64,000 nucleotides of DNA, taken from the NCBI RefSeq assembly GCF_001889605.1, contig NZ_CP018171.1:186001-250000 (forward strand). The letters run 5' to 3'. The notes below the pieces were generated by a model. The model was not told the origin of the DNA. It did not search any database and was given only the letters and a program-made list of their open reading frames with translations. Shown here piece after piece: positions 1 through 64,000 of the stretch; position 1 is the stretch's first letter, and every line of letters starts with the position of its first letter. The stretch comes from Aquibium oceanicum (lineage in GTDB: Bacteria > Pseudomonadota > Alphaproteobacteria > Rhizobiales > Rhizobiaceae). The position numbers were made by a program, and so were the translations under genes.

Positions 1-1008
<1,008 letters not shown>

Positions 1009-1244
1009 GAGAACACCCTTTCGTTTCGCCGGTCCGCCAGCGCCGCTGACATGCGTTTTCGTGCCCGTGGTATAGGACGCCTCGGCCGAAAAAAGCCAGA
1101 CCGAAGCCGTTCGAAAATCCCGATCCGTTCCATTGGCCGGCCGGCGCCGACCGCTACAGGCCCAATCCTTATACCGGCCCCGCTCATTTACTTCGATGAC
1201 ACGAGCGAATAGGCGGATGCCTTTCCAGCAGGTCCGGAAACCCG

Positions 1245-2135
1245 ATGCACCGCCAAGCCTACATCTTTCTCCTTCTGACCACGCTGATGTGGGGCGGCAA
1301 TACCATCGCGGGCAAACTCGCGGTCGACCATGTTTCCCCGATGCTGATGGCTACGATCCGGTGGAACATCGCATTTGCCGTCCTGTATTGCGTCGGGCGC
1401 CACAAGCTCGCGGCGGACTGGGAACGGGTCCGTCCGCGGCTTCTCTATCTCTCCGCGATGGGATTCTTCGGGTTCGCGGCATTCAACATCGCGCTGTACT
1501 GCGCGCTCCTGTTCACGTCCGCCGTCAACGCCAGCATCGAGCAGGCGGGCATCCCGATGGTCATCTTCGGCCTGAATTTCCTGATTTTCAGACAGCGCCT
1601 GTTCCTTGGCCAGATGATCGGATTCGTCCTGACCATCGCGGGCGTGGTGCTCACCGCCACCCATGGCGATCTCCGCAACCTCCTGCTGCTCGATCTCAAT
1701 GCCGGCGACGCGCTCGTGCTGGTGGCGGTCATGGTCTATGCCGGCTACACGGTGGCATTGCGGTTCCGACCGGCTATCCACTGGCTGAGCTTCATGATCG
1801 TCCTTTCCGCTTCCGCGTCCATCACCTCGATCCCGTTCGCGTTGGGCGAGTACGCCGCCGGTAGCGCCATCTGGCCCGATGCCACCGGCTGGGGATGCAT
1901 CCTCTATACCGCCGCCTTCCCGTCGCTGCTTTCGCAGGTCTTCTTCATACGCGGCGTGGAGGCGATCGGCGCGAACCGCGCAGGCCTGTTCATCAACCTC
2001 GTCCCGATCTTCGGAACGCTGCTTTCGATCCTCATACTCGGAGAAACGCTCCACCTTTACCACGTCGTCGCCATCGTGCTGGCGCTCGGCGGCATCTGGC
2101 TGGCGGAACTGAGCGGACGGCGCGTGCAAACCTAG
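1245..2135 (+). CDS. EamA/DMT-family membrane transporter
   Basis: 296-residue hydrophobic protein with about ten predicted membrane helices arranged as two EamA repeats (roughly residues 6-140 and 155-290), the usual size for drug/metabolite transporters. The N-terminus shows the typical first helix with WGGNTIAGK and the second repeat ends with [19 protein letters not shown]. Members export metabolites such as amino acids or their precursors; the substrate cannot be read from sequence. It is divergent from lpdA across 236 bases in which I see no clear regulatory site. The ATG at 1245 follows a weak CAGG/CGGA purine patch. Confidence 0.88.
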
Positions 2136-2174
2136 TCGAACCAAGTAGACCTTCTCTCCGACGGCCGGGCCTGC

Positions 2175-2201
2175 TTGACAGGCGCAGAATTCCCGTACAA
2201 T
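2175..2201 (+). promoter_or_regulatory. Sigma-70-like promoter for the FecR/cyclase pair
   Basis: A perfect TTGACA (2175-2180) is followed by TACAAT (2196-2201). The 15-base spacer is shorter than ideal. It lies 36 bases before the chosen ATG at 2238 and just after the EamA stop. An open frame could also be read from the TTG inside this hexamer, but the sequence looks like promoter rather than coding. Confidence 0.45.
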
Positions 2202-2237
2202 TGCCGCAAGGGGACGTCGGTCGAAAGCATTCGCGCC

Positions 2238-5200
2238 ATGCGTAGATATTTCCTGGGGGTGGCGGCGGTCTGCGTCATGGCCGGCATCGAACCTGCCCTG
2301 TCCGAGGTGCTCGTACGAAAGGCGCCCCCGGCCGGCTCGGTGATCGCCCGCAAGGTCGGCGAGGAAGCCCGCTTCATCGAGATCTCCGACTGGCGCACCG
2401 TCGAACTCGACCAGGATTTGCTTCCCGGCGACGTGCTGCGGACGAATGCGCTCGGCCAGCTCGCGATCCTCTTCAGCGACCGAACGCAGGTGCGGATCGG
2501 CCGCAACACGACACTGGTCGTCAAGAACGTCGGCGGCACCGGCGATACGCTTCTGGACCTCCAGGGCGGTACCCTGTGGGCGCGCGCCGAGCGCGGCGGC
2601 GAAGGCCTCACCGTCGAGGCCCCGGCTGCCTCGGCCGCCATCCGCGGTACCGACTGGACCATGAGCGTCGACGCAGACGGCCGCACCTCGCTCGTCGTGC
2701 TGGAAGGTCTCGTGGAGTTTTCCAACGAATTCGGATCGGTCAGCGTCGCGGAGGGCGAGGGCGCGGTCGCCTCGATCGGCCAGGCGCCGTCGAAGATCGT
2801 CATCGTCGATTCCGACGACCGCGAGCAGATGCTGTTCCACCTGACGCTGCGCGGCGCGTTTGTCTGGATGCCGGCCTCCCCGCTGCGGGCTCCCGACATG
2901 CGCCAGGAACACGCGAGGCTGACCGCAGTCCCGGAAGCGGCACGCTCGGCGGAAGACTGGGTCACGCTCGCCGAGACCTCGCGCTCCTTCGGCGAACCGG
3001 CATTCTCGCGGTCGGCCGCAGATCGTGCCCGCACGCTCACGCTCACCCCGCAACAGACGGCGCGGCTCGATCTCCTCGATGCGCTGCGGGCGGGCTCCGA
3101 GCAGCGCTACGAGGAAGCCGCTCGTCTCTTCGAGCGTGCGGCACCAAGACTTTCCGGCGCCCGCCGCGCCGCTGCCCTCTACGGCGGCTATTTCGCGCGG
3201 GCGCTTGCCTATCCCGACCGGGTCGAGCAGCCCCCGGCGATAGGCGATGGAGGACCTCAGGCGGCGCTCGCGCAGGCGTGGGCCGCCGGCTTCCTTCGCG
3301 ACATCGCGGCCGCGACGGACATCCTGCGCGAGGCCGAACGGCGGTTCCCGGACGACCCCACCCTGCCGGCGGCCCGCGCGTGGTTGTCCATGCTGCTCGA
3401 CGACCGCGAACAGATGAAGGAGGCGATCGACCGCGCGCTTTCCATCGACCCGGACGACACCACGGCGCTGGAGGCGCGCGCGCATTACCGCGCCGACATC
3501 GAAAGCAATCTCGAAGGCGCCCTCGAAGACCTCGAGCGCGCGGCCGGTATCTCACCGGGATCGTCGACGATCTGGAACGCGATCGGTCTCGTCCAGTCGG
3601 CCCGAGATGCGAACCGCGAGGCCGAAAAGGCCTTCCTGCGGTCGATCGAGCTCGATCCCTACGATCCGGTCGGCTATGCCAACCTGGCGATCTTCTATCT
3701 CGACCATGACCGGACGCGCGACGCGAAGCGGCTGATCGACCGGGCGATCGAGATCGATCCGTCCTTCGACATCGCCCTCGTCGCCCGCGGCCGCTATCAT
3801 CTCCAGACCGGCGATATTGATGCGGCGATCGAGGACCTGCTTGCCGGAACGACGGCCAACCCCGCCTATGCCCAGGGCCTGTTGCTGCTTGCGGGCGGCC
3901 ACTACGAAGCCGGCGAGAGGGAGCCAGCCGAACAGGCGCTGGAAAACGCCGACCGTCTCGACCCGAACGATCCCGTGACCTCCATCGTCGAGACCGCGAT
4001 CGCGATCGACGACTATGATTCGGACCGCGCTATCGCCAGCGCCCAGGAAGCCCTGCGGCGGGCCCGCGCCCGAGGGGGCGACTATTCAACGCTCAGCGCC
4101 AACCGGGACGAAGGGTCGCTGCTCAACAACGCCTTCCGCCTGCAGGGCCTCGACGCCTGGGGCCGCTTCTACGGCGACGCGGTGTTCGATCCGTTCGAGG
4201 GTGCCGCGCTGGTCGACCAGGCCGTCTCCGGTACGTCGGACCCGTTCGTCAACCAGCTGAGGTTTGGCGACAATCCGGTGGAGCCCTCTCCCGGCGATTT
4301 CGGCTTCTCGTCGCTGTTCCAGGGGCTGCTGATGTCTCCCGAGATGCTCTCGGGACGATCGCGCTCGGCAAACCTGTTCCGGCGGCCGTTCTTCGAAGGC
4401 TCCGTCGGTGCAGGCTTCACCGACACGGGCGACGACACCGGGTGGATCGGCAAAGCGGAGATACAGGGATTTTCCACGACGCCGGTGCCGTGGAGCGTTT
4501 ATGCCGAGTTCGACATGCGCGAGACCGACGAGTTTCGCGAGCGCATTGAGCCCGCCGGCGACATCCCCTATGTGGGCTTCGATCTCGGCACGGACATTGT
4601 CTCCGGCCTGGGCTATGCGACCGTACGTCCGACGCTCGACGACCGCATCGTCACCTACCTGAACGTCTCGCGTCCCGAAGACAGGCTCTCCAACGCCCTC
4701 ACCCTGCTCGATCGCCGGGTGTACGGGTTCGACGGGATCGCCTACGACCGCGCCATTGGCTCGGAAGGCATAGAGGGCGGCGTCGGGTGGAGCCACACCT
4801 TCGCCTACCGAAACGTCCTTAACGCCGCCTATTTCGCCTCGGACGTGAAGCAGACGAACAGCGAGGACATTCTCTCCTTCTTCGATTTCGGCCAGGGGCC
4901 GGAGCCGATCGCCCTGCGCGACTACGACGTCTCCGCACGCCAGCGCACGCATGTCGGGGCTTTGAGCCATTCGCTCGGGCTTGGCGATCTCACCCTGCGC
5001 TACGGCGTCGAGGGCGGCACGATCGGAGTCTCCCGCACCGAGAGGCTCTACGAGAATCCGCCCGACAAAGAGACCACCCTTAGTCAGGCCTACGACGTCG
5101 GCTTCGGCCGTGCCTACATCGACGCCGTCTACGAGTTCGGGCCCGACCTCAAGGCGGAGGCGGCGCTGTTCGGGACATGGTTCGGCGGCCCCTTGGACGT

Positions 5201-5927
5201 CGAGCGGTTGGAGCCGCGTCTTGGCGTCGCCTGGGCGCCCGCGCAGGGCCAGTGGCTTCGCGCCACCTACAGCCGCGAGAGCGAGGCGCTGACCACCACC
5301 ACGCTGGCGCCCGTCGCCGTTCTCGGCCTGCAGCCGAACGCGGCTCCGCTCGACGTCGGCGGCTATGTGGACACCTTCGCCGCGCGCTGGGACGCCGAGT
5401 GGAGCCATCGGTTCTTCACCTCGGTCGACTACCAGCACCAGGAACTCTACGGCCTGTCGATCCCGGTTCCGGCTTCGCTCACGCCGATCGGCGCGGGGGA
5501 CGGGTTCGAGGACGGTCGCATCGACCGGATCAGCGCCACCGCCAACCTTCACCTCGGCCACGGTTTCGGCCTGTTCGGCACCGCGGCATGGAGCGACAGC
5601 GAGAACCGGACGACCGGCGCGACCTTCGGCAGCGCCCTGCCCTTCGTGCCGGAACTGTCGGGCCGCGCGGGCATCACCTTCGTGCATCCGTCCAACCTCA
5701 AGGTCACGCTGTCTGCGACCTATGTCGGGGAGCGGGTCGGCGACGCGGCCGGCACGCGTCTGGACGACTACTGGACGGCGGACGCCGCGCTGACGTGGGA
5801 GCCGCTCGACAAGCGCTTCGCGCTCGAACTCGCCGGCTACAACCTGTTCGACGAAAAGTTCGACGCCGCGGCGAACACGCCAGGCTGGGGCCGGTCCTTC
5901 GTGGGGACCTTCAAGGTCCGCTTCTGA
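2238..5927 (+). CDS. FecR-domain / TPR / outer-membrane beta-barrel protein
   Basis: 1229-residue exported protein of unusual composite structure. The start at 2238 gives a signal peptide (MRRYFLGVAAVCVMAG, cleavage probably after ALS). Residues about 40-200 form a FecR domain, with GDVLRTNALGQLAILFSD, the AIRGTDW core and VVLEGLVEFSN. Residues about 250-610 are tetratricopeptide-like helical repeats with recurring IDPDD / LDPYDP / IDPSFD turns. From about residue 680 to the end the protein is rich in alternating polar/aromatic strands and closes with YNLFDEKFD and a terminal phenylalanine (GTFKVRF), resembling the final strands of TonB-dependent receptors. I infer an outer-membrane barrel carrying periplasmic FecR and TPR modules. 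Its stop overlaps the start of the cyclase gene, implying translational coupling and a shared signalling function. Confidence 0.82.
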   Translation: MRRYFLGVAAVCVMAGIEPALSEVLVRKAPPAGSVIARKVGEEARFIEISDWRTVELDQDLLPGDVLRTNALGQLAILFSDRTQVRIGRNTTLVVKNVGGTGDTLLDLQGGTLWARAERGGEGLTVEAPAASAAIRGTDWTMSVDADGRTSLVVLEGLVEFSNEFGSVSVAEGEGAVASIGQAPSKIVIVDSDDREQMLFHLTLRGAFVWMPASPLRAPDMRQEHARLTAVPEAARSAEDWVTLAETSRSFGEPAFSRSAADRARTLTLTPQQTARLDLLDALRAGSEQRYEEAARLFERAAPRLSGARRAAALYGGYFARALAYPDRVEQPPAIGDGGPQAALAQAWAAGFLRDIAAATDILREAERRFPDDPTLPAARAWLSMLLDDREQMKEAIDRALSIDPDDTTALEARAHYRADIESNLEGALEDLERAAGISPGSSTIWNAIGLVQSARDANREAEKAFLRSIELDPYDPVGYANLAIFYLDHDRTRDAKRLIDRAIEIDPSFDIALVARGRYHLQTGDIDAAIEDLLAGTTANPAYAQGLLLLAGGHYEAGEREPAEQALENADRLDPNDPVTSIVETAIAIDDYDSDRAIASAQEALRRARARGGDYSTLSANRDEGSLLNNAFRLQGLDAWGRFYGDAVFDPFEGAALVDQAVSGTSDPFVNQLRFGDNPVEPSPGDFGFSSLFQGLLMSPEMLSGRSRSANLFRRPFFEGSVGAGFTDTGDDTGWIGKAEIQGFSTTPVPWSVYAEFDMRETDEFRERIEPAGDIPYVGFDLGTDIVSGLGYATVRPTLDDRIVTYLNVSRPEDRLSNALTLLDRRVYGFDGIAYDRAIGSEGIEGGVGWSHTFAYRNVLNAAYFASDVKQTNSEDILSFFDFGQGPEPIALRDYDVSARQRTHVGALSHSLGLGDLTLRYGVEGGTIGVSRTERLYENPPDKETTLSQAYDVGFGRAYIDAVYEFGPDLKAEAALFGTWFGGPLDVERLEPRLGVAWAPAQGQWLRATYSRESEALTTTTLAPVAVLGLQPNAAPLDVGGYVDTFAARWDAEWSHRFFTSVDYQHQELYGLSIPVPASLTPIGAGDGFEDGRIDRISATANLHLGHGFGLFGTAAWSDSENRTTGATFGSALPFVPELSGRAGITFVHPSNLKVTLSATYVGERVGDAAGTRLDDYWTADAALTWEPLDKRFALELAGYNLFDEKFDAAANTPGWGRSFVGTFKVRF

Positions 5928-7819
5928 TGCGGCAGCCGTCGGCTCGCCAGAGGCCGCGGCCGGAAAGGGAAATGCGCGCGGCGTCGCCGGACCGCAGGCG
6001 GCGCGCGGTCGCGATCACCGCGGCAATCGCCTTCGCCACGGTCACCCTGCTTTCGCTGACCTCGCCCTGGCGGCTCTTCGAGGCGCGCCTGTTCGACTAT
6101 TTTTCCACTGTCATGCCGCCCCCGCTTCCAGCGGACGGACCTGTCGTCATCGCCATCGACGAACCCTCCTTCGCCGAGCTCGGCCTGCAATGGCCATGGC
6201 CACGCGACGTGCATGCCCGGCTGGTCGAAGCGTTGAGGCAGGCCGGCGCCAGCGCCATCGGGCTCGACATCATCTTCGCCGAGCCTTCGAACGAGCAGGC
6301 CGACGCCGCGCTTGCCGACGCGATGGGGTCCGACGTCACCTTGGCCGCCGACGTTACAAGGATCGAGACGGCGCAGGCCGACCAGGTGATCCGCGTCGAG
6401 CCCATCCCCTCGCTCATCGAAGGCGGCGCGCGGGCCGGACTGTCGTCGATCGTGCTCGACCGCGACGGGACGCTGCGCCGGCTCCCGCCCTATCCGGACG
6501 GTTTCGCCGCCACGATCCTGGAAAGCATCGGCGCCGATGCTCCCGCCACACCCCCGGGCGCGCTGATCCAGACTTTTGGACCATCCCGCACCTACCCCAC
6601 CATCTCCTACTACCAGGCGCTCGATCCGGAGACCTTCCTGCCGCCCGACACGCTCAGAGGCCGCATCGCCATCGTCGGCCTGTCTCTCCAGTCCGCGCCG
6701 ACGGTCGAGGGTGGCGGGGCGGACGCCTATGCCACGTCCTGGACGCCGAGGACGGGGCGGCTCATCGCGGGCGCGGAACTCCAGGCGACGATCCTCGACA
6801 ACCTCCGGCACGGGCTGTTCATCCGGCCCGCCCCCTTCGCGGCCGTGATCGCGGCAAACCTCCTCGGCGCGATGCTCGCGGCTTACGCGGTCTGGGGCGC
6901 CACCGGCTGGCGCACCATCGCCGGCAGCCTGCTCGCCGTCGGCGTGTTCGCGGTGGGCTACTTCCTGCTCCTGCGCTTCGGCCGCATCCACTTCCCTCCG
7001 CTGGGCCCGACGCTGGCCTTCGTGGGAACGGCGCTCGCGCAGGGCGCGCAGGACTACGCATCCGAGCGCAAGCTCAGGAAGTCGGTCACCCGCGCCTTCT
7101 CCCAATACCTGTCGCCGGCGCTGGTCGAAAAGCTCGCCCGAGATCCTTCGCGCCTGAAGCTCGGCGGCGAGAAGCGCACCATCACGATCCTGTTTTGCGA
7201 CGTGAGGGGGTTCACCACCATCGCGGAATCGATGAAGGACGATCCCGAAAAGCTGACAGCGCTGGTGAACCGGCTGCTCAATCCGCTTTCGGAGGCGGTG
7301 CTGGAGGCGGGCGGCACCATCGACAAGTATATTGGCGACGCCATCATGGCCTTCTGGAACGCCCCGCTGGACGACCCCGACCACGCCGTCCATGCGGTGG
7401 AGGCGGGGCTGGCAATGATCCGCGCCGTCGAGCCGCTCAACCGCGAACTGGCGGCGGAAGCCGGCAACGGCGCGCCGATCCGCTTCGCGATCGGGGTCGG
7501 CGTCAACACCGGCGAATGCGTCGTGGGCAACATGGGCTCGGACCGGCGCTTCGACTATTCGGCACTCGGCGACGCCGTGAACCTCGCCTCCCGACTGGAA
7601 GGCCGCACGAAGGACTACGGCACGCCGCTGCTTGTCGGCGATGAGACCGCGCGGCACATCCGTGACAGGATCGATCTCGTCGAGGTCGACCGGATCTCGG
7701 TGAAAGGGAAGGCCGAGGCGGTCACCGTCTGGACGGTCGCTTCGTTGATGGGTGCTCGCCCAATTGCGGCCGTCGAGACCGAGGCTCCGGGAATCGCGAA
7801 CCTGAAGGCGGTTCCCTGA
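5927..7819 (+). CDS. CHASE2-domain adenylate cyclase
   Basis: 630-residue membrane class III nucleotide cyclase. After a basic N-terminus there is a membrane helix (about 25-45), an extracytoplasmic CHASE2 sensor (about 50-300, with AIDEPSFAELGLQWPWPR and GLDIIFAEP), a cluster of about three helices (about 305-385), then the cyclase domain. Catalytic parts are complete: FCDVRGFT (first metal Asp), DKYIGDAIMAFWNAP (adenine-selecting Lys and second metal Asp), and YSALGDAVNLASRLE (specificity Asp, transition-state Asn and Arg). Lys plus Asp indicates ATP rather than GTP. The ATG overlaps the TGA of the FecR gene by one base. FecR-CHASE2 cyclase pairs are known in rhizobia and suggest that an envelope signal is converted to cAMP. 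Confidence 0.92.
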   Translation: MRQPSARQRPRPEREMRAASPDRRRRAVAITAAIAFATVTLLSLTSPWRLFEARLFDYFSTVMPPPLPADGPVVIAIDEPSFAELGLQWPWPRDVHARLVEALRQAGASAIGLDIIFAEPSNEQADAALADAMGSDVTLAADVTRIETAQADQVIRVEPIPSLIEGGARAGLSSIVLDRDGTLRRLPPYPDGFAATILESIGADAPATPPGALIQTFGPSRTYPTISYYQALDPETFLPPDTLRGRIAIVGLSLQSAPTVEGGGADAYATSWTPRTGRLIAGAELQATILDNLRHGLFIRPAPFAAVIAANLLGAMLAAYAVWGATGWRTIAGSLLAVGVFAVGYFLLLRFGRIHFPPLGPTLAFVGTALAQGAQDYASERKLRKSVTRAFSQYLSPALVEKLARDPSRLKLGGEKRTITILFCDVRGFTTIAESMKDDPEKLTALVNRLLNPLSEAVLEAGGTIDKYIGDAIMAFWNAPLDDPDHAVHAVEAGLAMIRAVEPLNRELAAEAGNGAPIRFAIGVGVNTGECVVGNMGSDRRFDYSALGDAVNLASRLEGRTKDYGTPLLVGDETARHIRDRIDLVEVDRISVKGKAEAVTVWTVASLMGARPIAAVETEAPGIANLKAVP

Positions 7820-7910
7820 GCATCCGGCTCGCGTTCCCTTGCCGTGGTCGGGGACGGACAGCGGCGCTAGATGGGGCGGGGTAGTCGATCTCGATGGGGG
7901 GGTATCGCTG

Positions 7911-8552
7911 ATGGAGTTCCTGACGAGTGGACCGGCCTCCGCACCGGTAACGATCCTGCTTGCGCACGGCGCTGGCGCCGCGATGGATTCTCCTTCGATG
8001 GAGGCGATCGCCCGGGTTCTCGCGGACGAAGGTCTGCGCGTCGCGCGGTTCGAGTTCGGCTACATGGCAGCGCGGCGCGACGGCCAGCGCAAGCCGCCGC
8101 CGCGCGCCGAGACGTTGATCCCGGAATACCGGCAAGCCGTCGAAGATCTTGATGCGGACGGGCCGCTGGTGATCGGCGGCAAGTCGATGGGCGGACGCGT
8201 CGCCTCGATGGTAGCAAACGAACTCTACGAGGCGGGCCACATCGCCGGGCTCATCTGCCTCGGCTATCCCTTCCATCCGCCGGCCAGCCCCGAAAAGCTG
8301 CGCACCGCGCACCTCGCAGACCTGAAGACGCCGACGCTGATCTGCCAGGGCACGCGTGACGGGTTCGGTACCCGGGAGGAGGTCGCCGGCTACGCGCTCT
8401 CTCCGGCCATCGAGCTCCTGTGGCTGCAAGACGGCGACCACGACCTGAAGCCGCGCAAGACCGTCTCCGGCTTCACCGCAGCCGACCATCTGCGCACGGT
8501 CGGCAATGCGGTGAGCGAATGGTGCGCGCGCCTTGCGCCGGCCGCCGGATGA
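7911..8552 (+). CDS. Alpha/beta hydrolase (KANL3/TEX30-like)
   Basis: 213-residue cytosolic alpha/beta hydrolase. The oxyanion region is LLAHGAGAAMDSPSM, the nucleophile elbow is GGKSMGG (Ser92), and the C-terminal part supplies an Asp in QGTRDGFGT and a His in DGDHDLKPR, so the catalytic triad is intact. These features match the small TEX30/KANL3-type hydrolases; no natural substrate is established for the bacterial members. I chose the ATG at 7911, where similarity begins and a G-rich ribosome site precedes it, over a start 72 bases upstream. The stop overlaps the exonuclease III start in an ATGA arrangement. Confidence 0.83.
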   Translation: MEFLTSGPASAPVTILLAHGAGAAMDSPSMEAIARVLADEGLRVARFEFGYMAARRDGQRKPPPRAETLIPEYRQAVEDLDADGPLVIGGKSMGGRVASMVANELYEAGHIAGLICLGYPFHPPASPEKLRTAHLADLKTPTLICQGTRDGFGTREEVAGYALSPAIELLWLQDGDHDLKPRKTVSGFTAADHLRTVGNAVSEWCARLAPAAG

Positions 8553-9319
8553 AGATCGCCACCTTCAACGTCAACAACGTCAACCGCCGGCTGGCGAACC
8601 TGCTGGAATGGCTGGAGGAGGCACGGCCGGACGTCGTGTGCCTCCAGGAACTGAAGGCGACGGACCGGGACTTCCCGGCCGAGGCCATCGACAAGGCCGG
8701 CTACGGGGCCGTGTGGAAGGGGCAGAAGACCTGGAACGGCGTCGCGATCCTGGCGCGCGATGCCGATCCCGTGCTGACGCGGGACCGCCTCCCCGGCGAC
8801 GCGGAAGACCAGCAGAGCCGGTACATCGAGGCGGCGGTCCGCGGCGTCCTGATCGCCTCGATCTACGCCCCGAACGGCAATCCCCAACCGGGTCCGAAAT
8901 TCGACTACAAGCTCGCCTGGCTGGAGCGCATGCACAAGCACGCGACAAGCCTCAGGAAGACGGGCGCGCCGGTGGTGCTGGCCGGCGATTTCAACGTCGC
9001 GCCGACAGATCTCGACATCTACCCGACGAAATCATGGGACGACGACGCGCTCGTCCATCCGCAAAGCCGGGCGGCGTTCCGCAAGCTCGTGGGCAGAAGC
9101 TGGATCGACGCGCTGCGCCGCTTCCATCCGGACGAGCGCATCTACACCTTCTGGCACTACAAGCGGCAGCGCTGGAAGCGCGACGCGGGCCTGCGCCTGG
9201 ACCACCTGCTGGTCAGCCGCAACCTGGAAGGCCGACTCGCCGGCGCCGGCGTCGACCGCGACGTGCGCGGCCGCGAGGGCGCCAGCGACCACGCACCGGC
9301 CTGGGTCGAACTGCGCTGA
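8549..9319 (+). CDS. xthA: Exodeoxyribonuclease III family AP endonuclease
   Basis: 256-residue EEP-superfamily nuclease that cleaves DNA at abasic sites and removes blocked 3' ends in base-excision repair. Recognisable motifs in order are IATFNVNNVN, VCLQELK (metal Glu), IYAPNG, AGDFNVAPTDLD (catalytic Asp/Asn), TFWHYKRQRW, RLDHLLVS and the terminal SDHAP with the catalytic Asp-His. The length is typical. The ATG overlaps the upstream hydrolase stop by four bases, so the two are cotranscribed. There is a convergent gap of only 8 bases to the PfkB gene. Confidence 0.93.
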   Translation: MKIATFNVNNVNRRLANLLEWLEEARPDVVCLQELKATDRDFPAEAIDKAGYGAVWKGQKTWNGVAILARDADPVLTRDRLPGDAEDQQSRYIEAAVRGVLIASIYAPNGNPQPGPKFDYKLAWLERMHKHATSLRKTGAPVVLAGDFNVAPTDLDIYPTKSWDDDALVHPQSRAAFRKLVGRSWIDALRRFHPDERIYTFWHYKRQRWKRDAGLRLDHLLVSRNLEGRLAGAGVDRDVRGREGASDHAPAWVELR

Positions 9320-9327
9320 CGCGCGCC

Positions 9328-10254
9328 TCAGAGCGCCTTGCAGCGCTCGTATAGATCGAAGACATCCTGCCGGCGGCAAAGCTCCGTCCCCGGCGTCATG
9401 GCCGCCGCCGCACCCGCGGCGATGCCGAACCGGAAGGCCTCGTCCTCGGAGCGCCCTTCAAGGAAGGCGCAGACCATGGCCGCGAGGAAACTGTCGCCCG
9501 CGCCGGTCGCCGAACGGACCCGTACCGGGATGGTCGGCAGTCTTGTGATCCCGCTGCGTGAGGCCAGGATCGCGCCGTCCGGGCCCAGCGTGACCGCGAC
9601 CAGTTCGGCCGCGCCGCGCGCGACGATCTCCGCGGCGGCCTCGCCCGCGCTTTCGGCGTCGAGCTTGCGGCCGGCGACCTCCTCAAGTTCGCCCAGACTG
9701 GGCTTTGCCAGGAAGACCGTCGCCTTCTCCAGCGTGGCCCGCAGTGCCGGCCCCGACGTATCCACCACGAAGCGTCCGCCCCTGGCCGCCACGTCCGCTG
9801 CCAGTTCGGCATAGAAATCGACGGGCGCGCCTTCCGGCAGGCTGCCGCTTCCCACCACGTATTCCGCCGGGTGCGACCGCACGTAGTCGAACGCCTCCCG
9901 CAGGCTGGCGGCGGCGACGGGCGCGCCTTCCGGCACAAAGCGGTATTCGAGACCGGTGCTGTGTTCGTGCACGATGAATCCGAGCCGCGTCTGGCCTTCG
10001 ATGGCGATCTTGTGAGTCCGCACGCCCTTTTCCGCCAGCAGCCGGTCGAGGATCTCGCCCACCTCGCCGCCGCCGAGATAGACGGCTTCGGCGTCTCCAC
10101 CGAGCAGCGTGACCACCCGGGCGACGTTGATCCCGCCGCCGCCGGGATCGAAACGGGTACCGCTCGTCCTCACCTTGCGGATCGGCCGGACGGCCTCGGC
10201 CTCCCCCGAGACGTCGATGGTCGGATTGAGGGTCAGGGTGAGGACTTGCGGCAT
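9328..10254 (-). CDS. pfkB: PfkB-family sugar-phosphate kinase (6-phosphofructokinase II type)
   Basis: 308-residue ribokinase/PfkB-fold kinase. It begins LTLTLNPTIDVSGEAEAVRP and carries the FDPGGGGINVARV substrate loop, VVGSGSLPEGAP and the ATP-site/catalytic-base motif SATGAGDSFLAAMV. These match the minor phosphofructokinase PfkB of enteric bacteria better than 1-phosphofructokinase or tagatose-6-phosphate kinase, although those cannot be excluded. Predicted reaction: fructose 6-phosphate + ATP to fructose 1,6-bisphosphate. It is divergent from a CBS-BON gene across 197 bases that contain an FNR-type box, suggesting control by oxygen. Confidence 0.85.
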   Translation of the reverse strand: MPQVLTLTLNPTIDVSGEAEAVRPIRKVRTSGTRFDPGGGGINVARVVTLLGGDAEAVYLGGGEVGEILDRLLAEKGVRTHKIAIEGQTRLGFIVHEHSTGLEYRFVPEGAPVAAASLREAFDYVRSHPAEYVVGSGSLPEGAPVDFYAELAADVAARGGRFVVDTSGPALRATLEKATVFLAKPSLGELEEVAGRKLDAESAGEAAAEIVARGAAELVAVTLGPDGAILASRSGITRLPTIPVRVRSATGAGDSFLAAMVCAFLEGRSEDEAFRFGIAAGAAAAMTPGTELCRRQDVFDLYERCKAL

Positions 10255-10343
10255 CGGATTTCCTGCTGGATCGGGTTTAGCCGGACGACCCGACGGGTTT
10301 CGACCGCGCCGACGGCAACGTGCTTGAGGCCTAGCCGATCCGC

Positions 10344-10357
10344 TTGACGCTGATCAA
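10344..10357. promoter_or_regulatory. FNR/FixK-type anaerobox
   Basis: TTGACGCTGATCAA conforms to the TTGA-N6-TCAA consensus of the Crp/FNR family. It lies between divergent pfkB and the CBS-BON gene. Its centre (10350.5) is 41.5 bases from position 10392, and a CTAAAT hexamer at 10380-10385 sits exactly where a -10 element would be for that start, which is class II activator geometry toward the CBS-BON gene. Confidence 0.6.
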
Positions 10358-10451
10358 TGCCCCGCCCCTCCCGCCGACGCTAAATGTCCCCGGCGTGACC
10401 GAGAGGGCGCGATCGAGAGCCGCCCCGCAACACGATCGAGGAGACACTCCC

Positions 10452-11144
10452 ATGAAGGCAGGCGACATCATGACGGCCGGCGCCGCGACGGTGCGGCACG
10501 ACGCGACCGTAGCGCACGCGGCAAGGACCATGCTGGAACATCGCGTCAGCGGTCTTCCGGTGGTCGATGCGGCCGGCAAGCTGGCCGGCATCGTTACCGA
10601 GCGCGACCTCCTGCGCCGGGCGGAGATCGGCACCGAGAAGCACCACTCGAAATGGGTCGAGCTGTGGCTCAGCCCTCGGGAATCGGCGGACGAGTATGTT
10701 CGCGCCCGCACCAGGAAGGTGAGCGACGTGATGTCGGCAGACGTCGTGACGGTCGACCCCGAGACCTCGCTCGACGACGTCGTCTCGCTCATGGAGCGCA
10801 AGGGGTTCAAGAGGTTGCCCGTCGTACGCGACGGCAGGATCGTGGGCATCATCAGCCGCGCGAACTTCCTCGTCGCACTCTCTCACCGCATCGACGAAGA
10901 CCCCGCCGGGCCGGCGGACGACCTCGCCATCCGCCGCAGCATCCTCGGCGAGATCGAGGCGCAGCGCTGGAATCCGCTTGCCATGGTGGACGTCGACGTG
11001 AAGAACGGCGAGGTCCATCTTCGCGGCAGCGTCAGCGACGAGCCGGTGCGGCGCGCCGTCGTGGTCGCGGCGGAGAACACGCGTGGGGTGACGAAGGTCA
11101 CCGACAGCATCAGCGTCGTCCCGTTCGTCACCACCGGCATCTGA
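10452..11144 (+). CDS. CBS-domain pair plus BON domain protein
   Basis: 230-residue soluble protein. Two CBS motifs occur (about residues 7-60, beginning DIMTAGAATVRHDATV, and about 93-145, beginning DVMSADVVTVDPETSL), followed by a BON domain at about 160-225 with VDVKNGEVHLRGSVSD and AAENTRGVTKVTDSI. CBS pairs bind adenine nucleotides and act as energy sensors; BON domains are thought to bind membranes or partner proteins. The start is the ATG at 10452 after GAGGAG, rather than an upstream TTG that would run through the FNR-type box. The family is often found with low-oxygen or stress genes, in keeping with that site. Confidence 0.87.
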   Translation: MKAGDIMTAGAATVRHDATVAHAARTMLEHRVSGLPVVDAAGKLAGIVTERDLLRRAEIGTEKHHSKWVELWLSPRESADEYVRARTRKVSDVMSADVVTVDPETSLDDVVSLMERKGFKRLPVVRDGRIVGIISRANFLVALSHRIDEDPAGPADDLAIRRSILGEIEAQRWNPLAMVDVDVKNGEVHLRGSVSDEPVRRAVVVAAENTRGVTKVTDSISVVPFVTTGI

Positions 11145-11265
11145 TCCGCAGTTCCTTGGTCCTCGACGCCGCCCTCTTTCGGGTGCAGGATTGCGAGGGC
11201 CTGTCATGTGCCCTGCCGTCGCTCGGCGGCGGGACCGTGACGATGCATCTCAGGAAATCTCCCGC

Positions 11266-12144
11266 TTGTCGCAGGACGTCGTCGAACTGAAAAATCGGAA
11301 CGATCGCGCGCGGATCTCCCTGCGCGGGGCGGAGATCCGGCAGTGGAGCGTGGCCGGCCGCGAACTGATGTGGCAGCCGGACGCCCGGTTCTGGGACGCC
11401 GTGTCCCCGATCCTCTTTCCCCTGGTCGGCTGGTCGAACGGCGGCCAGATCCGGGTCGACGGCACGACCTACCCGATGGGCGTGCACGGCTTCGCCGCCT
11501 CGCTCGGCTTTCAACTCGTCGAGCACGACGAAGCCTCGGCGCTGCTGCGGCTCGCCGAAAACGCGGAGACGCTAACCCGCTATCCGTTCCGCTTCGAACT
11601 CTTTATCCGCTACCGCTTGCACGAAGGATTTCTGGAAGCTGCGTTCTGCGTCCGGAACACCGACACGCGCTCGCTTCCTTTCGCGATCGGCATCCACCCC
11701 GGCTTCCGCTGGCCCCTTTCCGCGGCATCCCGCGCCGGCCATCGCATCGAGTTCGACGAGGCGGAGGAGCCTTTCGTGCCGGAGATCTCGCCGCGCGGCC
11801 TGTTCAGGCCCACGTCCCGGACGGTGCCTCTCGACGGGCGGGACCTGCCTCTGACGGAAGAACTCCTCGCCAGCGAGGCGCTCTGCTTTCTCGACGTCCG
11901 CAGCCGCGGCCTGCGCTTCCGCGCGCCGGACGGTTGCGCGATCCGGATCGAGACGGAGGGCTTTCCCCATCTCGCCCTGTGGACCCGGCCGGGCGCGCCC
12001 TTCCTCTCGATCGAGAGCTGGACCGGCCATGGTGACCCGGAGGGTTTTGCGGGCGACATCACGGAAAAACCGTCGATCCGGCTGCTCCCGGCAGGCGGCG
12101 AGGACACCTGCCGGGTACGCTATTCGTTGGAAAACGCCGCCTGA
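11266..12144 (+). CDS. Aldose 1-epimerase family protein (LacX-like)
   Basis: About 292 residues with the galactose-mutarotase beta-sandwich pattern: ISLRGAEIRQWSVAGRELMW, FPLVGWSNGG, MGVHGFAAS, AIGIHPGFRWPL and LALWTRPGAPFLSIESW. The histidines in VHGF and IHPGF are probable sugar-binding/catalytic residues. The protein likely interconverts sugar anomers, which would fit the adjacent arabinose/galactose genes, though its strand is opposite to that operon. No ATG lies near the start of similarity. A TTG at 11266 with AGGA ten bases upstream gives the normal family length, while an ATG at 11206 would add 20 residues without similarity. It converges on the semialdehyde dehydrogenase gene with 13 bases between. 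Confidence 0.78.
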   Translation: MSQDVVELKNRNDRARISLRGAEIRQWSVAGRELMWQPDARFWDAVSPILFPLVGWSNGGQIRVDGTTYPMGVHGFAASLGFQLVEHDEASALLRLAENAETLTRYPFRFELFIRYRLHEGFLEAAFCVRNTDTRSLPFAIGIHPGFRWPLSAASRAGHRIEFDEAEEPFVPEISPRGLFRPTSRTVPLDGRDLPLTEELLASEALCFLDVRSRGLRFRAPDGCAIRIETEGFPHLALWTRPGAPFLSIESWTGHGDPEGFAGDITEKPSIRLLPAGGEDTCRVRYSLENAA

Positions 12145-12157
12145 TCGAGGTCTGTCT

Positions 12158-13684
12158 CTACCGGTCCCGCAGATCCGGCGGCAGCAGCGCTTCCGGTATG
12201 TTCTGGTAGGCCACCGGCCGCAGGAAGCGGCGGATCGCCAGCGTGCCGACCGACGTCGTCGAGACGTTGGTGCTCGCAGGGTACGGTCCCCCATGCATCA
12301 TGGAATCGACCACCTCCACGCCGGTCGGGAAGCCGTTGGCGAGCAGGCGCCCGGCCTTTCGCTCCAGGACGGGCATCAGCCGCGAGGCCAGCGGCAGGTC
12401 GCCGTCGTCCAGATGCAGCGAACAGGTGAGCTGGCCTTCCAGCCCGCGCGCAACCTCGATCATCTCGTCCTCGTCGCTGGCGCGCACGAGGATGCCGAGC
12501 GGACCGAACACCTCTTCCGCGAGCGAGGGATTGGCGAGGAACGTCTCGCCCGAGACCGCGTATAGCCACGGCCCGGCATTGCGGCCCTCCGCCTCGACCG
12601 CCACGAGTTCGCGCACGCCGTCCGTGTCGCGCACGCGGCACTGGCCGGTGCGGAATGCTCCGGCTATCCCGTCCGACAGCATCACCTGCGCCGCCATCTT
12701 GCCGAGCGCGTCGGACGCGGTCGCCTCGAAGGCGTCCGCCTCCGCGCCGTCGATGATGATGCCGACACCGGGATTGGTGCAGAATTGGCCCGCGCCCATG
12801 GTCAGCGAGCCGGCCCAGCCCGACGCAATGTCGGCGCCGCGCGCCTTCATCGCTTCGGGCAGGAGGAACATCGGGTTCACCGAGCCGAGCTCGCCGAAGA
12901 AGGGAATAGGCTCGGGGCGCGCGCAGGCGAGATCGTAGAGCGCGCGGCCGCCCTTGAGCGATCCGGTGAAGCCCACCGCCTTGATGAGCGGATGCTGGAC
13001 CAGCGCCTCGCCGGCCTCGCGGGTGTTGGACTGCACGAGCGAGAAGACGCCAGGATGCACGCCGCATTTGCCGATCGCTTCGAGGATCGCCTCCGCGACG
13101 ATCTCGGCCGTGCCGGGATGGCCGGGGTGACCCTTGACGACCACCGGGCAGCCGGCGGCGAGCGCGGAGGCCGTGTCGCCGCCCGCGGTGGAGAAGGCGA
13201 GCGGGAAGTTCGACGCGCCGAACACGCCGACCGGACCGATCGGCCGCTGGAGCATGCGGATTTCCGGGCGCGGCGCCGGTTTGCGGTCCGGCACGGCCGC
13301 GTCGGTGCGGCGGTCGAGGTACTCGCCCTTTTCGATGTGACTCGCGAACAGACGCAGCTGTCCGGTCGTGCGTCCGCGCTCGCCCTCCAGGCGGGCGGTT
13401 GGAAGGCCGGTCTCGGAACTGCCGATTTCAGTGATCTGCGTGCCGCGCGCTTCGATGGCATCGGCGATAGCGTTCAGGAAGGCGGCGCGCTCGGCGCGCG
13501 AGGAATAGCCATAGGACCAGAACGCCTCCTCCGCAGCCTTCGCGGCACGATCGACATGCGCGGCCGTTCCCGCGGCGAATTCGTGCGGCGCGCCCGAGGC
13601 GGGTTGCGACTGGAAAGTGGTGTCGCCACCGACCCATTCCCCGGCAATGAGATGCTTGCCGCCCGGCTTATAGCTGTCGGTCAT
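12158..13684 (-). CDS. 2-oxoglutarate semialdehyde (2,5-dioxovalerate) dehydrogenase
   Basis: 508-residue aldehyde dehydrogenase, last gene of the arabinose/galactose operon. The ALDH signature is complete: the catalytic Cys302 in GAGQFCTNPG, the general-base Glu265 in FFGELGSVNP, the nucleotide-binding FTGSLKGGRAL and GASNFPLAFS. The N-terminal IAGEWVGGD and the ELGSVNP form are characteristic of ketoglutarate semialdehyde dehydrogenases of the nonphosphorylative pentose and hexarate routes. Predicted reaction: 2,5-dioxopentanoate + NAD(P)+ to 2-oxoglutarate, feeding the TCA cycle. Its position after the arabinonate dehydratase and 2-keto-3-deoxyarabinonate-processing GguC fits the final step of the pathway. 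Confidence 0.92.
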   Translation of the reverse strand: MTDSYKPGGKHLIAGEWVGGDTTFQSQPASGAPHEFAAGTAAHVDRAAKAAEEAFWSYGYSSRAERAAFLNAIADAIEARGTQITEIGSSETGLPTARLEGERGRTTGQLRLFASHIEKGEYLDRRTDAAVPDRKPAPRPEIRMLQRPIGPVGVFGASNFPLAFSTAGGDTASALAAGCPVVVKGHPGHPGTAEIVAEAILEAIGKCGVHPGVFSLVQSNTREAGEALVQHPLIKAVGFTGSLKGGRALYDLACARPEPIPFFGELGSVNPMFLLPEAMKARGADIASGWAGSLTMGAGQFCTNPGVGIIIDGAEADAFEATASDALGKMAAQVMLSDGIAGAFRTGQCRVRDTDGVRELVAVEAEGRNAGPWLYAVSGETFLANPSLAEEVFGPLGILVRASDEDEMIEVARGLEGQLTCSLHLDDGDLPLASRLMPVLERKAGRLLANGFPTGVEVVDSMMHGGPYPASTNVSTTSVGTLAIRRFLRPVAYQNIPEALLPPDLRDR

Positions 13685-13724
13685 GATATCCCTTTCGTAT
13701 GCATTTCAGGCCGCCTCGCGGCAG

Positions 13725-14675
13725 CTACTCGTCGTGGAACGGATCCGTCACGATGCGCCGTCCCAGCATGAAGGCGTCGGCGACATGGACCAGCGGAGAG
13801 GCATCCACATCGCTACTGCCCGCCGCGAGAAGCTCGGCGAAGCGGGCGTAGATGCCGTCATACTCGGCTTCGGCCGCCTGGTCGACCGGGCGGCCGTCGA
13901 TCTCCATCTTCGCGCCACCAGCCGAGAGCTTCAGCGACCCGTCTGACGTCTCGACCGCGATGTCCCAGGTCTGCGGACCGGTCTGGCGGAAGTCGAAATC
14001 GGCACTGACCGTGCCGCCCACCGCGTCCTCGAACTCCAGCCGCGCCGCGATCGGCGTCTCGCAGTTTTCGGGAAACTCCATTTCGGCGGAGGTCAGGTGC
14101 ACCGGATGCGGCATGATTTCGGTCAGGATCGACAGCGCGTTGATGCCCGGATCGAAGACCCCCATGCCGCCGGCCTGCCAGATCCAGGTCTGTCCGGGAT
14201 GCCACTTGCGCACGTCCTCGCGCCAGACGATCCGCGCGGTCTTCACTTCACGATGCGCGAGCCAGTCCTTCGCCGGGGCGACAGCCGGGGCGAAGCGCGA
14301 ATGCCAGGTGGCGAAGAGCGTTCGCCCCTTCGCGCGGGCGAGATCGGCGAGCGCCTGGACCTCGGCGACGGTCGCGCCGGGCGGCTTTTCGAGCAGCACG
14401 TCGCGTCCCGCCTGCAGCGCCTCCCAGGCCATGCCGAACCGGACCTGCGGCGGAACGCACAGCGCCACGGCCGTCACGTCGGGCCGCGCGCCGAGCAGGT
14501 CGCCCAGCCGCCCATAGTGGTCGAACCCGGGCAGGCTCGATCCCCGGCTGACGGTCGCAGCCAGCGTGAAGGCGCGGCTGCGGCCGATCGAGGGGATGTG
14601 CTGGTCGTGCGCGATCTTGCCCAGACCGACGATGGCGATTTTGACAGGTTCAGTGGCTTTCACGGGGCACCGCAT
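13725..14675 (-). CDS. L-arabinose / D-galactose 1-dehydrogenase (Gfo/Idh/MocA family)
   Basis: 316-residue NAD(P)-dependent oxidoreductase. The Rossmann fold begins KIAIVGLGKIAHDQHIPSI, and the family EKP motif appears as LLEKPPGA. The HDQHIPSI segment and the sequence around WHSRFAPAVAPAKDWL match bacterial galactose/arabinose 1-dehydrogenases, which oxidise the pyranose at C1 to the lactone. The gene lies between the arabinonate dehydratase and the semialdehyde dehydrogenase, as expected for step one of the pathway. The ATG at 14675 overlaps the dehydratase 3' end by 26 bases; a GTG at 14663 is an alternative start that still overlaps. Neither has a strong ribosome site, so translation is probably coupled. 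Confidence 0.88.
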   Translation of the reverse strand: MRCPVKATEPVKIAIVGLGKIAHDQHIPSIGRSRAFTLAATVSRGSSLPGFDHYGRLGDLLGARPDVTAVALCVPPQVRFGMAWEALQAGRDVLLEKPPGATVAEVQALADLARAKGRTLFATWHSRFAPAVAPAKDWLAHREVKTARIVWREDVRKWHPGQTWIWQAGGMGVFDPGINALSILTEIMPHPVHLTSAEMEFPENCETPIAARLEFEDAVGGTVSADFDFRQTGPQTWDIAVETSDGSLKLSAGGAKMEIDGRPVDQAAEAEYDGIYARFAELLAAGSSDVDASPLVHVADAFMLGRRIVTDPFHDE

Positions 14676-16392
14676 GTCCGCGCTGGCCGATGAGGAAGTC
14701 GAAATCCGCACCGGTGTCGGCTCCGCCGACGTGGAGATGGAAGAGCCGCGCATAGCCGCTCTCCGGTTCCGCGACGGGAGAGGTCCAGGCGGCGAGCCGC
14801 GCCCGGATCGTCTCTTCCGGCACGTCGAGATGAAGGCGCCGGGCCTCGACGTCGACCTCGATCATGTCGCCGTCCTGCACGATCGCCAGCGGACCACCGA
14901 CCGCCGCTTCCGGCGAGGTGTGCAGGATCACCGTGCCGTAGGCCGTGCCCGACATGCGCGCGTCGGAGATGCGCACCATGTCGGTGATTCCCTTGCGCAG
15001 CACCTTGGGCGGCAAGCCCATGTTGCCGACCTCGGCCATACCCGGATAACCCCGCGGGCCGCAGTTCTTGAGCACCATCACGCAGGTCTCGTCGATATCG
15101 AGGTTCTCGTCCTCGATGCGCGCCTTGTAGTGGTCGATGTCCTCGAACACGACCGCCCGGCCGCGATGCTTCATGAGATGCGGGGTCGCGGCCGAGGGCT
15201 TCAGCACGGCGCCGTTCGGCGCGAGGTTGCCGCGCAGCACCGCGATGCCGCCCTGCGGAGTAAGCGCGCGCGCCACCGGGCGGATCACCTCCTCGTTCCA
15301 GTTGCGCACGCCCTCTATCTCCTCGGCGACCGGCTTGCCCGAGACGGTCAGCGCGTCGCCGTTCAGCTTGCCGCCGTCGAGCAGCATCTTCATGACGACC
15401 GGCAGGCCACCGGCATAGAAGAACTCCTCCATCAGGAACCGCCCCGACGGCATCAGGTCGACGATCGTGGGAACGTCGCGGCCGAGCCTGTCCCAGTCGT
15501 CGAGGCTGAGGTCGACGCCGACGCGGTGCGCGATCGCGAGCAGGTGGATGACGGCGTTCGTCGAGCCGCCGATGGCGCCATTGGTGCGGATCGCGTTCTC
15601 GAAAGCCTGGCGGGTCAAGACGTCTGAGGGCTTCAGGTCGTCCTTGACCATGTCCACGATGCGCCGGCCGGTCAGATGCGCCATGACGCGGCGGCGCGAA
15701 TCGACGGCGGGGATGGCGGCGTTGCCCGACAGCGCCATGCCCAGCGCCTCGGCCATCGAGGCCATCGTGGAGGCCGTGCCCATGGTGTTGCACGAGCCCG
15801 GCGAACGCGACATGGACTGCTCCGCCTCCAGGAAGTCGGCGCGGCTCATCTTGCCGGCCTTGATGTCCTCCGACATCTGCCACAGCGCGGTGCCCGAGCC
15901 GACGCGCTCGCCGCGGAACCAGCCGTTGAGCATGGGGCCGCCCGAAACCATGATGGCCGGCAGGTCGACGCTCGCGGCCCCCATCAGAAGAGCCGGCGTG
16001 GTCTTGTCGCAGCCGGCCAGAAGCACGACCCCGTCGATCGGATTGGCCCGCAGCGCCTCCTCCACGTCCATGGCGCAGAGATTGCGGTAGAGCATGGCGG
16101 TCGGGCGCAGCGACGGCTCGCCCGGCGAGAATACCGGGAACTCGACCGGCAATCCGCCCGCCTCGTAGACGCCATGCTTCACCCGCTCCGCCAGGTCGCG
16201 CAGATGCGCGTTGCAGGGCGTGAGTTCCGACCACGTATTGCAGATGCCGATCACCGGCCGGCCGTCGAAAAGGTCGGCCGGCAGGCCCTGGTTCTTCATC
16301 CAGGAGCGGTGGTAGATCGCGTCGCGGCTGTCGCCGCCATACCACGCCTGGGACCGCAGTGTTCTTGGCCATTCGGCCTTTTTGAAACTCAT
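14650..16392 (-). CDS. araC: L-arabinonate dehydratase (IlvD/Edd family)
   Basis: 580-residue iron-sulfur dehydratase. The three cluster-region cysteines are visible in ICNTWSELTPCNAH, LLAGCDKTTPA and SPGSCNTMGTAS, and the Mg/substrate region is TNGAIGGSTNAVIHL. The N-terminal SQAWYGGDSRDAIYHRSWMK is typical of pentonate/hexonate dehydratases such as AraC of Azospirillum (not the AraC regulator). Predicted reaction: L-arabinonate to 2-keto-3-deoxy-L-arabinonate. The start ATG at 16392 follows AAAGG; 13 bases separate it from the gguC stop. Related enzymes also dehydrate D-fuconate or D-galactonate, so side activity on galactonate is possible. Confidence 0.9.
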   Translation of the reverse strand: MSFKKAEWPRTLRSQAWYGGDSRDAIYHRSWMKNQGLPADLFDGRPVIGICNTWSELTPCNAHLRDLAERVKHGVYEAGGLPVEFPVFSPGEPSLRPTAMLYRNLCAMDVEEALRANPIDGVVLLAGCDKTTPALLMGAASVDLPAIMVSGGPMLNGWFRGERVGSGTALWQMSEDIKAGKMSRADFLEAEQSMSRSPGSCNTMGTASTMASMAEALGMALSGNAAIPAVDSRRRVMAHLTGRRIVDMVKDDLKPSDVLTRQAFENAIRTNGAIGGSTNAVIHLLAIAHRVGVDLSLDDWDRLGRDVPTIVDLMPSGRFLMEEFFYAGGLPVVMKMLLDGGKLNGDALTVSGKPVAEEIEGVRNWNEEVIRPVARALTPQGGIAVLRGNLAPNGAVLKPSAATPHLMKHRGRAVVFEDIDHYKARIEDENLDIDETCVMVLKNCGPRGYPGMAEVGNMGLPPKVLRKGITDMVRISDARMSGTAYGTVILHTSPEAAVGGPLAIVQDGDMIEVDVEARRLHLDVPEETIRARLAAWTSPVAEPESGYARLFHLHVGGADTGADFDFLIGQRGHAVPRESH

Positions 16393-16405
16393 GCCTTTCG
16401 CGGCC

Positions 16406-17410
16406 TCACAATGCATTCACGCGAACGACGTCGTCGCGCGCTGGCAACTCCGTCACCGCGTAGCCATTTCGAAGCGGCATCCCGAACGCCGCCGATTCGA
16501 TCTCGAAGACGTCGCCCGGTTCGGTGCGGACGCCATCGGCGAAGGACAGCGTCGCGGTCCCGAACATGTGGACGTGCACGTCGCCCGGCTGGCGAAACAC
16601 GCCATACTTGAAGTGATGGTGCTCCAGATTGGCGATGGTGTGCGACATGTTCGTCTCGCCCGACAGGAACGGCTTTTCGAAGATCGTCTCCCCGCCTCGG
16701 CGGATGCGCGAGGTGCCGCGCACGTCCCGGGGCAGGTCGCCGACGAGGATCTCGGGACCGAACGAGGCGGGGCGCAGCTTGGAATGGGCGAGGTAGAGGT
16801 AGTTTACCCGCTCCATCACGTGGTCGGAGAACTCGTTGGCCAGCGCGAAGCCGACGCGGAACGGCGTGCCGTCGTCGCCGATGACGTAGATGCCGGCGAT
16901 CTCGGGCTCCTCGCCTCCGTCGTCGGCGAAAGCGGGCGAGGACAGCGCGGCGCCGGGCGCCGCCACCATGGTGCCGTTGCCCTTGTAGAACCATTCCGGC
17001 TGCACGCCTGGCTTTCCGGTGGCGGGTTTGCCGCCTTCGACGCCCATGCGGAACATGCGCATGGAATCCGTCAGCGTCGCCTCGTCGGCCTTCATGGTCT
17101 TCTGGTGCATGGCGTCGCGCGTCGACGCCGAGCCGAGATGGGTGAGCCCGGTGCCGGTCAGGTGCAGGTGCGCCGGATCGGGGTGCAGGATCGGCGGCGC
17201 CAGCCGGCCCTCCTCGTAGGCCTTGGCGAGGTCGACGGCGGACCCGAAGCCGAGCCGGCCGATGCGGTCGGCGATCTTCTCACCGTCGCGGGCGCAATCG
17301 AGCGCGAGCGCATAGACGCTTTCGGCGCCGCGCAGTTCGAACGCCTCGGTTCCCTCGCGGGCGATCACCTTCAGGTCGCCGGAAGGTGTCCGGATCTGTG
17401 ATAGCAGCAT
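16406..17410 (-). CDS. gguC: GguC / AraD1-type FAH-fold protein, probable 2-keto-3-deoxy-L-arabinonate dehydratase
   Basis: 334-residue protein of the GguC/AraD1 branch of the fumarylacetoacetate hydrolase fold. Visible landmarks are the N-terminal MLLSQIRTPSGDLKVIAREG, the central QPEWFYKGNGTMVAAPG, IAGIYVIGDDGTPFRVGFAL with an acidic metal-site region, and the C-terminal GDVFEIESAAFGMPLRNGY. The name comes from the Agrobacterium chvE-gguABC operon; members here are assigned as 2-keto-3-deoxy-L-arabinonate dehydratase. That activity supplies the 2,5-dioxopentanoate used by the last gene of this operon, so the assignment is well supported by context though not by a unique motif. Only 5 bases separate it from gguB. 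Confidence 0.88.
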   Translation of the reverse strand: MLLSQIRTPSGDLKVIAREGTEAFELRGAESVYALALDCARDGEKIADRIGRLGFGSAVDLAKAYEEGRLAPPILHPDPAHLHLTGTGLTHLGSASTRDAMHQKTMKADEATLTDSMRMFRMGVEGGKPATGKPGVQPEWFYKGNGTMVAAPGAALSSPAFADDGGEEPEIAGIYVIGDDGTPFRVGFALANEFSDHVMERVNYLYLAHSKLRPASFGPEILVGDLPRDVRGTSRIRRGGETIFEKPFLSGETNMSHTIANLEHHHFKYGVFRQPGDVHVHMFGTATLSFADGVRTEPGDVFEIESAAFGMPLRNGYAVTELPARDDVVRVNAL

Positions 17411-17415
17411 GGCCG

Positions 17416-18657
17416 TCAGCCCTTGTTCTTGTTGTAGACGTCGAAGATCACGGCTGCGAGCAGCACGAGGCCCTTGATCATCTGCTGGTAGTCGATGCCG
17501 ATGCCCATGATCGACATGCCGTTGTTGAGCACGCCCATCAGGAACGCCCCGACGACGGCGCCAATGATGGTACCGACTCCGCCCGACATTGAGGCGCCGC
17601 CGATGAAGACGGCGGCGATCACGTCGAGTTCGAGTGCGAAGCCGGCCTTCGGCGTGGCGGTGTTGAGCCGCGCGGCGAAGACCAGCCCGGCCGCCGCCGC
17701 CAGAACGCCCATGTTGGTGAAGGCAAGGAAGGTCAGCCGCTCGGTGTTGATGCCCGACAGCTTGGCGGCCTTCTGGTTGCCGCCAAGCGCATAGACGCGA
17801 CGGCCGATCACCGTGTTGGAGGTGATGAAGGCGTATATCACGGTCAGCACGCCCATGGTGATCAGCACGTTGGGCAGACCGCGGAAGGTGGAGAGCTTGT
17901 AGGTGATGAACACCAGCGCCGCGGCCACGATGGCGTTGCGCGCGACGAAGAAGGCGAACGGCTCGTCCTCGATGCCGTAGGCGCGATTGCGCGACCGTTG
18001 GGTCAATCCCATCCAGACGATCGCTCCAGCCGTCACGACCCCCGCCGCCAGCGCCAGCACGTTGACCTGCCGCACGTCGAAGAAGCCGGCCAGCGCAGCC
18101 CCGAGTCCCGAGGGAAACAGGTCGGGCACGAAGCCGTTGGCGATGACCTGGAACTCTCGCGGGAAAGGACCGACGGACTGCCCTTCCAGCAGCCACAGCG
18201 AAAGGCCGCGAAACACGAGCATGCCGGCCAGCGTGACGATGAAGGAGGGAATCTTCCAGTACGCGACCCAGTAGCCCTGCGCCGCACCGATCAATCCGCC
18301 GACCGCCAGGCACACGATGATGGTCACGAACATCGACTGTCCGTGGTTGACCATCATGACGGCGGCCAGCGCGCCGATGAAGCCCATGACCGAGCCGACG
18401 GAGAGGTCGATGTTGCCCGACACGATGACGATCAGCATGCCGAGCGCCATGATGACGATGTAGCTGTTCTGGAGCAGCAGGTTGGTGACGTTGACGGCCC
18501 GAAGCAGCGTTCCGTCGGTCACGATCTGGAAGAAGAGCATGACCAGGATGAGCGCGAGCAGGAGCCCGTATTCGCGCAGGTGCGAGGCGAGATAGGCCGC
18601 GATTCCCCTCGCGGACCCCGCCTCGCTGCTCTTGTTGACGCCTTCGGCCAGAGCCAT
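17416..18657 (-). CDS. gguB: Sugar ABC transporter permease GguB
   Basis: 413-residue permease of the ribose/xylose (CUT2) class. It is longer than RbsC and carries extra helices near the middle, as XylH-type permeases do. The signatures GNIDLSVGSVMGFIGALAAVM and IPSFIVTLAGMLVFRGLS near the N-terminus and GASMSGGVGTIIGAVVGAFLMGVLNNGMSIMGI near the end are typical. It forms the membrane channel for the sugar bound by ChvE and pairs with GguA. I chose the ATG at 18657, preceded by GGAGG five bases away, over a GTG at 18669. Confidence 0.94.
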   Translation of the reverse strand: MALAEGVNKSSEAGSARGIAAYLASHLREYGLLLALILVMLFFQIVTDGTLLRAVNVTNLLLQNSYIVIMALGMLIVIVSGNIDLSVGSVMGFIGALAAVMMVNHGQSMFVTIIVCLAVGGLIGAAQGYWVAYWKIPSFIVTLAGMLVFRGLSLWLLEGQSVGPFPREFQVIANGFVPDLFPSGLGAALAGFFDVRQVNVLALAAGVVTAGAIVWMGLTQRSRNRAYGIEDEPFAFFVARNAIVAAALVFITYKLSTFRGLPNVLITMGVLTVIYAFITSNTVIGRRVYALGGNQKAAKLSGINTERLTFLAFTNMGVLAAAAGLVFAARLNTATPKAGFALELDVIAAVFIGGASMSGGVGTIIGAVVGAFLMGVLNNGMSIMGIGIDYQQMIKGLVLLAAVIFDVYNKNKG

Positions 18658-18670
18658 TCGATCCTCCACC

Positions 18671-20194
18671 CTAGTCGTTCACGATGAGCGACATGATGCG
18701 CTCCTGGCTGGCCTCGGCCGCCGTCAGTTCGCCCACCAGCGCCCCCTCGTTCATGACGTAGATGCGGTCGCACATGCCGAGCAGTTCCGGCATCTCGGAC
18801 GAGATCATGACGACGCCCTTACCCTGGGCGGCCAGTTCGTTGATGATCGTGTAGATTTCGTACTTTGCGCCGACGTCGATGCCGCGCGTCGGCTCGTCGA
18901 GGATGAGCACCTCGGGCGAGGTGAACAGCCACTTCGCCAGCACCACCTTCTGCTGGTTGCCGCCGGACAGGTTCACCGCCTTCTGGAATACCGAGGGGGT
19001 GCGCGTTGCGAGAGCCTCGCGGTACTGTTCGGCGACGCGCGTCTCCTCGTTGCGCATCAGCACGCCACGCCGCGACACGCCGTCGAGGTTCGCCAGCGTC
19101 GTGTTGAAGCGGATCGTCTCGTCGAGGACCAGGCCGAGCGACTTGCGGTCCTCGGTGACATAGGAGATGCCGGCGGCGATGGCGCGCTGGACCGTCGAGA
19201 CATCGATGGGGCTGCCCTTCAGTTTCACGGTGCCCGAAATGTTGCGCCCGTAGGAGCGGCCGAAGATCGACATGGCGAGTTCGGTGCGGCCCGAGCCCAT
19301 GAGGCCCGCGATGCCGACGACCTCGCCCGCGCGCACGATGAAATTTGCGCCCTTGATGATCTTCCGCTCGGCGTGCTCGGGATGCCAGACCGTCCAGTCC
19401 TCGACCTCGAGCAGCACGTCGCCCGGCGTGCGGCGGTGTTCGGGAAAGCGGTGGGTCATGTCGCGGCCGACCATGTCGCGCACGATCTCGTCCTCGCTGA
19501 GCCCCGCCTTTGCGTCGAGCGTCGAGACGGTCGCGCCGTCGCGGATGACGGTCACGGTGTCGGCGACGTAGCGCACTTCGCCGAGCTTGTGCGAGATCAG
19601 GATGCAGGTGACGCCCTGCGCCTTCAGTTCCAGCATCAGGTCGAGCAGCTTGCGGCTGTCGGTCTCCTGGAGCGCCGCCGTCGGTTCGTCGAGGATCAGC
19701 AGCTTGACGTCCTTCGATAGCGCCTTGGCGATCTCGACGAGCTGCTGCTTGCCGACGCCGATGTTGTCGACCAGCGTGGTGGGCGGTTCCCTGAGACCGA
19801 CCTTGGCGAGCAGGTCCTCCGTCCGCGCGTTGGTCTCGCGCCAGTCCATGACGCCGCGGCTGCTGCGCTCGTTGCCCAGAAAGATGTTCTCGGCGATCGA
19901 GAGCTGCGGGACCAGCGCCAGTTCCTGATGAATGATGATGATGCCGCGGTTCTCGCTGTCGCGGATGTCGCGGAACTGGGCGGGCGCGCCGTCATAGACG
20001 ATCTCGCCCTCGAAACTGCCGGCCGGATAGACGCCGGACAGGACCTTCATCAGCGTTGACTTGCCGGCGCCGTTTTCCCCGCAGACGGCGTGGATCTCGC
20101 CCTTGCGCACGTTGAGGTCGACGCGGTCCAGCGCCTTGACGCCCGGAAACGTCTTGGTGATCTGGCGCATTTCGAGGAGGGTGTCGGCGGTCAT
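18671..20194 (-). CDS. gguA: Sugar ABC transporter ATPase GguA (double cassette)
   Basis: 507-residue fused ATPase of the CUT2 sugar importer family. The first cassette is complete: Walker [25 protein letters not shown], the signature region [13 protein letters not shown] and Walker [12 protein letters not shown]. The second has the degenerate Walker A-like [13 protein letters not shown], signature [15 protein letters not shown] and Walker [15 protein letters not shown], the usual asymmetry of RbsA/XylG/MglA proteins. The start ATG at 20194 is where similarity begins; a second ATG lies 18 bases upstream. It energises GguB for ChvE-dependent uptake. Confidence 0.95.
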
Positions 20195-20261
20195 GGCTTC
20201 TTGTCCGGGCATGCGGCGGAAGGCGCGGACGCCTTCCACCGTTCTGCCTGACGTCCGATGG

Positions 20262-21329
20262 CTACTTGATCTGGTCCATCGTGTAATAGCCGCTGTCGAT
20301 CAGCACCTTTTCCCAGTTGCTGGCATCGACCGAGACCGGCTCGAGCAGGTAGGACGGCACGACCTTCACGCCGTTGTCGTAGGTCTTGGTGTCGTTGATC
20401 TCCGGCTCGCTGCCCTGGAGCAGCGCGTCGACCATGCCGACGGTGACGCGGGCGAGTTCGCGCGTGTCCTTGAACACGGTCGAGTACTGCTCGCCGGCAA
20501 GTATGGACTTCACCGAGGGCACCTCGGCGTCCTGGCCCGTCACGATCGGCATCTTCATGTCGCCCGAGCCGTAGCCCACGCCCTTCAGCGCCGACAGGAT
20601 GCCGATCGACAGACCGTCATAGGGCGACAGCACGCCGTGCACCTGCTTGTCGGTGTAGTTGGCCGACAGGAGGTTCTCCATGCGGGCCTGCGCCACCGCG
20701 CCGTCCCAGCGCAGCGTGCCGACCTTGTCCATGCCGGTCTGGCCGGACACGATGCTGATCTTGCCGGAATCGATCATCGGCTGCAGCACGCTCATGGCGC
20801 CGTTGTAGAAGAAGAAGGCGTTGTTGTCGTCGGGCGAGCCGCCGAACAGCTCGACGTTCCAGGTTTCGACGTCGGGGAATCGCTCCTCAAGCCCGGCCAC
20901 CAGCGAGTTCGCCTGCTGCACACCGACCTTGAAGTTGTCGAAGGTCGCATAGTAGTCGACATTGCCGCTGTCGCGGATCAGGCGGTCGTAGGCGATGACC
21001 TTGATGCCCGATGCGGCGGCGTTTTCCAGCGCGTTCGACAGCGTCGTGCCGTCGATGGCTGCGATCACCAGCACATCGACGCCCTTGGTGATCATGTTCT
21101 CGATCTGGTTGAGCTGGTTCGGGATGTCGTCCTCGGCATATTGCAGGTCGGTCTCGTAGCCCGCGGCCTTGAACTGCTCGACCATCGAGTTGCCGTCCGA
21201 AATCCAGCGCGCCGAGGACTTGGTCGGCATGGCGATGCCGATGGTGCCCTTGTCCTGCGCGAAGGACGGAACGGTGAATCCGGCCGCGAGCAACGCGCCC
21301 GCTGCCAGCGCGACGTTCAAAAATCTCAT
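20262..21329 (-). CDS. chvE: Periplasmic sugar-binding protein ChvE
   Basis: 355-residue periplasmic binding protein with a signal peptide ([18 protein letters not shown], cleavage after SFAQ). The mature start [21 protein letters not shown], then [17 protein letters not shown] and [14 protein letters not shown], are characteristic of ChvE. ChvE binds aldoses such as galactose and arabinose and in Agrobacterium also presents sugars to VirA for virulence induction; no VirA is visible here, so I assign only uptake and possibly chemotaxis. It is the first gene of the seven-gene operon and starts after GGAGGAAG. The length matches the Agrobacterium protein closely. Confidence 0.95.
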
Positions 21330-21510
21330 TGCACTTCCTCCCTTGGAAATCGGCCCGGGGCAGAACCCGAAACCGTCGATAGGTTGCACGAGGATAGGCG
21401 GGCATTGGTCCCGGCCAGCCTCCTCCCTCGGTCGCCGGGAGCGGGATGCCTTCGCGCCTCGCCCTGCAGCGGGCGGACTCGTGGACCCGCCGAGCCATGA
21501 TCGTCAAATG

Positions 21511-21549
21511 CAATTGTGCATGGTAGTCATACCACAATTGTTATAATTG
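21511..21549. promoter_or_regulatory. Nested palindromes in the chvE-gbpR control region
   Basis: Between divergent chvE and gbpR, CAATTGTG (21511-21518) and CACAATTG (21533-21540) form an inverted repeat, inside which TGGTA (21521-21525) and TACCA (21530-21534) form a second one. A third, CAATTGTTATAATTG (21535-21549), includes TATAAT (21542-21547), only 16 bases before the gbpR ATG. The layout suits a LysR regulator controlling both directions. Confidence 0.65.
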
Positions 21550-21562
21550 TTCGGAGGTCCCA

Positions 21563-22585
21563 ATGCCCGAGCGCCACACGCTTGGCATCATACCGCGGCG
21601 GGACGAACTCGCCCGCAAGGGTCTCCGGCTCGCGCATCTGCGACTGATCTGCGCCCTGAAGGAGACCGGCCAGATGGGCGCCGCCGCGGCACAGCTCGGC
21701 GTCTCCCAGCCCGCCGCCTCGCGCATGGCCGCCGAGATGGAGGCGATCGTCGGCGTTCCCCTGCACACCCGCCACGCACGCGGGGTGGTGCTCACCCCCT
21801 ATGGCGAGCGGCTCGCGATGCGGGCAGAGATGACGCTGCAAGGCCTCGACGATACGGCGCGTGAACTGACCGAACTGGAACGGGGCAACGAAGGCACCGT
21901 CTCGATCGGCGCGGTGACGGGCGCCGCGCTCGATCTCGTCTTGCCGATCATCAAGCGCGCCCGCGTCACCCGTCCGAACATTTCGGTGACGGTCTCGGTG
22001 GACACCAGCGACCGGCTGGCCGAGAGCCTGCTCGCCTCGCGCATCGACTTCTTTATCGGACGGCTCCTGGGAGACGTCGACCCTGCCCGGTTCTCGCTGA
22101 TCGAGATCGGCCCGGAACCGCTCGCTATGATCGCCCGCAGCGGCCATCCGCTGACCCGCCGCCCGTCGGTGACGCTCGAGGACAGCGTGGTCTACGACTG
22201 GGTGCTGCAGGCGAGCGGCAACCTGATGCGGCGGACCGTGGAAGGCCATCTCATGGCGCGGCAGGTGCCGCTGCCGCGCAAGGTCCTCAGCACGTCCTCG
22301 CTGATGCTGACGCTGGCATACATCAGCCAGTCCAACGCCGTCTCGGTGGTGGCGAAGGCGGTGGCCAACTTCTACAGCAGGGAGGACGGGCTCGACGGTC
22401 GCATCGTGGTCCTGCCGCTGGACACCGTGATCGAGGTGCCGGCCTATTCCCTCATCACGCATGCAGAGCGTCCGCTTTCGCCCGCCTCGGAGGTCCTTTT
22501 CGAGATGGTGCGCGATGCGGTGGTTGCCAGCCAGGGCGACGAGGATAGCCGCGGAAGGGGCGTTTACAAAAATGATATAGTATGA
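21563..22585 (+). CDS. gbpR: LysR-family regulator GbpR
   Basis: 340-residue LysR-type regulator. The N-terminal helix-turn-helix includes LRLICALKETGQMGAAAAQLGVSQPAASRMAAEME, followed by a co-inducer domain with TVSIGAVTGAALDLVLP and RIDFFIGRLLGD. Its N-terminal extension (RHTLGIIPRRDELARKG) and location divergent from chvE match GbpR, the galactose-binding-protein regulator of Agrobacterium, which activates chvE in response to sugars. The start has GGAGG seven bases upstream. Its stop codon lies within an AT-rich palindrome at the head of the next transport operon. Confidence 0.9.
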   Translation: MPERHTLGIIPRRDELARKGLRLAHLRLICALKETGQMGAAAAQLGVSQPAASRMAAEMEAIVGVPLHTRHARGVVLTPYGERLAMRAEMTLQGLDDTARELTELERGNEGTVSIGAVTGAALDLVLPIIKRARVTRPNISVTVSVDTSDRLAESLLASRIDFFIGRLLGDVDPARFSLIEIGPEPLAMIARSGHPLTRRPSVTLEDSVVYDWVLQASGNLMRRTVEGHLMARQVPLPRKVLSTSSLMLTLAYISQSNAVSVVAKAVANFYSREDGLDGRIVVLPLDTVIEVPAYSLITHAERPLSPASEVLFEMVRDAVVASQGDEDSRGRGVYKNDIV

Positions 22586-22589
22586 TTTT
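22569..22589. promoter_or_regulatory. AT-rich 21-base imperfect palindrome before the Galf-type ABC operon
   Basis: The segment reads as arms AAAATnATA and TATnATTTT around a central A (16 of 20 positions symmetric). It overlaps the gbpR stop codon and ends 43 bases before the binding-protein ATG at 22633. It contains a TATAGT hexamer. Its AT content contrasts sharply with the flanking GC-rich DNA, so it is a good operator/promoter candidate; the regulator is not known. Confidence 0.5.
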
Positions 22590-22632
22590 TTGGCTGCGGG
22601 CTCTTGCCCACTCAGTTCAAGGGAGGAATGAA

Positions 22633-23595
22633 ATGCTTCGCAGCAAAGCACTATTCGGCGCGGGCGTACTCGCGTCTCTGACCATCATGACGTCCGGCGC
22701 CCTGGCGCAGACGATCGGGTTTTCGCAGATCGGTTCCGAATCCGGATGGCGCGCCGCCGAGACCACGCTGACGCGTCAGCAGGCCGAGGAACGCGGCATC
22801 GACCTGAAGTTCGCCGACGCCCAGCAGAAGCAGGAGAACCAGATCAAGGCCCTGCGCTCCTTCATCGCCCAGGGCGTCGACGCGATCCTGCTCGCCCCGG
22901 TCGTCGCGACCGGCTGGGACTCCGTGCTCGAGGAAGCCAAGGAAGCGGAAATCCCGGTTGTCCTGCTCGACCGCATGGTGGATTCGTCCAAGGACCTTTA
23001 CCTGACCGCCGTCGGTTCCGACCTGGTGCATGAGGGCGAGGTCGCGGGCCAGTGGCTGGTCGACACCGTCGGCGACGAGCAGTGCAACGTCGTCGAGTTG
23101 CAGGGCACGACCGGATCCTCTCCGGCCATCGATCGCAAGACCGGCTTCGAGAACGCCATCAAGGGCCACGACAACATCAAGATCACCCGCAGCCAGACCG
23201 GCGACTTCACCCGCACCAAGGGCAAGGAAGTCATGGAGAGCTTCCTCAAGGCCGAAGGCGGCGGTGGCGACATCTGCGCGCTCTACGCCCACAATGACGA
23301 CATGGCGGTCGGCGCGATCCAGGCGATCAAGGAAGCCGGACTGAAGCCCGGCGAAGACATCCTCGTCGTCTCGATCGACGCCGTGCCGGACATCTTCAAG
23401 GCCATGGCCGCCGGCGAGGCGAACGCCACGGTGGAGCTGACGCCGAACATGGCCGGTCCTGCCTTCGATGCGCTTGCCGCGTACATGAAGGACGGCACCA
23501 TGCCGGAGAAGTTCATCCAGACGGAATCGAAGCTCTACACCCAGGCGGACGATCCGCAGGGCGAGTACGATCGCCGCAAGGATCTCGGCTACTGA
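22633..23595 (+). CDS. ytfQ: Sugar-binding protein of galactofuranose-type ABC transporter (YtfQ-like)
   Basis: 320-residue periplasmic binding protein with signal peptide (cleavage after GALAQ). TIGFSQIGSESGWRAAETTL, FADAQQKQENQIKALRSFIAQ, LLDRMVDSS and the C-terminal SKLYTQADDPQGEYDRRKD match the YtfQ family, which in E. coli binds galactofuranose and galactopyranose. The ATG at 22633 is preceded by GGGAGGAA. It heads a plus-strand operon with the ATPase and two permeases. Substrate assignment rests on family similarity plus the galactose-related neighbours. Confidence 0.9.
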   Translation: MLRSKALFGAGVLASLTIMTSGALAQTIGFSQIGSESGWRAAETTLTRQQAEERGIDLKFADAQQKQENQIKALRSFIAQGVDAILLAPVVATGWDSVLEEAKEAEIPVVLLDRMVDSSKDLYLTAVGSDLVHEGEVAGQWLVDTVGDEQCNVVELQGTTGSSPAIDRKTGFENAIKGHDNIKITRSQTGDFTRTKGKEVMESFLKAEGGGGDICALYAHNDDMAVGAIQAIKEAGLKPGEDILVVSIDAVPDIFKAMAAGEANATVELTPNMAGPAFDALAAYMKDGTMPEKFIQTESKLYTQADDPQGEYDRRKDLGY

Positions 23596-23609
23596 TATCG
23601 AATGGGAGA

Positions 23610-23634
23610 GGCGGCCGGGAAACCGGCCGCCTTT
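23610..23634 (+). terminator. Intra-operon stem-loop after the binding-protein gene
   Basis: GGCGGCCGG (23610-23618), loop GAAA, then CCGGCCGCC (23623-23631) followed by TTT. A perfect 9-base stem with a tetraloop and only a short T run. It probably stabilises the binding-protein message or partly terminates, so that the binding protein is made in excess over the ATPase and permeases downstream. Confidence 0.7.
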
Positions 23635-23704
23635 CGGCTCGTCTGGACTCCGGACGTCCCGTGTAGGACGTTCGCCGGGCGAGGGGGAGGAACCAGTCGA
23701 AAGG

Positions 23705-25231
23705 ATGGACGCCGTGGCCGTCAGCCCGCCGCTTCTGTGCGCCGAGGCCGTTTCCAAGTCGTTTCCCGGGACGATCGCGCTCGATGGCGTGGACTTCACG
23801 CTTCTAGCCGGGGAAGTGCATGCCCTCCTGGGCGAGAACGGAGCGGGCAAGTCGACGCTGATCAAGTGCTTGACCGGCGCCTACCGGCGTGACGCGGGCG
23901 ACATCCGCCTCGAAGGGCGGTCGATCGATCCCCGCAACACGTTGGATGCCCAGCGCCACGGGATCGGCACGGTCTACCAGGAGGTGAACCTGCTACCGAA
24001 GATGTCGGTGGCGGAAAACCTCTTCCTCGGGCACCAGCCGATGCGCTTTGGCATGGTCTCGGGCCGCCGCATGAACCGGCAGGCCAGGGAGACTCTGGCG
24101 CAGTACGGCATGTCTATCGACGTCTCGCGAAGCCTCGACAGCTATTCGGTGGCCGTGCAGCAGGTCGTCGCGATCGCGCGGGCCGTCATGCTCTCCGGCA
24201 AGGTGCTGGTGCTCGACGAACCGACCGCCAGCCTCGATTCCCACGAGGTGCACATGCTCTTCGACATCGTGCGATCGCTGAAGGAGCGTGGTCTCGGGAT
24301 CGTCTTCATCTCGCATTTTCTCGACCAGGTCTTCGAGGTGTCGGACCGCATCACCGTGCTGCGCAACGGCCGGCTCGTCGGCACCAGGCCGACCGCCGAT
24401 CTCGACCGCGTCGAACTGGTCAACATGATGCTGGGACGCGACCTCGAGGGCGAGACGCGAACCACCGGCCGCAAGGACCTGCCGACCGCAGAGCCGCGGC
24501 TCGCGTTCCGCGGCTTCGGCCGCAAGGGCCGCATCACGCCGTTCGACCTGGAAATCAGGCCCGGCGAGGTCGTCGGCATGGCCGGACTCCTCGGTTCGGG
24601 AAGGACCGAGACGGCGGAGACGCTGTTCGGTCTCACGCCGCACGACACTGGCACGGCCGAGCAGGACGGCAAGCCGCTGCGGCTCGCATCGCCGCGCGAT
24701 GCGATCGCCGCTGGCTTCGGCTTCAGCCCCGAGGACCGCAAGAGCGACGGCATCATCGCCGATTTGAGCGTGCGCGAAAACATCGCCTTGGCGCTCCAGG
24801 CCCGCATGGGCTGGGCGCGGCGGCTGCCGCTGCGCCAGCAATACGCCATGGCAGAGGATTTTATCCGCCGCCTCGACATTCGCACCCCCGACGCGGACAA
24901 GCCGGTCGGGCTTCTCTCGGGCGGCAACCAGCAGAAGGTGATGCTGGCGCGCTGGCTGGCGACAAATCCCGTCTTCCTCATCCTCGACGAACCGACGCGT
25001 GGCATCGATGTCGGCGCGCATGCCGAGATCATCCGGCTGATTGAGGAGCTCTGCGCGGAGGGAATGTCGCTGCTCGTCATCTCCTCGGAACTCGACGAAC
25101 TGGTCGCCTACAGTCACCGCGTGGTGGTCGTGCGCGATCGCCAGCACGTCGCCGAACTGGTCGGCGAGGACATCACGACCGGCAACATGGTGGAAGCGAT
25201 CGCGGCTTCCGAGGTGGAGGACGCCGCTTGA
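23705..25231 (+). CDS. ytfR: Sugar ABC transporter ATPase (YtfR-like, double cassette)
   Basis: 508-residue double-cassette ATPase. The N-terminal cassette has [12 protein letters not shown], the signature-region SYSVAVQQVVAIARAV and Walker B VLVLDEPTASLDSHEV. The C-terminal cassette has [31 protein letters not shown] and [16 protein letters not shown]. It supplies energy for import by the two permeases that follow. A GGGGGAGGAACC stretch precedes the ATG at 23705. The stop overlaps the first permease start. Confidence 0.93.
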   Translation: MDAVAVSPPLLCAEAVSKSFPGTIALDGVDFTLLAGEVHALLGENGAGKSTLIKCLTGAYRRDAGDIRLEGRSIDPRNTLDAQRHGIGTVYQEVNLLPKMSVAENLFLGHQPMRFGMVSGRRMNRQARETLAQYGMSIDVSRSLDSYSVAVQQVVAIARAVMLSGKVLVLDEPTASLDSHEVHMLFDIVRSLKERGLGIVFISHFLDQVFEVSDRITVLRNGRLVGTRPTADLDRVELVNMMLGRDLEGETRTTGRKDLPTAEPRLAFRGFGRKGRITPFDLEIRPGEVVGMAGLLGSGRTETAETLFGLTPHDTGTAEQDGKPLRLASPRDAIAAGFGFSPEDRKSDGIIADLSVRENIALALQARMGWARRLPLRQQYAMAEDFIRRLDIRTPDADKPVGLLSGGNQQKVMLARWLATNPVFLILDEPTRGIDVGAHAEIIRLIEELCAEGMSLLVISSELDELVAYSHRVVVVRDRQHVAELVGEDITTGNMVEAIAASEVEDAA

Positions 25232-26253
25232 CCGGTTTGGCTCGATTCCTGCGCCGCATTGCGCCCCAGCTCCTGACGCTGGCAGCGGTGATCGGCCTCA
25301 TCGCGCTGGTCTTCCCGGGCTTCTTCCAGATCAGCCTCGCCAACGGGCGCCTTTTCGGCAGCCCGATCGACATTTTGAACCGCGGCGCGCCGGTGGCGCT
25401 GCTGGCGATCGGCATGACGCTGGTGATTGCGACCAGGGGCATCGACCTTTCGGTCGGCGCGGTGATGGCGATCTGCGGCGCGGTCTCCGCCTGGGGCATC
25501 ACCGAAGGCTACGGTCTTGCCGCGACGCTCGCCATGGCGCTGGCCGCCGGGCTTCTATGCGGCCTCTGGAACGGCTTCCTCGTGGCGGTCCTGCGCATCC
25601 AGCCGATCGTCGCGACGCTGATCCTGATGGTTGCCGGGCGCGGTATCGCGCAGCTCATCACCGAAGGCGCGATCCTCACCTTCAACGACGAGAGCCTGAT
25701 CTTCTTCGGGTCCGGTTCGATCTTCGCCGTGCCGACGCCGGTCGTGATCTGGATCGTCACGGGGCTGCTGGTGGCCTTCGTCGTGCGCCGCAGCGCACTC
25801 GGCATGCTGATAGAGGCGATCGGCATCAACCTTCGGGCATCGGCGCTCGCCGGCGTCAACGCGCGGGTGCTGCTCATCGCCGTCTACATGACGTCGGGGC
25901 TGTGCGCCGCGCTCGCCGGGATCATCGCCGCCGCCGACATCCGGGGCGCCGACGCAAACAATGCCGGCCTGTGGCTAGAGCTCGACGCCATCCTCGCCGT
26001 CGTCGTCGGCGGCAATTCGCTGCTCGGCGGCCGCTTTTCCCTCTGCGCCTCGCTCATCGGCGCCATGATAATCCAGGCCATGAACACCGGCATCCTGCTG
26101 TCGGGCTTCCCGCCCGAATTCAACCTCGTCATCAAGGCGGCGATCATCCTGGTGATCCTCGTCCTGCAATCGCCGCGGGCGCACACGACCATGGTTTTCT
26201 TCCGGCGCGCGCCGCGCGAGGAGCCCGCCCAGACCCGGACGGTGCCGCAATGA
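25228..26253 (+). CDS. ytfT: Sugar ABC transporter permease 1 (YtfT-like)
   Basis: 341-residue permease with about ten helices. ILNRGAPVALLAIGMTLVIA, GIDLSVGAVMAICGAVSAW, IQPIVATLILMVAGRGIAQL and LAVVVGGNSLLGGRFSLCAS are standard for the YtfT/RbsC class. It starts with TTG at 25228, overlapping the ATPase stop in a TTGA arrangement, so translation is coupled. It forms a heterodimer with the next gene product. Confidence 0.92.
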   Translation: MTGLARFLRRIAPQLLTLAAVIGLIALVFPGFFQISLANGRLFGSPIDILNRGAPVALLAIGMTLVIATRGIDLSVGAVMAICGAVSAWGITEGYGLAATLAMALAAGLLCGLWNGFLVAVLRIQPIVATLILMVAGRGIAQLITEGAILTFNDESLIFFGSGSIFAVPTPVVIWIVTGLLVAFVVRRSALGMLIEAIGINLRASALAGVNARVLLIAVYMTSGLCAALAGIIAAADIRGADANNAGLWLELDAILAVVVGGNSLLGGRFSLCASLIGAMIIQAMNTGILLSGFPPEFNLVIKAAIILVILVLQSPRAHTTMVFFRRAPREEPAQTRTVPQ

Positions 26254-27230
26254 ACGCGCGTCTTCTGCCCCTCACCGCCACGGTGGTGATCTTTATCGCT
26301 GCCTACGCAGTCTGCTATTCGCAGTACCCCAACATGCTTTCGACCCGCGTGATCGGCAACCTGCTCACCGACAACGCCTTTCTCGGCATCGCCGCCGTCG
26401 GCATGACCTTCGTCATCCTGTCAGGCGGCATCGATCTCTCGATCGGCTCCGTGATCGCCTTTTCCGGCGTCTTCATCGCCGTGCTTCTGCGCGACACCGG
26501 GCTGCATCCGATCCCGGTCTTCATCGCGCTTCTGGCGGTCACGACACTCTTCGGGGCCAGCATGGGGGCGATCATCCATTTCCTGGAGATGCCACCCTTC
26601 ATCGTCACGCTCGCCGGCATGTTCCTCGCGCGCGGCATGGCCTACGTGCTGACGATCGATTCCGTTCCGATCACGCACGCGTTCTTCGATCAGTTGCAGG
26701 GCTTCTATTGGCTGATGCCTGGCAAGGGGCGGCTGACATTTATCGGCGGCCTGATGCTCGTCACCTTCATGGCCGGCATCGTCCTGGCGCACCGGACGCG
26801 TTTCGGTGCGAACGTCTATGCGCTTGGCGGCGGCGTGCAGACCGCGCGGCTGATGGGCGTGCCCGTCGCCCAGACGACGATGGCAATCTACGCGCTGTCT
26901 GGATTCTTTGCCGGACTCGCGGGAATCGTGTTTGCGATCTACACTTCGGCGGGCTACTCGCTGGCCACGGTCGGCGTCGAGCTCGATGCGATCGCAGCCG
27001 TCGTCATCGGAGGAACGCTTCTGACGGGCGGCAGCGGTTTCGTGGCGGGAACGCTGATCGGGGTACTGATCATGGGCCTCATCCAGACCTACATCGTCTT
27101 CGACGGCTCGCTGTCGAGCTGGTGGACGAAGATCGTGATCGGATTGCTGCTCTTTGCCTTCATCCTTCTGCAGAAGGGTCTGGTCCTTGTGACCAATCGA
27201 GAGAGGACGACACCGCATCATGCACGTTGA
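26250..27230 (+). CDS. yjfF: Sugar ABC transporter permease 2 (YjfF-like)
   Basis: 326-residue permease, partner of the preceding one. It has TDNAFLGIAAVGMTFVILSG, GIDLSIGSVIAFSGVF, MPPFIVTLAGMFLARGMAYV and IAAVVIGGTLLTGGSGFVAG. The ATG overlaps the stop of permease 1 by four bases. Two non-identical permeases plus one double-cassette ATPase is the arrangement of the E. coli galactofuranose importer. Nine bases separate it from the GntR gene, implying one transcript. Confidence 0.92.
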   Translation: MNARLLPLTATVVIFIAAYAVCYSQYPNMLSTRVIGNLLTDNAFLGIAAVGMTFVILSGGIDLSIGSVIAFSGVFIAVLLRDTGLHPIPVFIALLAVTTLFGASMGAIIHFLEMPPFIVTLAGMFLARGMAYVLTIDSVPITHAFFDQLQGFYWLMPGKGRLTFIGGLMLVTFMAGIVLAHRTRFGANVYALGGGVQTARLMGVPVAQTTMAIYALSGFFAGLAGIVFAIYTSAGYSLATVGVELDAIAAVVIGGTLLTGGSGFVAGTLIGVLIMGLIQTYIVFDGSLSSWWTKIVIGLLLFAFILLQKGLVLVTNRERTTPHHAR

Positions 27231-27239
27231 GACAAACCC

Positions 27240-27971
27240 GTGCTGAAGTCAGCCATCTCGGGCCAGTTCGTCAGGAACAGCCACTCCCACGTGGTGAACG
27301 AGCTCGGGAAGTCCATCGTCAGCGGCGCCTACAAGCCGGGCACCGTGCTGCCGGGCGACGCCGAACTGGCCGCACGTTTCGACGTGTCGCGCACCGTCCT
27401 GCGGGAGGCGATGAAGACGCTGACGGCCAAGGGGCTTGTCGTCCCAAAGGCCCGCATCGGAACGCGCGTGACGCAGCGCACCACCTGGAACCTGTTCGAT
27501 GCCGACGTGCTCAACTGGCACCTCGACAGCGGCGTCGACCGCACCTTCCTCAATCACCTGTCGGAAATGCGCCTGGCGTTCGAGCCGTTCGCAGCGAGGC
27601 TGGCCTGCGTCAAGGCCTCGCGGCCGGAGGTCGACGCCCTCTACGCGTGCGCGGAGGCGATGCTGCGGGCCGATTCCGTCGAGACCTTCGCGCTCGCCGA
27701 CCTCGAGTTCCACATCGCCCTGCTCGACGCGTCCCGCAATCCCTTCATGTATTCGGTCGGAAACCTAATCGAGGCGGCCCTGGTGACCAGTTTCCGGATG
27801 AGTTCGCCCTTCGGACAGCCGGACCGGCACATGAAAAGCGCCGAGAATCACCGCCTGATCGTCGACGCCATCAGCAGCGGCGATGCCGACGCCGCGGCGA
27901 AGGCGGTGGAAGTGGTTATCGTGGAAGGCAGGGAGCGGGTCGGCGCGACGGTTTCGGCCGCATCGGTTTAG
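27240..27971 (+). CDS. FadR/FCD-type GntR regulator (DgoR-like)
   Basis: 243-residue GntR-family regulator. The winged helix occupies about residues 15-80 (NELGKSIVSGAYKPGTVLPG, ELAARFDVSRTVLREAMKTL, AKGLVVPKARIGTRV). The FCD ligand domain follows with the metal-binding histidines in LEFHIALLDASRNPF and AENHRLIVDAI. The WNLFDADVLNWHL linker is typical of sugar-acid regulators such as DgoR. It starts with GTG at 27240 with no strong ribosome site, nine bases after the permease stop. Located between a galactose-type transporter and 2-dehydro-3-deoxygalactonokinase, it probably responds to galactonate or its product. Confidence 0.88.
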   Translation: MLKSAISGQFVRNSHSHVVNELGKSIVSGAYKPGTVLPGDAELAARFDVSRTVLREAMKTLTAKGLVVPKARIGTRVTQRTTWNLFDADVLNWHLDSGVDRTFLNHLSEMRLAFEPFAARLACVKASRPEVDALYACAEAMLRADSVETFALADLEFHIALLDASRNPFMYSVGNLIEAALVTSFRMSSPFGQPDRHMKSAENHRLIVDAISSGDADAAAKAVEVVIVEGRERVGATVSAASV

Positions 27972-28031
27972 ACACATGCGGTGGAGGGACCGCGGCGCCT
28001 GCCAATCTCCGCGGCGCGTTCGGGGCGAGCG

Positions 28032-28964
28032 ATGACATCTCAATCATCTTCCGAAACCTTCGTGGCCGCCGTCGACTGGGGCACCACCAGCCTTCGCGTC
28101 TGGCTCCTCGACGATACCGGCGAGGTCCTCTCCGAAACCCGCTCCGACCAGGGGATGGCGAAGCTGTCGCGTGGCGAATTCGGCGCAGTGCTGGAACGGG
28201 AGCTCGCCGCCCTCAAGGCACCTGACGACCTGCCGGCGATGATCTGCGGCATGGCGGGCGCGCGGCAGGGCTGGCAGGAAGTTCCCTATCTCGACGTGCC
28301 GGTGGCGGCGGACGCGATCTTGCAGGCGGCCACGCCTATCGAGGTAGGGCGGCCGGTCTGGATCGTGCCGGGCCTCTGCCAGCGCGCGCCGGCCGCCGAC
28401 GTCATGCGCGGCGAGGAGACGCAGATCGCCGGCGCGGTCGCCCGCTTCGATGGCGGCGACTCGCTGTTGTGCCTGCCAGGCACGCATTCCAAATGGGTGC
28501 GGGTGAAGGATGCTGCGGTGACCGGCTTCCGGACCTTCCTGACGGGCGAAATGTTCTCGCTTCTATGCGACCACTCGATCCTGCGCCACTCGGTCGGCTC
28601 CTCGCGGCGGACGGACGGGCAGAACCCGGTCTTCCGCGAGCGCCTGCGCGCGGTTCTCGAAAACCCCGCCGCGTTGCCGTCCAGCCTGTTCGCGATCCGC
28701 GCGGAAGGCCTGCTCGGCGACTTTCCGCCGGACGATGCCGCCGCCGCGCTGTCGGGCCTGCTGATCGGCGCCGAGATCGCCGGGACCCGCGAGCAGTTCG
28801 CGGGTGCGGGCACCGAAGTCATCCTCATCGCCTCGGGCGCCCTGGCAGACCTCTACGCGGTTGCGCTGGAGGAGGCGGGGATGTCCGCGACCGTCATCGA
28901 CGCCGAGATCGCGGTGCGCGCAGCCCTGTTCGAGGCCGCGCGGTTTAAGCTCCGGGGAAATTGA
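28032..28964 (+). CDS. dgoK: 2-dehydro-3-deoxygalactonokinase
   Basis: 310-residue kinase of the DgoK family in the ASKHA superfamily. The N-terminal phosphate loop is AVDWGTTSLRVWLLD, followed by GMAGARQGWQEVPYLDVP, MRGEETQIAGA, LLCLPGTHSKWVRV and FLTGEMFSLLCDHSILR, all diagnostic. Predicted reaction: 2-keto-3-deoxy-D-galactonate + ATP to its 6-phosphate in the De Ley-Doudoroff route. The usual aldolase partner (DgoA) and a dedicated galactonate dehydratase are not in this window. The start ATG at 28032 gives the normal length. Confidence 0.92.
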   Translation: MTSQSSSETFVAAVDWGTTSLRVWLLDDTGEVLSETRSDQGMAKLSRGEFGAVLERELAALKAPDDLPAMICGMAGARQGWQEVPYLDVPVAADAILQAATPIEVGRPVWIVPGLCQRAPAADVMRGEETQIAGAVARFDGGDSLLCLPGTHSKWVRVKDAAVTGFRTFLTGEMFSLLCDHSILRHSVGSSRRTDGQNPVFRERLRAVLENPAALPSSLFAIRAEGLLGDFPPDDAAAALSGLLIGAEIAGTREQFAGAGTEVILIASGALADLYAVALEEAGMSATVIDAEIAVRAALFEAARFKLRGN

Positions 28965-28995
28965 TCCCCCGGAACTTCAGAACGATCGCGGCGGA

Positions 28996-29589
28996 TCAGC
29001 TGTGGCGGATTTCGGTGCCCAGCACCTTGAGGCATTCGCGGATGAAGGCCGCGAGCGCGGTCCAGCCCTTGGCCGATACCATCGTGCCATCGACATAGGC
29101 TTCGGTCGGCGACAGGTCGATGTAGGTTCCGCCCGCGAGCTGAACCTCGGGTTCGCAGGCGCCCAGTGCCCCGACCTTCTTGCCGCGTACCACACCGTCG
29201 ACCGCGACCAGGATCTGCACGCCGTGGCAGATGGTGAAGATCGGCTTCTGCGCCTCGTGGAAATGCCGCACCATCGCCTGCACGCGCTTGTCGGTGCGGA
29301 TGTACTCCGGCCCGCGGCCGCCGGCGCAATAGACGGCGTGGTACTGGTCGAGCTGCCGCTCGGCCTCCGAGAAGGTCTTGTTGATGTCGGCGAGGTGGCC
29401 GTACTTCTCGGTGTAGGTCTGGTGCCCCTCGAAATCGTGCAGCGAGGTCTGGATCTTGTCGCCCGCGTTCTTGTCCGGGCACACCACGTGGACCGTATGG
29501 CCGACCGCCTCCATCGCCTGCTGGAACACGAAAATCTCGTATTCCTCGGTGAATTCGCCGGTCAGCATCAGTATCTTCTTGCCAGGCAT
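28996..29589 (-). CDS. DJ-1/PfpI-family protein
   Basis: 197-residue DJ-1/PfpI-fold protein. The nucleophile elbow ICHGVQIL carries the reactive cysteine, and the partner glutamate is probably in GGRGPEYIRTD. An N-terminal KKILMLTGEFTEEYEIFVF and the terminal extension are as in PfpI-like amidotransferase-fold enzymes. Family members act as proteases, glyoxalases or hydratases; function here is not determined. It is the last gene of a minus-strand operon with two epimerase-like proteins and a dehydrogenase. The ATG at 29589 has GGGAGGA upstream. Confidence 0.85.
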   Translation of the reverse strand: MPGKKILMLTGEFTEEYEIFVFQQAMEAVGHTVHVVCPDKNAGDKIQTSLHDFEGHQTYTEKYGHLADINKTFSEAERQLDQYHAVYCAGGRGPEYIRTDKRVQAMVRHFHEAQKPIFTICHGVQILVAVDGVVRGKKVGALGACEPEVQLAGGTYIDLSPTEAYVDGTMVSAKGWTALAAFIRECLKVLGTEIRHS

Positions 29590-29674
29590 CCTATCCTCCC
29601 TTGGCGGCCCTGAGGCCATGATCGCTGTCGTTTCGGGTTCGGTTCGGAGCGCCGCCGCTAGGCGGACGCCTCGT

Positions 29675-30526
29675 TCATGCGGCGCGGTCCAGACCCGCGC
29701 GGATATGGCGATAGCCGTCGCGGTAGACGGCCTGCGGGCTCTCGGCCAGGTCGCGCCAGACCTTGGTGGCGGCGGCGAGATCCTTCAGCGCACGTCCGAA
29801 CGCCTCGATGGTCAGCCAGCCGTCATAACCGCTGGCGCGGATGGCCGCGAAGGTCTCCTCCCACGGAATGTTGCCCGACCCCGGGACGCCACGGTCGTTC
29901 TCCGAGATGTGGACGTGGACGATGTTGCGCAGGTTGCGCGTGAAGGCCTCGACCGGTGCCTTCTCCTCGATGTTGGCATGAAAGGTGTCATACATCGCCC
30001 TGATGTTCGGGTGCCCGATCTCGTCGATGTGCGAAGACAGGCCGTCCATCGTGTTGACGAGATAACATTCGAAGCGGTTCAGCGCTTCGAGCGCCACCGT
30101 CACGCCGCGCGCGGCGGCGTGCTCGCCGATCTGCCGCTGCACGTCGACCGAGCGCCTGAGTTCGTCCGCAGTCGGTCCCTCGCCCGAAAAATGCCCGAGT
30201 GTCGAATGCAGCGGGCCGCACAGGATCTTCGCGCCCAGCGCCTCGGCGCAGTCGAGGGCCCATTTCACCTGCGCCACGCCCGCCGCCCGCTCGGAAGCGT
30301 CCGCCGAGATCAGGTTCATGGCCGGATCGCCGATCGCAGCCACCGCCGTCCGTTCGAGACCGATCTGGTCGAGCATCTGGCCGAGCCGCGCGTAGTCGTC
30401 GGGCTGTCCCTCGAATACCGGCACCTCGACGCCGTCGAAGCCGGTCGCCTTCAGGTCTTCCAGCAACGGCCGGTGATCCTGCGCGACGGAGGTCGTCCAC
30501 AGGAACATGCACATGCCGATCTTCAT
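29675..30526 (-). CDS. Sugar epimerase, D-tagatose/D-psicose 3-epimerase-like TIM barrel
   Basis: 283-residue AP-endonuclease-2-fold TIM barrel. The metal-binding set expected for ketose 3-epimerases is in place: Glu in VALEALNRFECYLVNT, Asp/His in MYDTFHANIEEKAP, His/Arg in HVHISENDRGVPGSGNIPW and Glu in WLTIEAFG. These phrases closely follow Pseudomonas D-tagatose 3-epimerase. Predicted role: C3 epimerisation of a ketose or related polyhydroxy ketone. It lies 29 bases after the Gfo/Idh/MocA gene in the same operon. The start ATG at 30526 is preceded by GGAGGAG. Confidence 0.85.
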   Translation of the reverse strand: MKIGMCMFLWTTSVAQDHRPLLEDLKATGFDGVEVPVFEGQPDDYARLGQMLDQIGLERTAVAAIGDPAMNLISADASERAAGVAQVKWALDCAEALGAKILCGPLHSTLGHFSGEGPTADELRRSVDVQRQIGEHAAARGVTVALEALNRFECYLVNTMDGLSSHIDEIGHPNIRAMYDTFHANIEEKAPVEAFTRNLRNIVHVHISENDRGVPGSGNIPWEETFAAIRASGYDGWLTIEAFGRALKDLAAATKVWRDLAESPQAVYRDGYRHIRAGLDRAA

Positions 30527-30555
30527 GGATCCTCCTCCCCGCCTCCTCCCCCCCG

Positions 30556-31728
30556 CTAGAGCTTGGTCCAGGCCGCGTTCTTGGCTGACGACTTCACGCA
30601 GGCCTCCACGAAGGCGACACCCTCGACGCCGTCGGTGACGGTCGGGAAGACCACGTCCTTGGCGAGCTTGCCTCCCTTCTTCCTTGCCGCGCGGATCGCA
30701 CGGGCGGCTTCGGCGTAGATGTTGGCGAAGCCCTCCAGATATCCCTCCGGATGCCCGGACGGCGTGCGGCTGACGCGACCCGCGGCAGCGCCCGCCCCTG
30801 CCCCGCCACGCGTGATCAGCTGCTTGGGCTGGCCGAACGGCGTGAACCAGAGATGGTTCGGCTGCTCCTGCTCCCACTCCAGCCCGCCTTTGGTGCCATA
30901 AACGCGAAGCTTGAGCGCGTTCTCGTTGCCGGGCGCCACCTGGCTCGCCCACAGCATGCCTTTTGCCCCGCCCTTGAAGCGCAGCATCACGTGGGCGTTG
31001 TCGTCGAGCGGACGGCCGTCGACGAAGGCGGTCAGGTCGGCCGACAGGCTGTCGAGTTCCAGGCCCGTGACGAATCGGGCGAGATTGTAGGCATGGGTGC
31101 CGATGTCGCCGGTGGCGCCACCAACGCCAGACTGCTTGGGGTCGGTGCGCCAGGCGGCCTGCTTCTGGCCGCTGGCCTCCAGCCGCTCGGTCAGCCAGTC
31201 CTGCGGATACTCCGCCTGCACCACCCGGATGTCCCCGAGCTTGCCGCTGGCGATCAGCTCGCGCGCCTGCCGTACCATCGGATAGCCGGTGTAATTGTGG
31301 GTGAGCACGAACAGCTTGCCGCTCTTTTCCACGAGCTTCGCCAGTTTCTTCGCGTCGCCCAGGTTGGACGTCAGAGGCTTGTCGCAGATGACGTGGATGC
31401 CTGCCTCCAGGAAAACCTTAGCCGCCGGCCAGTGCATGTGGTTGGGCGTGACGATCGCCACCGCCTCGATGCCGTCATCGCGTTTGGATTCGGCCTTCGC
31501 CATTTCCTCGAAGGACCCGTAGCTGCGCTCCGGGTCGAGGCCGAGTTCGGCGGCCGACGCCCTTGCACGCTCGGCGTCCGACGACAGTGCCCCAGCAACC
31601 AGCGCATACTCGCCGTCGATGCGTGCCGCGATGCGATGCACGCCGCCGATGAAGGCGCCCTGCCCGCCGCCGACCATTCCCAGCCGGATCGGCCCGGCAC
31701 CCGTCTCGATCTGCTTTCCGCTGACCAT
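30556..31728 (-). CDS. Gfo/Idh/MocA-family oxidoreductase
   Basis: 390-residue NAD(P)-dependent dehydrogenase. Rossmann motif GMVGGGQGAFIGGVHRIAA is followed by AVAIVTPNHMHWPAAKVFL and the catalytic-region CDKPLTSN. The C-terminal alpha/beta domain has SGVGGATGDIGTHAYNLARF, where the His and Asp/Lys positions for substrate binding would fall. The family oxidises or epimerises sugars, inositols and sugar acids; the substrate is unknown. It is the second gene in the operon starting at 32924 and is followed by a ketose-epimerase-like gene, so an oxidation/epimerisation sequence on a sugar or polyol is likely. Confidence 0.86.
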   Translation of the reverse strand: MVSGKQIETGAGPIRLGMVGGGQGAFIGGVHRIAARIDGEYALVAGALSSDAERARASAAELGLDPERSYGSFEEMAKAESKRDDGIEAVAIVTPNHMHWPAAKVFLEAGIHVICDKPLTSNLGDAKKLAKLVEKSGKLFVLTHNYTGYPMVRQARELIASGKLGDIRVVQAEYPQDWLTERLEASGQKQAAWRTDPKQSGVGGATGDIGTHAYNLARFVTGLELDSLSADLTAFVDGRPLDDNAHVMLRFKGGAKGMLWASQVAPGNENALKLRVYGTKGGLEWEQEQPNHLWFTPFGQPKQLITRGGAGAGAAAGRVSRTPSGHPEGYLEGFANIYAEAARAIRAARKKGGKLAKDVVFPTVTDGVEGVAFVEACVKSSAKNAAWTKL

Positions 31729-31865
31729 TTTTTCCTCCCGAGATGCTCTGGCGAGGGGGAGTAGGGCAGTAAGGCAGAATGGAGCGGCGCCGCGTCCTTG
31801 AACAATTCCTCGCCGCCCGACGCTGCTACTCGCCTACTCCCCTACTCACTCACTCCCCTCAGCCC
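31729..31865. repeat. Intergenic TACTCCCC / GGGGAGTAGG repeat cluster
   Basis: The 137 bases between two operon genes contain GGGGAGTAGG (31756-31765) and its inverse CCTACTCCCC (31833-31842), with further imperfect copies (GTAGGGCAGTAAGGC; CCCCTACTCACTCACTCCCC). The flanking arms could pair across about 67 bases. No coding frame is evident. It looks like a short dispersed intergenic repeat inside the operon. Confidence 0.5.
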
Positions 31866-32924
31866 CTATTCGATTCCCATCATCTTTCTCAGCGCCGCGC
31901 GGTCCGTGGTGCCCCCGGCGAAATCGTCGAAGGCCTTTTCCGTCACGTCGATGATGTGATGCGCGATGAAGGGCGCGCCCTCGGCCGCACCCTGCTCCGG
32001 ATGCTTGAGGCAGCACTCCCATTCGAGCACCGCCCAGCTGTCGTAGTTGTAGCCGGTAAGCTTGGAGAAGATGCCTGAGAAATCGACCTGCCCGTCGCCG
32101 AGCGAGCGGAAGCGGCCGGCGCGGTCGACCCAACCCTGGTAGCCCGAATAGACGCCCTGCCGGCCGGTCGGATTGAATTCCGCATCCTTCACGTGGAAGG
32201 CCGAGATGCGCTCGTGGTAGATGTCGATGAAGGCCAGGTAGTCGAGCTGCTGAAGCACGAAGTGCGAGGGATCGTAGTTGATCGTGCAACGCTTGTGGCC
32301 GCCGAGCTTTTCCAGGAACATCTCGAAGGTCGCCCCGTCGAAGACGTCCTCGCCGGGATGGATCTCGTAGCCGACATCGACGCCGACATCCTCGTAGGCG
32401 TCGAGGATCGGCTTCCAGCGGCGAGCGAGTTCCGAGAACGCCTCGTCGATGAGCCCCTCGGGGCGTTGCGGCCAGGGATAGAGATAGGGGAAAGCCAGCG
32501 CGCCCGTGAAGGAGACGGAGACGTCGAGGCCGAGATTGCGAGACGCCTTCGCCGCCAGCATCATTTGCTCGACCGCCCATTGCTGGCGCGCCTTCGGATT
32601 GTTGTGGACCTCTGCCGGCGCGAAGCCGTCGAACTGGGCGTCGTAGGCCGGATGCACGGCGACGAGCTGGCCCTGCAGGTGGGTCGACAGCTCCGTTATC
32701 TCGACGCCCGCGTCGGCGCAGACGCCCTTCATCTCATCGCAGTAATCCTTCGATTCGGCCGCCTTCTTCAGGTCGAACAGCCGCCCGTCCCAGGTCGGAA
32801 TCTGGACACCCTTGTAGCCGTGCCCCGCCGCCCATTTGGCTATCGACGGCAGCGAATTGAACGGCTCGGCATCGCCCGCGAACTGGGCGAGAAAGATCGC
32901 AGGTCCCTTGATCCGCGTCGGCAT
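31866..32924 (-). CDS. Xylose-isomerase-like TIM-barrel sugar isomerase/epimerase
   Basis: 352-residue TIM barrel of the sugar phosphate isomerase/epimerase superfamily, longer than the D-tagatose epimerases. Putative metal ligands are in GYEIHPGEDVFDG (Glu), NYDPSHFVLQQLDYL (Asp, His), SAFHVKDAEFNPTG (His, Asp) and AVLEWEC (Glu). The N-terminal IAKWAAGHGYKGVQIPTWD gives the first barrel strand. Substrate unknown. It is the first gene of the minus-strand operon (isomerase, Gfo dehydrogenase, epimerase, PfpI) and has a TGGT-N3-ACCA operator and a -35-like TTGACG about 80-110 bases upstream. The start is at 32924 after GGGAGGAG. Confidence 0.85.
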   Translation of the reverse strand: MPTRIKGPAIFLAQFAGDAEPFNSLPSIAKWAAGHGYKGVQIPTWDGRLFDLKKAAESKDYCDEMKGVCADAGVEITELSTHLQGQLVAVHPAYDAQFDGFAPAEVHNNPKARQQWAVEQMMLAAKASRNLGLDVSVSFTGALAFPYLYPWPQRPEGLIDEAFSELARRWKPILDAYEDVGVDVGYEIHPGEDVFDGATFEMFLEKLGGHKRCTINYDPSHFVLQQLDYLAFIDIYHERISAFHVKDAEFNPTGRQGVYSGYQGWVDRAGRFRSLGDGQVDFSGIFSKLTGYNYDSWAVLEWECCLKHPEQGAAEGAPFIAHHIIDVTEKAFDDFAGGTTDRAALRKMMGIE

Positions 32925-33006
32925 GGTGAAGCTCCTCCCTCCTCAATGCGCGGCCAGCCTATTGAAGCGGCCCGGCCTGCGCAACGAACATCAACTGCTC
33001 CTGCTC

Positions 33007-33017
33007 TGGTATTACCA
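33007..33017. promoter_or_regulatory. TGGT-N3-ACCA operator 1
   Basis: TGGTATTACCA, flanked as TCTGGTATTACCAA, identical over 14 bases to operator 3 at 43 kb. It lies about 83 bases upstream of the start at 32924, just downstream of a minus-strand TTGACG, where a bound repressor would block polymerase. Confidence 0.68.
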
Positions 33018-33185
33018 AATCTGCCCTCGCGTCAAGGATGTGGATGGGATGAGGGTGGACAACCAACGTCGGCCATTTGCGCGTTTTTCCTTGTTCATCA
33101 TGCCGTTAAGCTGGGTTCTCCAGGCCTCCGAGGCGATCCTTGCGGCGGAACGGAAACTGGGATACTTGTCGTCCCACGCCTCGTT

Positions 33186-33196
33186 TGGTCGAACCA
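33186..33196. promoter_or_regulatory. TGGT-N3-ACCA operator 2
   Basis: TGGTCGAACCA, within TTTGGTCGAACCAGTT. It lies 90 bases upstream of the epimerase start at 33287 and serves the plus-strand operon by position. Confidence 0.58.
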
Positions 33197-33286
33197 GTTC
33201 ATTCTTGTCGGTTTGTCATTGGAGGGAGGAGGACGTCTGCGGCGCCTGCCGCCGGCGGAGCATTCGAAAACGTTAGGGAGCGAGCA

Positions 33287-34174
33287 ATGCATCTTTCGAC
33301 ACACAACTGGATGCGCGCCGAACCGCTGGAAACCACGCTCAGGCGGATCAAGAAGTTCGGCTACGAGTCGATCGAGATTTCGGGCGAACCGGAACAGTAC
33401 AAGACGGCCGAGACGCGCGCGCTTCTGAAGGAGCACGGCATCCGCTGCTGGGGTTCCGTCACGCTGATGCTCGGCGAGCGCAACCTCGCCGCAAAGGATC
33501 AGGGCCAGCGCGAGCGTTCGGTGCAGTACGTCAAGGACGTGCTCACCATGGTCAGCGAACTGGACGGCGAGATTATCACGCTGGTCCCCGCGACTGTCGG
33601 CAAGGTGGTGCCGGACGGCACCGAGGAGGAGGAGTGGGGATGGGTGGTCGATGCCACCCGCGAATGCTTCAGCCACGCAAAGAAAGTCGGCGTCCGCGTC
33701 GCGGTCGAACCGCTGAACCGCTTCGAGACCTACCTCTTCAATCGTGGCGAACAGGCGCTGGCGCTGGCCGACGCGGTCTCGCCCGAATGCGGCGTGTGCC
33801 TCGATGCCTATCACATCCACATGGAGGAGTTCGACGTCGAGGAGGCCATCCGCAAGGCCGGCAAGCGGCTGTTCGACTTCCACGTCGCCGACAACAACCG
33901 CTTCGCCGCAGGACTCGGCACCATCGACTGGAAGAAGCTCGTGGGTATCCTCAAGGACATCGGATACGACGGAGCGCTGACCAACGAGTTCGTCGCCCCT
34001 GTCGACCGCACGCCCGCCAACCGCTACCCCGAGATGGTCGAGCGCAACCCGGTCGACATCTCGCCCGAACAGCTGAAGTTCATCCAGGACCACGGCTCCT
34101 CGGTGCTGACCGAAAAGTTCTACACCGACCAGATGCGCATCACGGCGGAAACGCTTCTGCCGCTGATGAAGTAA
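33287..34174 (+). CDS. Sugar epimerase, D-tagatose 3-epimerase-like TIM barrel
   Basis: 295-residue TIM barrel with the same metal-site phrases as the epimerase at 30 kb: Glu in AVEPLNRFETYLFN, Asp/His in CLDAYHIHMEEFDVEEA, His and Arg in DFHVADNNRFAAGLGTIDW, and Glu in LTNEFVAP. It is probably another ketose or hydroxyketone epimerase/isomerase. The ATG at 33287 follows AGGGAG. It heads the plus-strand operon with an enolase-superfamily enzyme, a GntR regulator and a 2-hydroxyacid dehydrogenase. Two related proteins in divergent operons suggest successive epimerisations or alternative entry substrates. Confidence 0.84.
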   Translation: MHLSTHNWMRAEPLETTLRRIKKFGYESIEISGEPEQYKTAETRALLKEHGIRCWGSVTLMLGERNLAAKDQGQRERSVQYVKDVLTMVSELDGEIITLVPATVGKVVPDGTEEEEWGWVVDATRECFSHAKKVGVRVAVEPLNRFETYLFNRGEQALALADAVSPECGVCLDAYHIHMEEFDVEEAIRKAGKRLFDFHVADNNRFAAGLGTIDWKKLVGILKDIGYDGALTNEFVAPVDRTPANRYPEMVERNPVDISPEQLKFIQDHGSSVLTEKFYTDQMRITAETLLPLMK

Positions 34175-34232
34175 CCGGCTCCAGCGAGATCCCGCCCCGC
34201 CCCTTGCGGGCGGCGGCGGAGAGGCTTCCCAG

Positions 34233-35402
34233 ATGCGCATCAAAGACGTCCAGGCATGGTGGGTGCGAATACCCATCGAAACGGCGAAACAGCACCGCAG
34301 CGATTTTGGTCGCCTGACCACCTTCGATTCCGCCATCCTGCGCATCGAGACCGACGACGGGCTCGTCGGCTGGGGCGAAGGCAAGAACGCCGCCGGGAGC
34401 GCGGGCGAATATGCCGCCCTCGTGCATCTGCTGAACAACGAGGTCGGCCCGAAACTCATCGGCCGCGACGCCGGCGACATCACCGGAACCTGGGAGATGC
34501 TCTACAACGGCGCGCGCCACGAGAGCGCGGCGGCGGCCGGCCATGCGATGCCCGGACTGTCGCGGCGCGGCCTCACCGTGGCGGCGATCAGTGCCGTCGA
34601 CATCGCGCTCTGGGACATTCTGGGAAAATCCCTCGGACAGCCGGTCTGGCAACTGCTCGGCGGGCGCAAGGCCGACAGGCTTCCGGCCTATGCCTCCGGC
34701 GGATGGGCCCCGGCCGACGCCATCGGCGACCAACTGAGGTCTTACATCTCCTCGGGCGGGTTCAAGGCGGTTAAGATGCGGGTCGGCGCCATGGACGGCG
34801 CACCCCACGTTTCGGCCACCCGGGTCAAGGCGGCACGCGAGGCGCTCGGCCCGGACGTCGAGATCATGGTGGACGCCCACGGCACCTACACGGTCGGCGA
34901 CGCCAAGCGTTTCATGCACTTGGCGGAAGACTGCGACCTCGCATGGTTCGAGGAGCCGGTCATCGCCGACGACAAGCCGGGAATGGCGGAGGTGCGGGCA
35001 GCCTCGACCATCCCCATCGCGGCCGGCGAATCCGAGACCACGCGCTTCGCGTTCCGCGACCTCGCGGTCCACGGCGCCGTCGACATCTTCCAGCCCGATC
35101 CGGCCTTCTGCGGCGGCATCACGGAGGCGATGCGCATCGGCGCCATCGCCAGCGCGTTCAATCTGCGCTTCGCCCCACACCTTTGGGCCGGCGCGCCGTG
35201 TTTCTTCGCCGGGCTTCACATCTGCGCGGCCTCGCCGGCCAGCTTCATCATCGAATTCTCGCTCGGCGCAAACCCGATGATCCACGATCTGGTGGAGGAA
35301 GAGGTTGCGGCACGCGACGGGATGGTGGAAATACCGGATCGTCCGGGGCTCGGCTTCACGATATCTGAGAAGTTTCTGGAGGCTCACATACACCGGGCTT
35401 GA
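34233..35402 (+). CDS. Enolase-superfamily (mandelate racemase-like) sugar-acid dehydratase
   Basis: 389-residue member of the mandelate racemase subgroup. The N-terminal capping domain (SDFGRLTTFDSAILRIET, VGWGEGKNAAGSAG) is followed by the barrel. Catalytic positions are Lys181-x-Arg183 (VKMRVG), metal ligands Asp214 (DAHG), Glu240/241 (FEEP) and Glu266 (GESE), and His316 (FAPHLW) for the His-Asp dyad. These residues indicate acid-sugar dehydration or racemisation. The KxR form in place of the common KxK makes substrate prediction from known dehydratases unsafe. It lies 58 bases after the epimerase gene and overlaps the head of the regulator gene region. Confidence 0.87.
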   Translation: MRIKDVQAWWVRIPIETAKQHRSDFGRLTTFDSAILRIETDDGLVGWGEGKNAAGSAGEYAALVHLLNNEVGPKLIGRDAGDITGTWEMLYNGARHESAAAAGHAMPGLSRRGLTVAAISAVDIALWDILGKSLGQPVWQLLGGRKADRLPAYASGGWAPADAIGDQLRSYISSGGFKAVKMRVGAMDGAPHVSATRVKAAREALGPDVEIMVDAHGTYTVGDAKRFMHLAEDCDLAWFEEPVIADDKPGMAEVRAASTIPIAAGESETTRFAFRDLAVHGAVDIFQPDPAFCGGITEAMRIGAIASAFNLRFAPHLWAGAPCFFAGLHICAASPASFIIEFSLGANPMIHDLVEEEVAARDGMVEIPDRPGLGFTISEKFLEAHIHRA

Positions 35403-35404
35403 CC

Positions 35405-36133
35405 ATGAAAGAAAACAACCTGCTGCCGGATCTGGCGGCCTACCTCTATGCCTCGTCGAGTGCCGAGAGCCGGCGTACGCCCTCGGAGCGGGAACTCGCC
35501 GAGCATTTCGCCGTCAGCCGGGGGCAGATCCGCGAGGCGCTCGCCATCCTCGAAGCCATGCGCATCGTCGAGCGCCGCGCCAAGTCGGGCATCTTCCTCA
35601 CCACCAAGCAGGCGAGCGTGGAGGCGATGGCGCTCTTCGCCAAGGCCGGCTTGCCGCTCGATCCGATCCAGATCTACGAATCGGTGGAACTGAGGAAGAT
35701 CCACGAGATCAAGGCCGCCGAGCTCGCCTGCACGCGGGCGACGGAGGAGAACTTCGCAAGGCTGCGTGAAATCCTGAAGACGTCGGAGGACAGGCTCGCG
35801 GCCGGCGAAGGGCTCGCCCGCGAGGACCGCGATTTCCATCTCGAGATCGTACGCGCGACCAAGAACAGCGTCTTCTACAAGGTTTGCAGCGTCTACTACG
35901 TCATGGGCGAGCAGCGCCTCCCGATCTATTTCAACGAACCCGAGCGCGGCCGCAAATCGCATGCCGAGCACATCCAGATCTACGAGGCGCTGCTGCGCCG
36001 CGACGGCAACCTGGCGCAGGCGCTGATGAGCGCGCACCTGCAAGGCGCCGAGAGCTACTGGAAGGGCATCATAGACGGCTCCGCCCTCTCCGCCGCGCGG
36101 GCCCAGGACGACCTGACGGTCGCCGCGAAATGA
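35405..36133 (+). CDS. FCD-type GntR regulator, candidate controller of the island
   Basis: 242-residue GntR/FadR-family regulator. The DNA-binding domain spans about residues 5-70 (TPSERELAEHFAVSRGQIREAL, AILEAMRIVERRAKSGIFL). The FCD domain carries DFHLEIVRATKNSVFYKV and SHAEHIQIYEALLRRD with the metal-binding His residues. The FadR/LldR branch typically binds TGGT-N3-ACCA palindromes, and five such sites flank the surrounding genes. The ATG at 35405 is preferred over an overlapping TTG at 35399; neither has a close ribosome site, so it is probably translated by coupling to the enolase-family gene. The stop overlaps the next gene. Confidence 0.86.
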   Translation: MKENNLLPDLAAYLYASSSAESRRTPSERELAEHFAVSRGQIREALAILEAMRIVERRAKSGIFLTTKQASVEAMALFAKAGLPLDPIQIYESVELRKIHEIKAAELACTRATEENFARLREILKTSEDRLAAGEGLAREDRDFHLEIVRATKNSVFYKVCSVYYVMGEQRLPIYFNEPERGRKSHAEHIQIYEALLRRDGNLAQALMSAHLQGAESYWKGIIDGSALSAARAQDDLTVAAK

Positions 36134-37122
36134 CCGGTCCGGCCAGCCCCCCGACGATCTTCTCCACCAACGACATCCACCCCCGGGCAGTCGAGCATCT
36201 CGCCTCGGCGGCCGAATTCGTGGTCGCAAGCAGCCCCACGCGCGAAGCGATACTCGCGGAGGCGGGCTCCGCAGATGTGATCATCGTGCGTGCGCCGCTG
36301 CCGCCGGAGCTTTTCGACGCCGCGCCGCGGCTGCGCGCCGCGGTTCGCCACGGCGCCGGGCTCGACATGATCCCGATCGAGGAGGCCACGCGCGCCGGCG
36401 TGCTGGTGGCCAACGTGCCGGCCGTCAACGCGCCGACGGTCGCCGAGCACGTCGTCATGGCGATCCTCGCCCTTTTGCGACGTTTCCGGATGGTCGACCG
36501 GGACCTGCGCGGAGACGGCTGGTTCGCGGGCCGCTCGCATGCGGATCACGGCCACGATCTCTCTGGCCGACGGCTCGGCATCGTCGGGATGGGAAATGTC
36601 GGCCGCGCGGTCCATCGCATGGCGCAAGGGTTCGGGCTTTCGGTGACGGCGACGACCCGCACCCCGGGTAATCTTCCCGATGGCGTGGCGTCGGCAGACC
36701 TCGAAACACTGCTCGAAACCAGCGACGTCGTCGTGCTCTGCTGCCCCCTCACCCCGCAGACCAGAGGCCTTATCTCGCGCGAGCGGATCGCGCGAATGAA
36801 ACCCGGCGCGCTGCTCGTCAACGTCTCGCGAGGCGCGGTGGTGGACGAGGCCGCGCTCATCGAGACGCTGCGGAACGGTCATCTCGGCGGCGCGGCGCTC
36901 GACGTCTTCTCCGACCAGCCGCTCGATCCGCAAAGCCCGCTGTTCTCGTTCGACAACGTGATCCTGACGCCGCACATGGCCGGCATCACGGAGGAGAGCA
37001 TGCAGCGCATGGGCGAAGGTGCCGCGCGCGAAGCGCTGCGCGTGCTGTCGGGCGAATTGCCGGAGAATTTGCGCAATCCGGAGGCTGTCGCACGCTACCG
37101 GGAACGCTTCCCGGCCGGTTGA
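36130..37122 (+). CDS. D-2-hydroxyacid dehydrogenase
   Basis: 330-residue NAD(P)-dependent dehydrogenase of the phosphoglycerate dehydrogenase family. It has GAGLDMIPIEEATRAGVLVAN, the dinucleotide motif GIVGMGNVGRAVHRMA, the catalytic Arg234 in NVSRGAVVDEA and His282 in LTPHMAG. The usual catalytic glutamate (DVFxxEP) is replaced by Gln263 (DVFSDQPL). Formate dehydrogenases also have Gln here, but the remaining sequence is not formate-dehydrogenase-like. Predicted to interconvert a 2-keto acid and a D-2-hydroxyacid. The ATG overlaps the GntR stop by four bases. Confidence 0.88.
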   Translation: MTGPASPPTIFSTNDIHPRAVEHLASAAEFVVASSPTREAILAEAGSADVIIVRAPLPPELFDAAPRLRAAVRHGAGLDMIPIEEATRAGVLVANVPAVNAPTVAEHVVMAILALLRRFRMVDRDLRGDGWFAGRSHADHGHDLSGRRLGIVGMGNVGRAVHRMAQGFGLSVTATTRTPGNLPDGVASADLETLLETSDVVVLCCPLTPQTRGLISRERIARMKPGALLVNVSRGAVVDEAALIETLRNGHLGGAALDVFSDQPLDPQSPLFSFDNVILTPHMAGITEESMQRMGEGAAREALRVLSGELPENLRNPEAVARYRERFPAG

Positions 37123-37141
37123 ACTCTCCGGTCGTCCGACC

Positions 37142-38227
37142 TTAACCGACCGCCAGGTTGCGCCCGCTCGCGCGGTCGAAGAGCACCACCTTGTCGGCGT
37201 CCCAGCCGAAGCGGACGACCTCTTCGATGCGCACCTGCTCGCGCGCCGGGACCGTCGCCTTCAGCGTCGTCTCGCCGGCGTGCAGCGTGAGGATCTTTTC
37301 CACGCCGTGGTCCTCGATGTCGTGGACGGTCGCCTCGCCCGGACCGCCGCTCTCGAGCCTGATGTCCTCGGGCCTGATGCCGAAGATCAGCGGCTTTCCC
37401 GCGCTGCCGTTCACCTGTCCGGAGACGCGGCCGCTGACGGGAAATGCCGTCCCCGAGGGTGCCATCACGGCCTGGCCGTCCGCGAGGTCGCCGTCCAGGA
37501 GATTCATGGGCGGAGAGCCGACAGCGCGCGCGACGAAGGTGTTGTGCGGCCGGTTGTAGATTTCGTGCGGCGTGCCGGTCTGCACCAGCCGCCCATTGTT
37601 CAGGACGCCAATCCGGTCGCCCATCGACATCGCCTCGATCTGGTCGTGCGTGACGAACAGGAAGGTCGCGCCGAGTTCCATCTGAAGGTTCTTCAGTTCG
37701 GTCCGCAGCGATTCGCGCAGCTTGGCGTCGAGTGCCGAGAGCGGTTCGTCCATCAGGAAGACGCGCGGCTTGCGCACGATGGCGCGACCGATCGAGACGC
37801 GCTGCATCTCGCCGCCCGACAGCCGGTCGGTCTTGCGGTCGAGCAGGTGCTGGATGCGCAGTGTCTTGGCGACACGCTCCACGCGCGACGCGATCTCGCC
37901 CGCCTCGACGCGTCGGATCTTGGACTTGAGCGGGAATTCCAGGTTCTCGCGCACGGTGTAGCGCGGGTAGAGCGAATACTGCTGCAGCACGAGCGCCACG
38001 TCGCGTTCGGCCGCGCCCCATTCGCCGACGTCGACGCCGTCGATCAGCACCGTGCCCTGCGTCGGCTTGTCCAGCCCCGCCACGATGCGCAGCGTGGTGG
38101 TCTTGCCGGCCCCCGTCTCGCCGAGAAGAACGAAGAACTGTCCGTCCTCGATCTCCAGATCCAGGTTCTTCAGCGCCGACTTGGCGCCGAAGACCTTCGT
38201 GATGTTCCTGAGTTCGATATGCGACAT
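37142..38227 (-). CDS. CUT1 sugar ABC transporter ATPase, second copy
   Basis: 361-residue MalK/UgpC-class ATPase. It has Walker A GETGAGKTT (unlike the common GPSGSGKST), Q-loop LQQYSLYPRYTV, signature LSGGEMQRVSIGRAI, Walker B RVFLMDEPLSALD, H-loop FVTHDQ, and a C-terminal OB-type regulatory region with FGIRPEDIRL. It is the last gene of the transporter operon, two bases after the stop of the first ATPase. Two different ATPases in one CUT1 operon suggest a heterodimeric motor, as in the rhizobial glycerol importer GlpST. The gene converges on the hydroxyacid dehydrogenase with 19 bases between. Confidence 0.92.
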   Translation of the reverse strand: MSHIELRNITKVFGAKSALKNLDLEIEDGQFFVLLGETGAGKTTTLRIVAGLDKPTQGTVLIDGVDVGEWGAAERDVALVLQQYSLYPRYTVRENLEFPLKSKIRRVEAGEIASRVERVAKTLRIQHLLDRKTDRLSGGEMQRVSIGRAIVRKPRVFLMDEPLSALDAKLRESLRTELKNLQMELGATFLFVTHDQIEAMSMGDRIGVLNNGRLVQTGTPHEIYNRPHNTFVARAVGSPPMNLLDGDLADGQAVMAPSGTAFPVSGRVSGQVNGSAGKPLIFGIRPEDIRLESGGPGEATVHDIEDHGVEKILTLHAGETTLKATVPAREQVRIEEVVRFGWDADKVVLFDRASGRNLAVG

Positions 38228-38229
38228 GG

Positions 38230-39333
38230 TCAGAGCCTGATTCCCAGCGACTTGCCGCTGCCGGTGTCGAAGAAGTGCGCTTGCGACGGGTCGATGCGGG
38301 CGTGCACGATCTCGCCGGCACGCGGGACGTATCCCGCGACCGTTCGAGCGCGCAGCATTCCCTCACCGACCTTGAGATCGACGATGTCATGCGACCCCAG
38401 CGGCTCGATGATGTGCGCCTCGACCGGGACGTAGCCAGCCTGCGGCTCGCGCGAAACGAGGACCCCTTCCGGGCGGATACCGAGCGACAGGCCGCCCGAG
38501 CCGTGGCCGTTCAGTTTGCCGAGCAGTTCCCGGGGAAACTCGAAGCCGGAATCGGCCGGATCATAGTGCACCCGAACTGCTCCTTCGCCCTCGGCGACGG
38601 TGGCTTCGGACACGTTCATGACCGGGCTTCCGACGAACTGGGCGACGAAGAGGTTCTCCGGGCGGGTGTAGACCTCGTCGGGTGTTCCGACCTGCTGCAG
38701 CACGCCCTCGTGCATGATGACGATGCGGTCCGCCAGGCTCATCGCCTCCACCTGGTCATGCGTGACGTATACGGTGGTGGAGCCCTGCTTCACGTGCAGG
38801 CGCTTGATCTCGGCGCGCATCTGCTCGCGCAGCTTGGCATCGAGCGCGCCGATCGGCTCGTCCATCAGCATCGCCTTCGGCTTGCGCACCAGCGCGCGGC
38901 CGATGGCGACGCGCTGCATGTCGCCGCCTGACAGCGCCGACGGCTTTCGCTCCAGGAGATCGGTGATGCGCAACACGCGCGCGACCTCGCGCACCGATGT
39001 GTCGATGTCGGCCCGGCTCATCCCCGTGGCCCGCAGCGGGAACGCGATGTTCTCGTAGACGGTCATGTGCGGGTAGAGCGAGAAGGACTGGAACACCATC
39101 GCGATGTCGCGGTCGGAGGCCTTCAGGTGCTGGACCGGCTTGCCGTCGATCAGGATGTCGCCCTCGTCGATCGTCTCCAAGCCGGCGATGGCGCGCAGCG
39201 TCGTGGTCTTGCCGCAGCCGGACTGGCCCAGCATGACGATGAACTCGTTGGCGGCGATCACCAGGTTCATGTCCTTGATGACCTGGACGCTGCCGAACCA
39301 TTTCTGCACGCCGCGAAGCTCGATATGCGTCAT
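38230..39333 (-). CDS. CUT1 sugar ABC transporter ATPase, first copy
   Basis: 367-residue MalK-class ATPase. Walker A is GQSGCGKTT, Q-loop FQSFSLYPHMTV, signature LSGGDMQRVAIGRALV, Walker B AMLMDEPIGALD and H-loop YVTHDQVEAM, with a C-terminal TOBE region (LGIRPEGVLV). It differs from its neighbour throughout, so this is an old duplication rather than a recent one. The ATG at 39333 overlaps the stop of the small membrane protein by four bases. Confidence 0.93.
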   Translation of the reverse strand: MTHIELRGVQKWFGSVQVIKDMNLVIAANEFIVMLGQSGCGKTTTLRAIAGLETIDEGDILIDGKPVQHLKASDRDIAMVFQSFSLYPHMTVYENIAFPLRATGMSRADIDTSVREVARVLRITDLLERKPSALSGGDMQRVAIGRALVRKPKAMLMDEPIGALDAKLREQMRAEIKRLHVKQGSTTVYVTHDQVEAMSLADRIVIMHEGVLQQVGTPDEVYTRPENLFVAQFVGSPVMNVSEATVAEGEGAVRVHYDPADSGFEFPRELLGKLNGHGSGGLSLGIRPEGVLVSREPQAGYVPVEAHIIEPLGSHDIVDLKVGEGMLRARTVAGYVPRAGEIVHARIDPSQAHFFDTGSGKSLGIRL

Positions 39334-39587
39334 GTGCGTGCCCTGGCCTTGCCGTCGTGATGGTCGGAGACATCGAACACGTCGTCCTCGACGTCTTCCT
39401 CGGTCCCGATGGAGCCGGGGCCGATATGCGAGGTGATGAGGAAGCAGACCAGTCCGACGAGGATGATCGTCACCCCGTAGCGATGCAGGAAGAAGTTCCA
39501 CGGCTGGCACAACGCCACGATGCCGAAGATCATCAGCCACATCGAGCCGGGCTCGAGATAGCGCTGGTTCATCTCGCGAAAACTCAT
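39330..39587 (-). CDS. Small two-helix membrane protein of the ABC operon
   Basis: 85-residue protein with two predicted membrane helices (about residues 15-35, MWLMIFGIVALCQPWNFFL, and about 39-56, GVTIILVGLVCFLITSHIG) and a very acidic tail (GTEEDVEDDVFDVSD). It sits between permease and ATPase, overlapping both neighbours by four bases, so it is made with the transporter. The glycerol ABC operon of Rhizobium also has a small membrane protein next to its two ATPases, although the sequences do not look the same. I do not recognise the family; a transporter accessory subunit is an inference. Confidence 0.72.
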   Translation of the reverse strand: MSFREMNQRYLEPGSMWLMIFGIVALCQPWNFFLHRYGVTIILVGLVCFLITSHIGPGSIGTEEDVEDDVFDVSDHHDGKARART

Positions 39588-40543
39588 TTGCGGATCGCTC
39601 CGAAGCTCATGCCTCTCAGGAGGTGATTGCGCAGGAGGAAGGTGAAGATGGCCACCGGAATCAGGAACAGGAAGGTTCCGGCCGCGATCACCGTCCAGTC
39701 GGGAAGTCCCGACCCCACCTGGCTCGGAATGAAGGGCGGCGCGGTCTGCGCGTCGCGGCGCGTCATGATCAGCGCGAAGGCATATTCGTTCCACGCGATC
39801 AGGAAGCAGAACACCGCGGTAGCGGCGATGCCGGTCGCGGCTTCCGGAAGTACGATCTTGAAGAAGGCTTCCATGCGCGTGTAGCCGTCGACGAGCGCCG
39901 CCTCCTCGTATTCCTTCGGAATCTCGTCGATGAAACCCTTCATCAGCCAGACGGAGAAGGACAGGTTGAACGCGGTGTAGAGGATGATCAGCCCGAGATG
40001 CGTGTCGTTCAACCCGAACCAGCGGTACATCAGGAACATCGGGATCGCCACCACCACGGGCGGCAGCATGCGTGTCGACAGGATGAAGAACAGCCAGTCC
40101 TGTTCGCCCGCGACCTTGAAGCGCGAGAAGCCGTAGGCCGTCAGCGTGCCCATGCCGACCGCCAGAACGGTCGAACTGATCGCCACGATCAGCGAATTCA
40201 TGAAGCGGCTGGGATAGCCGGAGAGCTGCACGTTGCCCTGGCCGTCACGCACGATCTTTTCGCCACCGTCGAAGACGAGGCGTTCCCACCACGGCGCTTC
40301 CGCATACTCCTCCGCCGTCGGCTGCTCGCGCAGCTGCGAGCGGCGCAGGAACAGCTTCACGAAGGGCGAGATCTCCGGCTCGAAGACGACCGTCGGCGGG
40401 ATCGTCGTGGCGAGGTTGCGCGGCTTGAAGGCCGTCGCAGTGATCCAGTAGATCGGCGCCAGGAAAATGATCGTGATGACCAGGACGGCGACGACCGCCA
40501 TCCGGTTGAGCGCGACCTCGGAGCTTGTCTTGACGGCAGCCAC
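39584..40543 (-). CDS. CUT1 sugar ABC transporter permease (MalG-like)
   Basis: 319-residue permease. The cytoplasmic EAA loop is EYEEAALVDGYTRMEAFFKIVLP, contacting the ATPases. The loop after the first helix is unusually long, about 75 residues (roughly 38-112, including EISPFVKLFLRRSQ and YAEAPWWERLVFDGG), compared with most MalG-type subunits. About six helices are predicted. It starts at 40543, one base after the stop of the other permease gene region. Confidence 0.92.
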   Translation of the reverse strand: MAAVKTSSEVALNRMAVVAVLVITIIFLAPIYWITATAFKPRNLATTIPPTVVFEPEISPFVKLFLRRSQLREQPTAEEYAEAPWWERLVFDGGEKIVRDGQGNVQLSGYPSRFMNSLIVAISSTVLAVGMGTLTAYGFSRFKVAGEQDWLFFILSTRMLPPVVVAIPMFLMYRWFGLNDTHLGLIILYTAFNLSFSVWLMKGFIDEIPKEYEEAALVDGYTRMEAFFKIVLPEAATGIAATAVFCFLIAWNEYAFALIMTRRDAQTAPPFIPSQVGSGLPDWTVIAAGTFLFLIPVAIFTFLLRNHLLRGMSFGAIRK

Positions 40544-40544
40544 C

Positions 40545-41450
40545 TTAGCGCTCCTTCACCTTGTTCAGGTACTTGACGTAGATGTTGGTGATGCCGACCA
40601 CCATGATGAGCATGATGTAGGCGAGCGCGCTGGACATGCCGGTCTGCCACTCCTGGAACGCCATCTTGTAGAGGCGGATCGAGATCAGCTCGGCGTTCGG
40701 CTGGCTGGTGAGGATGAAGGCGAGATCGAAAGTCTTGAACGCCTCCATGGTGCGGAAGATGATCGCGATCATCAGGATCGGCGCCACCAGCGGCAGCGTG
40801 ATGCGGAAGAAGGTGTAGAAGGTCCCCGCGCGGTCGATCGCGGCGGCCTCGTAGAGGTGCTTCGGCACCGCCGACAGGCCGGCCAGCGACAGCAGCATCA
40901 CGAAGGGCGACCACATCCAGATGTCGGTAATGGCCACCGCGTAGAGCGCCATGTCGGGATCGGACAGCCATTCGAAGCGGCCGAGCCCGAGCGCATAGTT
41001 GATGATGCCGAAGGACGGATCGTAGAGCAGCTTCCAGAACAGACCGACCACCGCCATCGACAACATCATCGGCAGCAGGAGAAGCGTCGTGATCAGTCCC
41101 TTGAAAGGTATGGTGCGGTTGAGCAGCATCGCCACGCCGAAGCCGACCACCACCTGGCCGGTCACCGAGACGATGACGTATTTCGCCGTGATGGCGAAGT
41201 TTGACCAGATGAACGGGTCGTTCAGCAGCGCCCGGTAGTTCGCCAGTCCGACGAAGTTTGCAGGCGCATTGGTCGAGGCGCGGAAATCCGTGAAGGAGTA
41301 GCCGAGCGAATAGAGCAGCGGAAAGATGTTGAAGACGATCAGGAACACGATCGTCGGAATGATGAAGGCATTGCGGATCGTCAGATCGCTCCATCCGCGG
41401 CGCGCTGCGCGCGATTGGGGATCCAGCGTTGTCATCGCCAAGGTGGCCAA
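40545..41450 (-). CDS. CUT1 sugar ABC transporter permease (MalF-like)
   Basis: 301-residue permease with about six helices and an EAA loop LYEAAAIDRAGTFYTFFRITLP. The N-terminal NAFIIPTIVFLIVFNIFPLLYSLGYSF is typical. I start it at the TTG read from 41450 because GGAGAGGAG lies eight bases before it; the alternative ATG at 41435 has no ribosome site. It partners the permease at 39584. A strong terminator lies just upstream, separating it from the binding-protein gene. Confidence 0.9.
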   Translation of the reverse strand: MATLAMTTLDPQSRAARRGWSDLTIRNAFIIPTIVFLIVFNIFPLLYSLGYSFTDFRASTNAPANFVGLANYRALLNDPFIWSNFAITAKYVIVSVTGQVVVGFGVAMLLNRTIPFKGLITTLLLLPMMLSMAVVGLFWKLLYDPSFGIINYALGLGRFEWLSDPDMALYAVAITDIWMWSPFVMLLSLAGLSAVPKHLYEAAAIDRAGTFYTFFRITLPLVAPILMIAIIFRTMEAFKTFDLAFILTSQPNAELISIRLYKMAFQEWQTGMSSALAYIMLIMVVGITNIYVKYLNKVKER

Positions 41451-41495
41451 ACCCTGCTCCTCTCCAGAGTTCGAACGCGGAACCGGCCCGCGAAG

Positions 41496-41526
41496 AAAAA
41501 AACGGGGGCGGCAAGAGACCGCCCCC
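41496..41526 (-). terminator. Rho-independent terminator between binding protein and permease genes
   Basis: Read on the minus strand: GGGGGCGG (41526-41519), seven-base loop, CCGCCCCC (41511-41504), then a G/C pair and seven T's (41502-41496). It follows the binding-protein stop by 13 bases and precedes the permease start, so only read-through transcripts reach the membrane subunits. Confidence 0.85.
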
Positions 41527-41539
41527 TGATGTCGGATGC

Positions 41540-42853
41540 CTACTGCTTGTAGCGGTCGTACTTCTCGAAAGTCGCCTTCCAGTCGGCGGCGAGCGCGTCC
41601 AGCGCCTCCTTGGCGGAGCCTTCGCCGGCCGTGACGTACGGATAGATCCGCTGGTTCATCTGGATCAGCAGTTCGGCGTATTCCGGCGTCGCCCAGAAGT
41701 CCTTCACCTTGAACATGGTCTCGTAGAAGGCCTTGTTATACGGTGTTGCATTCTGGAACTCGTCCGATTCCAGGACGGCCGCGCTTGCGGTGTACCCGCC
41801 GAGTTCGGCCCAGCGCTTCTGGGTCTCGTCCTTGATGAACCATTCCAGGAACTTCATCGCCTCTTCCTGATTCTCGGAATAGGAGATGACGGAAATGCCC
41901 TGCCCGCCGAGTGCAGCGAACTGCGCGCCGCCCGGACCGGCCGGATTGGCGAAGAAGCCGGTGCTCTTGGCGTTGGGGTTCGACGCCTCGTTCACCAGCG
42001 CGGGGAAGAAGGCGAAGTAGTTCATGCTCATCGCCGCCAGGTTCTCGGTGATCGCCTGGTTGTTCTCGACGAAGAAGGTCTTGGCCCATCCCGGAGGCGT
42101 GAAGCCGTAGAGCTCGCGATACATCTCGAGCGCCTTGACGTTCTCTTCCGAATTGATGATGCCGTCGACCTCGTAGGTCTCGTAGTTCCCCAGCTCACCG
42201 CCATAGGAGAAGATCGCGTTCTCGACGCCCATGACGAGGCCGTCATAGGAGTTGTCGGTGTAGATCGCGATGCCGTAGCGGTTCTCGTCGGGGCGGTGGA
42301 AGAACTCGGCGATGTCGCGCATCTCGGCCCAGGTCTTCGGCGGAGCGAGATCGTAGCCGTACTTGGCCTTGAACGCCTCCATCTCCTTGGGGTCCTCGAA
42401 CCAGTCCTTGCGGTAGGACCAGCCCACCGCATCGCCCTCAGCGGGAATGGACCAGTACTTGCCGGAGTTGGACGGATACTCGGCGTAGTATTTCACCGTC
42501 GCCGGGGCCATGACTTCCCCCAGATTGTGCTTGGTGAAGAACTCGGTCAGATCGACATAGTGACCTGCTTCCGAGGCGGCGCCGAGCCACTGCGAATCGC
42601 CGACGACCATATCGTAGGCGGAGCCGCGGGCGTTCAGCTCGGTGAAGGTCTTGGTCTGGAAATCCTGCCATGGCGTCGTCTCGACCGTGACGCGGACGCC
42701 CGTCTCGGCTTCGTATTCGTTGACGAGTTCCTGCAGGTAGTTCGCGGGATCCCATTCGGCCCAGAAGATCGTAAGTTCCTGGGCGAATGCGGACGTCGAA
42801 TAGGCAAGCGAAGCTGCTAAACCGGCCACCAAGCCGGCGACTTTAATGCGCAT
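41540..42853 (-). CDS. Extracellular substrate-binding protein of CUT1 ABC transporter
   Basis: 437-residue binding protein with a clear signal peptide (MRIKVAGLVAGLAASLAYS, cleavage after AFAQ). The mature start ELTIFWAEWDPANYLQELV and PWQDFQTKTFTELNARGSAYD are of the MalE/family-1 solute-binding type. It delivers an unknown sugar, polyol or glycerol-like substrate to the two permeases and two ATPases encoded downstream. The ATG at 42853 has GGGAGG eight bases upstream. It is preceded by a TGGT-N3-ACCA operator, so it is probably induced along with the catabolic genes at 29-37 kb. Confidence 0.92.
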   Translation of the reverse strand: MRIKVAGLVAGLAASLAYSTSAFAQELTIFWAEWDPANYLQELVNEYEAETGVRVTVETTPWQDFQTKTFTELNARGSAYDMVVGDSQWLGAASEAGHYVDLTEFFTKHNLGEVMAPATVKYYAEYPSNSGKYWSIPAEGDAVGWSYRKDWFEDPKEMEAFKAKYGYDLAPPKTWAEMRDIAEFFHRPDENRYGIAIYTDNSYDGLVMGVENAIFSYGGELGNYETYEVDGIINSEENVKALEMYRELYGFTPPGWAKTFFVENNQAITENLAAMSMNYFAFFPALVNEASNPNAKSTGFFANPAGPGGAQFAALGGQGISVISYSENQEEAMKFLEWFIKDETQKRWAELGGYTASAAVLESDEFQNATPYNKAFYETMFKVKDFWATPEYAELLIQMNQRIYPYVTAGEGSAKEALDALAADWKATFEKYDRYKQ

Positions 42854-43181
42854 AATGTTTTCCTCCCATCTATGCACCTACCGTCGCGAAGTGCCTGCGC
42901 GACGCGCCGGCACGGGTAGTTCCTTGTAGCATCTGCGTCGGAAGGGGTTCTCCTCCGCCCCTCCATCCGCTCACTCGAGAGCCCTGCTCCCCGGCAGACA
43001 GATACCCATCTGGTATTACCAACCCACGGGACCGTCAAGACCCTTATCGGGAAGCGAGCTCCTTCACCGGCACCGCTCAACTCCCTCCTTTCATTACATT
43101 CAACCGATTTACCGTATTCGGCTAAAAGAGCATTTTCTTTTTGGGCGCCCGGCTGTGCGGGCACCAGTCTCCGTAACTGGT
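42854..43181. promoter_or_regulatory. Control region of the ABC transporter operon
   Basis: 328 bases without a gene between the binding-protein start and the TetR stop. It contains a TGGT-N3-ACCA operator (43011-43021) and, upstream on the minus strand, a TTGACG (43033-43038). A second such palindrome crosses the right-hand border at the TetR stop codon. A hairpin (GCCCG..CGGGC, about 43147-43163) lacks a T run and is not a convincing terminator. Confidence 0.55.
43011..43021. promoter_or_regulatory. TGGT-N3-ACCA operator 3
   Basis: TGGTATTACCA in the context TCTGGTATTACCAA, the same as operator 1. On the minus strand it follows TTGACG by 11 bases and lies about 160 bases before the binding-protein start, so it overlaps a likely promoter. 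Confidence 0.68.
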
Positions 43182-43188
43182 CTAACCA
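43178..43188. promoter_or_regulatory. TGGT-N3-ACCA operator 4 (at TetR stop)
   Basis: TGGTCTAACCA, extended to CTGGTCTAACCAG; it includes the TAG stop of the TetR gene. It lies 157 bases upstream of operator 3 (start to start about 167), so DNA looping between the two is conceivable. Confidence 0.5.
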
Positions 43189-43850
43189 GATTCCGCGCCG
43201 CCCAACCCGGTTTCCAGGCCCGCCCGGTCCTTCAGGACAGAGCGCACCAGCGCGCCCGCAGCCCACAGCGCCACTGCCTGCGTGCGCTCCGCGTCGAGCC
43301 CCCAGATGTCCTTCAGCACCACCAGCGCCTCTACCCCGAAGACGAGGGAAAGCGCCTGCGCAAGCCGGCGAAACTCGTCCTTGGGGATCGTCCCGCGCAG
43401 CGGCCGCAAGGCATCCTCCAGGAGGTCGATGCGATGGCCGCGCGTGAACTGCGCCTCGTCACCCAGCGATCCCGATTGGCGCTTCGCCCACTGTTCCAGC
43501 GACAGCTTCAGCGCCGCCTTGAACGTGGCCTCGAAGTCGTCCATGCGCGGCAGCGAGGTGCGGAAGAGGTCTTCGACGCGAGCGCCGACGTCGGTGGCCG
43601 AACTCTCCCACTCCAGGATTGGCCCCAGCGCCTCGTCCACGACGGCGTGGACCAGGGCGGACTGGCTCGGGAAATAGCGATAGGCGGTCGCCCGCGAGAC
43701 TTCCGCCGCTTCGGCGACTTCGCTGACCGAGGGCGTCACCCCCGACTGCATCAGCCGCGTGGCCGTCTCAAGCATCAGCCGACGGGTCCGCGCGCGGGGC
43801 CCGCGCTCCAGATCGCTTTCCTGATCGATCGATTGACGTGAGACATCCAT
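43182..43850 (-). CDS. TetR-family regulator
   Basis: 222-residue TetR regulator. The helix-turn-helix is at about residues 22-70 (ARTRRLMLETATRLMQSG, PSVSEVAEAAEVSRATAYRYF, PSQSALVHAVVDEAL). The C-terminal ligand domain has no recognisable specificity. It is divergent from the Tm-1-like gene with a 16-base palindrome (43858-43873) between their starts, so it probably represses itself and that operon. The ATG at 43850 is taken; an upstream start at 43874 would read through the palindrome. Confidence 0.86.
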   Translation of the reverse strand: MDVSRQSIDQESDLERGPRARTRRLMLETATRLMQSGVTPSVSEVAEAAEVSRATAYRYFPSQSALVHAVVDEALGPILEWESSATDVGARVEDLFRTSLPRMDDFEATFKAALKLSLEQWAKRQSGSLGDEAQFTRGHRIDLLEDALRPLRGTIPKDEFRRLAQALSLVFGVEALVVLKDIWGLDAERTQAVALWAAGALVRSVLKDRAGLETGLGGAESG

Positions 43851-43857
43851 GTCAATA

Positions 43858-43873
43858 TGATACTCGCGTCTCA
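43858..43873. promoter_or_regulatory. TetR-style palindromic operator
   Basis: TGATACTCGCGTCTCA is symmetric at TGAnACnCGnGTnTCA (12 of 16 positions). It lies 7 bases upstream of the TetR ATG and about 70 bases before the Tm-1-like ATG. An additional inverted repeat, CGTGAGAC (43837-43844) and GTCTCACG (43868-43875), shares its right half. Confidence 0.6.
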
Positions 43874-43942
43874 CGGAAACGCAATGGCCGTTTCGCGCAC
43901 CGCCACGGGAGGTTGCGGGCCGAAAGTGCGGCGGGAGGATTG

Positions 43943-45139
43943 ATGAAACGCGTCTACGTGGTCGGCACCGCCGACACGAAGGGGGAAGAACTCGACTACC
44001 TCGCCGGCCTCATCGAGGCCGCGGGCGCCGTCGCAACGCGCGTCGACGTTGGAACGCGCGAAGCGAAAACCCGCGCGGACATCTCGCCCGACCAGATCGC
44101 CGCATTCCATCCGGAAGGCGCCGGCACCGTGCTCGGACTGGACGATCGCGGTCAGGCGGTCGCGGCCATGGGCAAGGCCTTCGCCGCCTTCATCCGGTCG
44201 CGCGACGACATTGCCGGCATCGTCGGCATCGGCGGCGGCGGCGGCACCTCCATCATCACCGCCGGGATGAGGGAACTCCCCTACGGCATCCCCAAGCTGA
44301 TGGTCTCGACGCTCGCGTCCGGCGACACCGCGCCCTATGTCGACATTTCCGACATCGTCATGATGCCATCGGTGACCGACCTTGCCGGTCTCAACGGCCT
44401 GAGCCGCGTCATCCTCCACAACGCCGCGCAGGCGATCGCCGGGATGGCGCTGAAGCCGGCGGAGGTTGCGGGCGGAAAGCCTTCCCTCGGGCTGACGATG
44501 TTCGGCGTCACCACCACCTGCGTCATGGCGCTCTCCGACATCCTGCGCGACCGCTACGACTGCATGGTCTTCCACGCCACCGGCACCGGCGGTCGGACGA
44601 TGGAAAAGCTCGCCGACAGCGGCATGCTGTCCGGCATCCTCGACATCACCACCACCGAGGTCTGCGACCTGCTCTTCAGCGGCGTTCTGCCGGCGACCGA
44701 GGACCGCTTCGGGGCGGTCGCTCGCACGAAGCTGCCCTATGTCGGCTCCGTCGGCGCGCTCGACATGGTGAACTTCTGGGCGGTCGACACGGTGCCGGAG
44801 AAATTCCGGGACCGGAACCTCTACCGCCATAATCCGAACGTCACGCTGATGCGGACCACCGCGGACGAGTGCCGCGCCATCGGCACGTGGATCGCGGAGA
44901 GGCTGAACGCCTGTTCCGGACCGGTGCGTTTCCTCATCCCCGAGAAGGGCGTCTCGGCGCTCGACATCGAGGGTGGCGCCTTCTTCGATCCGGAGGCCGA
45001 CGCGGCGCTCTTCGAGGCGATCGAAGGGACGCTCGACCAGACCCCGGAGCGGCGGCTCGTCCGGTTGCCCCTCCATATCAACGATCCGGCCTTCGCCCGT
45101 GCCGCGGCCGACGCCTTCCTTGAAATCGCACGACGCTGA
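43943..45139 (+). CDS. Tm-1-like (UPF0261) protein
   Basis: 398-residue protein of the Tm-1/UPF0261 family, whose plant member binds a viral replicase and which has an ATP-binding-like N-terminal fold. Visible landmarks are [49 protein letters not shown] and [18 protein letters not shown]. The bacterial function is unknown, but it is regularly found beside the PEP-hydrolase-like TIM barrel as here; some plant proteins fuse the two. The ATG at 43943 has GGGAGGA six bases upstream. It starts a three-gene operon. Confidence 0.88.
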
Positions 45140-45146
45140 GGAGCCC

Positions 45147-45986
45147 ATGGCCGGCATTCCACGCAAGACGATCCTCGAAAAGTTCCGCGGCATGATCGCC
45201 GAAGGCCGTCCCATCGTCGGCGGCGGCGCAGGCACCGGCCTGTCGGCCAAGTCGGAAGAAGCCGGCGGCATCGACCTGATCATCATCTACAATTCCGGCC
45301 GCTACCGCATGGCGGGCCGCGGCTCGGCGGCGGGGCTGCTCGCCTACGGAAACGCCAACGAGATCGTCAAGGAGATGGCGGTCGAGGTGCTGCCGGTGGT
45401 GAAGAACACGCCAGTGCTGGCCGGGGTCAACGGCACCGATCCCTTCGTCCTGATGCCGCGCGTCCTGGCGGAGCTGAAGGATATGGGCTTTTCCGGAGTG
45501 CAGAACTTTCCCACCATCGGCCTCTTCGACGGCACCATGCGCCAGAGTTTCGAGGAGACCGGCATGGGCTATTCGCTCGAGGTCGACATGATCGCCGCCG
45601 CGCATGAACTCGACCTGCTCACCACGCCCTACGTGTTCAACCCGGAAGAGGCCGTGGCGATGACGCGCGCCGGCGCCGACATCATCGTGGCCCACATGGG
45701 CGTCACGACCGGCGGCTCGATCGGCGCGACCTCGGCCAAGACGCTCGACCAGTGCGTGACCGAGATCGACGCCATCGCGGACGCGGCGATGGGTGAGCGC
45801 GACGACGTCATCGTGCTTTGCCACGGCGGCCCGATCAGCATGCCGTCCGATGCACGGCACGTGCTTGCCAACTGCCGAATTTGCCACGGTTTCTTTGGCG
45901 CAAGCTCCATGGAGCGCCTACCAGCCGAGAAGGCGATCCGCGAGCAGACTGCCGAATTCAAGAACCTGCCGCTGCGCAGGGTCTGA
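45147..45986 (+). CDS. Phosphoenolpyruvate-hydrolase-like TIM barrel protein
   Basis: 279-residue protein of the PEP hydrolase/isocitrate lyase-like TIM-barrel family. [58 protein letters not shown] and [16 protein letters not shown] are family landmarks. The presumed reaction acts on a carboxylate with C-C or P-O bond cleavage; no exact substrate is known. It begins seven bases after the Tm-1-like stop with GAGGAG as ribosome site. It has a cysteine cluster ([10 protein letters not shown]) near the C-terminus. Confidence 0.87.
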
Positions 45987-46009
45987 TCCATCAAACGGGA
46001 GGAAAGCCG

Positions 46010-46426
46010 ATGAGCGGCGACCGGAAAATGTTCGTCTATCCGAAGAACGTCGACACCTTCGCCTTCGACTGGGGCCGTCTGGCGCTCACCGTCGCGCCGG
46101 AAGTGAACGGCGCACAGCGCTTTTCCGGTGGCGTCGTCGACCTGCCGAGCGGTCAGGGCCACACGCGCCACAACCATCCCGGCGCCGAGGAGATCATCTT
46201 CGTGATTTCGGGGCGCGGCGAACAGATGGTTGAGGACGAGAACGGCAATCCGATCACGCAGGAAGTCGGGCCGGGCTGCACGATCTACGTGCCCGAAAGC
46301 CGCTTCCACTCGACCCTCAACACCGGTTCTGAGCCGATGCAGCTTTTCGTGGTCTATTCGCCGGCCGGCCCGGAGCTCGCCCTGCGCGAACTGCCGGACT
46401 TCAAGCTAGTGAAGGCGGAAGGCTAA
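46010..46426 (+). CDS. Cupin-domain protein
   Basis: 138-residue single-domain cupin. The metal-binding motif 1 is seen as GHTRHNHPGAEEIIFVISG (two His, one Glu) and motif 2 includes the His of RFHSTLN. The glutamate is doubled. Small cupins of this kind act as isomerases, dioxygenases or sugar-binding proteins. It is the third gene of the Tm-1-like operon, with GGGAGGAAA before the ATG. The 3' end overlaps the convergent peptidase gene by four bases. Confidence 0.85.
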   Translation: MSGDRKMFVYPKNVDTFAFDWGRLALTVAPEVNGAQRFSGGVVDLPSGQGHTRHNHPGAEEIIFVISGRGEQMVEDENGNPITQEVGPGCTIYVPESRFHSTLNTGSEPMQLFVVYSPAGPELALRELPDFKLVKAEG

Positions 46427-47610
46427 GCCGTCCCGCCCCGGTTCCAGCCCCGCCCGCGATCGCCGAACATTTCGTAGCCGGTTTCGGTGATCGCCAGCGT
46501 GTCTTCCAGCTTGATGAAGCCGCGTTTCGGGTGAAGCATGGTGGTTTCGACCGAGATCACCATGCCCGCCTCCAGCGGTCGCTCCGCATCGACCCCGTCG
46601 TAGGTTACCGGGTGGTTGGTCATCAGGAAGGGCGCTTCGTGGGTGATCAGCCCCATGCCGTGCGCGAAGAAGTCGGTGTAGCCTGCCACGGGCGATGATT
46701 TCAGCGCGCTCTGCCCGGCTTCGATCAGCTCGCCGCCCGGCGCGCCGGCCTTCACTTTCGCGAATGCCGCCTGCTGCACGGCGTCCACCTGTCCGAGCAA
46801 ATCCTCCAGTTCGGCATCCGGCTCGCCCAGGATGCCCATGCGGCAGAGATCACCGATATAGCCCTGGTGGTTGCCGCCCGAATCGATCGACAGCACCTCT
46901 CCCGGCTTCCACGCCTGGTCCGACGCGGCACGATTGTGGCTGGAGCCGAGCGTCAGCAGGCAGTATTCGAACTGCAGCCCGCGCTTCGTCTCCTCCTGCC
47001 GCAGCCGCTCGATGATCTCGCTCTTGGTCGATCCCTCGCGCGCCGCGGCGACGGTCGCCTGCATGGAATCCGTGATCATCTCTGAGGCGTGCCTGAGCTT
47101 CTTCAGTTCGCCCGACGTCTTCACCGCGCGCATGCGTTCCATCATGCCCGTCGCGCCGACCATGGTAGCATCCGGCAGGCCGTCGACGATGATCCGGTAG
47201 GCATCGACCGGCATGAAGGCCGGCTCGAAGCCGATCCGCATATTGTGTAGCCCGAGCTTCCGGACGTGCTCCACCGCGAGCCGCGCCGCCTCATGCGACG
47301 TCCATGTCGCGGCCTGCACCGACGGCGTCCAAAACGGGTGGTTCTCGTGCTCGCCGCCTTCCATGCGGTTGCCGATGAAGGTCGAACGCTCAGGCCGCCC
47401 CTTCTCGTAAGCCACGACCGGCAGGTAGCGGCTGTGGCCAATGGCATCCATCGCCGAGAAGAAGATGAACCTGTAGCCGCCGAGCAGGTACTGCGTGTTG
47501 TGCTTGGATGTCGCGAGCAGGACGTCGATGCCGGCCTCCTCCATCAGCCGGTCCAGCTTGGCCGTGTCGAACGGCACGTCCCGTGCCATTCCAGGTTGGT
47601 GGATGGTCAT
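46423..47610 (-). CDS. M24-family (Xaa-Pro peptidase/creatinase fold) enzyme
   Basis: 395-residue pita-bread-fold protein. The five metal ligands of active M24 peptidases are all visible: Asp in LSIDSGGNHQG, Asp in IGDLCRMG, His in FAHGMGLITHE, Glu in ISVETTML and Glu in IKLEDTLAIT. An N-terminal creatinase-like domain (residues about 15-160) precedes it. It may be a prolidase or a creatinase-like C-N hydrolase. A TGGT-N3-ACCA operator lies 33 bases upstream, linking it to the island. Confidence 0.87.
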   Translation of the reverse strand: MTIHQPGMARDVPFDTAKLDRLMEEAGIDVLLATSKHNTQYLLGGYRFIFFSAMDAIGHSRYLPVVAYEKGRPERSTFIGNRMEGGEHENHPFWTPSVQAATWTSHEAARLAVEHVRKLGLHNMRIGFEPAFMPVDAYRIIVDGLPDATMVGATGMMERMRAVKTSGELKKLRHASEMITDSMQATVAAAREGSTKSEIIERLRQEETKRGLQFEYCLLTLGSSHNRAASDQAWKPGEVLSIDSGGNHQGYIGDLCRMGILGEPDAELEDLLGQVDAVQQAAFAKVKAGAPGGELIEAGQSALKSSPVAGYTDFFAHGMGLITHEAPFLMTNHPVTYDGVDAERPLEAGMVISVETTMLHPKRGFIKLEDTLAITETGYEMFGDRGRGWNRGGTA

Positions 47611-47642
47611 CTGAAGGTCCTCCCCGCAGCAATATCGCTATC

Positions 47643-47653
47643 TGGTCCGACCA
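47643..47653. promoter_or_regulatory. TGGT-N3-ACCA operator 5
   Basis: TGGTCCGACCA in the context CTGGTCCGACCAGTTT. This matches the E. coli FadR consensus core very closely. It lies 33 bases before the M24 gene start, a position suited to repression. Confidence 0.62.
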
Positions 47654-47729
47654 GTTTCGCACGATTTTCCGGCGGTCGTCTAGGGAGCAGGCAGCGCCCG
47701 GAAGCGGTCTCAGAACCGATTCTTACGCG

Positions 47730-49088
47730 TCATTCGGAGATGAGCGATCCGATCCGTCGGGTCATCGCCGAGACCAGCTCCGGGTTCCCGTGCGACTCCA
47801 CGTTCAGCCGTAAGAGGGGCTCGGTGTTCGAGCCGCGCAGGTTGAAGCGCCACTCCTCGAAGGCCATGCTCAGCCCATCGAGATGGATGACCTCCGGCCC
47901 GTCCGCGGCGAAGGCGTCGGCGACCCTTGCGATCGCCGCGGACGTATCGGCGACGCGGAAATTGATCTCACCGGAGCACGGGAAAGCGGCAATCCTCTCC
48001 TCCACGAGATCAGCCAGGCTGCGGCCGGTCTGCGAGAGTTCGACCAGGATCATCAGCCAGGGCAGCATGCCGGTGTCGCAGCAGCTGAACTCGCGGAAAT
48101 AGTGGTGGGCGCTCATCTCGCCGCCATAGATCGCGTTCTCGCGCCGCATCGCCTGCTTGAAATAGGCATGGCCGGTCTTGCACATGACCGGCCTGCCGCC
48201 GGCGGCCCGGACCAGGTCCTCCGTGTTCCAGGTGAGCCGCGGGTCGTAGAGGATCGTTCCGCCGGGCTCCGACCGCAGCATGGTCTGGGCGATCAGCCCG
48301 ACCAGATAGTAGCCTTCGACGAAATTCCCCCGGTGGTCGTAGAAGAAACAGCGGTCGAAATCGCCGTCCCACGCGATTCCCAGATCGGCGCCGTTCTCGA
48401 TCACCGCCGCGCGCGCCTTCGCCCGCTTCTCCGGCAGGAGGGGATTGGGGATGCCGTTGGGCAGCGCGGGATCGGGATCGTGGTCGATCTTGATCCACTC
48501 CACCGGCAGCGCGTCCTCGAGCAGGTCGATGATCGTCCCCGCGCAGCCGTTCCCGGCATGGCAGACAACCTTCATCGGCTTCAGCCGGACACCGCGCACC
48601 TGGCTCAGCAACCGGTCGATATAGGGTCCCTTCTCCAGCCGCGTCCGCAGCCGCCCGCGCTCGGCGAAGCTCGCGACGGGCGAAAACTCCGCGCCGCCGT
48701 AGACGGCAGCTTCGAGCTCGGCCAGCCCGTTCTCGCGGGTGATAGCCTCGGCATGCTTCAGGATCAGCTTGATGCCGTTGTAGTCTTCCGGATTGTGGCT
48801 GGCCGTGACCATCATGCCGAGATCGGCGCCGTGATGGTCGGTGTTGAAATAGACCTCTTCCGTGCCGCAGAGCCCGAGTGGCAGGACGGTGACGCCGCTG
48901 TCGAGAAATCCTTCCGAAAGCGCCTGCGCGAAGGCCGGGCTGTCCTGACGCATGTCGTGGCCAACGACGACCGTCTTCGGTGCGAGCACCGAGGCCGCGG
49001 CCTGCGCGATACGGTAGACCAACGGCGCGTTGAGTTCGGCCGGGATCCGCCCGCGGATGTCGTACGCCTTGAACGCGGAAGTGGTCAT
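47730..49088 (-). CDS. Phosphomannomutase/phosphoglucomutase
   Basis: 452-residue alpha-D-phosphohexomutase. Active-site phosphoserine loop TASHNPEDYNGIK, metal-binding loop DGDFDRC, sugar-binding loop GGEMSAHHYF and phosphate-binding loop RGSNTEPLLRL are all present, so the enzyme should be active. It interconverts hexose 1- and 6-phosphates, probably mannose (ManB/CpsG/ExoC-type), for nucleotide-sugar synthesis. The start at 49088 (MTTSAFKAYDIRG) is where similarity begins. Possibly a housekeeping gene unrelated to the adjacent island. Confidence 0.92.
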   Translation of the reverse strand: MTTSAFKAYDIRGRIPAELNAPLVYRIAQAAASVLAPKTVVVGHDMRQDSPAFAQALSEGFLDSGVTVLPLGLCGTEEVYFNTDHHGADLGMMVTASHNPEDYNGIKLILKHAEAITRENGLAELEAAVYGGAEFSPVASFAERGRLRTRLEKGPYIDRLLSQVRGVRLKPMKVVCHAGNGCAGTIIDLLEDALPVEWIKIDHDPDPALPNGIPNPLLPEKRAKARAAVIENGADLGIAWDGDFDRCFFYDHRGNFVEGYYLVGLIAQTMLRSEPGGTILYDPRLTWNTEDLVRAAGGRPVMCKTGHAYFKQAMRRENAIYGGEMSAHHYFREFSCCDTGMLPWLMILVELSQTGRSLADLVEERIAAFPCSGEINFRVADTSAAIARVADAFAADGPEVIHLDGLSMAFEEWRFNLRGSNTEPLLRLNVESHGNPELVSAMTRRIGSLISE

Positions 49089-49203
49089 CTTCGGCCTGAG
49101 TTCCGATTCCAGATTGCCTGACAGGCCCGGCAAGGCGATTATCACCCACCGGCGCGGCCATCTTCGCGGATGAAGCTTAAGAAAACCCCGCCGGGAGAGC
49201 GGT

Positions 49204-51240
49204 TCAGATGTCCTTGATCAGGCGCAATGCGTCGTAGATCGCCGCATGCGTGTTGCGCGCCGAGACAGCGTCGCCGATACGGAAGAGCTGGAAGCCGCCA
49301 TCGGGATTGCGCACCACCGACTGCGGCACGCCCGTGATCAGTTCGTCGTGCGAGACCTCGCCGAGATTGGTCGAGAACGGCTTCAGCTCGAAATATAGCT
49401 CGTCCAGCGGGATGGTGCCGTGGTTGACCACGACCTGATCGTAGGTTTGCTGCCGGGACACGCCGCCATAGTCGCTGCCGATCGTCGCGATCAGCTGGTT
49501 GCCGCTGCGTTCGACGGCCTCCAATCGGTACGTGACGGTGAAGGTGACGTCGCGCTTCTGCAGCGAGCGCATGTAGGGCACGAGGTTCATGCCCATGACC
49601 TCGGGCGAAAAAGTCCGGTCGGGCGTCATGACCTCGACCCTTGCGCCGCTGCCGGCCAGCACCTCGGCCGCCTGCAGGGCGGCATGATCGCCCGCGTCGT
49701 CGAACACCAGCACGTTGCTGCCCGGCCTGACGTCGCCCGAGATGATGTCCCAGGAGGAGACAACGAGATCGTTGCCCTGCGAGAGCATCTCGGTGTGCGG
49801 CAGCCCGCCCGTCGCGACGATCACGACATCGGGCCCTTCGGCCCGGACGGCGTCCGCTTCGGCCCAGTTGTTGAAGCGGAAGGCGACGCCGAGCCTTTGG
49901 CATTGCGCCATGCGCCAGTCGATGATGCCGATCATCTCCTTGCGGCGCGGGCTGAGCGACGTCAGCCGGATCTGCCCGCCCGGATCGCCCGCGGCTTCGA
50001 AGACGACGACCTCGTGGCCGCGCTCTCCCGCGACCCGCGCCGCCTCCAGCCCGCCGGGACCGGCCCCGACGATCACCACGTTCCGGCGCTTGTCCGCCTT
50101 GGGGATGACGTGCGGCATGGTAAGTTCCCGGCCGGTCGCCGCATTGTGGATGCAGTAGGCGGCACCGCCCTGGTAGATGCGGTCCAGGCAGTAGTTGGCG
50201 CCGACGCAGGGGCGGATCTCCTCCTCTCGCCCTTCCATCAGCTTCCGGACGATGTGCGGGTCGGTCATGTGGGCGCGGGTCATGCCCACCATGTCGAGCT
50301 TGCCCGAGGCGATCGCATGCCGCGCGGTCGCGACGTCGGGAATGCGCGCCGCGTGGAAGGTCGGAAAATCCGTGACGGTGCGGATCTCGCCCGCGAAATC
50401 CAGATGCGGCGAGGCGGCCATGCCCTGGATCGGAATGACGTCGGTCAGCGCTGCATCGGTTTCGATGTGGCCTCGGATGACGTTCAGGAAATCGACCAGG
50501 CCGCTTTCCTTGAGGCGCCGGGAGATCTCGAGACCGTCTCCCTTCGTGAGCCCGCCTTCCAGCATCTCGTCTCCCGTGTAGCGGATGCCGACGATGAAAT
50601 CGGGGCCGACGCGTTCGCGGATCGCGGTCAGCACGTCGAAGGCGAAGCGCAGCCGGTTGTCGAGCGTCCCGCCATAGGGACCGTCGAGATCGTTGGTCAG
50701 CGGCGACCAGAACTGGTCCATCAGGTGCCCGTAGGCTTCCAGTTCGATGCCGTCCATGCCGCCGGCCTTCATGCGTTCGGCGGCGTCGGCATAGTCCCTG
50801 ACGATGCGCTCGATGTCCCAGTCCTCAAGCTTCTTCGGAAAAGCCCGGTGCGCCGGCTCGCGCCGGTGCGAGGGCGAGACGACCGGCAGCCAGTATCCCT
50901 TGTCCCAGCGGGTACGGCGGCCGAGATGGGTGAGCTGGATCATCACCGCCGCGCCCTGCTCGTGCACGGCGTCCGTCAGGTCCTTCACCCACGGCACCAC
51001 CTCGTCCTTGTAGACAAGGATGTTGTTGAAGGCCGGCGGGCTGTCCTTCGAGACAGCGGCCGAGCCCGCCGTCATGGTCAGCGCGATGCCGCCCCTGGCG
51101 CGTTCCACATGGTAGGCGCGGTAGCGCTCCTTCGGCATCCCGTCCTCGGGATACGCCGGCTCGTGCGAGGTCGTGAGAATGCGGTTTCGAAGCGTCAGGT
51201 GCTTGAGCTGGAAAGGCTGCAGGAGTGGATCATTCGCCAT
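49204..51240 (-). CDS. StcD/DgcA-like flavin oxidoreductase (N-methyl amine demethylase)
   Basis: 678-residue two-part flavoenzyme of the trimethylamine dehydrogenase/2,4-dienoyl-CoA reductase type. The N-terminal Old-Yellow-Enzyme barrel (about 1-340) has NRILTTSHEPAYPEDG, MIQLTHLGRR and GIELEAYGHLMDQFWSP. The Fe-S segment CVGANYC-LDRIYQGGAAYC follows (Cys345, Cys351, Cys363; Ala348 where the fourth cysteine would be). The C-terminal FAD/NAD domain starts at about 390 with VVIVGAGPGGLEAARVAGERG. Closest in style to N-methylproline (stachydrine) and dimethylglycine demethylases. It is divergent from a TetR gene with a methyltransferase gene following on the other strand. Confidence 0.88.
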   Translation of the reverse strand: MANDPLLQPFQLKHLTLRNRILTTSHEPAYPEDGMPKERYRAYHVERARGGIALTMTAGSAAVSKDSPPAFNNILVYKDEVVPWVKDLTDAVHEQGAAVMIQLTHLGRRTRWDKGYWLPVVSPSHRREPAHRAFPKKLEDWDIERIVRDYADAAERMKAGGMDGIELEAYGHLMDQFWSPLTNDLDGPYGGTLDNRLRFAFDVLTAIRERVGPDFIVGIRYTGDEMLEGGLTKGDGLEISRRLKESGLVDFLNVIRGHIETDAALTDVIPIQGMAASPHLDFAGEIRTVTDFPTFHAARIPDVATARHAIASGKLDMVGMTRAHMTDPHIVRKLMEGREEEIRPCVGANYCLDRIYQGGAAYCIHNAATGRELTMPHVIPKADKRRNVVIVGAGPGGLEAARVAGERGHEVVVFEAAGDPGGQIRLTSLSPRRKEMIGIIDWRMAQCQRLGVAFRFNNWAEADAVRAEGPDVVIVATGGLPHTEMLSQGNDLVVSSWDIISGDVRPGSNVLVFDDAGDHAALQAAEVLAGSGARVEVMTPDRTFSPEVMGMNLVPYMRSLQKRDVTFTVTYRLEAVERSGNQLIATIGSDYGGVSRQQTYDQVVVNHGTIPLDELYFELKPFSTNLGEVSHDELITGVPQSVVRNPDGGFQLFRIGDAVSARNTHAAIYDALRLIKDI

Positions 51241-51292
51241 GCGCCGGGCTCCGTTCGGACCGTTCGCATCAGGCTAGCGGTAGATGTACATG

Positions 51293-51334
51293 AGTGTCAA
51301 TATTGTCGACATCGATGAACCTCCAATTGACACT
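51293..51334. promoter_or_regulatory. Inverted-repeat operator in the demethylase/TetR region
   Basis: AGTGTCAAT (51293-51301) and ATTGACACT (51326-51334) form a perfect 9-base inverted repeat. Between them are the palindromes CAATATTG (51298-51305) and TGTCGACA (51304-51311). It sits between divergent starts at 51240 and 51364 and probably binds the TetR protein encoded beside it. Confidence 0.65.
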
Positions 51335-51363
51335 TATGCCCATTTCCGCATAGGAATGGCGCG

Positions 51364-51990
51364 ATGGAGCAGGTGCTGAACGAGAGCGGCTGGCGCGGTT
51401 CTCCCGATCTCTGGCTGGAGGCGGCCTACGACGCCTTGCTGGAGTCCGGGGTCGACGCGGTCAAGATCATGCCGCTGGCCCGGAAGCTCAACCTCTCGCG
51501 GACCAGCTTCTATTGGTTCTTCAGGGATCGCGAGGAGCTGCTGGCGGCGCTAGTGGCGCGCTGGCGCGAGAAGAACACCGGCAATCTGATCGGCCGAACC
51601 GAGGCCTATGCCGAGACGATCGCCGAGGCGATGCTCAACGTCTCCGACTGCTGGCTGGATCGCGGCCTCTTCGATTCTCAGTTCGAGTTCGCCGTCAGGA
51701 GTTGGGCGCTCCAGTCGCCCGAGACGCTTGCCGAGATCCGCAAGGCCGACCAGCAGCGCATCGAGGCGCTGACTAGGATGTTCGTCCGCTTCGGCGAGCA
51801 GGAGGCCGGCGCCGACGTTAGGGCGCGCACGGTCTATCTGGTGCAGATCGGCTACATCTCCATGCAGACGATTGAAGACATCGGGGTGCGCATGAAGCGG
51901 ATTCCGCAGTACGTCGAGATCTTCACCGGGCAGGCACCCGAACAGAGAGAGCTCGACCGCTTCTACGCGCGGCACGGCTATTCGGAATGA
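51364..51990 (+). CDS. TetR/AcrR-family regulator
   Basis: 208-residue regulator. The N-terminal helix-turn-helix is DLWLEAAYDALLESGVDAVKI, PLARKLNLSRTSFYWFF, followed by DREELLAALVARWREKNT. The C-terminal domain has no known ligand motif. It is transcribed away from the demethylase gene and 39 bases ahead of the MttB-family gene, so it probably controls both in response to an N-methylated amine. The ATG at 51364 directly follows the start of similarity. Confidence 0.86.
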   Translation: MEQVLNESGWRGSPDLWLEAAYDALLESGVDAVKIMPLARKLNLSRTSFYWFFRDREELLAALVARWREKNTGNLIGRTEAYAETIAEAMLNVSDCWLDRGLFDSQFEFAVRSWALQSPETLAEIRKADQQRIEALTRMFVRFGEQEAGADVRARTVYLVQIGYISMQTIEDIGVRMKRIPQYVEIFTGQAPEQRELDRFYARHGYSE

Positions 51991-52029
51991 CGGCGAGACT
52001 GATGTAGGCGACCCACTAAGGAGCGGCGC

Positions 52030-53592
52030 ATGATCCCGGCAGAAGAGCAGCTTGCAACGGTCGCACCGAAACGGCAGAGGTCGGGCCGCGGCGCCAGGCG
52101 CGAACAGCGCAGCCACGGACCGCAGGGACTCGGCCGACCCTACATCCTGCGCAACATCCCGACCTACGACATCCTGTCGGAGGAAAACCTCGTCAGGATC
52201 GAGCAGACGGCCGACCGCATCCTCGCCGAGATCGGCATCGAGTTCCGCGACGATCCCGTGGCGCTCGACCACTGGAAGCGCGCCGGGGCCGATGTGGAGG
52301 GCCAGCTGGTAAAGTTCGAGCCCGGGCTCCTGAAGGAGGTCCTCAAGACCGCGCCTTCGAAATTCACCCAGCACGCCCGCAATCCGGAAAGATCGGTGGT
52401 CATCGGCGGGAAATCCGTCGTCTTCTCGCCCGCCTACGGTTCGCCCTTCGTCATGGATCTGGACCGGGGTCGCCGCTACGGCACGATCGAGGATTTCCGC
52501 AACTTCATCAAGCTGGCGCAGGCCTCGCCCTGGCTGCACCACTCCGGCGGCACGATCTGCGAGCCGGTCGACGTGCCGGTCAACAAGCGCCACCTCGACA
52601 TGGTCTACAGCCATATTCGCTACTCCGACCGGCCCTTCATGGGCTCGGTGACGGCAGAAAACCGCGCGGAGGAATCGATCGAGATGGCGCGGCTGGTCTT
52701 CGGCGAGGACTTCGTCGAGCAGAACTGCGTCATCCTCGGCAACGTCAACGTCAACTCGCCGCTCGTGTGGGACGCGACCATGACGACGGCGCTGCGCGCT
52801 TATGCGCGGGCGAACCAGGCGGCGGTCATCGTGCCCTTCATCCTCGGCGGCGCCATGGGTCCGGTCACCAATGCCGGCGCCATCGCGCAGTCGCTCGCCG
52901 AAACGATGGCGGGCTGCGCGCTTACGCAGCTCGAACGGCCCGGCGCGCCGGTCATCTTCGGCAATTTCCTGTCGTCCATGTCGCTGCGCTCAGGATCGCC
53001 GACCTTCGGCACGCCGGAGCCGGCGATCGGCTCGATGGTGATCGGCCAGCTCGCGCGGCGCCTCGGCCTGCCGCTGCGCTGCTCGGGCTCCTTCACCACC
53101 TCCAAGCTGCCGGACGCGCAGGCGATGAACGAGAGCACCATGTCGATGCTGGCGGCCGTGCATTGCGGCGCGAACTTCATCCTGCATTCGGCCGGTTTCC
53201 TCGACGGGCTCCTGTCGATGTCCTACGAGAAGTTCGTGATGGACGCCGATTTCTGCGGCGCGCTGCACACCTATCTCGACGGCGTGACGATCGACGACAA
53301 CCAGCTGGCGCTCGACGCCTTCCGCGAGGTCGGCCCCGGCAGCCACTTCTTCGGCTGCGCCCACACCATGGCGAATTACGAGACCGCCTTCTGGGATTCG
53401 GGCGTCGCCGACAACGAGCCGTTCGAGAAATGGGAGGCGGCGGGAAGCACCGACACCGCCTTTCGCGCCAACCGCAAGTGGAAGCAGATGCTCGCCGACT
53501 ACGAAGCCCCGCCGCTCGACGAGGGCATCGACGAAGCGCTGCTCGACTACATGGCCCGCAAGAAGGCCGGGTCCGAGGACGCCTGGTACTGA
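52030..53592 (+). CDS. Trimethylamine methyltransferase (MttB) family protein without pyrrolysine
   Basis: 520-residue TIM-barrel methyltransferase of the MttB superfamily. It reads through without an in-frame amber codon, so unlike archaeal MttB it contains no pyrrolysine; it belongs to the COG5598 branch that includes glycine betaine and proline betaine methyltransferases. Landmarks are VVFSPAYGSPFVMDLDRGRR, GGTICEPVDVPVNKRHLDM, GGAMGPVTNAGAIAQSLAETM and MNESTMSMLAAVHCGANFI. Such enzymes pass a methyl group to a corrinoid protein, but no corrinoid protein or methyltransferase partner is in the window. Start 52030 follows AAGGAG. Confidence 0.88.
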   Translation: MIPAEEQLATVAPKRQRSGRGARREQRSHGPQGLGRPYILRNIPTYDILSEENLVRIEQTADRILAEIGIEFRDDPVALDHWKRAGADVEGQLVKFEPGLLKEVLKTAPSKFTQHARNPERSVVIGGKSVVFSPAYGSPFVMDLDRGRRYGTIEDFRNFIKLAQASPWLHHSGGTICEPVDVPVNKRHLDMVYSHIRYSDRPFMGSVTAENRAEESIEMARLVFGEDFVEQNCVILGNVNVNSPLVWDATMTTALRAYARANQAAVIVPFILGGAMGPVTNAGAIAQSLAETMAGCALTQLERPGAPVIFGNFLSSMSLRSGSPTFGTPEPAIGSMVIGQLARRLGLPLRCSGSFTTSKLPDAQAMNESTMSMLAAVHCGANFILHSAGFLDGLLSMSYEKFVMDADFCGALHTYLDGVTIDDNQLALDAFREVGPGSHFFGCAHTMANYETAFWDSGVADNEPFEKWEAAGSTDTAFRANRKWKQMLADYEAPPLDEGIDEALLDYMARKKAGSEDAWY

Positions 53593-53611
53593 GCGAACCG
53601 AAACGCGCCGC

Positions 53612-54799
53612 CTAGCGGCGACCCATCGACGTGACGCGCGCCGCGCTGGGCGTACCAGCGGCGATCGAAGTGTCCGTGTCGGCGCCAAGCAGCGGCGCCG
53701 GCGGCAGCGACAGCTTCTCCTCGCCCATCCAGCGGAATGCCGGCCCCACCGCGACCGGCTCGCCGGCGATGCCGATGCCTTCGGTCCGCGGGTAGACGTC
53801 GCGCAGGAACTCGCCGAGATCGCGCACCCGCGCGGCAGGCACGCCGGCGGCATTGAGCTCGGTTTCCAACGCGGCGGCGTCGCTGGCCGCGAACGCCGCC
53901 ACGAGTTCTGCGCGCAGGGCATCGGTGGCGAGTCCGGCAAGGAACGAGCCGTCCGACAGCCCTTCCGGCACGTGCGGCGGACGCGCCAGCTCCGGCTTCC
54001 CGAGCAGGCGGCAGAGCGTCGCGAATTGGCCCTTGGTGTTGGCCGCGACCGAGATGTGGCCGTCGGCGGTTGCAAAGGTCTCCGCACCCGGGCTCCCCAC
54101 GAACCCGCGATTGCCGACGCGGTCCGGGGCCTCGCCGCTCTCGAACGTGGCGGCCGCCGGTCCCGACATCAGCGCGAGCGCCGAATCGACCATCGAGACG
54201 TCCAGAGTGATAGGCGCGGTGTCGCCCCGCAGCCGCCTGACGACCGCGGCAAGGATCGCCTCGGCCGCGCTGATGCCGGTCGCGATATCGATCACGGGAA
54301 ACCCGACCTTCACCGGCGGGTCGTCCGCACCTGAGCCCTGCAGCGCCATCATACCGGTTGCGGCCTGTACAACGTGGTCGTATGCCCCGCGCGACGAATG
54401 CGGCCCGGACTGGCCCCATCCCGAGATCGAGCAGTAGATGATGTCGGGCCTCACCGCTCGCACCGCCTCGGGTCCGAGGCCGAACCTCTTGGCCACGCCG
54501 GGGCGAAAATTCTCAACGAAGATGTCGGCCGTGGCCGCGAGCCGGAGCGCGGCCTCGCGCCCTTCCGTGGTGGCAAGATCGATGACGACCGACTTCTTGC
54601 CGGCATTGAGCGCCCGGAAGCCCGGCGGCAGGCCGCGCAACTGCGGCTGGACGCCCAGTGCGCGCATCGGATCGCCGCTTTCCGGTCGCTCGATCTTGAT
54701 GACCTCGGCGCCCAGGCAGCGCAGGTGATGCGTCGCGCAGGGACCGGCCAGCACGTGGGTGAGGTCGAGCACCCGGAAGCCTTCCAGTGGCAGCATCAT
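53612..54799 (-). CDS. CaiB/BaiF family CoA-transferase
   Basis: 395-residue class III CoA-transferase. The N-terminal FRVLDLTHVLAGPCATHHLRCLGAEVIKIE and GDPMRALGVQPQL bind CoA; the catalytic Asp is in RGAYDHVVQAATGMM. KKSVVIDLATTEGR and the C-terminal AAGVPAARVRDLGEFL are as in formyl-/succinyl-type transferases. It likely activates a carboxylic acid using a CoA donor. It overlaps the amidohydrolase gene by four bases and converges on the MttB-family gene with 19 bases between. The TRAP transporter downstream could import its substrate. Confidence 0.9.
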   Translation of the reverse strand: MMLPLEGFRVLDLTHVLAGPCATHHLRCLGAEVIKIERPESGDPMRALGVQPQLRGLPPGFRALNAGKKSVVIDLATTEGREAALRLAATADIFVENFRPGVAKRFGLGPEAVRAVRPDIIYCSISGWGQSGPHSSRGAYDHVVQAATGMMALQGSGADDPPVKVGFPVIDIATGISAAEAILAAVVRRLRGDTAPITLDVSMVDSALALMSGPAAATFESGEAPDRVGNRGFVGSPGAETFATADGHISVAANTKGQFATLCRLLGKPELARPPHVPEGLSDGSFLAGLATDALRAELVAAFAASDAAALETELNAAGVPAARVRDLGEFLRDVYPRTEGIGIAGEPVAVGPAFRWMGEEKLSLPPAPLLGADTDTSIAAGTPSAARVTSMGRR

Positions 54800-55896
54800 G
54801 GTCTCCGTTCGGGGGAAGCCGCCGCGGCGCCCACGTCCATGCCGTAGACGCGCCGCGCGGTGTCGCAAAGCAGGGCTTGGCGCGCATCGGCGGGATGTTC
54901 GGCGGCGATGCGCTTGTAGGCGTTCCACAGCACGACGTAGCCGATCGAGGTGCTGTCGACGGGAAAGTTGCTCTCGAACATGCAGCGCTCCGGCCCGAAG
55001 CAGGAGATCGCGTGGCGGAAATAGCCGCCGCGCTCCTCGACGAACTCTTCCGACGACGGCGGCGTCTCGCGCCGGTGGCCGTCATAGCCCGTCACGATCG
55101 AGGCCATCCCGCCGAGCTTCATGACGACGTTCGGAAGCCGGGCCAGAGATTCCACACTCTTCGCCCAGGAGAGGAACGCCGGCTGATCCTCCGCGCGAGC
55201 GGGGGTGTAGTCGACGGGCGCACCGAGGTGATCTACCACGATGACCGTTCCCGGAGCCGAGCGGGCGAGCACCTCGAGATCGTCGAGCTGGAAGTGGAAC
55301 TGGAAGCTGTCGAAGATCAAGCCGCGTTCGCCCAGCAGCGCTAGCCCGCGCCGAAAGGCTGGATCGGCATAAAGGCCGGGTGGCGCCGCACCCGCGATCA
55401 GCCGCGCCGCCGGGTCCGCCAGCCGCGCGCCGCTCTGGCGCACGCCGCGAAACAAAGACCCTCCGGCCTCCCGGTGGGCGTCGAGCACGGTCCCTAGGTC
55501 CGGATCGCGCAAATCTGCATGCGCGACGATCGCACCGACTTGCGGGAAGCTGCCGGCCTGCTGCCGGGCGAGCCGGGCGGCGAACTCCGTCTCGCCGACG
55601 ACGCGCAGGTTGGGCGGTCCTCCGGTGCGGTACTCCGATCCGCATTCCACATACACCGCTTGCGTGACCTTGTGGCCGGCGCACGCATCTTCGAGGAACT
55701 CGTCAAGCAGGTATCGGCTGGTCCTCAGCGACAGGGTGCCTTCCTGCGGGTCGGGAAACAGCTGCTCCTTCCACAGGTGGAAATGGGTGTCGACGCACTC
55801 CCAGTCCGGTTCCAGGATCGCTTCGCGGCGCAGGTCCCACCAGGCACCGCGCGCTCCCATCATCCCGATCCAGGTCTTCCGCTCCTGCGGCGTCAT
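54796..55896 (-). CDS. Amidohydrolase (amidohydrolase-2, PDC lactonase-like)
   Basis: 366-residue TIM-barrel hydrolase of the amidohydrolase-2 group. It has the N-terminal metal motif VDTHFHLWKEQLF, VVDHLGAPV around the third strand, and the C-terminal FESNFPVDSTSI with the catalytic Asp. LFRGVRQSGARLADPAARL is typical of L-fuconolactone/2-pyrone-4,6-dicarboxylate lactonase relatives. Predicted to hydrolyse a lactone or decarboxylate an acid. The ATG at 55896 follows GGGGAGGA and the gene is divergent from the LysR gene. Confidence 0.87.
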   Translation of the reverse strand: MTPQERKTWIGMMGARGAWWDLRREAILEPDWECVDTHFHLWKEQLFPDPQEGTLSLRTSRYLLDEFLEDACAGHKVTQAVYVECGSEYRTGGPPNLRVVGETEFAARLARQQAGSFPQVGAIVAHADLRDPDLGTVLDAHREAGGSLFRGVRQSGARLADPAARLIAGAAPPGLYADPAFRRGLALLGERGLIFDSFQFHFQLDDLEVLARSAPGTVIVVDHLGAPVDYTPARAEDQPAFLSWAKSVESLARLPNVVMKLGGMASIVTGYDGHRRETPPSSEEFVEERGGYFRHAISCFGPERCMFESNFPVDSTSIGYVVLWNAYKRIAAEHPADARQALLCDTARRVYGMDVGAAAASPERRP

Positions 55897-56063
55897 CGTT
55901 CCTCCCCGTGCCGCCTTCTCCCGACAGCCCGCACCTCGCGCGCGCTGGCCGGACGCGCGGCTCACGACCATAGGGTGGCTCGTGGCTTTACCGGTAGTTA
56001 AAATTCCTTAGGAGCGTGTTATGGATTGCTAACAGCAACACTCCTTCCGGAGCCGATCCCGCG
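55897..56063. promoter_or_regulatory. Divergent amidohydrolase-LysR promoter region
   Basis: 167 bases containing TTCCTTAGGAG (56004-56014), close to TTCCCTTAGGG (57022-57032) upstream of the TRAP genes. Shared motifs in both regions suggest binding by the adjacent LysR regulator. Confidence 0.4.
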
Positions 56064-56987
56064 ATGGACCTCAGGCAGATCCGCTATTTCGTCGCCGCCT
56101 GCGAGGCCGGTTCGCTCAGTGCCGCGGCCAACCGGCTGAACTGCACGGCCTCCGGCATCAGCCAGCAAATGTCGGCGCTCGAAGGGCGCCTCGGCACCAG
56201 CCTGCTCGAACGCACGCGGCGCGGGGTCAATCCCACCCCGGCCGGTTGGCGCTTCTACCATCGCTGCCTCGCCGTCCTGAAATCGGTCTCCGAGGCGGAG
56301 ATGGAGCTTGAGGATTTTTCCGCCGGCCTCAGCGGCACGGTGGCCGCGGGCTTCGTGCCTGGACTGGCGAAGGCAGTGCTGCCGGCCGCCCTCGCCCGGT
56401 TCACGCGCGAGTTTCCGCGCGTCGATTTCGAGATCGCCAGCGGCACGGCCGACACGCTGCTCGCCGAGACCTCCGGCGGCGCGCTGGATTTCTACGTCGG
56501 CCAGTTCGCCGCGCGCCAGACCGGGCTCGCCGCTACGCCGATCGGCAAGTTCCCAGTTGCGCTCATATCCGGTTCGCGGCGCGGACTGGTGCCGATGAAG
56601 CCCGTGCGGCTCAGCGAGGTCGCGCCGCTGAAGCTCTTCGTTCCCTCTGCCACCAACAGCCTGAAGCCGCGCATCGAGGCCGCGATCCGCGGCGGCGAGA
56701 TCGCGGTCGAGCGGACGATCTCCATCTCCAGCCTCTCGGCGGGGCTTGAATTCCTGAGCCTGACCGACTGGTCGGGTATCCTCCCCTTCTGGATCTGCCT
56801 CAAGGAACTCGGCAACGACCGCCTGACCGTCAGCCCTATCCTCGATCCCAAGTTCGGGGTCGAACTCGCGCTCATCCATCCCGCTCAAAGGCCGCTGTCG
56901 CGTCCCTCTCAGCAGCTTTACGACTATTTCCGCCAAGAGTTGCAGCGCTGCGACGACGAATGGCAGCGCATGATGCGCCAGCTTTAA
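56064..56987 (+). CDS. LysR-family regulator
   Basis: 307-residue LysR-type regulator. HTH: LRQIRYFVAACEAGSLSAAANRLNCTASGISQQMSALE, then LGTSLLERTRRGVNPTPAG. The co-inducer domain is at about 90-300. It sits between the amidohydrolase/CoA-transferase operon (divergent) and a TRAP transporter (downstream, same strand), so it probably activates both. The ATG at 56064 begins the conserved MDLRQIRYF. Confidence 0.9.
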   Translation: MDLRQIRYFVAACEAGSLSAAANRLNCTASGISQQMSALEGRLGTSLLERTRRGVNPTPAGWRFYHRCLAVLKSVSEAEMELEDFSAGLSGTVAAGFVPGLAKAVLPAALARFTREFPRVDFEIASGTADTLLAETSGGALDFYVGQFAARQTGLAATPIGKFPVALISGSRRGLVPMKPVRLSEVAPLKLFVPSATNSLKPRIEAAIRGGEIAVERTISISSLSAGLEFLSLTDWSGILPFWICLKELGNDRLTVSPILDPKFGVELALIHPAQRPLSRPSQQLYDYFRQELQRCDDEWQRMMRQL

Positions 56988-57189
56988 GCAGCCGTTACGA
57001 AGCTCTTTAGGAGAAATTAGTTTCCCTTAGGGTGCGGCGGCACTACCGTCGCTGGTGGAGGAGCGCGGCACCGCCCGATGGCATGGGCGGCAAGCGCACC
57101 GGACACGCGTCACGCAGCGGCCGCACGTTCGCCCATTCGTAAATGGACGGTCGGCGGCCGGTGACCCATCGGGGGCGGGAGGATAGATA
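56988..57189. promoter_or_regulatory. TRAP operon upstream region
   Basis: 202 bases without a gene. It contains TTTAGGAG (57006-57013) and CCCTTAGGG (57024-57032) separated by an A/T-rich stretch, a likely site for the LysR protein. The ribosome site GGGAGGA is just before 57190. Confidence 0.4.
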
Positions 57190-58254
57190 ATGACAAACAA
57201 AAATTCGACGACGGACGGCATGTCCAAGCACGGGCTGAGCCGCCGGGCGTTCGGCGGGCTCACCATCGCCACGCTGGCAGGCGCGCAACTGGCGAGCGGC
57301 CCCGCTGCGGCGGCCGCCGAGATCGAACTGAAGATGCAGTTCGCCTCGCCCGACGGTACGCCGTGGAACGATCTCGACCGCCGCTACGCCAAGCAGATCG
57401 AGACGATCACCGGCGGCCGCGCCGAGGTGACGTTCTTCCCGCCGAATTCGGTGACGCCGTTCAAGGACTGGCTGCAGTCGACCGGCTCCGGCCTGCTCGA
57501 CATAGGCTTCGTCTGGCACCCGGTGCTGCCGGGCAAGTTCGTGCAGATGGAGCTTTTTGCGCTTCCGGGCCTGTCGAAGAACCAGACACTGGCCAGCATC
57601 GTCTACTGGCGCCTGCGCGACAAGTTCCCGGAAATGGGCAATCTGTTCACCGACAAGGACAACGTCGTCGATCTCGCGACCTTCGTCGCGATGGGCTCGC
57701 ACCTGCACACCCGTGAGCCGGTCCGCACGCTGCCCGACGTCAAGGGCAAGGTCTTCGCCGCGCAGGATTCGGCCGGCGTCGCGGTTCTCGAACTGCTCGG
57801 CGCCAGCGCCAGCGTGATGGTCGGTCCCGACGCGTATCTGGCGCTCCAGCGCGGTGCGGTCGACGGGGTGCTGTGCGCCTGGGGCTGGGTCAACAACTTC
57901 AAGCTCAACGAAGTGACCACCTACCACACGCTGCTCAACCTCAACCCGGGCTCCTACAGCACTGTGATGAACAAGGACACGTTCGACCGCCTGACGCCGC
58001 AGGAGCAGAGCCACCTGACCGACCTGCGGCCGGTATACTTCTTCTACAATACGACCGATGGCGCGGCGGCGGCGATGTCGACCATCCCGGCGGAGAATAT
58101 CTTCTCGCTCCAGGCCGACGAGGCCGCGGTGCTGGCCACGCAGATGCGCCCCTTCTGGGACGAGTGGGTGAAGAAGGCGGACGCAGCCGGCATTCCCGGC
58201 CAGGAAATCCTCGACGAGGCGGTTCGCCTCATGAAACTCTACGACCAGAACTAA
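57190..58254 (+). CDS. TRAP transporter substrate-binding protein (DctP family)
   Basis: 354-residue periplasmic binding protein. The N-terminus has a Tat-type signal (SRRAFGGLTIATLAGAQLA, cleavage after AAAA). IELKMQFASPDGTPWNDLDRRYAK, PPNSVTPFKDWLQSTGSGLLDIGFVWH and DAYLALQRGAVDGVLCAW identify the family. It binds a carboxylate, typically via an Arg in the second domain; substrate unknown. The Tat signal suggests folding or a cofactor in the cytoplasm before export. Confidence 0.9.
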   Translation: MTNKNSTTDGMSKHGLSRRAFGGLTIATLAGAQLASGPAAAAAEIELKMQFASPDGTPWNDLDRRYAKQIETITGGRAEVTFFPPNSVTPFKDWLQSTGSGLLDIGFVWHPVLPGKFVQMELFALPGLSKNQTLASIVYWRLRDKFPEMGNLFTDKDNVVDLATFVAMGSHLHTREPVRTLPDVKGKVFAAQDSAGVAVLELLGASASVMVGPDAYLALQRGAVDGVLCAWGWVNNFKLNEVTTYHTLLNLNPGSYSTVMNKDTFDRLTPQEQSHLTDLRPVYFFYNTTDGAAAAMSTIPAENIFSLQADEAAVLATQMRPFWDEWVKKADAAGIPGQEILDEAVRLMKLYDQN

Positions 58255-58276
58255 ACCTGGACCGGGCGTGGAGGGC

Positions 58277-58299
58277 GGCGTCCTGCTTCATCGGACGCC
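58277..58299 (+). terminator. Stem-loop between TRAP binding protein and permease genes
   Basis: GGCGTCC (58277-58283), a 9-base loop, GGACGCC (58293-58299). No T run follows. It is more likely an mRNA-stabilising or processing hairpin that separates expression of the abundant binding protein from the permease. Confidence 0.5.
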
Positions 58300-58375
58300 C
58301 CCTCGCCCCGGCGGTCTCTGTTACCGGCGGGACCTTCCGTCGACGAGAAGGAAGTGCAGGAGCGTGGGGCAGTCG

Positions 58376-60307
58376 ATGCAGCCGGCAGCGGCCGAAAATG
58401 ACATGCCGGCCCCGCGCCCGTCGCTCGCCCGAACCGCCGGGCGCATCATCGCAATTCCGAGCCGGGCGGCGATCTATGTCGGAGCCATCGCGCTGCTGGC
58501 GATGATGGGACTGACGGTCGCGGACGTCGTGCTGCGCAACCTCTTCTCCGTCGTCGTGCCGGGCGGCATGGAGATGACCGGCCTCCTGATGATCCTCGTG
58601 GCGCTCTCCACGCTCGCCGCGGTGGAGCTCGAGGGCGGCCACATCCGCGTCGACCTCGTGCTGCAGGCCCTACCCGAATACGCCCGTGCGCCGACCATCG
58701 CCGGCGGCCTGCTGCTCACCTGCGCGACAATGGTCGTGACCGGCGTGATGATCTGGGCGCAGGCGGTCTATCTCTACGAGAACGGCATCGTCACCGGCGT
58801 CCTCCTCGTGCCGGAATGGCCGTTCGTGGCCTTTGGCACCTTCTTCGTCTTCCTCTTCTCGCTGGCGTTGCTCAGGAGTTTCGCTGCCGGCGTCGGTGCC
58901 GTCGCGCGCCTTCGCGATCCGCGCGCCGTGGCGATCCTGCTCGCCTGGATCGTCGTCGTGGCGGCGATCCTGGTGATGGCGCTATATCCCCAGGCCCTGC
59001 CCTTCGACCTGCCGCGCGAAACGCGCGGGCTTGCGGCAATAGGCCTCTGCTTCGCGCTGATCTTTCTCGGCGTCCACGTCGCGGCGGCGATGGCCGTCAC
59101 CTCGCTGGTCGGCATCAGCATCCTGATCAGCGCCAACGCCAGCCTGACCAGCATCGGCACCACCACCATCGACGTCGTCAGCGACCAGACCTGGAGCGTC
59201 GTGCCGCTGTTCACCTGGATGGGGCTCATCGTCGTCGCCTCCGGCTTCGCGGAGGACCTATACCGCGCCGCCTACCGCTGGATCGGGCACCTGCCCGGCG
59301 GCCTCGCCTCCGCATCGACCGTCGCCTGCGCCGGCCTGTCCTCCATCGTCGGCGACACGCTGTCGGGCGTCTATTCCATGGGCTCGATCGCGCTGCCGCA
59401 GATGCGCGCCTATGGCTACGACATGAAGCTCGCCACCGCTTCCATCGCCTGCGCGGCGACCATCGGCGTGATGATCCCGCCGAGCCTGGCTTTCATCGTC
59501 TACGGCATGATCACCGAGGTCTCGATCGGCAAGCTGTTCATGGCGGGCATCCTGCCCGGCATCCTTTTCACGATCATCCTGGTGTCGCTGATCACCATTC
59601 GGGCGAAGCTCAACCCGGCACTGGCGCCGCGCGGCGAGGTCAGCACCTGGGACGAGCGCAAGCAGGCGAGCGCCAGGGTGTGGCCGATCATCCTCCTGAT
59701 GCTGCTCGTGCTCGGCGGGATTTACACCGGTATCGTCACGCCCAACGAAGCCGGCGGCCTCGGCGTGTTCGGCGCGCTGGTCATCGCCGCGGCGATGCGG
59801 CGTCTCACCTGGGCGACGCTGTGGCACTCGATCGAGCGGACGCTGCTGCTGTCGGCCGGCATCATCGTCATCTTCATGTTCGCCACCGCGTTCAGCCGCT
59901 TCATCGCCATCAGTGGCCTGACGCAGCAGCTCGCCGACCTGATCATCGGCCTGGAACTCGGCAAGTACCAGCTGATCGGCGCGATCCTGCTCTTCTACGT
60001 GCTGATCGGAATGTTCATGAACGCGCTGCCGGCGCTTGTGCTCACCGTGCCGCTGTTCTTCCCGGTCGCCATGAGCGCCGGCTTCGACCCGATCTGGTTC
60101 GGCGTGGTCGTGGTCATCATGGTGGAACTCGGCGTGGTCACCCCGCCGATCGGCGTCAATGTCTTCGCCATCGCCACGATGGCCAAGGACGTCTCGATGT
60201 ACGACGTCTTCCGAGGCGTCTTCCCGTTCTGGATCGCCTTCGTGATCCTCATCGGCCTCATCGTGATATTCCCGCAGATCAGCCTCTTCTTGCCCTCGCT
60301 GATGTGA
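58376..60307 (+). CDS. Fused DctQ-DctM TRAP transporter permease
   Basis: 643-residue membrane protein combining the small (DctQ) and large (DctM) TRAP subunits. About residues 20-165 are DctQ-like with four helices (AIYVGAIALLAMMGLTVADV, GGMEMTGLLMILVALSTL, ELEGGHIRVDLVLQ). The DctM part starts around 200 (GLAAIGLCFALIFLGVHVAAAMAVTS) and includes GDTLSGVYSMGSIALPQM and IPPSLAFIVYGMITE. Fusion is known in the family. I use the ATG at 58376; a GTG at 58364 and an ATG at 58406 are alternatives, none with an ideal ribosome site. Confidence 0.9.
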   Translation: MQPAAAENDMPAPRPSLARTAGRIIAIPSRAAIYVGAIALLAMMGLTVADVVLRNLFSVVVPGGMEMTGLLMILVALSTLAAVELEGGHIRVDLVLQALPEYARAPTIAGGLLLTCATMVVTGVMIWAQAVYLYENGIVTGVLLVPEWPFVAFGTFFVFLFSLALLRSFAAGVGAVARLRDPRAVAILLAWIVVVAAILVMALYPQALPFDLPRETRGLAAIGLCFALIFLGVHVAAAMAVTSLVGISILISANASLTSIGTTTIDVVSDQTWSVVPLFTWMGLIVVASGFAEDLYRAAYRWIGHLPGGLASASTVACAGLSSIVGDTLSGVYSMGSIALPQMRAYGYDMKLATASIACAATIGVMIPPSLAFIVYGMITEVSIGKLFMAGILPGILFTIILVSLITIRAKLNPALAPRGEVSTWDERKQASARVWPIILLMLLVLGGIYTGIVTPNEAGGLGVFGALVIAAAMRRLTWATLWHSIERTLLLSAGIIVIFMFATAFSRFIAISGLTQQLADLIIGLELGKYQLIGAILLFYVLIGMFMNALPALVLTVPLFFPVAMSAGFDPIWFGVVVVIMVELGVVTPPIGVNVFAIATMAKDVSMYDVFRGVFPFWIAFVILIGLIVIFPQISLFLPSLM

Positions 60308-60311
60308 GGAA

Positions 60312-60362
60312 GCCTTCACCTGCGGATGAAGGCGGCAGTCCCCGCCGCGCTGTCGCGGCGGG
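60312..60362. terminator. Double hairpin between convergent TRAP and prpE genes
   Basis: GCCTTCA/TGAAGGC (60312-60318/60327-60333) and a strong CCCGCCGCG/CGCGGCGGG (60341-60349/60354-60362) with a CTGT loop. Located 5 bases after the TRAP stop and 33 bases before the prpE stop, they can terminate in both directions, though the T runs are poor. Confidence 0.65.
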
Positions 60363-60394
60363 TTCCCTCGGCAAGGCTGGCCCGGCTCCGCCCC

Positions 60395-62299
60395 TCAGCC
60401 GAATCCCCTTGCCTTCAGCGCTTCGGTGATCTCCTCGAGGATCGCGGGGTCATCGATCGTGGCCGGCATCTTCCAGTCCTCGTGGTCAGCGATCTTCTGC
60501 ATCGTCCCGCGCAGGATCTTGCCCGAGCGCGTCTTCGGCAGCCGCTTCACCGGCACGACCGTCTTGAAGGCCGCCACCGGCCCGATGCGGTCGCGCACCA
60601 GCGCCACGACCTCCTTCTCCAGTTCGGCCGGATCGCGCGAAACGCCGGCGTTCAGCACCACGAAACCGCAGGGCACCTGACCCTTCATCGCGTCCGCGAT
60701 GCCGATCACGGCGCACTCGGCCACGTCCGGATGCTCGGCCAGAACCTCCTCCATGCCGCCGGTCGACAGCCTGTGCCCGGCGACGTTGATGATGTCGTCC
60801 GTGCGCGCCATGATGAAGAGGTAGCCGTCCTCGTCGACATAGCCGGCGTCCGCCGTCTTGTAGTAGCCCGGAAACTCCTCGAGATAGGCGTCGCGGAAGC
60901 GCTGGTCGGCGTTCCAGAGCGTCGGAAGCGCGCCGGGCGGCAGCGGCAGGCTGACGACGACGTTGCCGAGCGTGCCGCGCGGCACCTCGTGCCCGGCATC
61001 GTCCAGCACGTGCATGTCGTAGCCCGGCATCGGCACGGCGGGCGAGCCGTATTTCACCGGCAACTGCCCGAGCCCGATCGGGTTCTGGCTGATCGGCGCG
61101 CCGGTCTCGGTCTGCCACCAGTGGTCGATTACCGGCACCTTCAGCTGGTTCTCGGCCCACTTGATCGTCTCGGGGTCGGCGCGCTCGCCGGCCAGGAACA
61201 GCGTGCGGAACTTCGACAGATCGTATCTGCCGACGAACTCGCCCTTCGAATCCTGCCCCTTGATGGCGCGGAAGGCCGTCGGCGCGGTGAACAGCGCCAC
61301 CACCCCGTGCTCGGAGATCACGCGCCAGAAAGTGCCGGCATCGGGCGTGCCGACCGGCTTGCCCTCGAACAGGATGGTCGTGCAGCCATGCAGCAGCGGT
61401 GCATAGACGATGTAGGAGTGCCCGACCACCCAGCCGACGTCGGACGCCGCCCAGAAGACCTCGCCCGGCTTCACGCCGAACTCGTTCCACATCGACCAGG
61501 CGAGCATGACCATGTGGCCGCCATTGTCGCGCACCACGCCCTTGGGCTGGCCGGTCGTGCCCGACGTATAAAGCACGTAGAGGGGATCGGTCGCCGCCAC
61601 CGGCACGCAGGGCACTTTTCGACCTGCCCGCTTGGCCTCGTCGACCGCCGAGGCGTAGTCGGTGTCGCGGCCCTCCACCAGCTCGCATTCCAGCTGCTCG
61701 CGCTGCAACACCACGCAGGTCTCCACCTTGTGCCGCGCCATCTGGATGGCGCCGTCGAGCAGCGGCTTGTAGGCGACCACGCGGCCCGGCTCGATGCCGC
61801 AGGAGGCCGAGACGATCAGCTTCGGGGTGGAATCGTCGATGCGGGTAGCGAGTTCGCGCGCCGCGAAGCCGCCGAACACCACCGAGTGGATCGCGCCGAT
61901 GCGCGCGCAGGCGAGCATGGCGAAGACAGCCTCGGGAACCATCGGCATGTAGATGATGACCCGGTCGCCTTTCTCGACGCCGCAATCCCGGAGCACCGCG
62001 GCGAGCGCCTCGAGCTCCGTCTTCATCTGCGCATAGGTGTAGGTCTTCTTCGCACCGGTGATCGGACTGTCGTAGATCAGCGCCGCCTGCTCGGCCCGAC
62101 CGTTCTCGACGTGCCGGTCGACCGCGTTGTGGCAGGTGTTGCAAGTCGCGCCCGGGAACCAGCGGCCGTAGACGCCCCCGGCGGGGTCGAACACGCGTTC
62201 CGCCGGAGAATGCCAGTCGATCGCATTCGCCGCCTCGGCCCAGAAGGCCTCGGGATCGCGTTTCCAGCTGTCGTAGACCTCATGATAGCGCGACACCAT
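60395..62299 (-). CDS. prpE: Propionyl-CoA synthetase
   Basis: 634-residue acyl-CoA synthetase. N-terminal SRYHEVYDSWKRDPEAFWAEAANAIDW and AVDRHVENGRAEQAALIYDSP are characteristic of PrpE rather than Acs. The AMP-binding motif is YTSGTTGQPKGVVRDNGGH, the hinge YKTADAGYVDEDGYLFIMARTDD, and the C-terminal catalytic Lys is in KTRSGKILRGT. Predicted reaction: propionate + ATP + CoA to propionyl-CoA. The ATG at 62299 follows GGGAGGAAG. No methylcitrate genes are nearby. Confidence 0.92.
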   Translation of the reverse strand: MVSRYHEVYDSWKRDPEAFWAEAANAIDWHSPAERVFDPAGGVYGRWFPGATCNTCHNAVDRHVENGRAEQAALIYDSPITGAKKTYTYAQMKTELEALAAVLRDCGVEKGDRVIIYMPMVPEAVFAMLACARIGAIHSVVFGGFAARELATRIDDSTPKLIVSASCGIEPGRVVAYKPLLDGAIQMARHKVETCVVLQREQLECELVEGRDTDYASAVDEAKRAGRKVPCVPVAATDPLYVLYTSGTTGQPKGVVRDNGGHMVMLAWSMWNEFGVKPGEVFWAASDVGWVVGHSYIVYAPLLHGCTTILFEGKPVGTPDAGTFWRVISEHGVVALFTAPTAFRAIKGQDSKGEFVGRYDLSKFRTLFLAGERADPETIKWAENQLKVPVIDHWWQTETGAPISQNPIGLGQLPVKYGSPAVPMPGYDMHVLDDAGHEVPRGTLGNVVVSLPLPPGALPTLWNADQRFRDAYLEEFPGYYKTADAGYVDEDGYLFIMARTDDIINVAGHRLSTGGMEEVLAEHPDVAECAVIGIADAMKGQVPCGFVVLNAGVSRDPAELEKEVVALVRDRIGPVAAFKTVVPVKRLPKTRSGKILRGTMQKIADHEDWKMPATIDDPAILEEITEALKARGFG

Positions 62300-62418
62300 G
62301 CTTCCTCCCTCGCCGGCGGCCGCTTCTATCCAAACCCGCGGCCCGACGTCCATCCGACTATGTTCCCATAGGTCGCGCTCCGCGCAAGGGCTTTGACTTC
62401 CGTCAACGGGACTGGTCA

Positions 62419-62589
62419 ATGGGTGCCATGACCAAGGCCCTCTCCATCGTCATCATCCTGATGATGGTCATCCAGATCATCAAGCCGCTGGGACTGCCCG
62501 GCCTGCGCAAGCGAAGCGACTTCTGGAAGCTCGCCCTTCTGGCGCTGGGCGCGATGTCACTCACGGTTCTCCTCAGCCACGGAACCTGA
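62419..62589 (+). CDS. Small membrane protein, uncharacterised
   Basis: 56-codon frame encoding two hydrophobic segments (MTKALSIVIILMMVIQIIKP, then LALLALGAMSLTVLLSHG) linked by a basic loop (RKRSDFW). The second ATG at 62428 is an equally possible start. There is no strong ribosome site. The last 33 bases overlap the convergent SGNH gene. The clean composition (one hairpin of two helices) argues that it is real; I do not recognise a family. Confidence 0.5.
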   Translation: MGAMTKALSIVIILMMVIQIIKPLGLPGLRKRSDFWKLALLALGAMSLTVLLSHGT

Positions 62590-63321
62590 GGCGAGCATCT
62601 CGGGCGCTGCGAGTTCGATCAGCGGCAGCAGATGTTCCGCCCAGGCGCGGTAGCCGGCCTCTGAGGCGTGGAATCCGTCGGCGGCGAAGCCGAGCTGCGG
62701 GTCCTCGATCGGCAGCCGCGACGCCGGAACAGCGCCGCGTTCGAAGCAGAGCCGCGCCGCCATCGCATTGATCGCCTGCGCACGTATCTCCAGGATCTTC
62801 GCCAGCAGCGGCGGCAGCGCCGGCACCCACGTCATGTCGACCACCGGCGACCAGATGATCCGAGCGCCGGGGAATCTTGCTTTGAGCGCGTAGAGCAGCC
62901 CGCCGAAATCCTTCTTGAAGCGCGGGACCGTGTGAAAATTCTTGGCGTCGTTGGTCCCGACCGGCAGCACGATGTGCGTCCACGGCTCCCATTTCAGATT
63001 GGGCACCACATGGTCGCGGATCTGGCCGGAGGTCGCCGAATTGAAACCCGCGGCCCGCCATGTCACCGGCCGCCCGGTGTCGCGCGCAATCATGCCGGCG
63101 AGCACGGCGGCGATGCCCCCGTCCGTCCGCGTGATGCCGACGGAGGCGGCGGACGAATCGCCCAGCACCAGCAGCCGCACCGGATCGCCCGTGCCGGGGA
63201 TCGTGTGCAGCACCGGTCCTTCCGCCGGCAGCAGCCGCGCCGTGCGCCGCCGCACGCCGAGCCCCTGCCAGGCATAGATCGGCAAAGCGAACCAGGAGAG
63301 AAGCGGGAGCAGGCGGGACAT
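62557..63321 (-). CDS. SGNH/GDSL-type hydrolase
   Basis: 254-residue esterase/lipase of the SGNH superfamily with an N-terminal hydrophobic segment (LLPLLSWFALPIYAWQGLG) that could be a signal anchor. Block I VLVLGDSSAASVG supplies the nucleophilic Ser, block III LPVGTNDAKNF the oxyanion Asn, and block V DGFHASEAGY the catalytic Asp/His. It may deacetylate polysaccharide or act on lipids; function not determined. The ATG at 63321 gives the full family length. Confidence 0.87.
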   Translation of the reverse strand: MSRLLPLLSWFALPIYAWQGLGVRRRTARLLPAEGPVLHTIPGTGDPVRLLVLGDSSAASVGITRTDGGIAAVLAGMIARDTGRPVTWRAAGFNSATSGQIRDHVVPNLKWEPWTHIVLPVGTNDAKNFHTVPRFKKDFGGLLYALKARFPGARIIWSPVVDMTWVPALPPLLAKILEIRAQAINAMAARLCFERGAVPASRLPIEDPQLGFAADGFHASEAGYRAWAEHLLPLIELAAPEMLASGSVAEENRE

Positions 63322-63430
63322 GGAAGGCGACCGGACGTTCTGGCGGATGCCACGTTCCTACAACCATACCCGCGTGTGGGAAAAGACCGCGAACAGCTCA
63401 TCATAGGCAATACGCTGCGCGTCTGGCGTG

Positions 63431-63466
63431 AAATGTTTGACATTTCGGCCCATCTGTCCGACATTT
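63431..63466. promoter_or_regulatory. Operator repeats upstream of the toxin-antitoxin module
   Basis: AAATGTTTGACATTT (63431-63445) is a perfect palindrome around TTG. Its half TGTTTGACATTT recurs as TGTCCGACATTT (63455-63466), exactly 21 bases on, i.e. two helical turns. The pair ends 22 bases before the antitoxin ATG, fitting autoregulation by a ribbon-helix-helix protein. Confidence 0.65.
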
Positions 63467-63488
63467 GGCCCGGTTCATGGAGGACTAC

Positions 63489-63773
63489 ATGTCGGGTCGA
63501 AGAGACGTCGAGCGGGATGCCCGCAAATTCTGGCGCCGCGATATCATCATGGAGCGGCTGGCGCGGCTCGGCCTGTCGCGGGACAAATCGGCCAAGCTCG
63601 GCGGTCGCGTGAATCCCAAGCTTCTCGAACTGGCGCGCGAGCGGTCGGGCGCGGTCAGCGACAGCCAGCTTATCGAACTCGCTCTCGGCAATCTTGTCAT
63701 GGAGGACGGGTTCGCGGAGGCGTTTCGCGCCGGCCGCGGTACGGTCGACCCCTCGCTCGACCTCAACGTCTGA
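63489..63773 (+). CDS. Ribbon-helix-helix-like antitoxin (predicted)
   Basis: 94-residue basic protein. The middle (GRVNPKLLELARERSGAVSD, then SQLIELALGNLV) fits a strand plus two helices of a RHH DNA-binding fold. The C-terminal tail (EDGFAEAFRAGRGTVDPSLD) is probably disordered and toxin-binding. GGAGG lies five bases before the ATG at 63489, which I prefer over an ATG at 63477. It is followed after six bases by a PIN-domain gene, the standard antitoxin-toxin order. Confidence 0.72.
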   Translation: MSGRRDVERDARKFWRRDIIMERLARLGLSRDKSAKLGGRVNPKLLELARERSGAVSDSQLIELALGNLVMEDGFAEAFRAGRGTVDPSLDLNV

Positions 63774-63779
63774 CAGCGT

Positions 63780-64000
63780 ATGGACGTCGACAGGCTGCTG
63801 CGACGGTGCCGGGCTGCGCTGGGCAAGACCGATCTCGCCCTGCGCCCGGACGACGTCCTGGATTTCTTCACCGAAAGCGATGTGGCCGGCGAGCAGATCA
63901 TGCTCGATGCCTGCGTCTACATCGACCAGCTGCAGGGACGCCTTCCGGAGGCGGTGGCCGAACGAGTCGAGGCGCGGAGCACGGTCCATTCGCCTATCGT
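63780..64000 (+). CDS. PIN-domain toxin (VapC-like), C-terminus cut by window edge
   Basis: The 73 residues visible begin with a helical extension and then MLDACVYIDQLQGRLPE (from residue 41), the first strand of a PIN nuclease with conserved acidic residues Asp43 and Asp49. VapC-type proteins cleave tRNA or rRNA and are held by their antitoxin. The remaining acidic residues lie outside the window. It starts six bases after the antitoxin stop. Confidence 0.72.
   Translation, partial: MDVDRLLRRCRAALGKTDLALRPDDVLDFFTESDVAGEQIMLDACVYIDQLQGRLPEAVAERVEARSTVHSPI

Follow-up and report, generated by a model that had tools for sequence, protein, structure and literature searches.

In this study, two adjoining genes of Aquibium oceanicum, found in a 64,000-nucleotide stretch of contig NZ_CP018171.1 (hereafter the window), were identified as an nsrA-cyaK operon, a version of the surface-to-cAMP pair characterised in the alfalfa symbiont Sinorhizobium meliloti, where the outer-membrane receptor NsrA relays a signal to CyaK, an inner-membrane enzyme that produces cAMP. 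When gene 1 was compared with plasmid sequences by tblastn, it matched S. meliloti pSymB proteins over 100% of its length with 53-54% identity. The match in S. meliloti ml28 is annotated nsrA and overlaps the cyaK gene after it by 1 base, as in A. oceanicum; the FecR domain and the TPRs of S. meliloti NsrA are located at the same residue positions as in gene 1. The signal 1 response of S. meliloti (cAMP-dependent gene expression) depends on both NsrA and CyaK, and overexpression of nsrA sensitises the reporter (PMC7529298, PMC13001267). Ribosomal protein uL2, when added, also has signal activity that requires nsrA and cyaK in that species (PMC7529298). The initial annotation of this DNA, which was made from the sequence, had proposed envelope-to-cAMP signalling; this idea is supported and matches the published work on S. 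meliloti NsrA and CyaK (PMC7529298, PMC13001267). Because the genetics of the pair have been published in a relative, the system is already known and the envelope-to-cAMP route is not new. The new point is a modest one, namely the presence of the nsrA-cyaK pair in a bacterium without nodulation genes. The features of the pair are listed in Table 1.

Table 1. Features of the nsrA-cyaK pair of A. oceanicum, in window coordinates.
Feature	Position	Strand	Basis
nsrA-like gene (gene 1), secreted FecR-TPR-barrel protein, 1229 aa	2238..5927	+	ORF reading; Pfam; ~53% full-length identity to S. meliloti NsrA
Probable Sec signal peptide, residues 1-22 (MRRYFLGVAAVCVMAGIEPALS)	2238..2303	+	Sequence inspection
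FecR domain, residues 65-160	2430..2717	+	PF04773, E 9e-14
Helical array with TPRs, residues ~218-611	2889..4070	+	Pfam TPR families; AlphaFold2 helices
Predicted 22-stranded outer-membrane barrel, TonB-receptor type without plug, residues 718-1229, terminal Phe invariant	4389..5924	+	PF00593; AlphaFold2; Foldseek
Stop/start overlap TGATG	5925..5929	+	Sequence; identical 5 bases in 46/52 relatives, one more locus consistent
cyaK-like gene (gene 2), CHASE2 adenylate cyclase, 630 aa	5927..7819	+	ORF reading; Pfam; 58% identity to S. meliloti CyaK
CHASE2 periplasmic sensor domain, residues 37-313	6035..6865	+	PF05226, E 5.5e-38
Class III nucleotide cyclase domain, residues 417-602	7175..7732	+	PF00211 (Guanylate_cyc), E 4e-21

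Gene 1 was read in the window from an ATG at 2238 to a TGA at 5925-5927, giving 1229 aa. Inspected by eye, its N-terminus has the traits of a signal peptide, with a basic n-region, a hydrophobic core and ALS preceding the likely cut. Several TPR families were matched within residues ~387-610 (best E 1e-11, Pfam), and the Pfam family TonB_dep_Rec_b-barrel was matched at residues 814-1203 (E 1.5e-10). The AlphaFold2 model of residues 30-1229, built with 41 aligned sequences, contains 22 beta strands at 718-1228 with a mean pLDDT of 74.8; confidence is low to moderate in the FecR region (pLDDT ~35-80). All of the top 50 Foldseek matches are TonB-dependent receptors (E ~1e-14), including PiuA, FptA, FpvA and FecA, with TM-scores that are modest because the 1200-residue model aligns in part only. 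The last residue is Phe in 41/41 aligned relatives; a C-terminal Phe is usual in outer-membrane barrels. No plug domain was found in gene 1 by the Pfam search. Thus, the ORF, Pfam and AlphaFold2 bear out the earlier claim of a single 1229-residue protein that joins a FecR domain, TPRs and an outer-membrane barrel. The C-terminal region, for which a fold other than a barrel had been considered, is predicted to be a barrel, and the product, for which a cytoplasmic location had been considered, is predicted from its signal-peptide-like N-terminus and its barrel to leave the cytoplasm.

The two genes meet at TTC-TGATG with a 1-base overlap, and gene 2 is a complete CHASE2 cyclase gene by its 630-aa ORF and its Pfam domains, as the initial annotation had stated. 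Membrane helices are predicted by AlphaFold2 at residues ~304-380 of gene 2, after CHASE2, and the order along CyaK is one N-terminal helix, CHASE2, three more helices and the cyclase. With this order, FecR and CHASE2 should both occupy the periplasm. D425, D471, K467, D543, N552 and R556 are invariant across 33 homologues and were assigned to catalysis and adenine specification in class III cyclases; gene 2 has the two metal Asp residues, the transition-state Asn/Arg and the adenine-specifying Lys/Asp (K467, D543). The solved structure closest to its cyclase domain is P. aeruginosa CyaB.

A GTDB species-level collection was searched to investigate the conservation of the pair, and 54 NsrA loci were found, 52 of which include the C-terminus. 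A cyclase lies directly 3' of NsrA in 51 of these 52 loci. Their junctions read TGATG in 46 cases and TAATG in 2, and the remainder have other close spacings; one of these would also fit TGATG, as its alignment stops two codons short. In the family survey, an even sample of 121 genomes, NsrA was present in 30 genomes at 31 places, and a CHASE2 gene was located immediately downstream on the same strand at 28 of them. A pair and an overlap kept in dozens of species go far beyond chance. Extra or split NsrA-like genes, with no adjacent CHASE2 detected, were observed in two genomes (G072, at C17:3633-7199, C7:52474-56055 and C14:42707-44008; G054, at C1:1100710-1104293), and these are possibly duplicates, products of decay or contig ends. 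Outside the family, a profile search of a class-wide sample of 289 genomes gave one further, partial NsrA match. This sole match (L081, G224:C14:28317-30773) sits in a 1536-aa open frame and may reflect transfer or a distant relative. Rhizobial-type NsrA genes were also seen in MAGs labelled Arenimonas and Gammaproteobacteria (L029 and L062), labels that seem likely to be binning errors.

Taken together, the best explanation, which we hold with considerable confidence, is that NsrA acts as an outer-membrane receptor that signals through its FecR domain and the CHASE2 domain of CyaK to cAMP and a Crp-type regulator. NsrA would be exported, and its 22-strand barrel would insert into the outer membrane, where the acidic, variable outer loops may bind the ligand. 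The resulting change would be relayed through the TPRs in the periplasm to FecR at the N-terminus; FecR would then contact the periplasmic CHASE2 domain of CyaK and switch on cytoplasmic cAMP synthesis, and cAMP would act on a Crp-type regulator. For A. oceanicum, a contact between FecR and CHASE2 is inferred, as are a ligand and a regulator that responds to cAMP.

The conservation of NsrA is uneven. Mean pairwise column identity is highest in FecR (~0.78), followed by the TPRs (0.66) and the barrel (0.52), which contains very variable stretches near residues 770, 810-850, 870-905, 930-950 and 1070-1090. Read from the alignment, this pattern fits surface loops that may face different ligands, with a fixed periplasmic output. 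The barrel is also acid-rich (69 D/E vs 41 K/R), in line with the electrostatic uL2-binding idea (PMC7529298). In the partial distance correlation with CHASE2, FecR reached 0.31, the TPRs ~0 and the barrel -0.11; FecR correlated just as strongly (partial r 0.31) with the cyclase domain in the cytoplasm, which means that the co-variation is not interface-specific. FecR genes recur beside CHASE2 genes: in the 121-genome family sample, at least 38 of the 81 other CHASE2 genes have one within 4 kb. A. oceanicum itself has a second FecR-CHASE2 operon (L008:6342-9978; G000:C1 ~3602341-3605977), which encodes, in order, a secreted FecR-only protein (175 aa), a CHASE2 adenylate/guanylate cyclase (617 aa) and a DUF3095 protein. 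A third FecR gene (L009:3609-6023, minus strand) codes for a large protein, also secreted, in which FecR is combined with several domains of Ig-like/glucodextranase-B type. In S. meliloti, the gene next to cyaD1 encodes a FecR protein, SMc02177, that is dispensable for plant-signal perception (PMC5498481), which indicates that a FecR protein beside CHASE2 is not always an input. Considering the conservation of FecR, the shared periplasm and the recurrent FecR-CHASE2 neighbourhood, FecR is likely the link to CHASE2, and these patterns are consistent with a direct contact between the two domains.

The barrel may also be a mere anchor, with the TPRs or FecR detecting a cue from the periplasm or from envelope stress and not a ligand outside the cell. 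Barrel-less FecR-CHASE2 pairs do exist, and a LysM-FecR protein occurs with a CHASE2 kinase in Burkholderia (PMC5192318). However, the response of S. meliloti is triggered through NsrA by an added protein, uL2 (PMC7529298), and the variability of the barrel's outer segments fits a role in recognising a ligand; we consider this explanation unlikely, though the most serious of the alternatives. The pair is flanked by genes for a pyridine nucleotide-disulphide oxidoreductase (lpd-like), an EamA transporter and an alpha/beta hydrolase, and further by genes for an exonuclease/phosphatase-family protein, a PfkB kinase and a CBS/BON protein, none of which suggests sigma-factor signalling or polysaccharide export. 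No sigma-factor gene was found within 100 kb of the pair, the nearest Sigma70_r2 genes being ~120 kb and 266 kb away, and the sole Plug-domain gene of the genome is at 2.2 Mb, ~2 Mb from the pair. This agrees with the earlier observation that neither a sigma factor nor a TonB receptor gene accompanies the FecR domain. It is improbable that gene 1 encodes a transporter or exporter of the outer membrane, whether for TonB-type uptake or for PgaA/BcsC-like polysaccharide export, with no tie to the cyclase beyond a common operon: the barrel is of TonB-receptor type but gene 1 has no plug domain, and the TPR-plus-barrel layout is like that of PgaA but the weak PgaA match spans the TPRs only, no such exporter is among the top 50 structural matches and no polysaccharide synthase is among the neighbours. 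The nearly invariant pairing with a CHASE2 cyclase, and the role of S. meliloti NsrA as a signalling component, also argue against it. A FecR-type cell-surface-signalling part that acts on a sigma factor, with the cyclase incidental, is highly improbable despite the FecR domain and the TonB-type barrel, as FecR follows a signal peptide and is joined to no anti-sigma segment in the cytoplasm, the closest sigma genes are >100 kb off and the FecR-CHASE2 pairing recurs.

For the last step of the receptor-to-cAMP route, the best Crp candidate of A. oceanicum scored 78 bits against Clr (7PZA) and at least as well against M. tuberculosis CRP; it was the one candidate set against the sequence of the Clr structure, and the others were judged by motif. 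One Crp-family protein with a cAMP-type GE...RT motif (L069) is a candidate effector of the pathway and not a clear Clr orthologue. No Clr box was detected upstream of gene 1, and the 23 matches in the window (15.9 expected) are near chance. Promoter and terminator scans gave nothing useful.

The distribution of NsrA was also examined in relation to nodulation. The A. oceanicum genome (5.3 Mb, 100% complete) gave no match to nodC and none to nifH above the curated cut-off. In the 121-genome family sample, nodC is missing from 26 of the 30 NsrA genomes, including A. oceanicum. Six genomes of this sample carry nodC and four of these have NsrA, a slight enrichment (Fisher p 0.03) that involves small numbers and ignores kinship. 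We lean towards the view that NsrA-CyaK is a general surface sensor of the family, not mainly a symbiotic one. On this view, as most NsrA carriers are without nodC, the ligand would probably be a widespread extracellular protein or polycation; the TonB-receptor-type barrel that reads it would have no plug and would be coupled to the cyclase through a FecR-CHASE2 contact, a reusable periplasmic module. A pair studied only in a legume symbiont is now placed in non-nodulating bacteria, and its original role can be asked outside symbiosis. FecR-CHASE2 is likely a periplasmic link that recurs between receptors of the outer membrane and second-messenger enzymes of the inner membrane.

In sum, the pair shares parts with several known systems. 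A TonB-dependent receptor has the 22-strand barrel that is predicted in gene 1, and also a plug domain, which gene 1 does not have. FecIRA cell-surface signalling uses a FecR domain and a barrel of TonB-receptor type to pass on a signal from outside the cell; in gene 1, by contrast, FecR is fused to the barrel and is predicted to be fully periplasmic, with no neighbouring sigma factor and no plug. The PgaA/BcsC exporters have a periplasmic TPR array followed by a barrel, whereas gene 1 has a predicted 22-strand barrel of the TonB-receptor type, a FecR domain and a cyclase partner. In Campylobacterota clusters, a FecR-domain outer-membrane protein, a TPR protein and a CHASE2 adenylate cyclase are encoded together, but the TPR protein has its own gene and a phosphodiesterase is included (PMC9239204). 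In the BiofilmReg operon of Burkholderia, the gene for a FecR-domain periplasmic protein adjoins a CHASE2 sensor gene, but the proteins are a LysM-FecR protein and a histidine kinase, with neither barrel nor cyclase (PMC5192318). Compared with NsrA (SMb20775)-CyaK (SMb20776) of S. meliloti pSymB, the A. oceanicum pair has different flanking genes and a host without nodC and nifH, in which none of the candidates checked was recognisable as a Clr orthologue; the two pairs share the FecR-TPR-barrel order, the adjoining CHASE2 cyclase and ~53%/58% identity.
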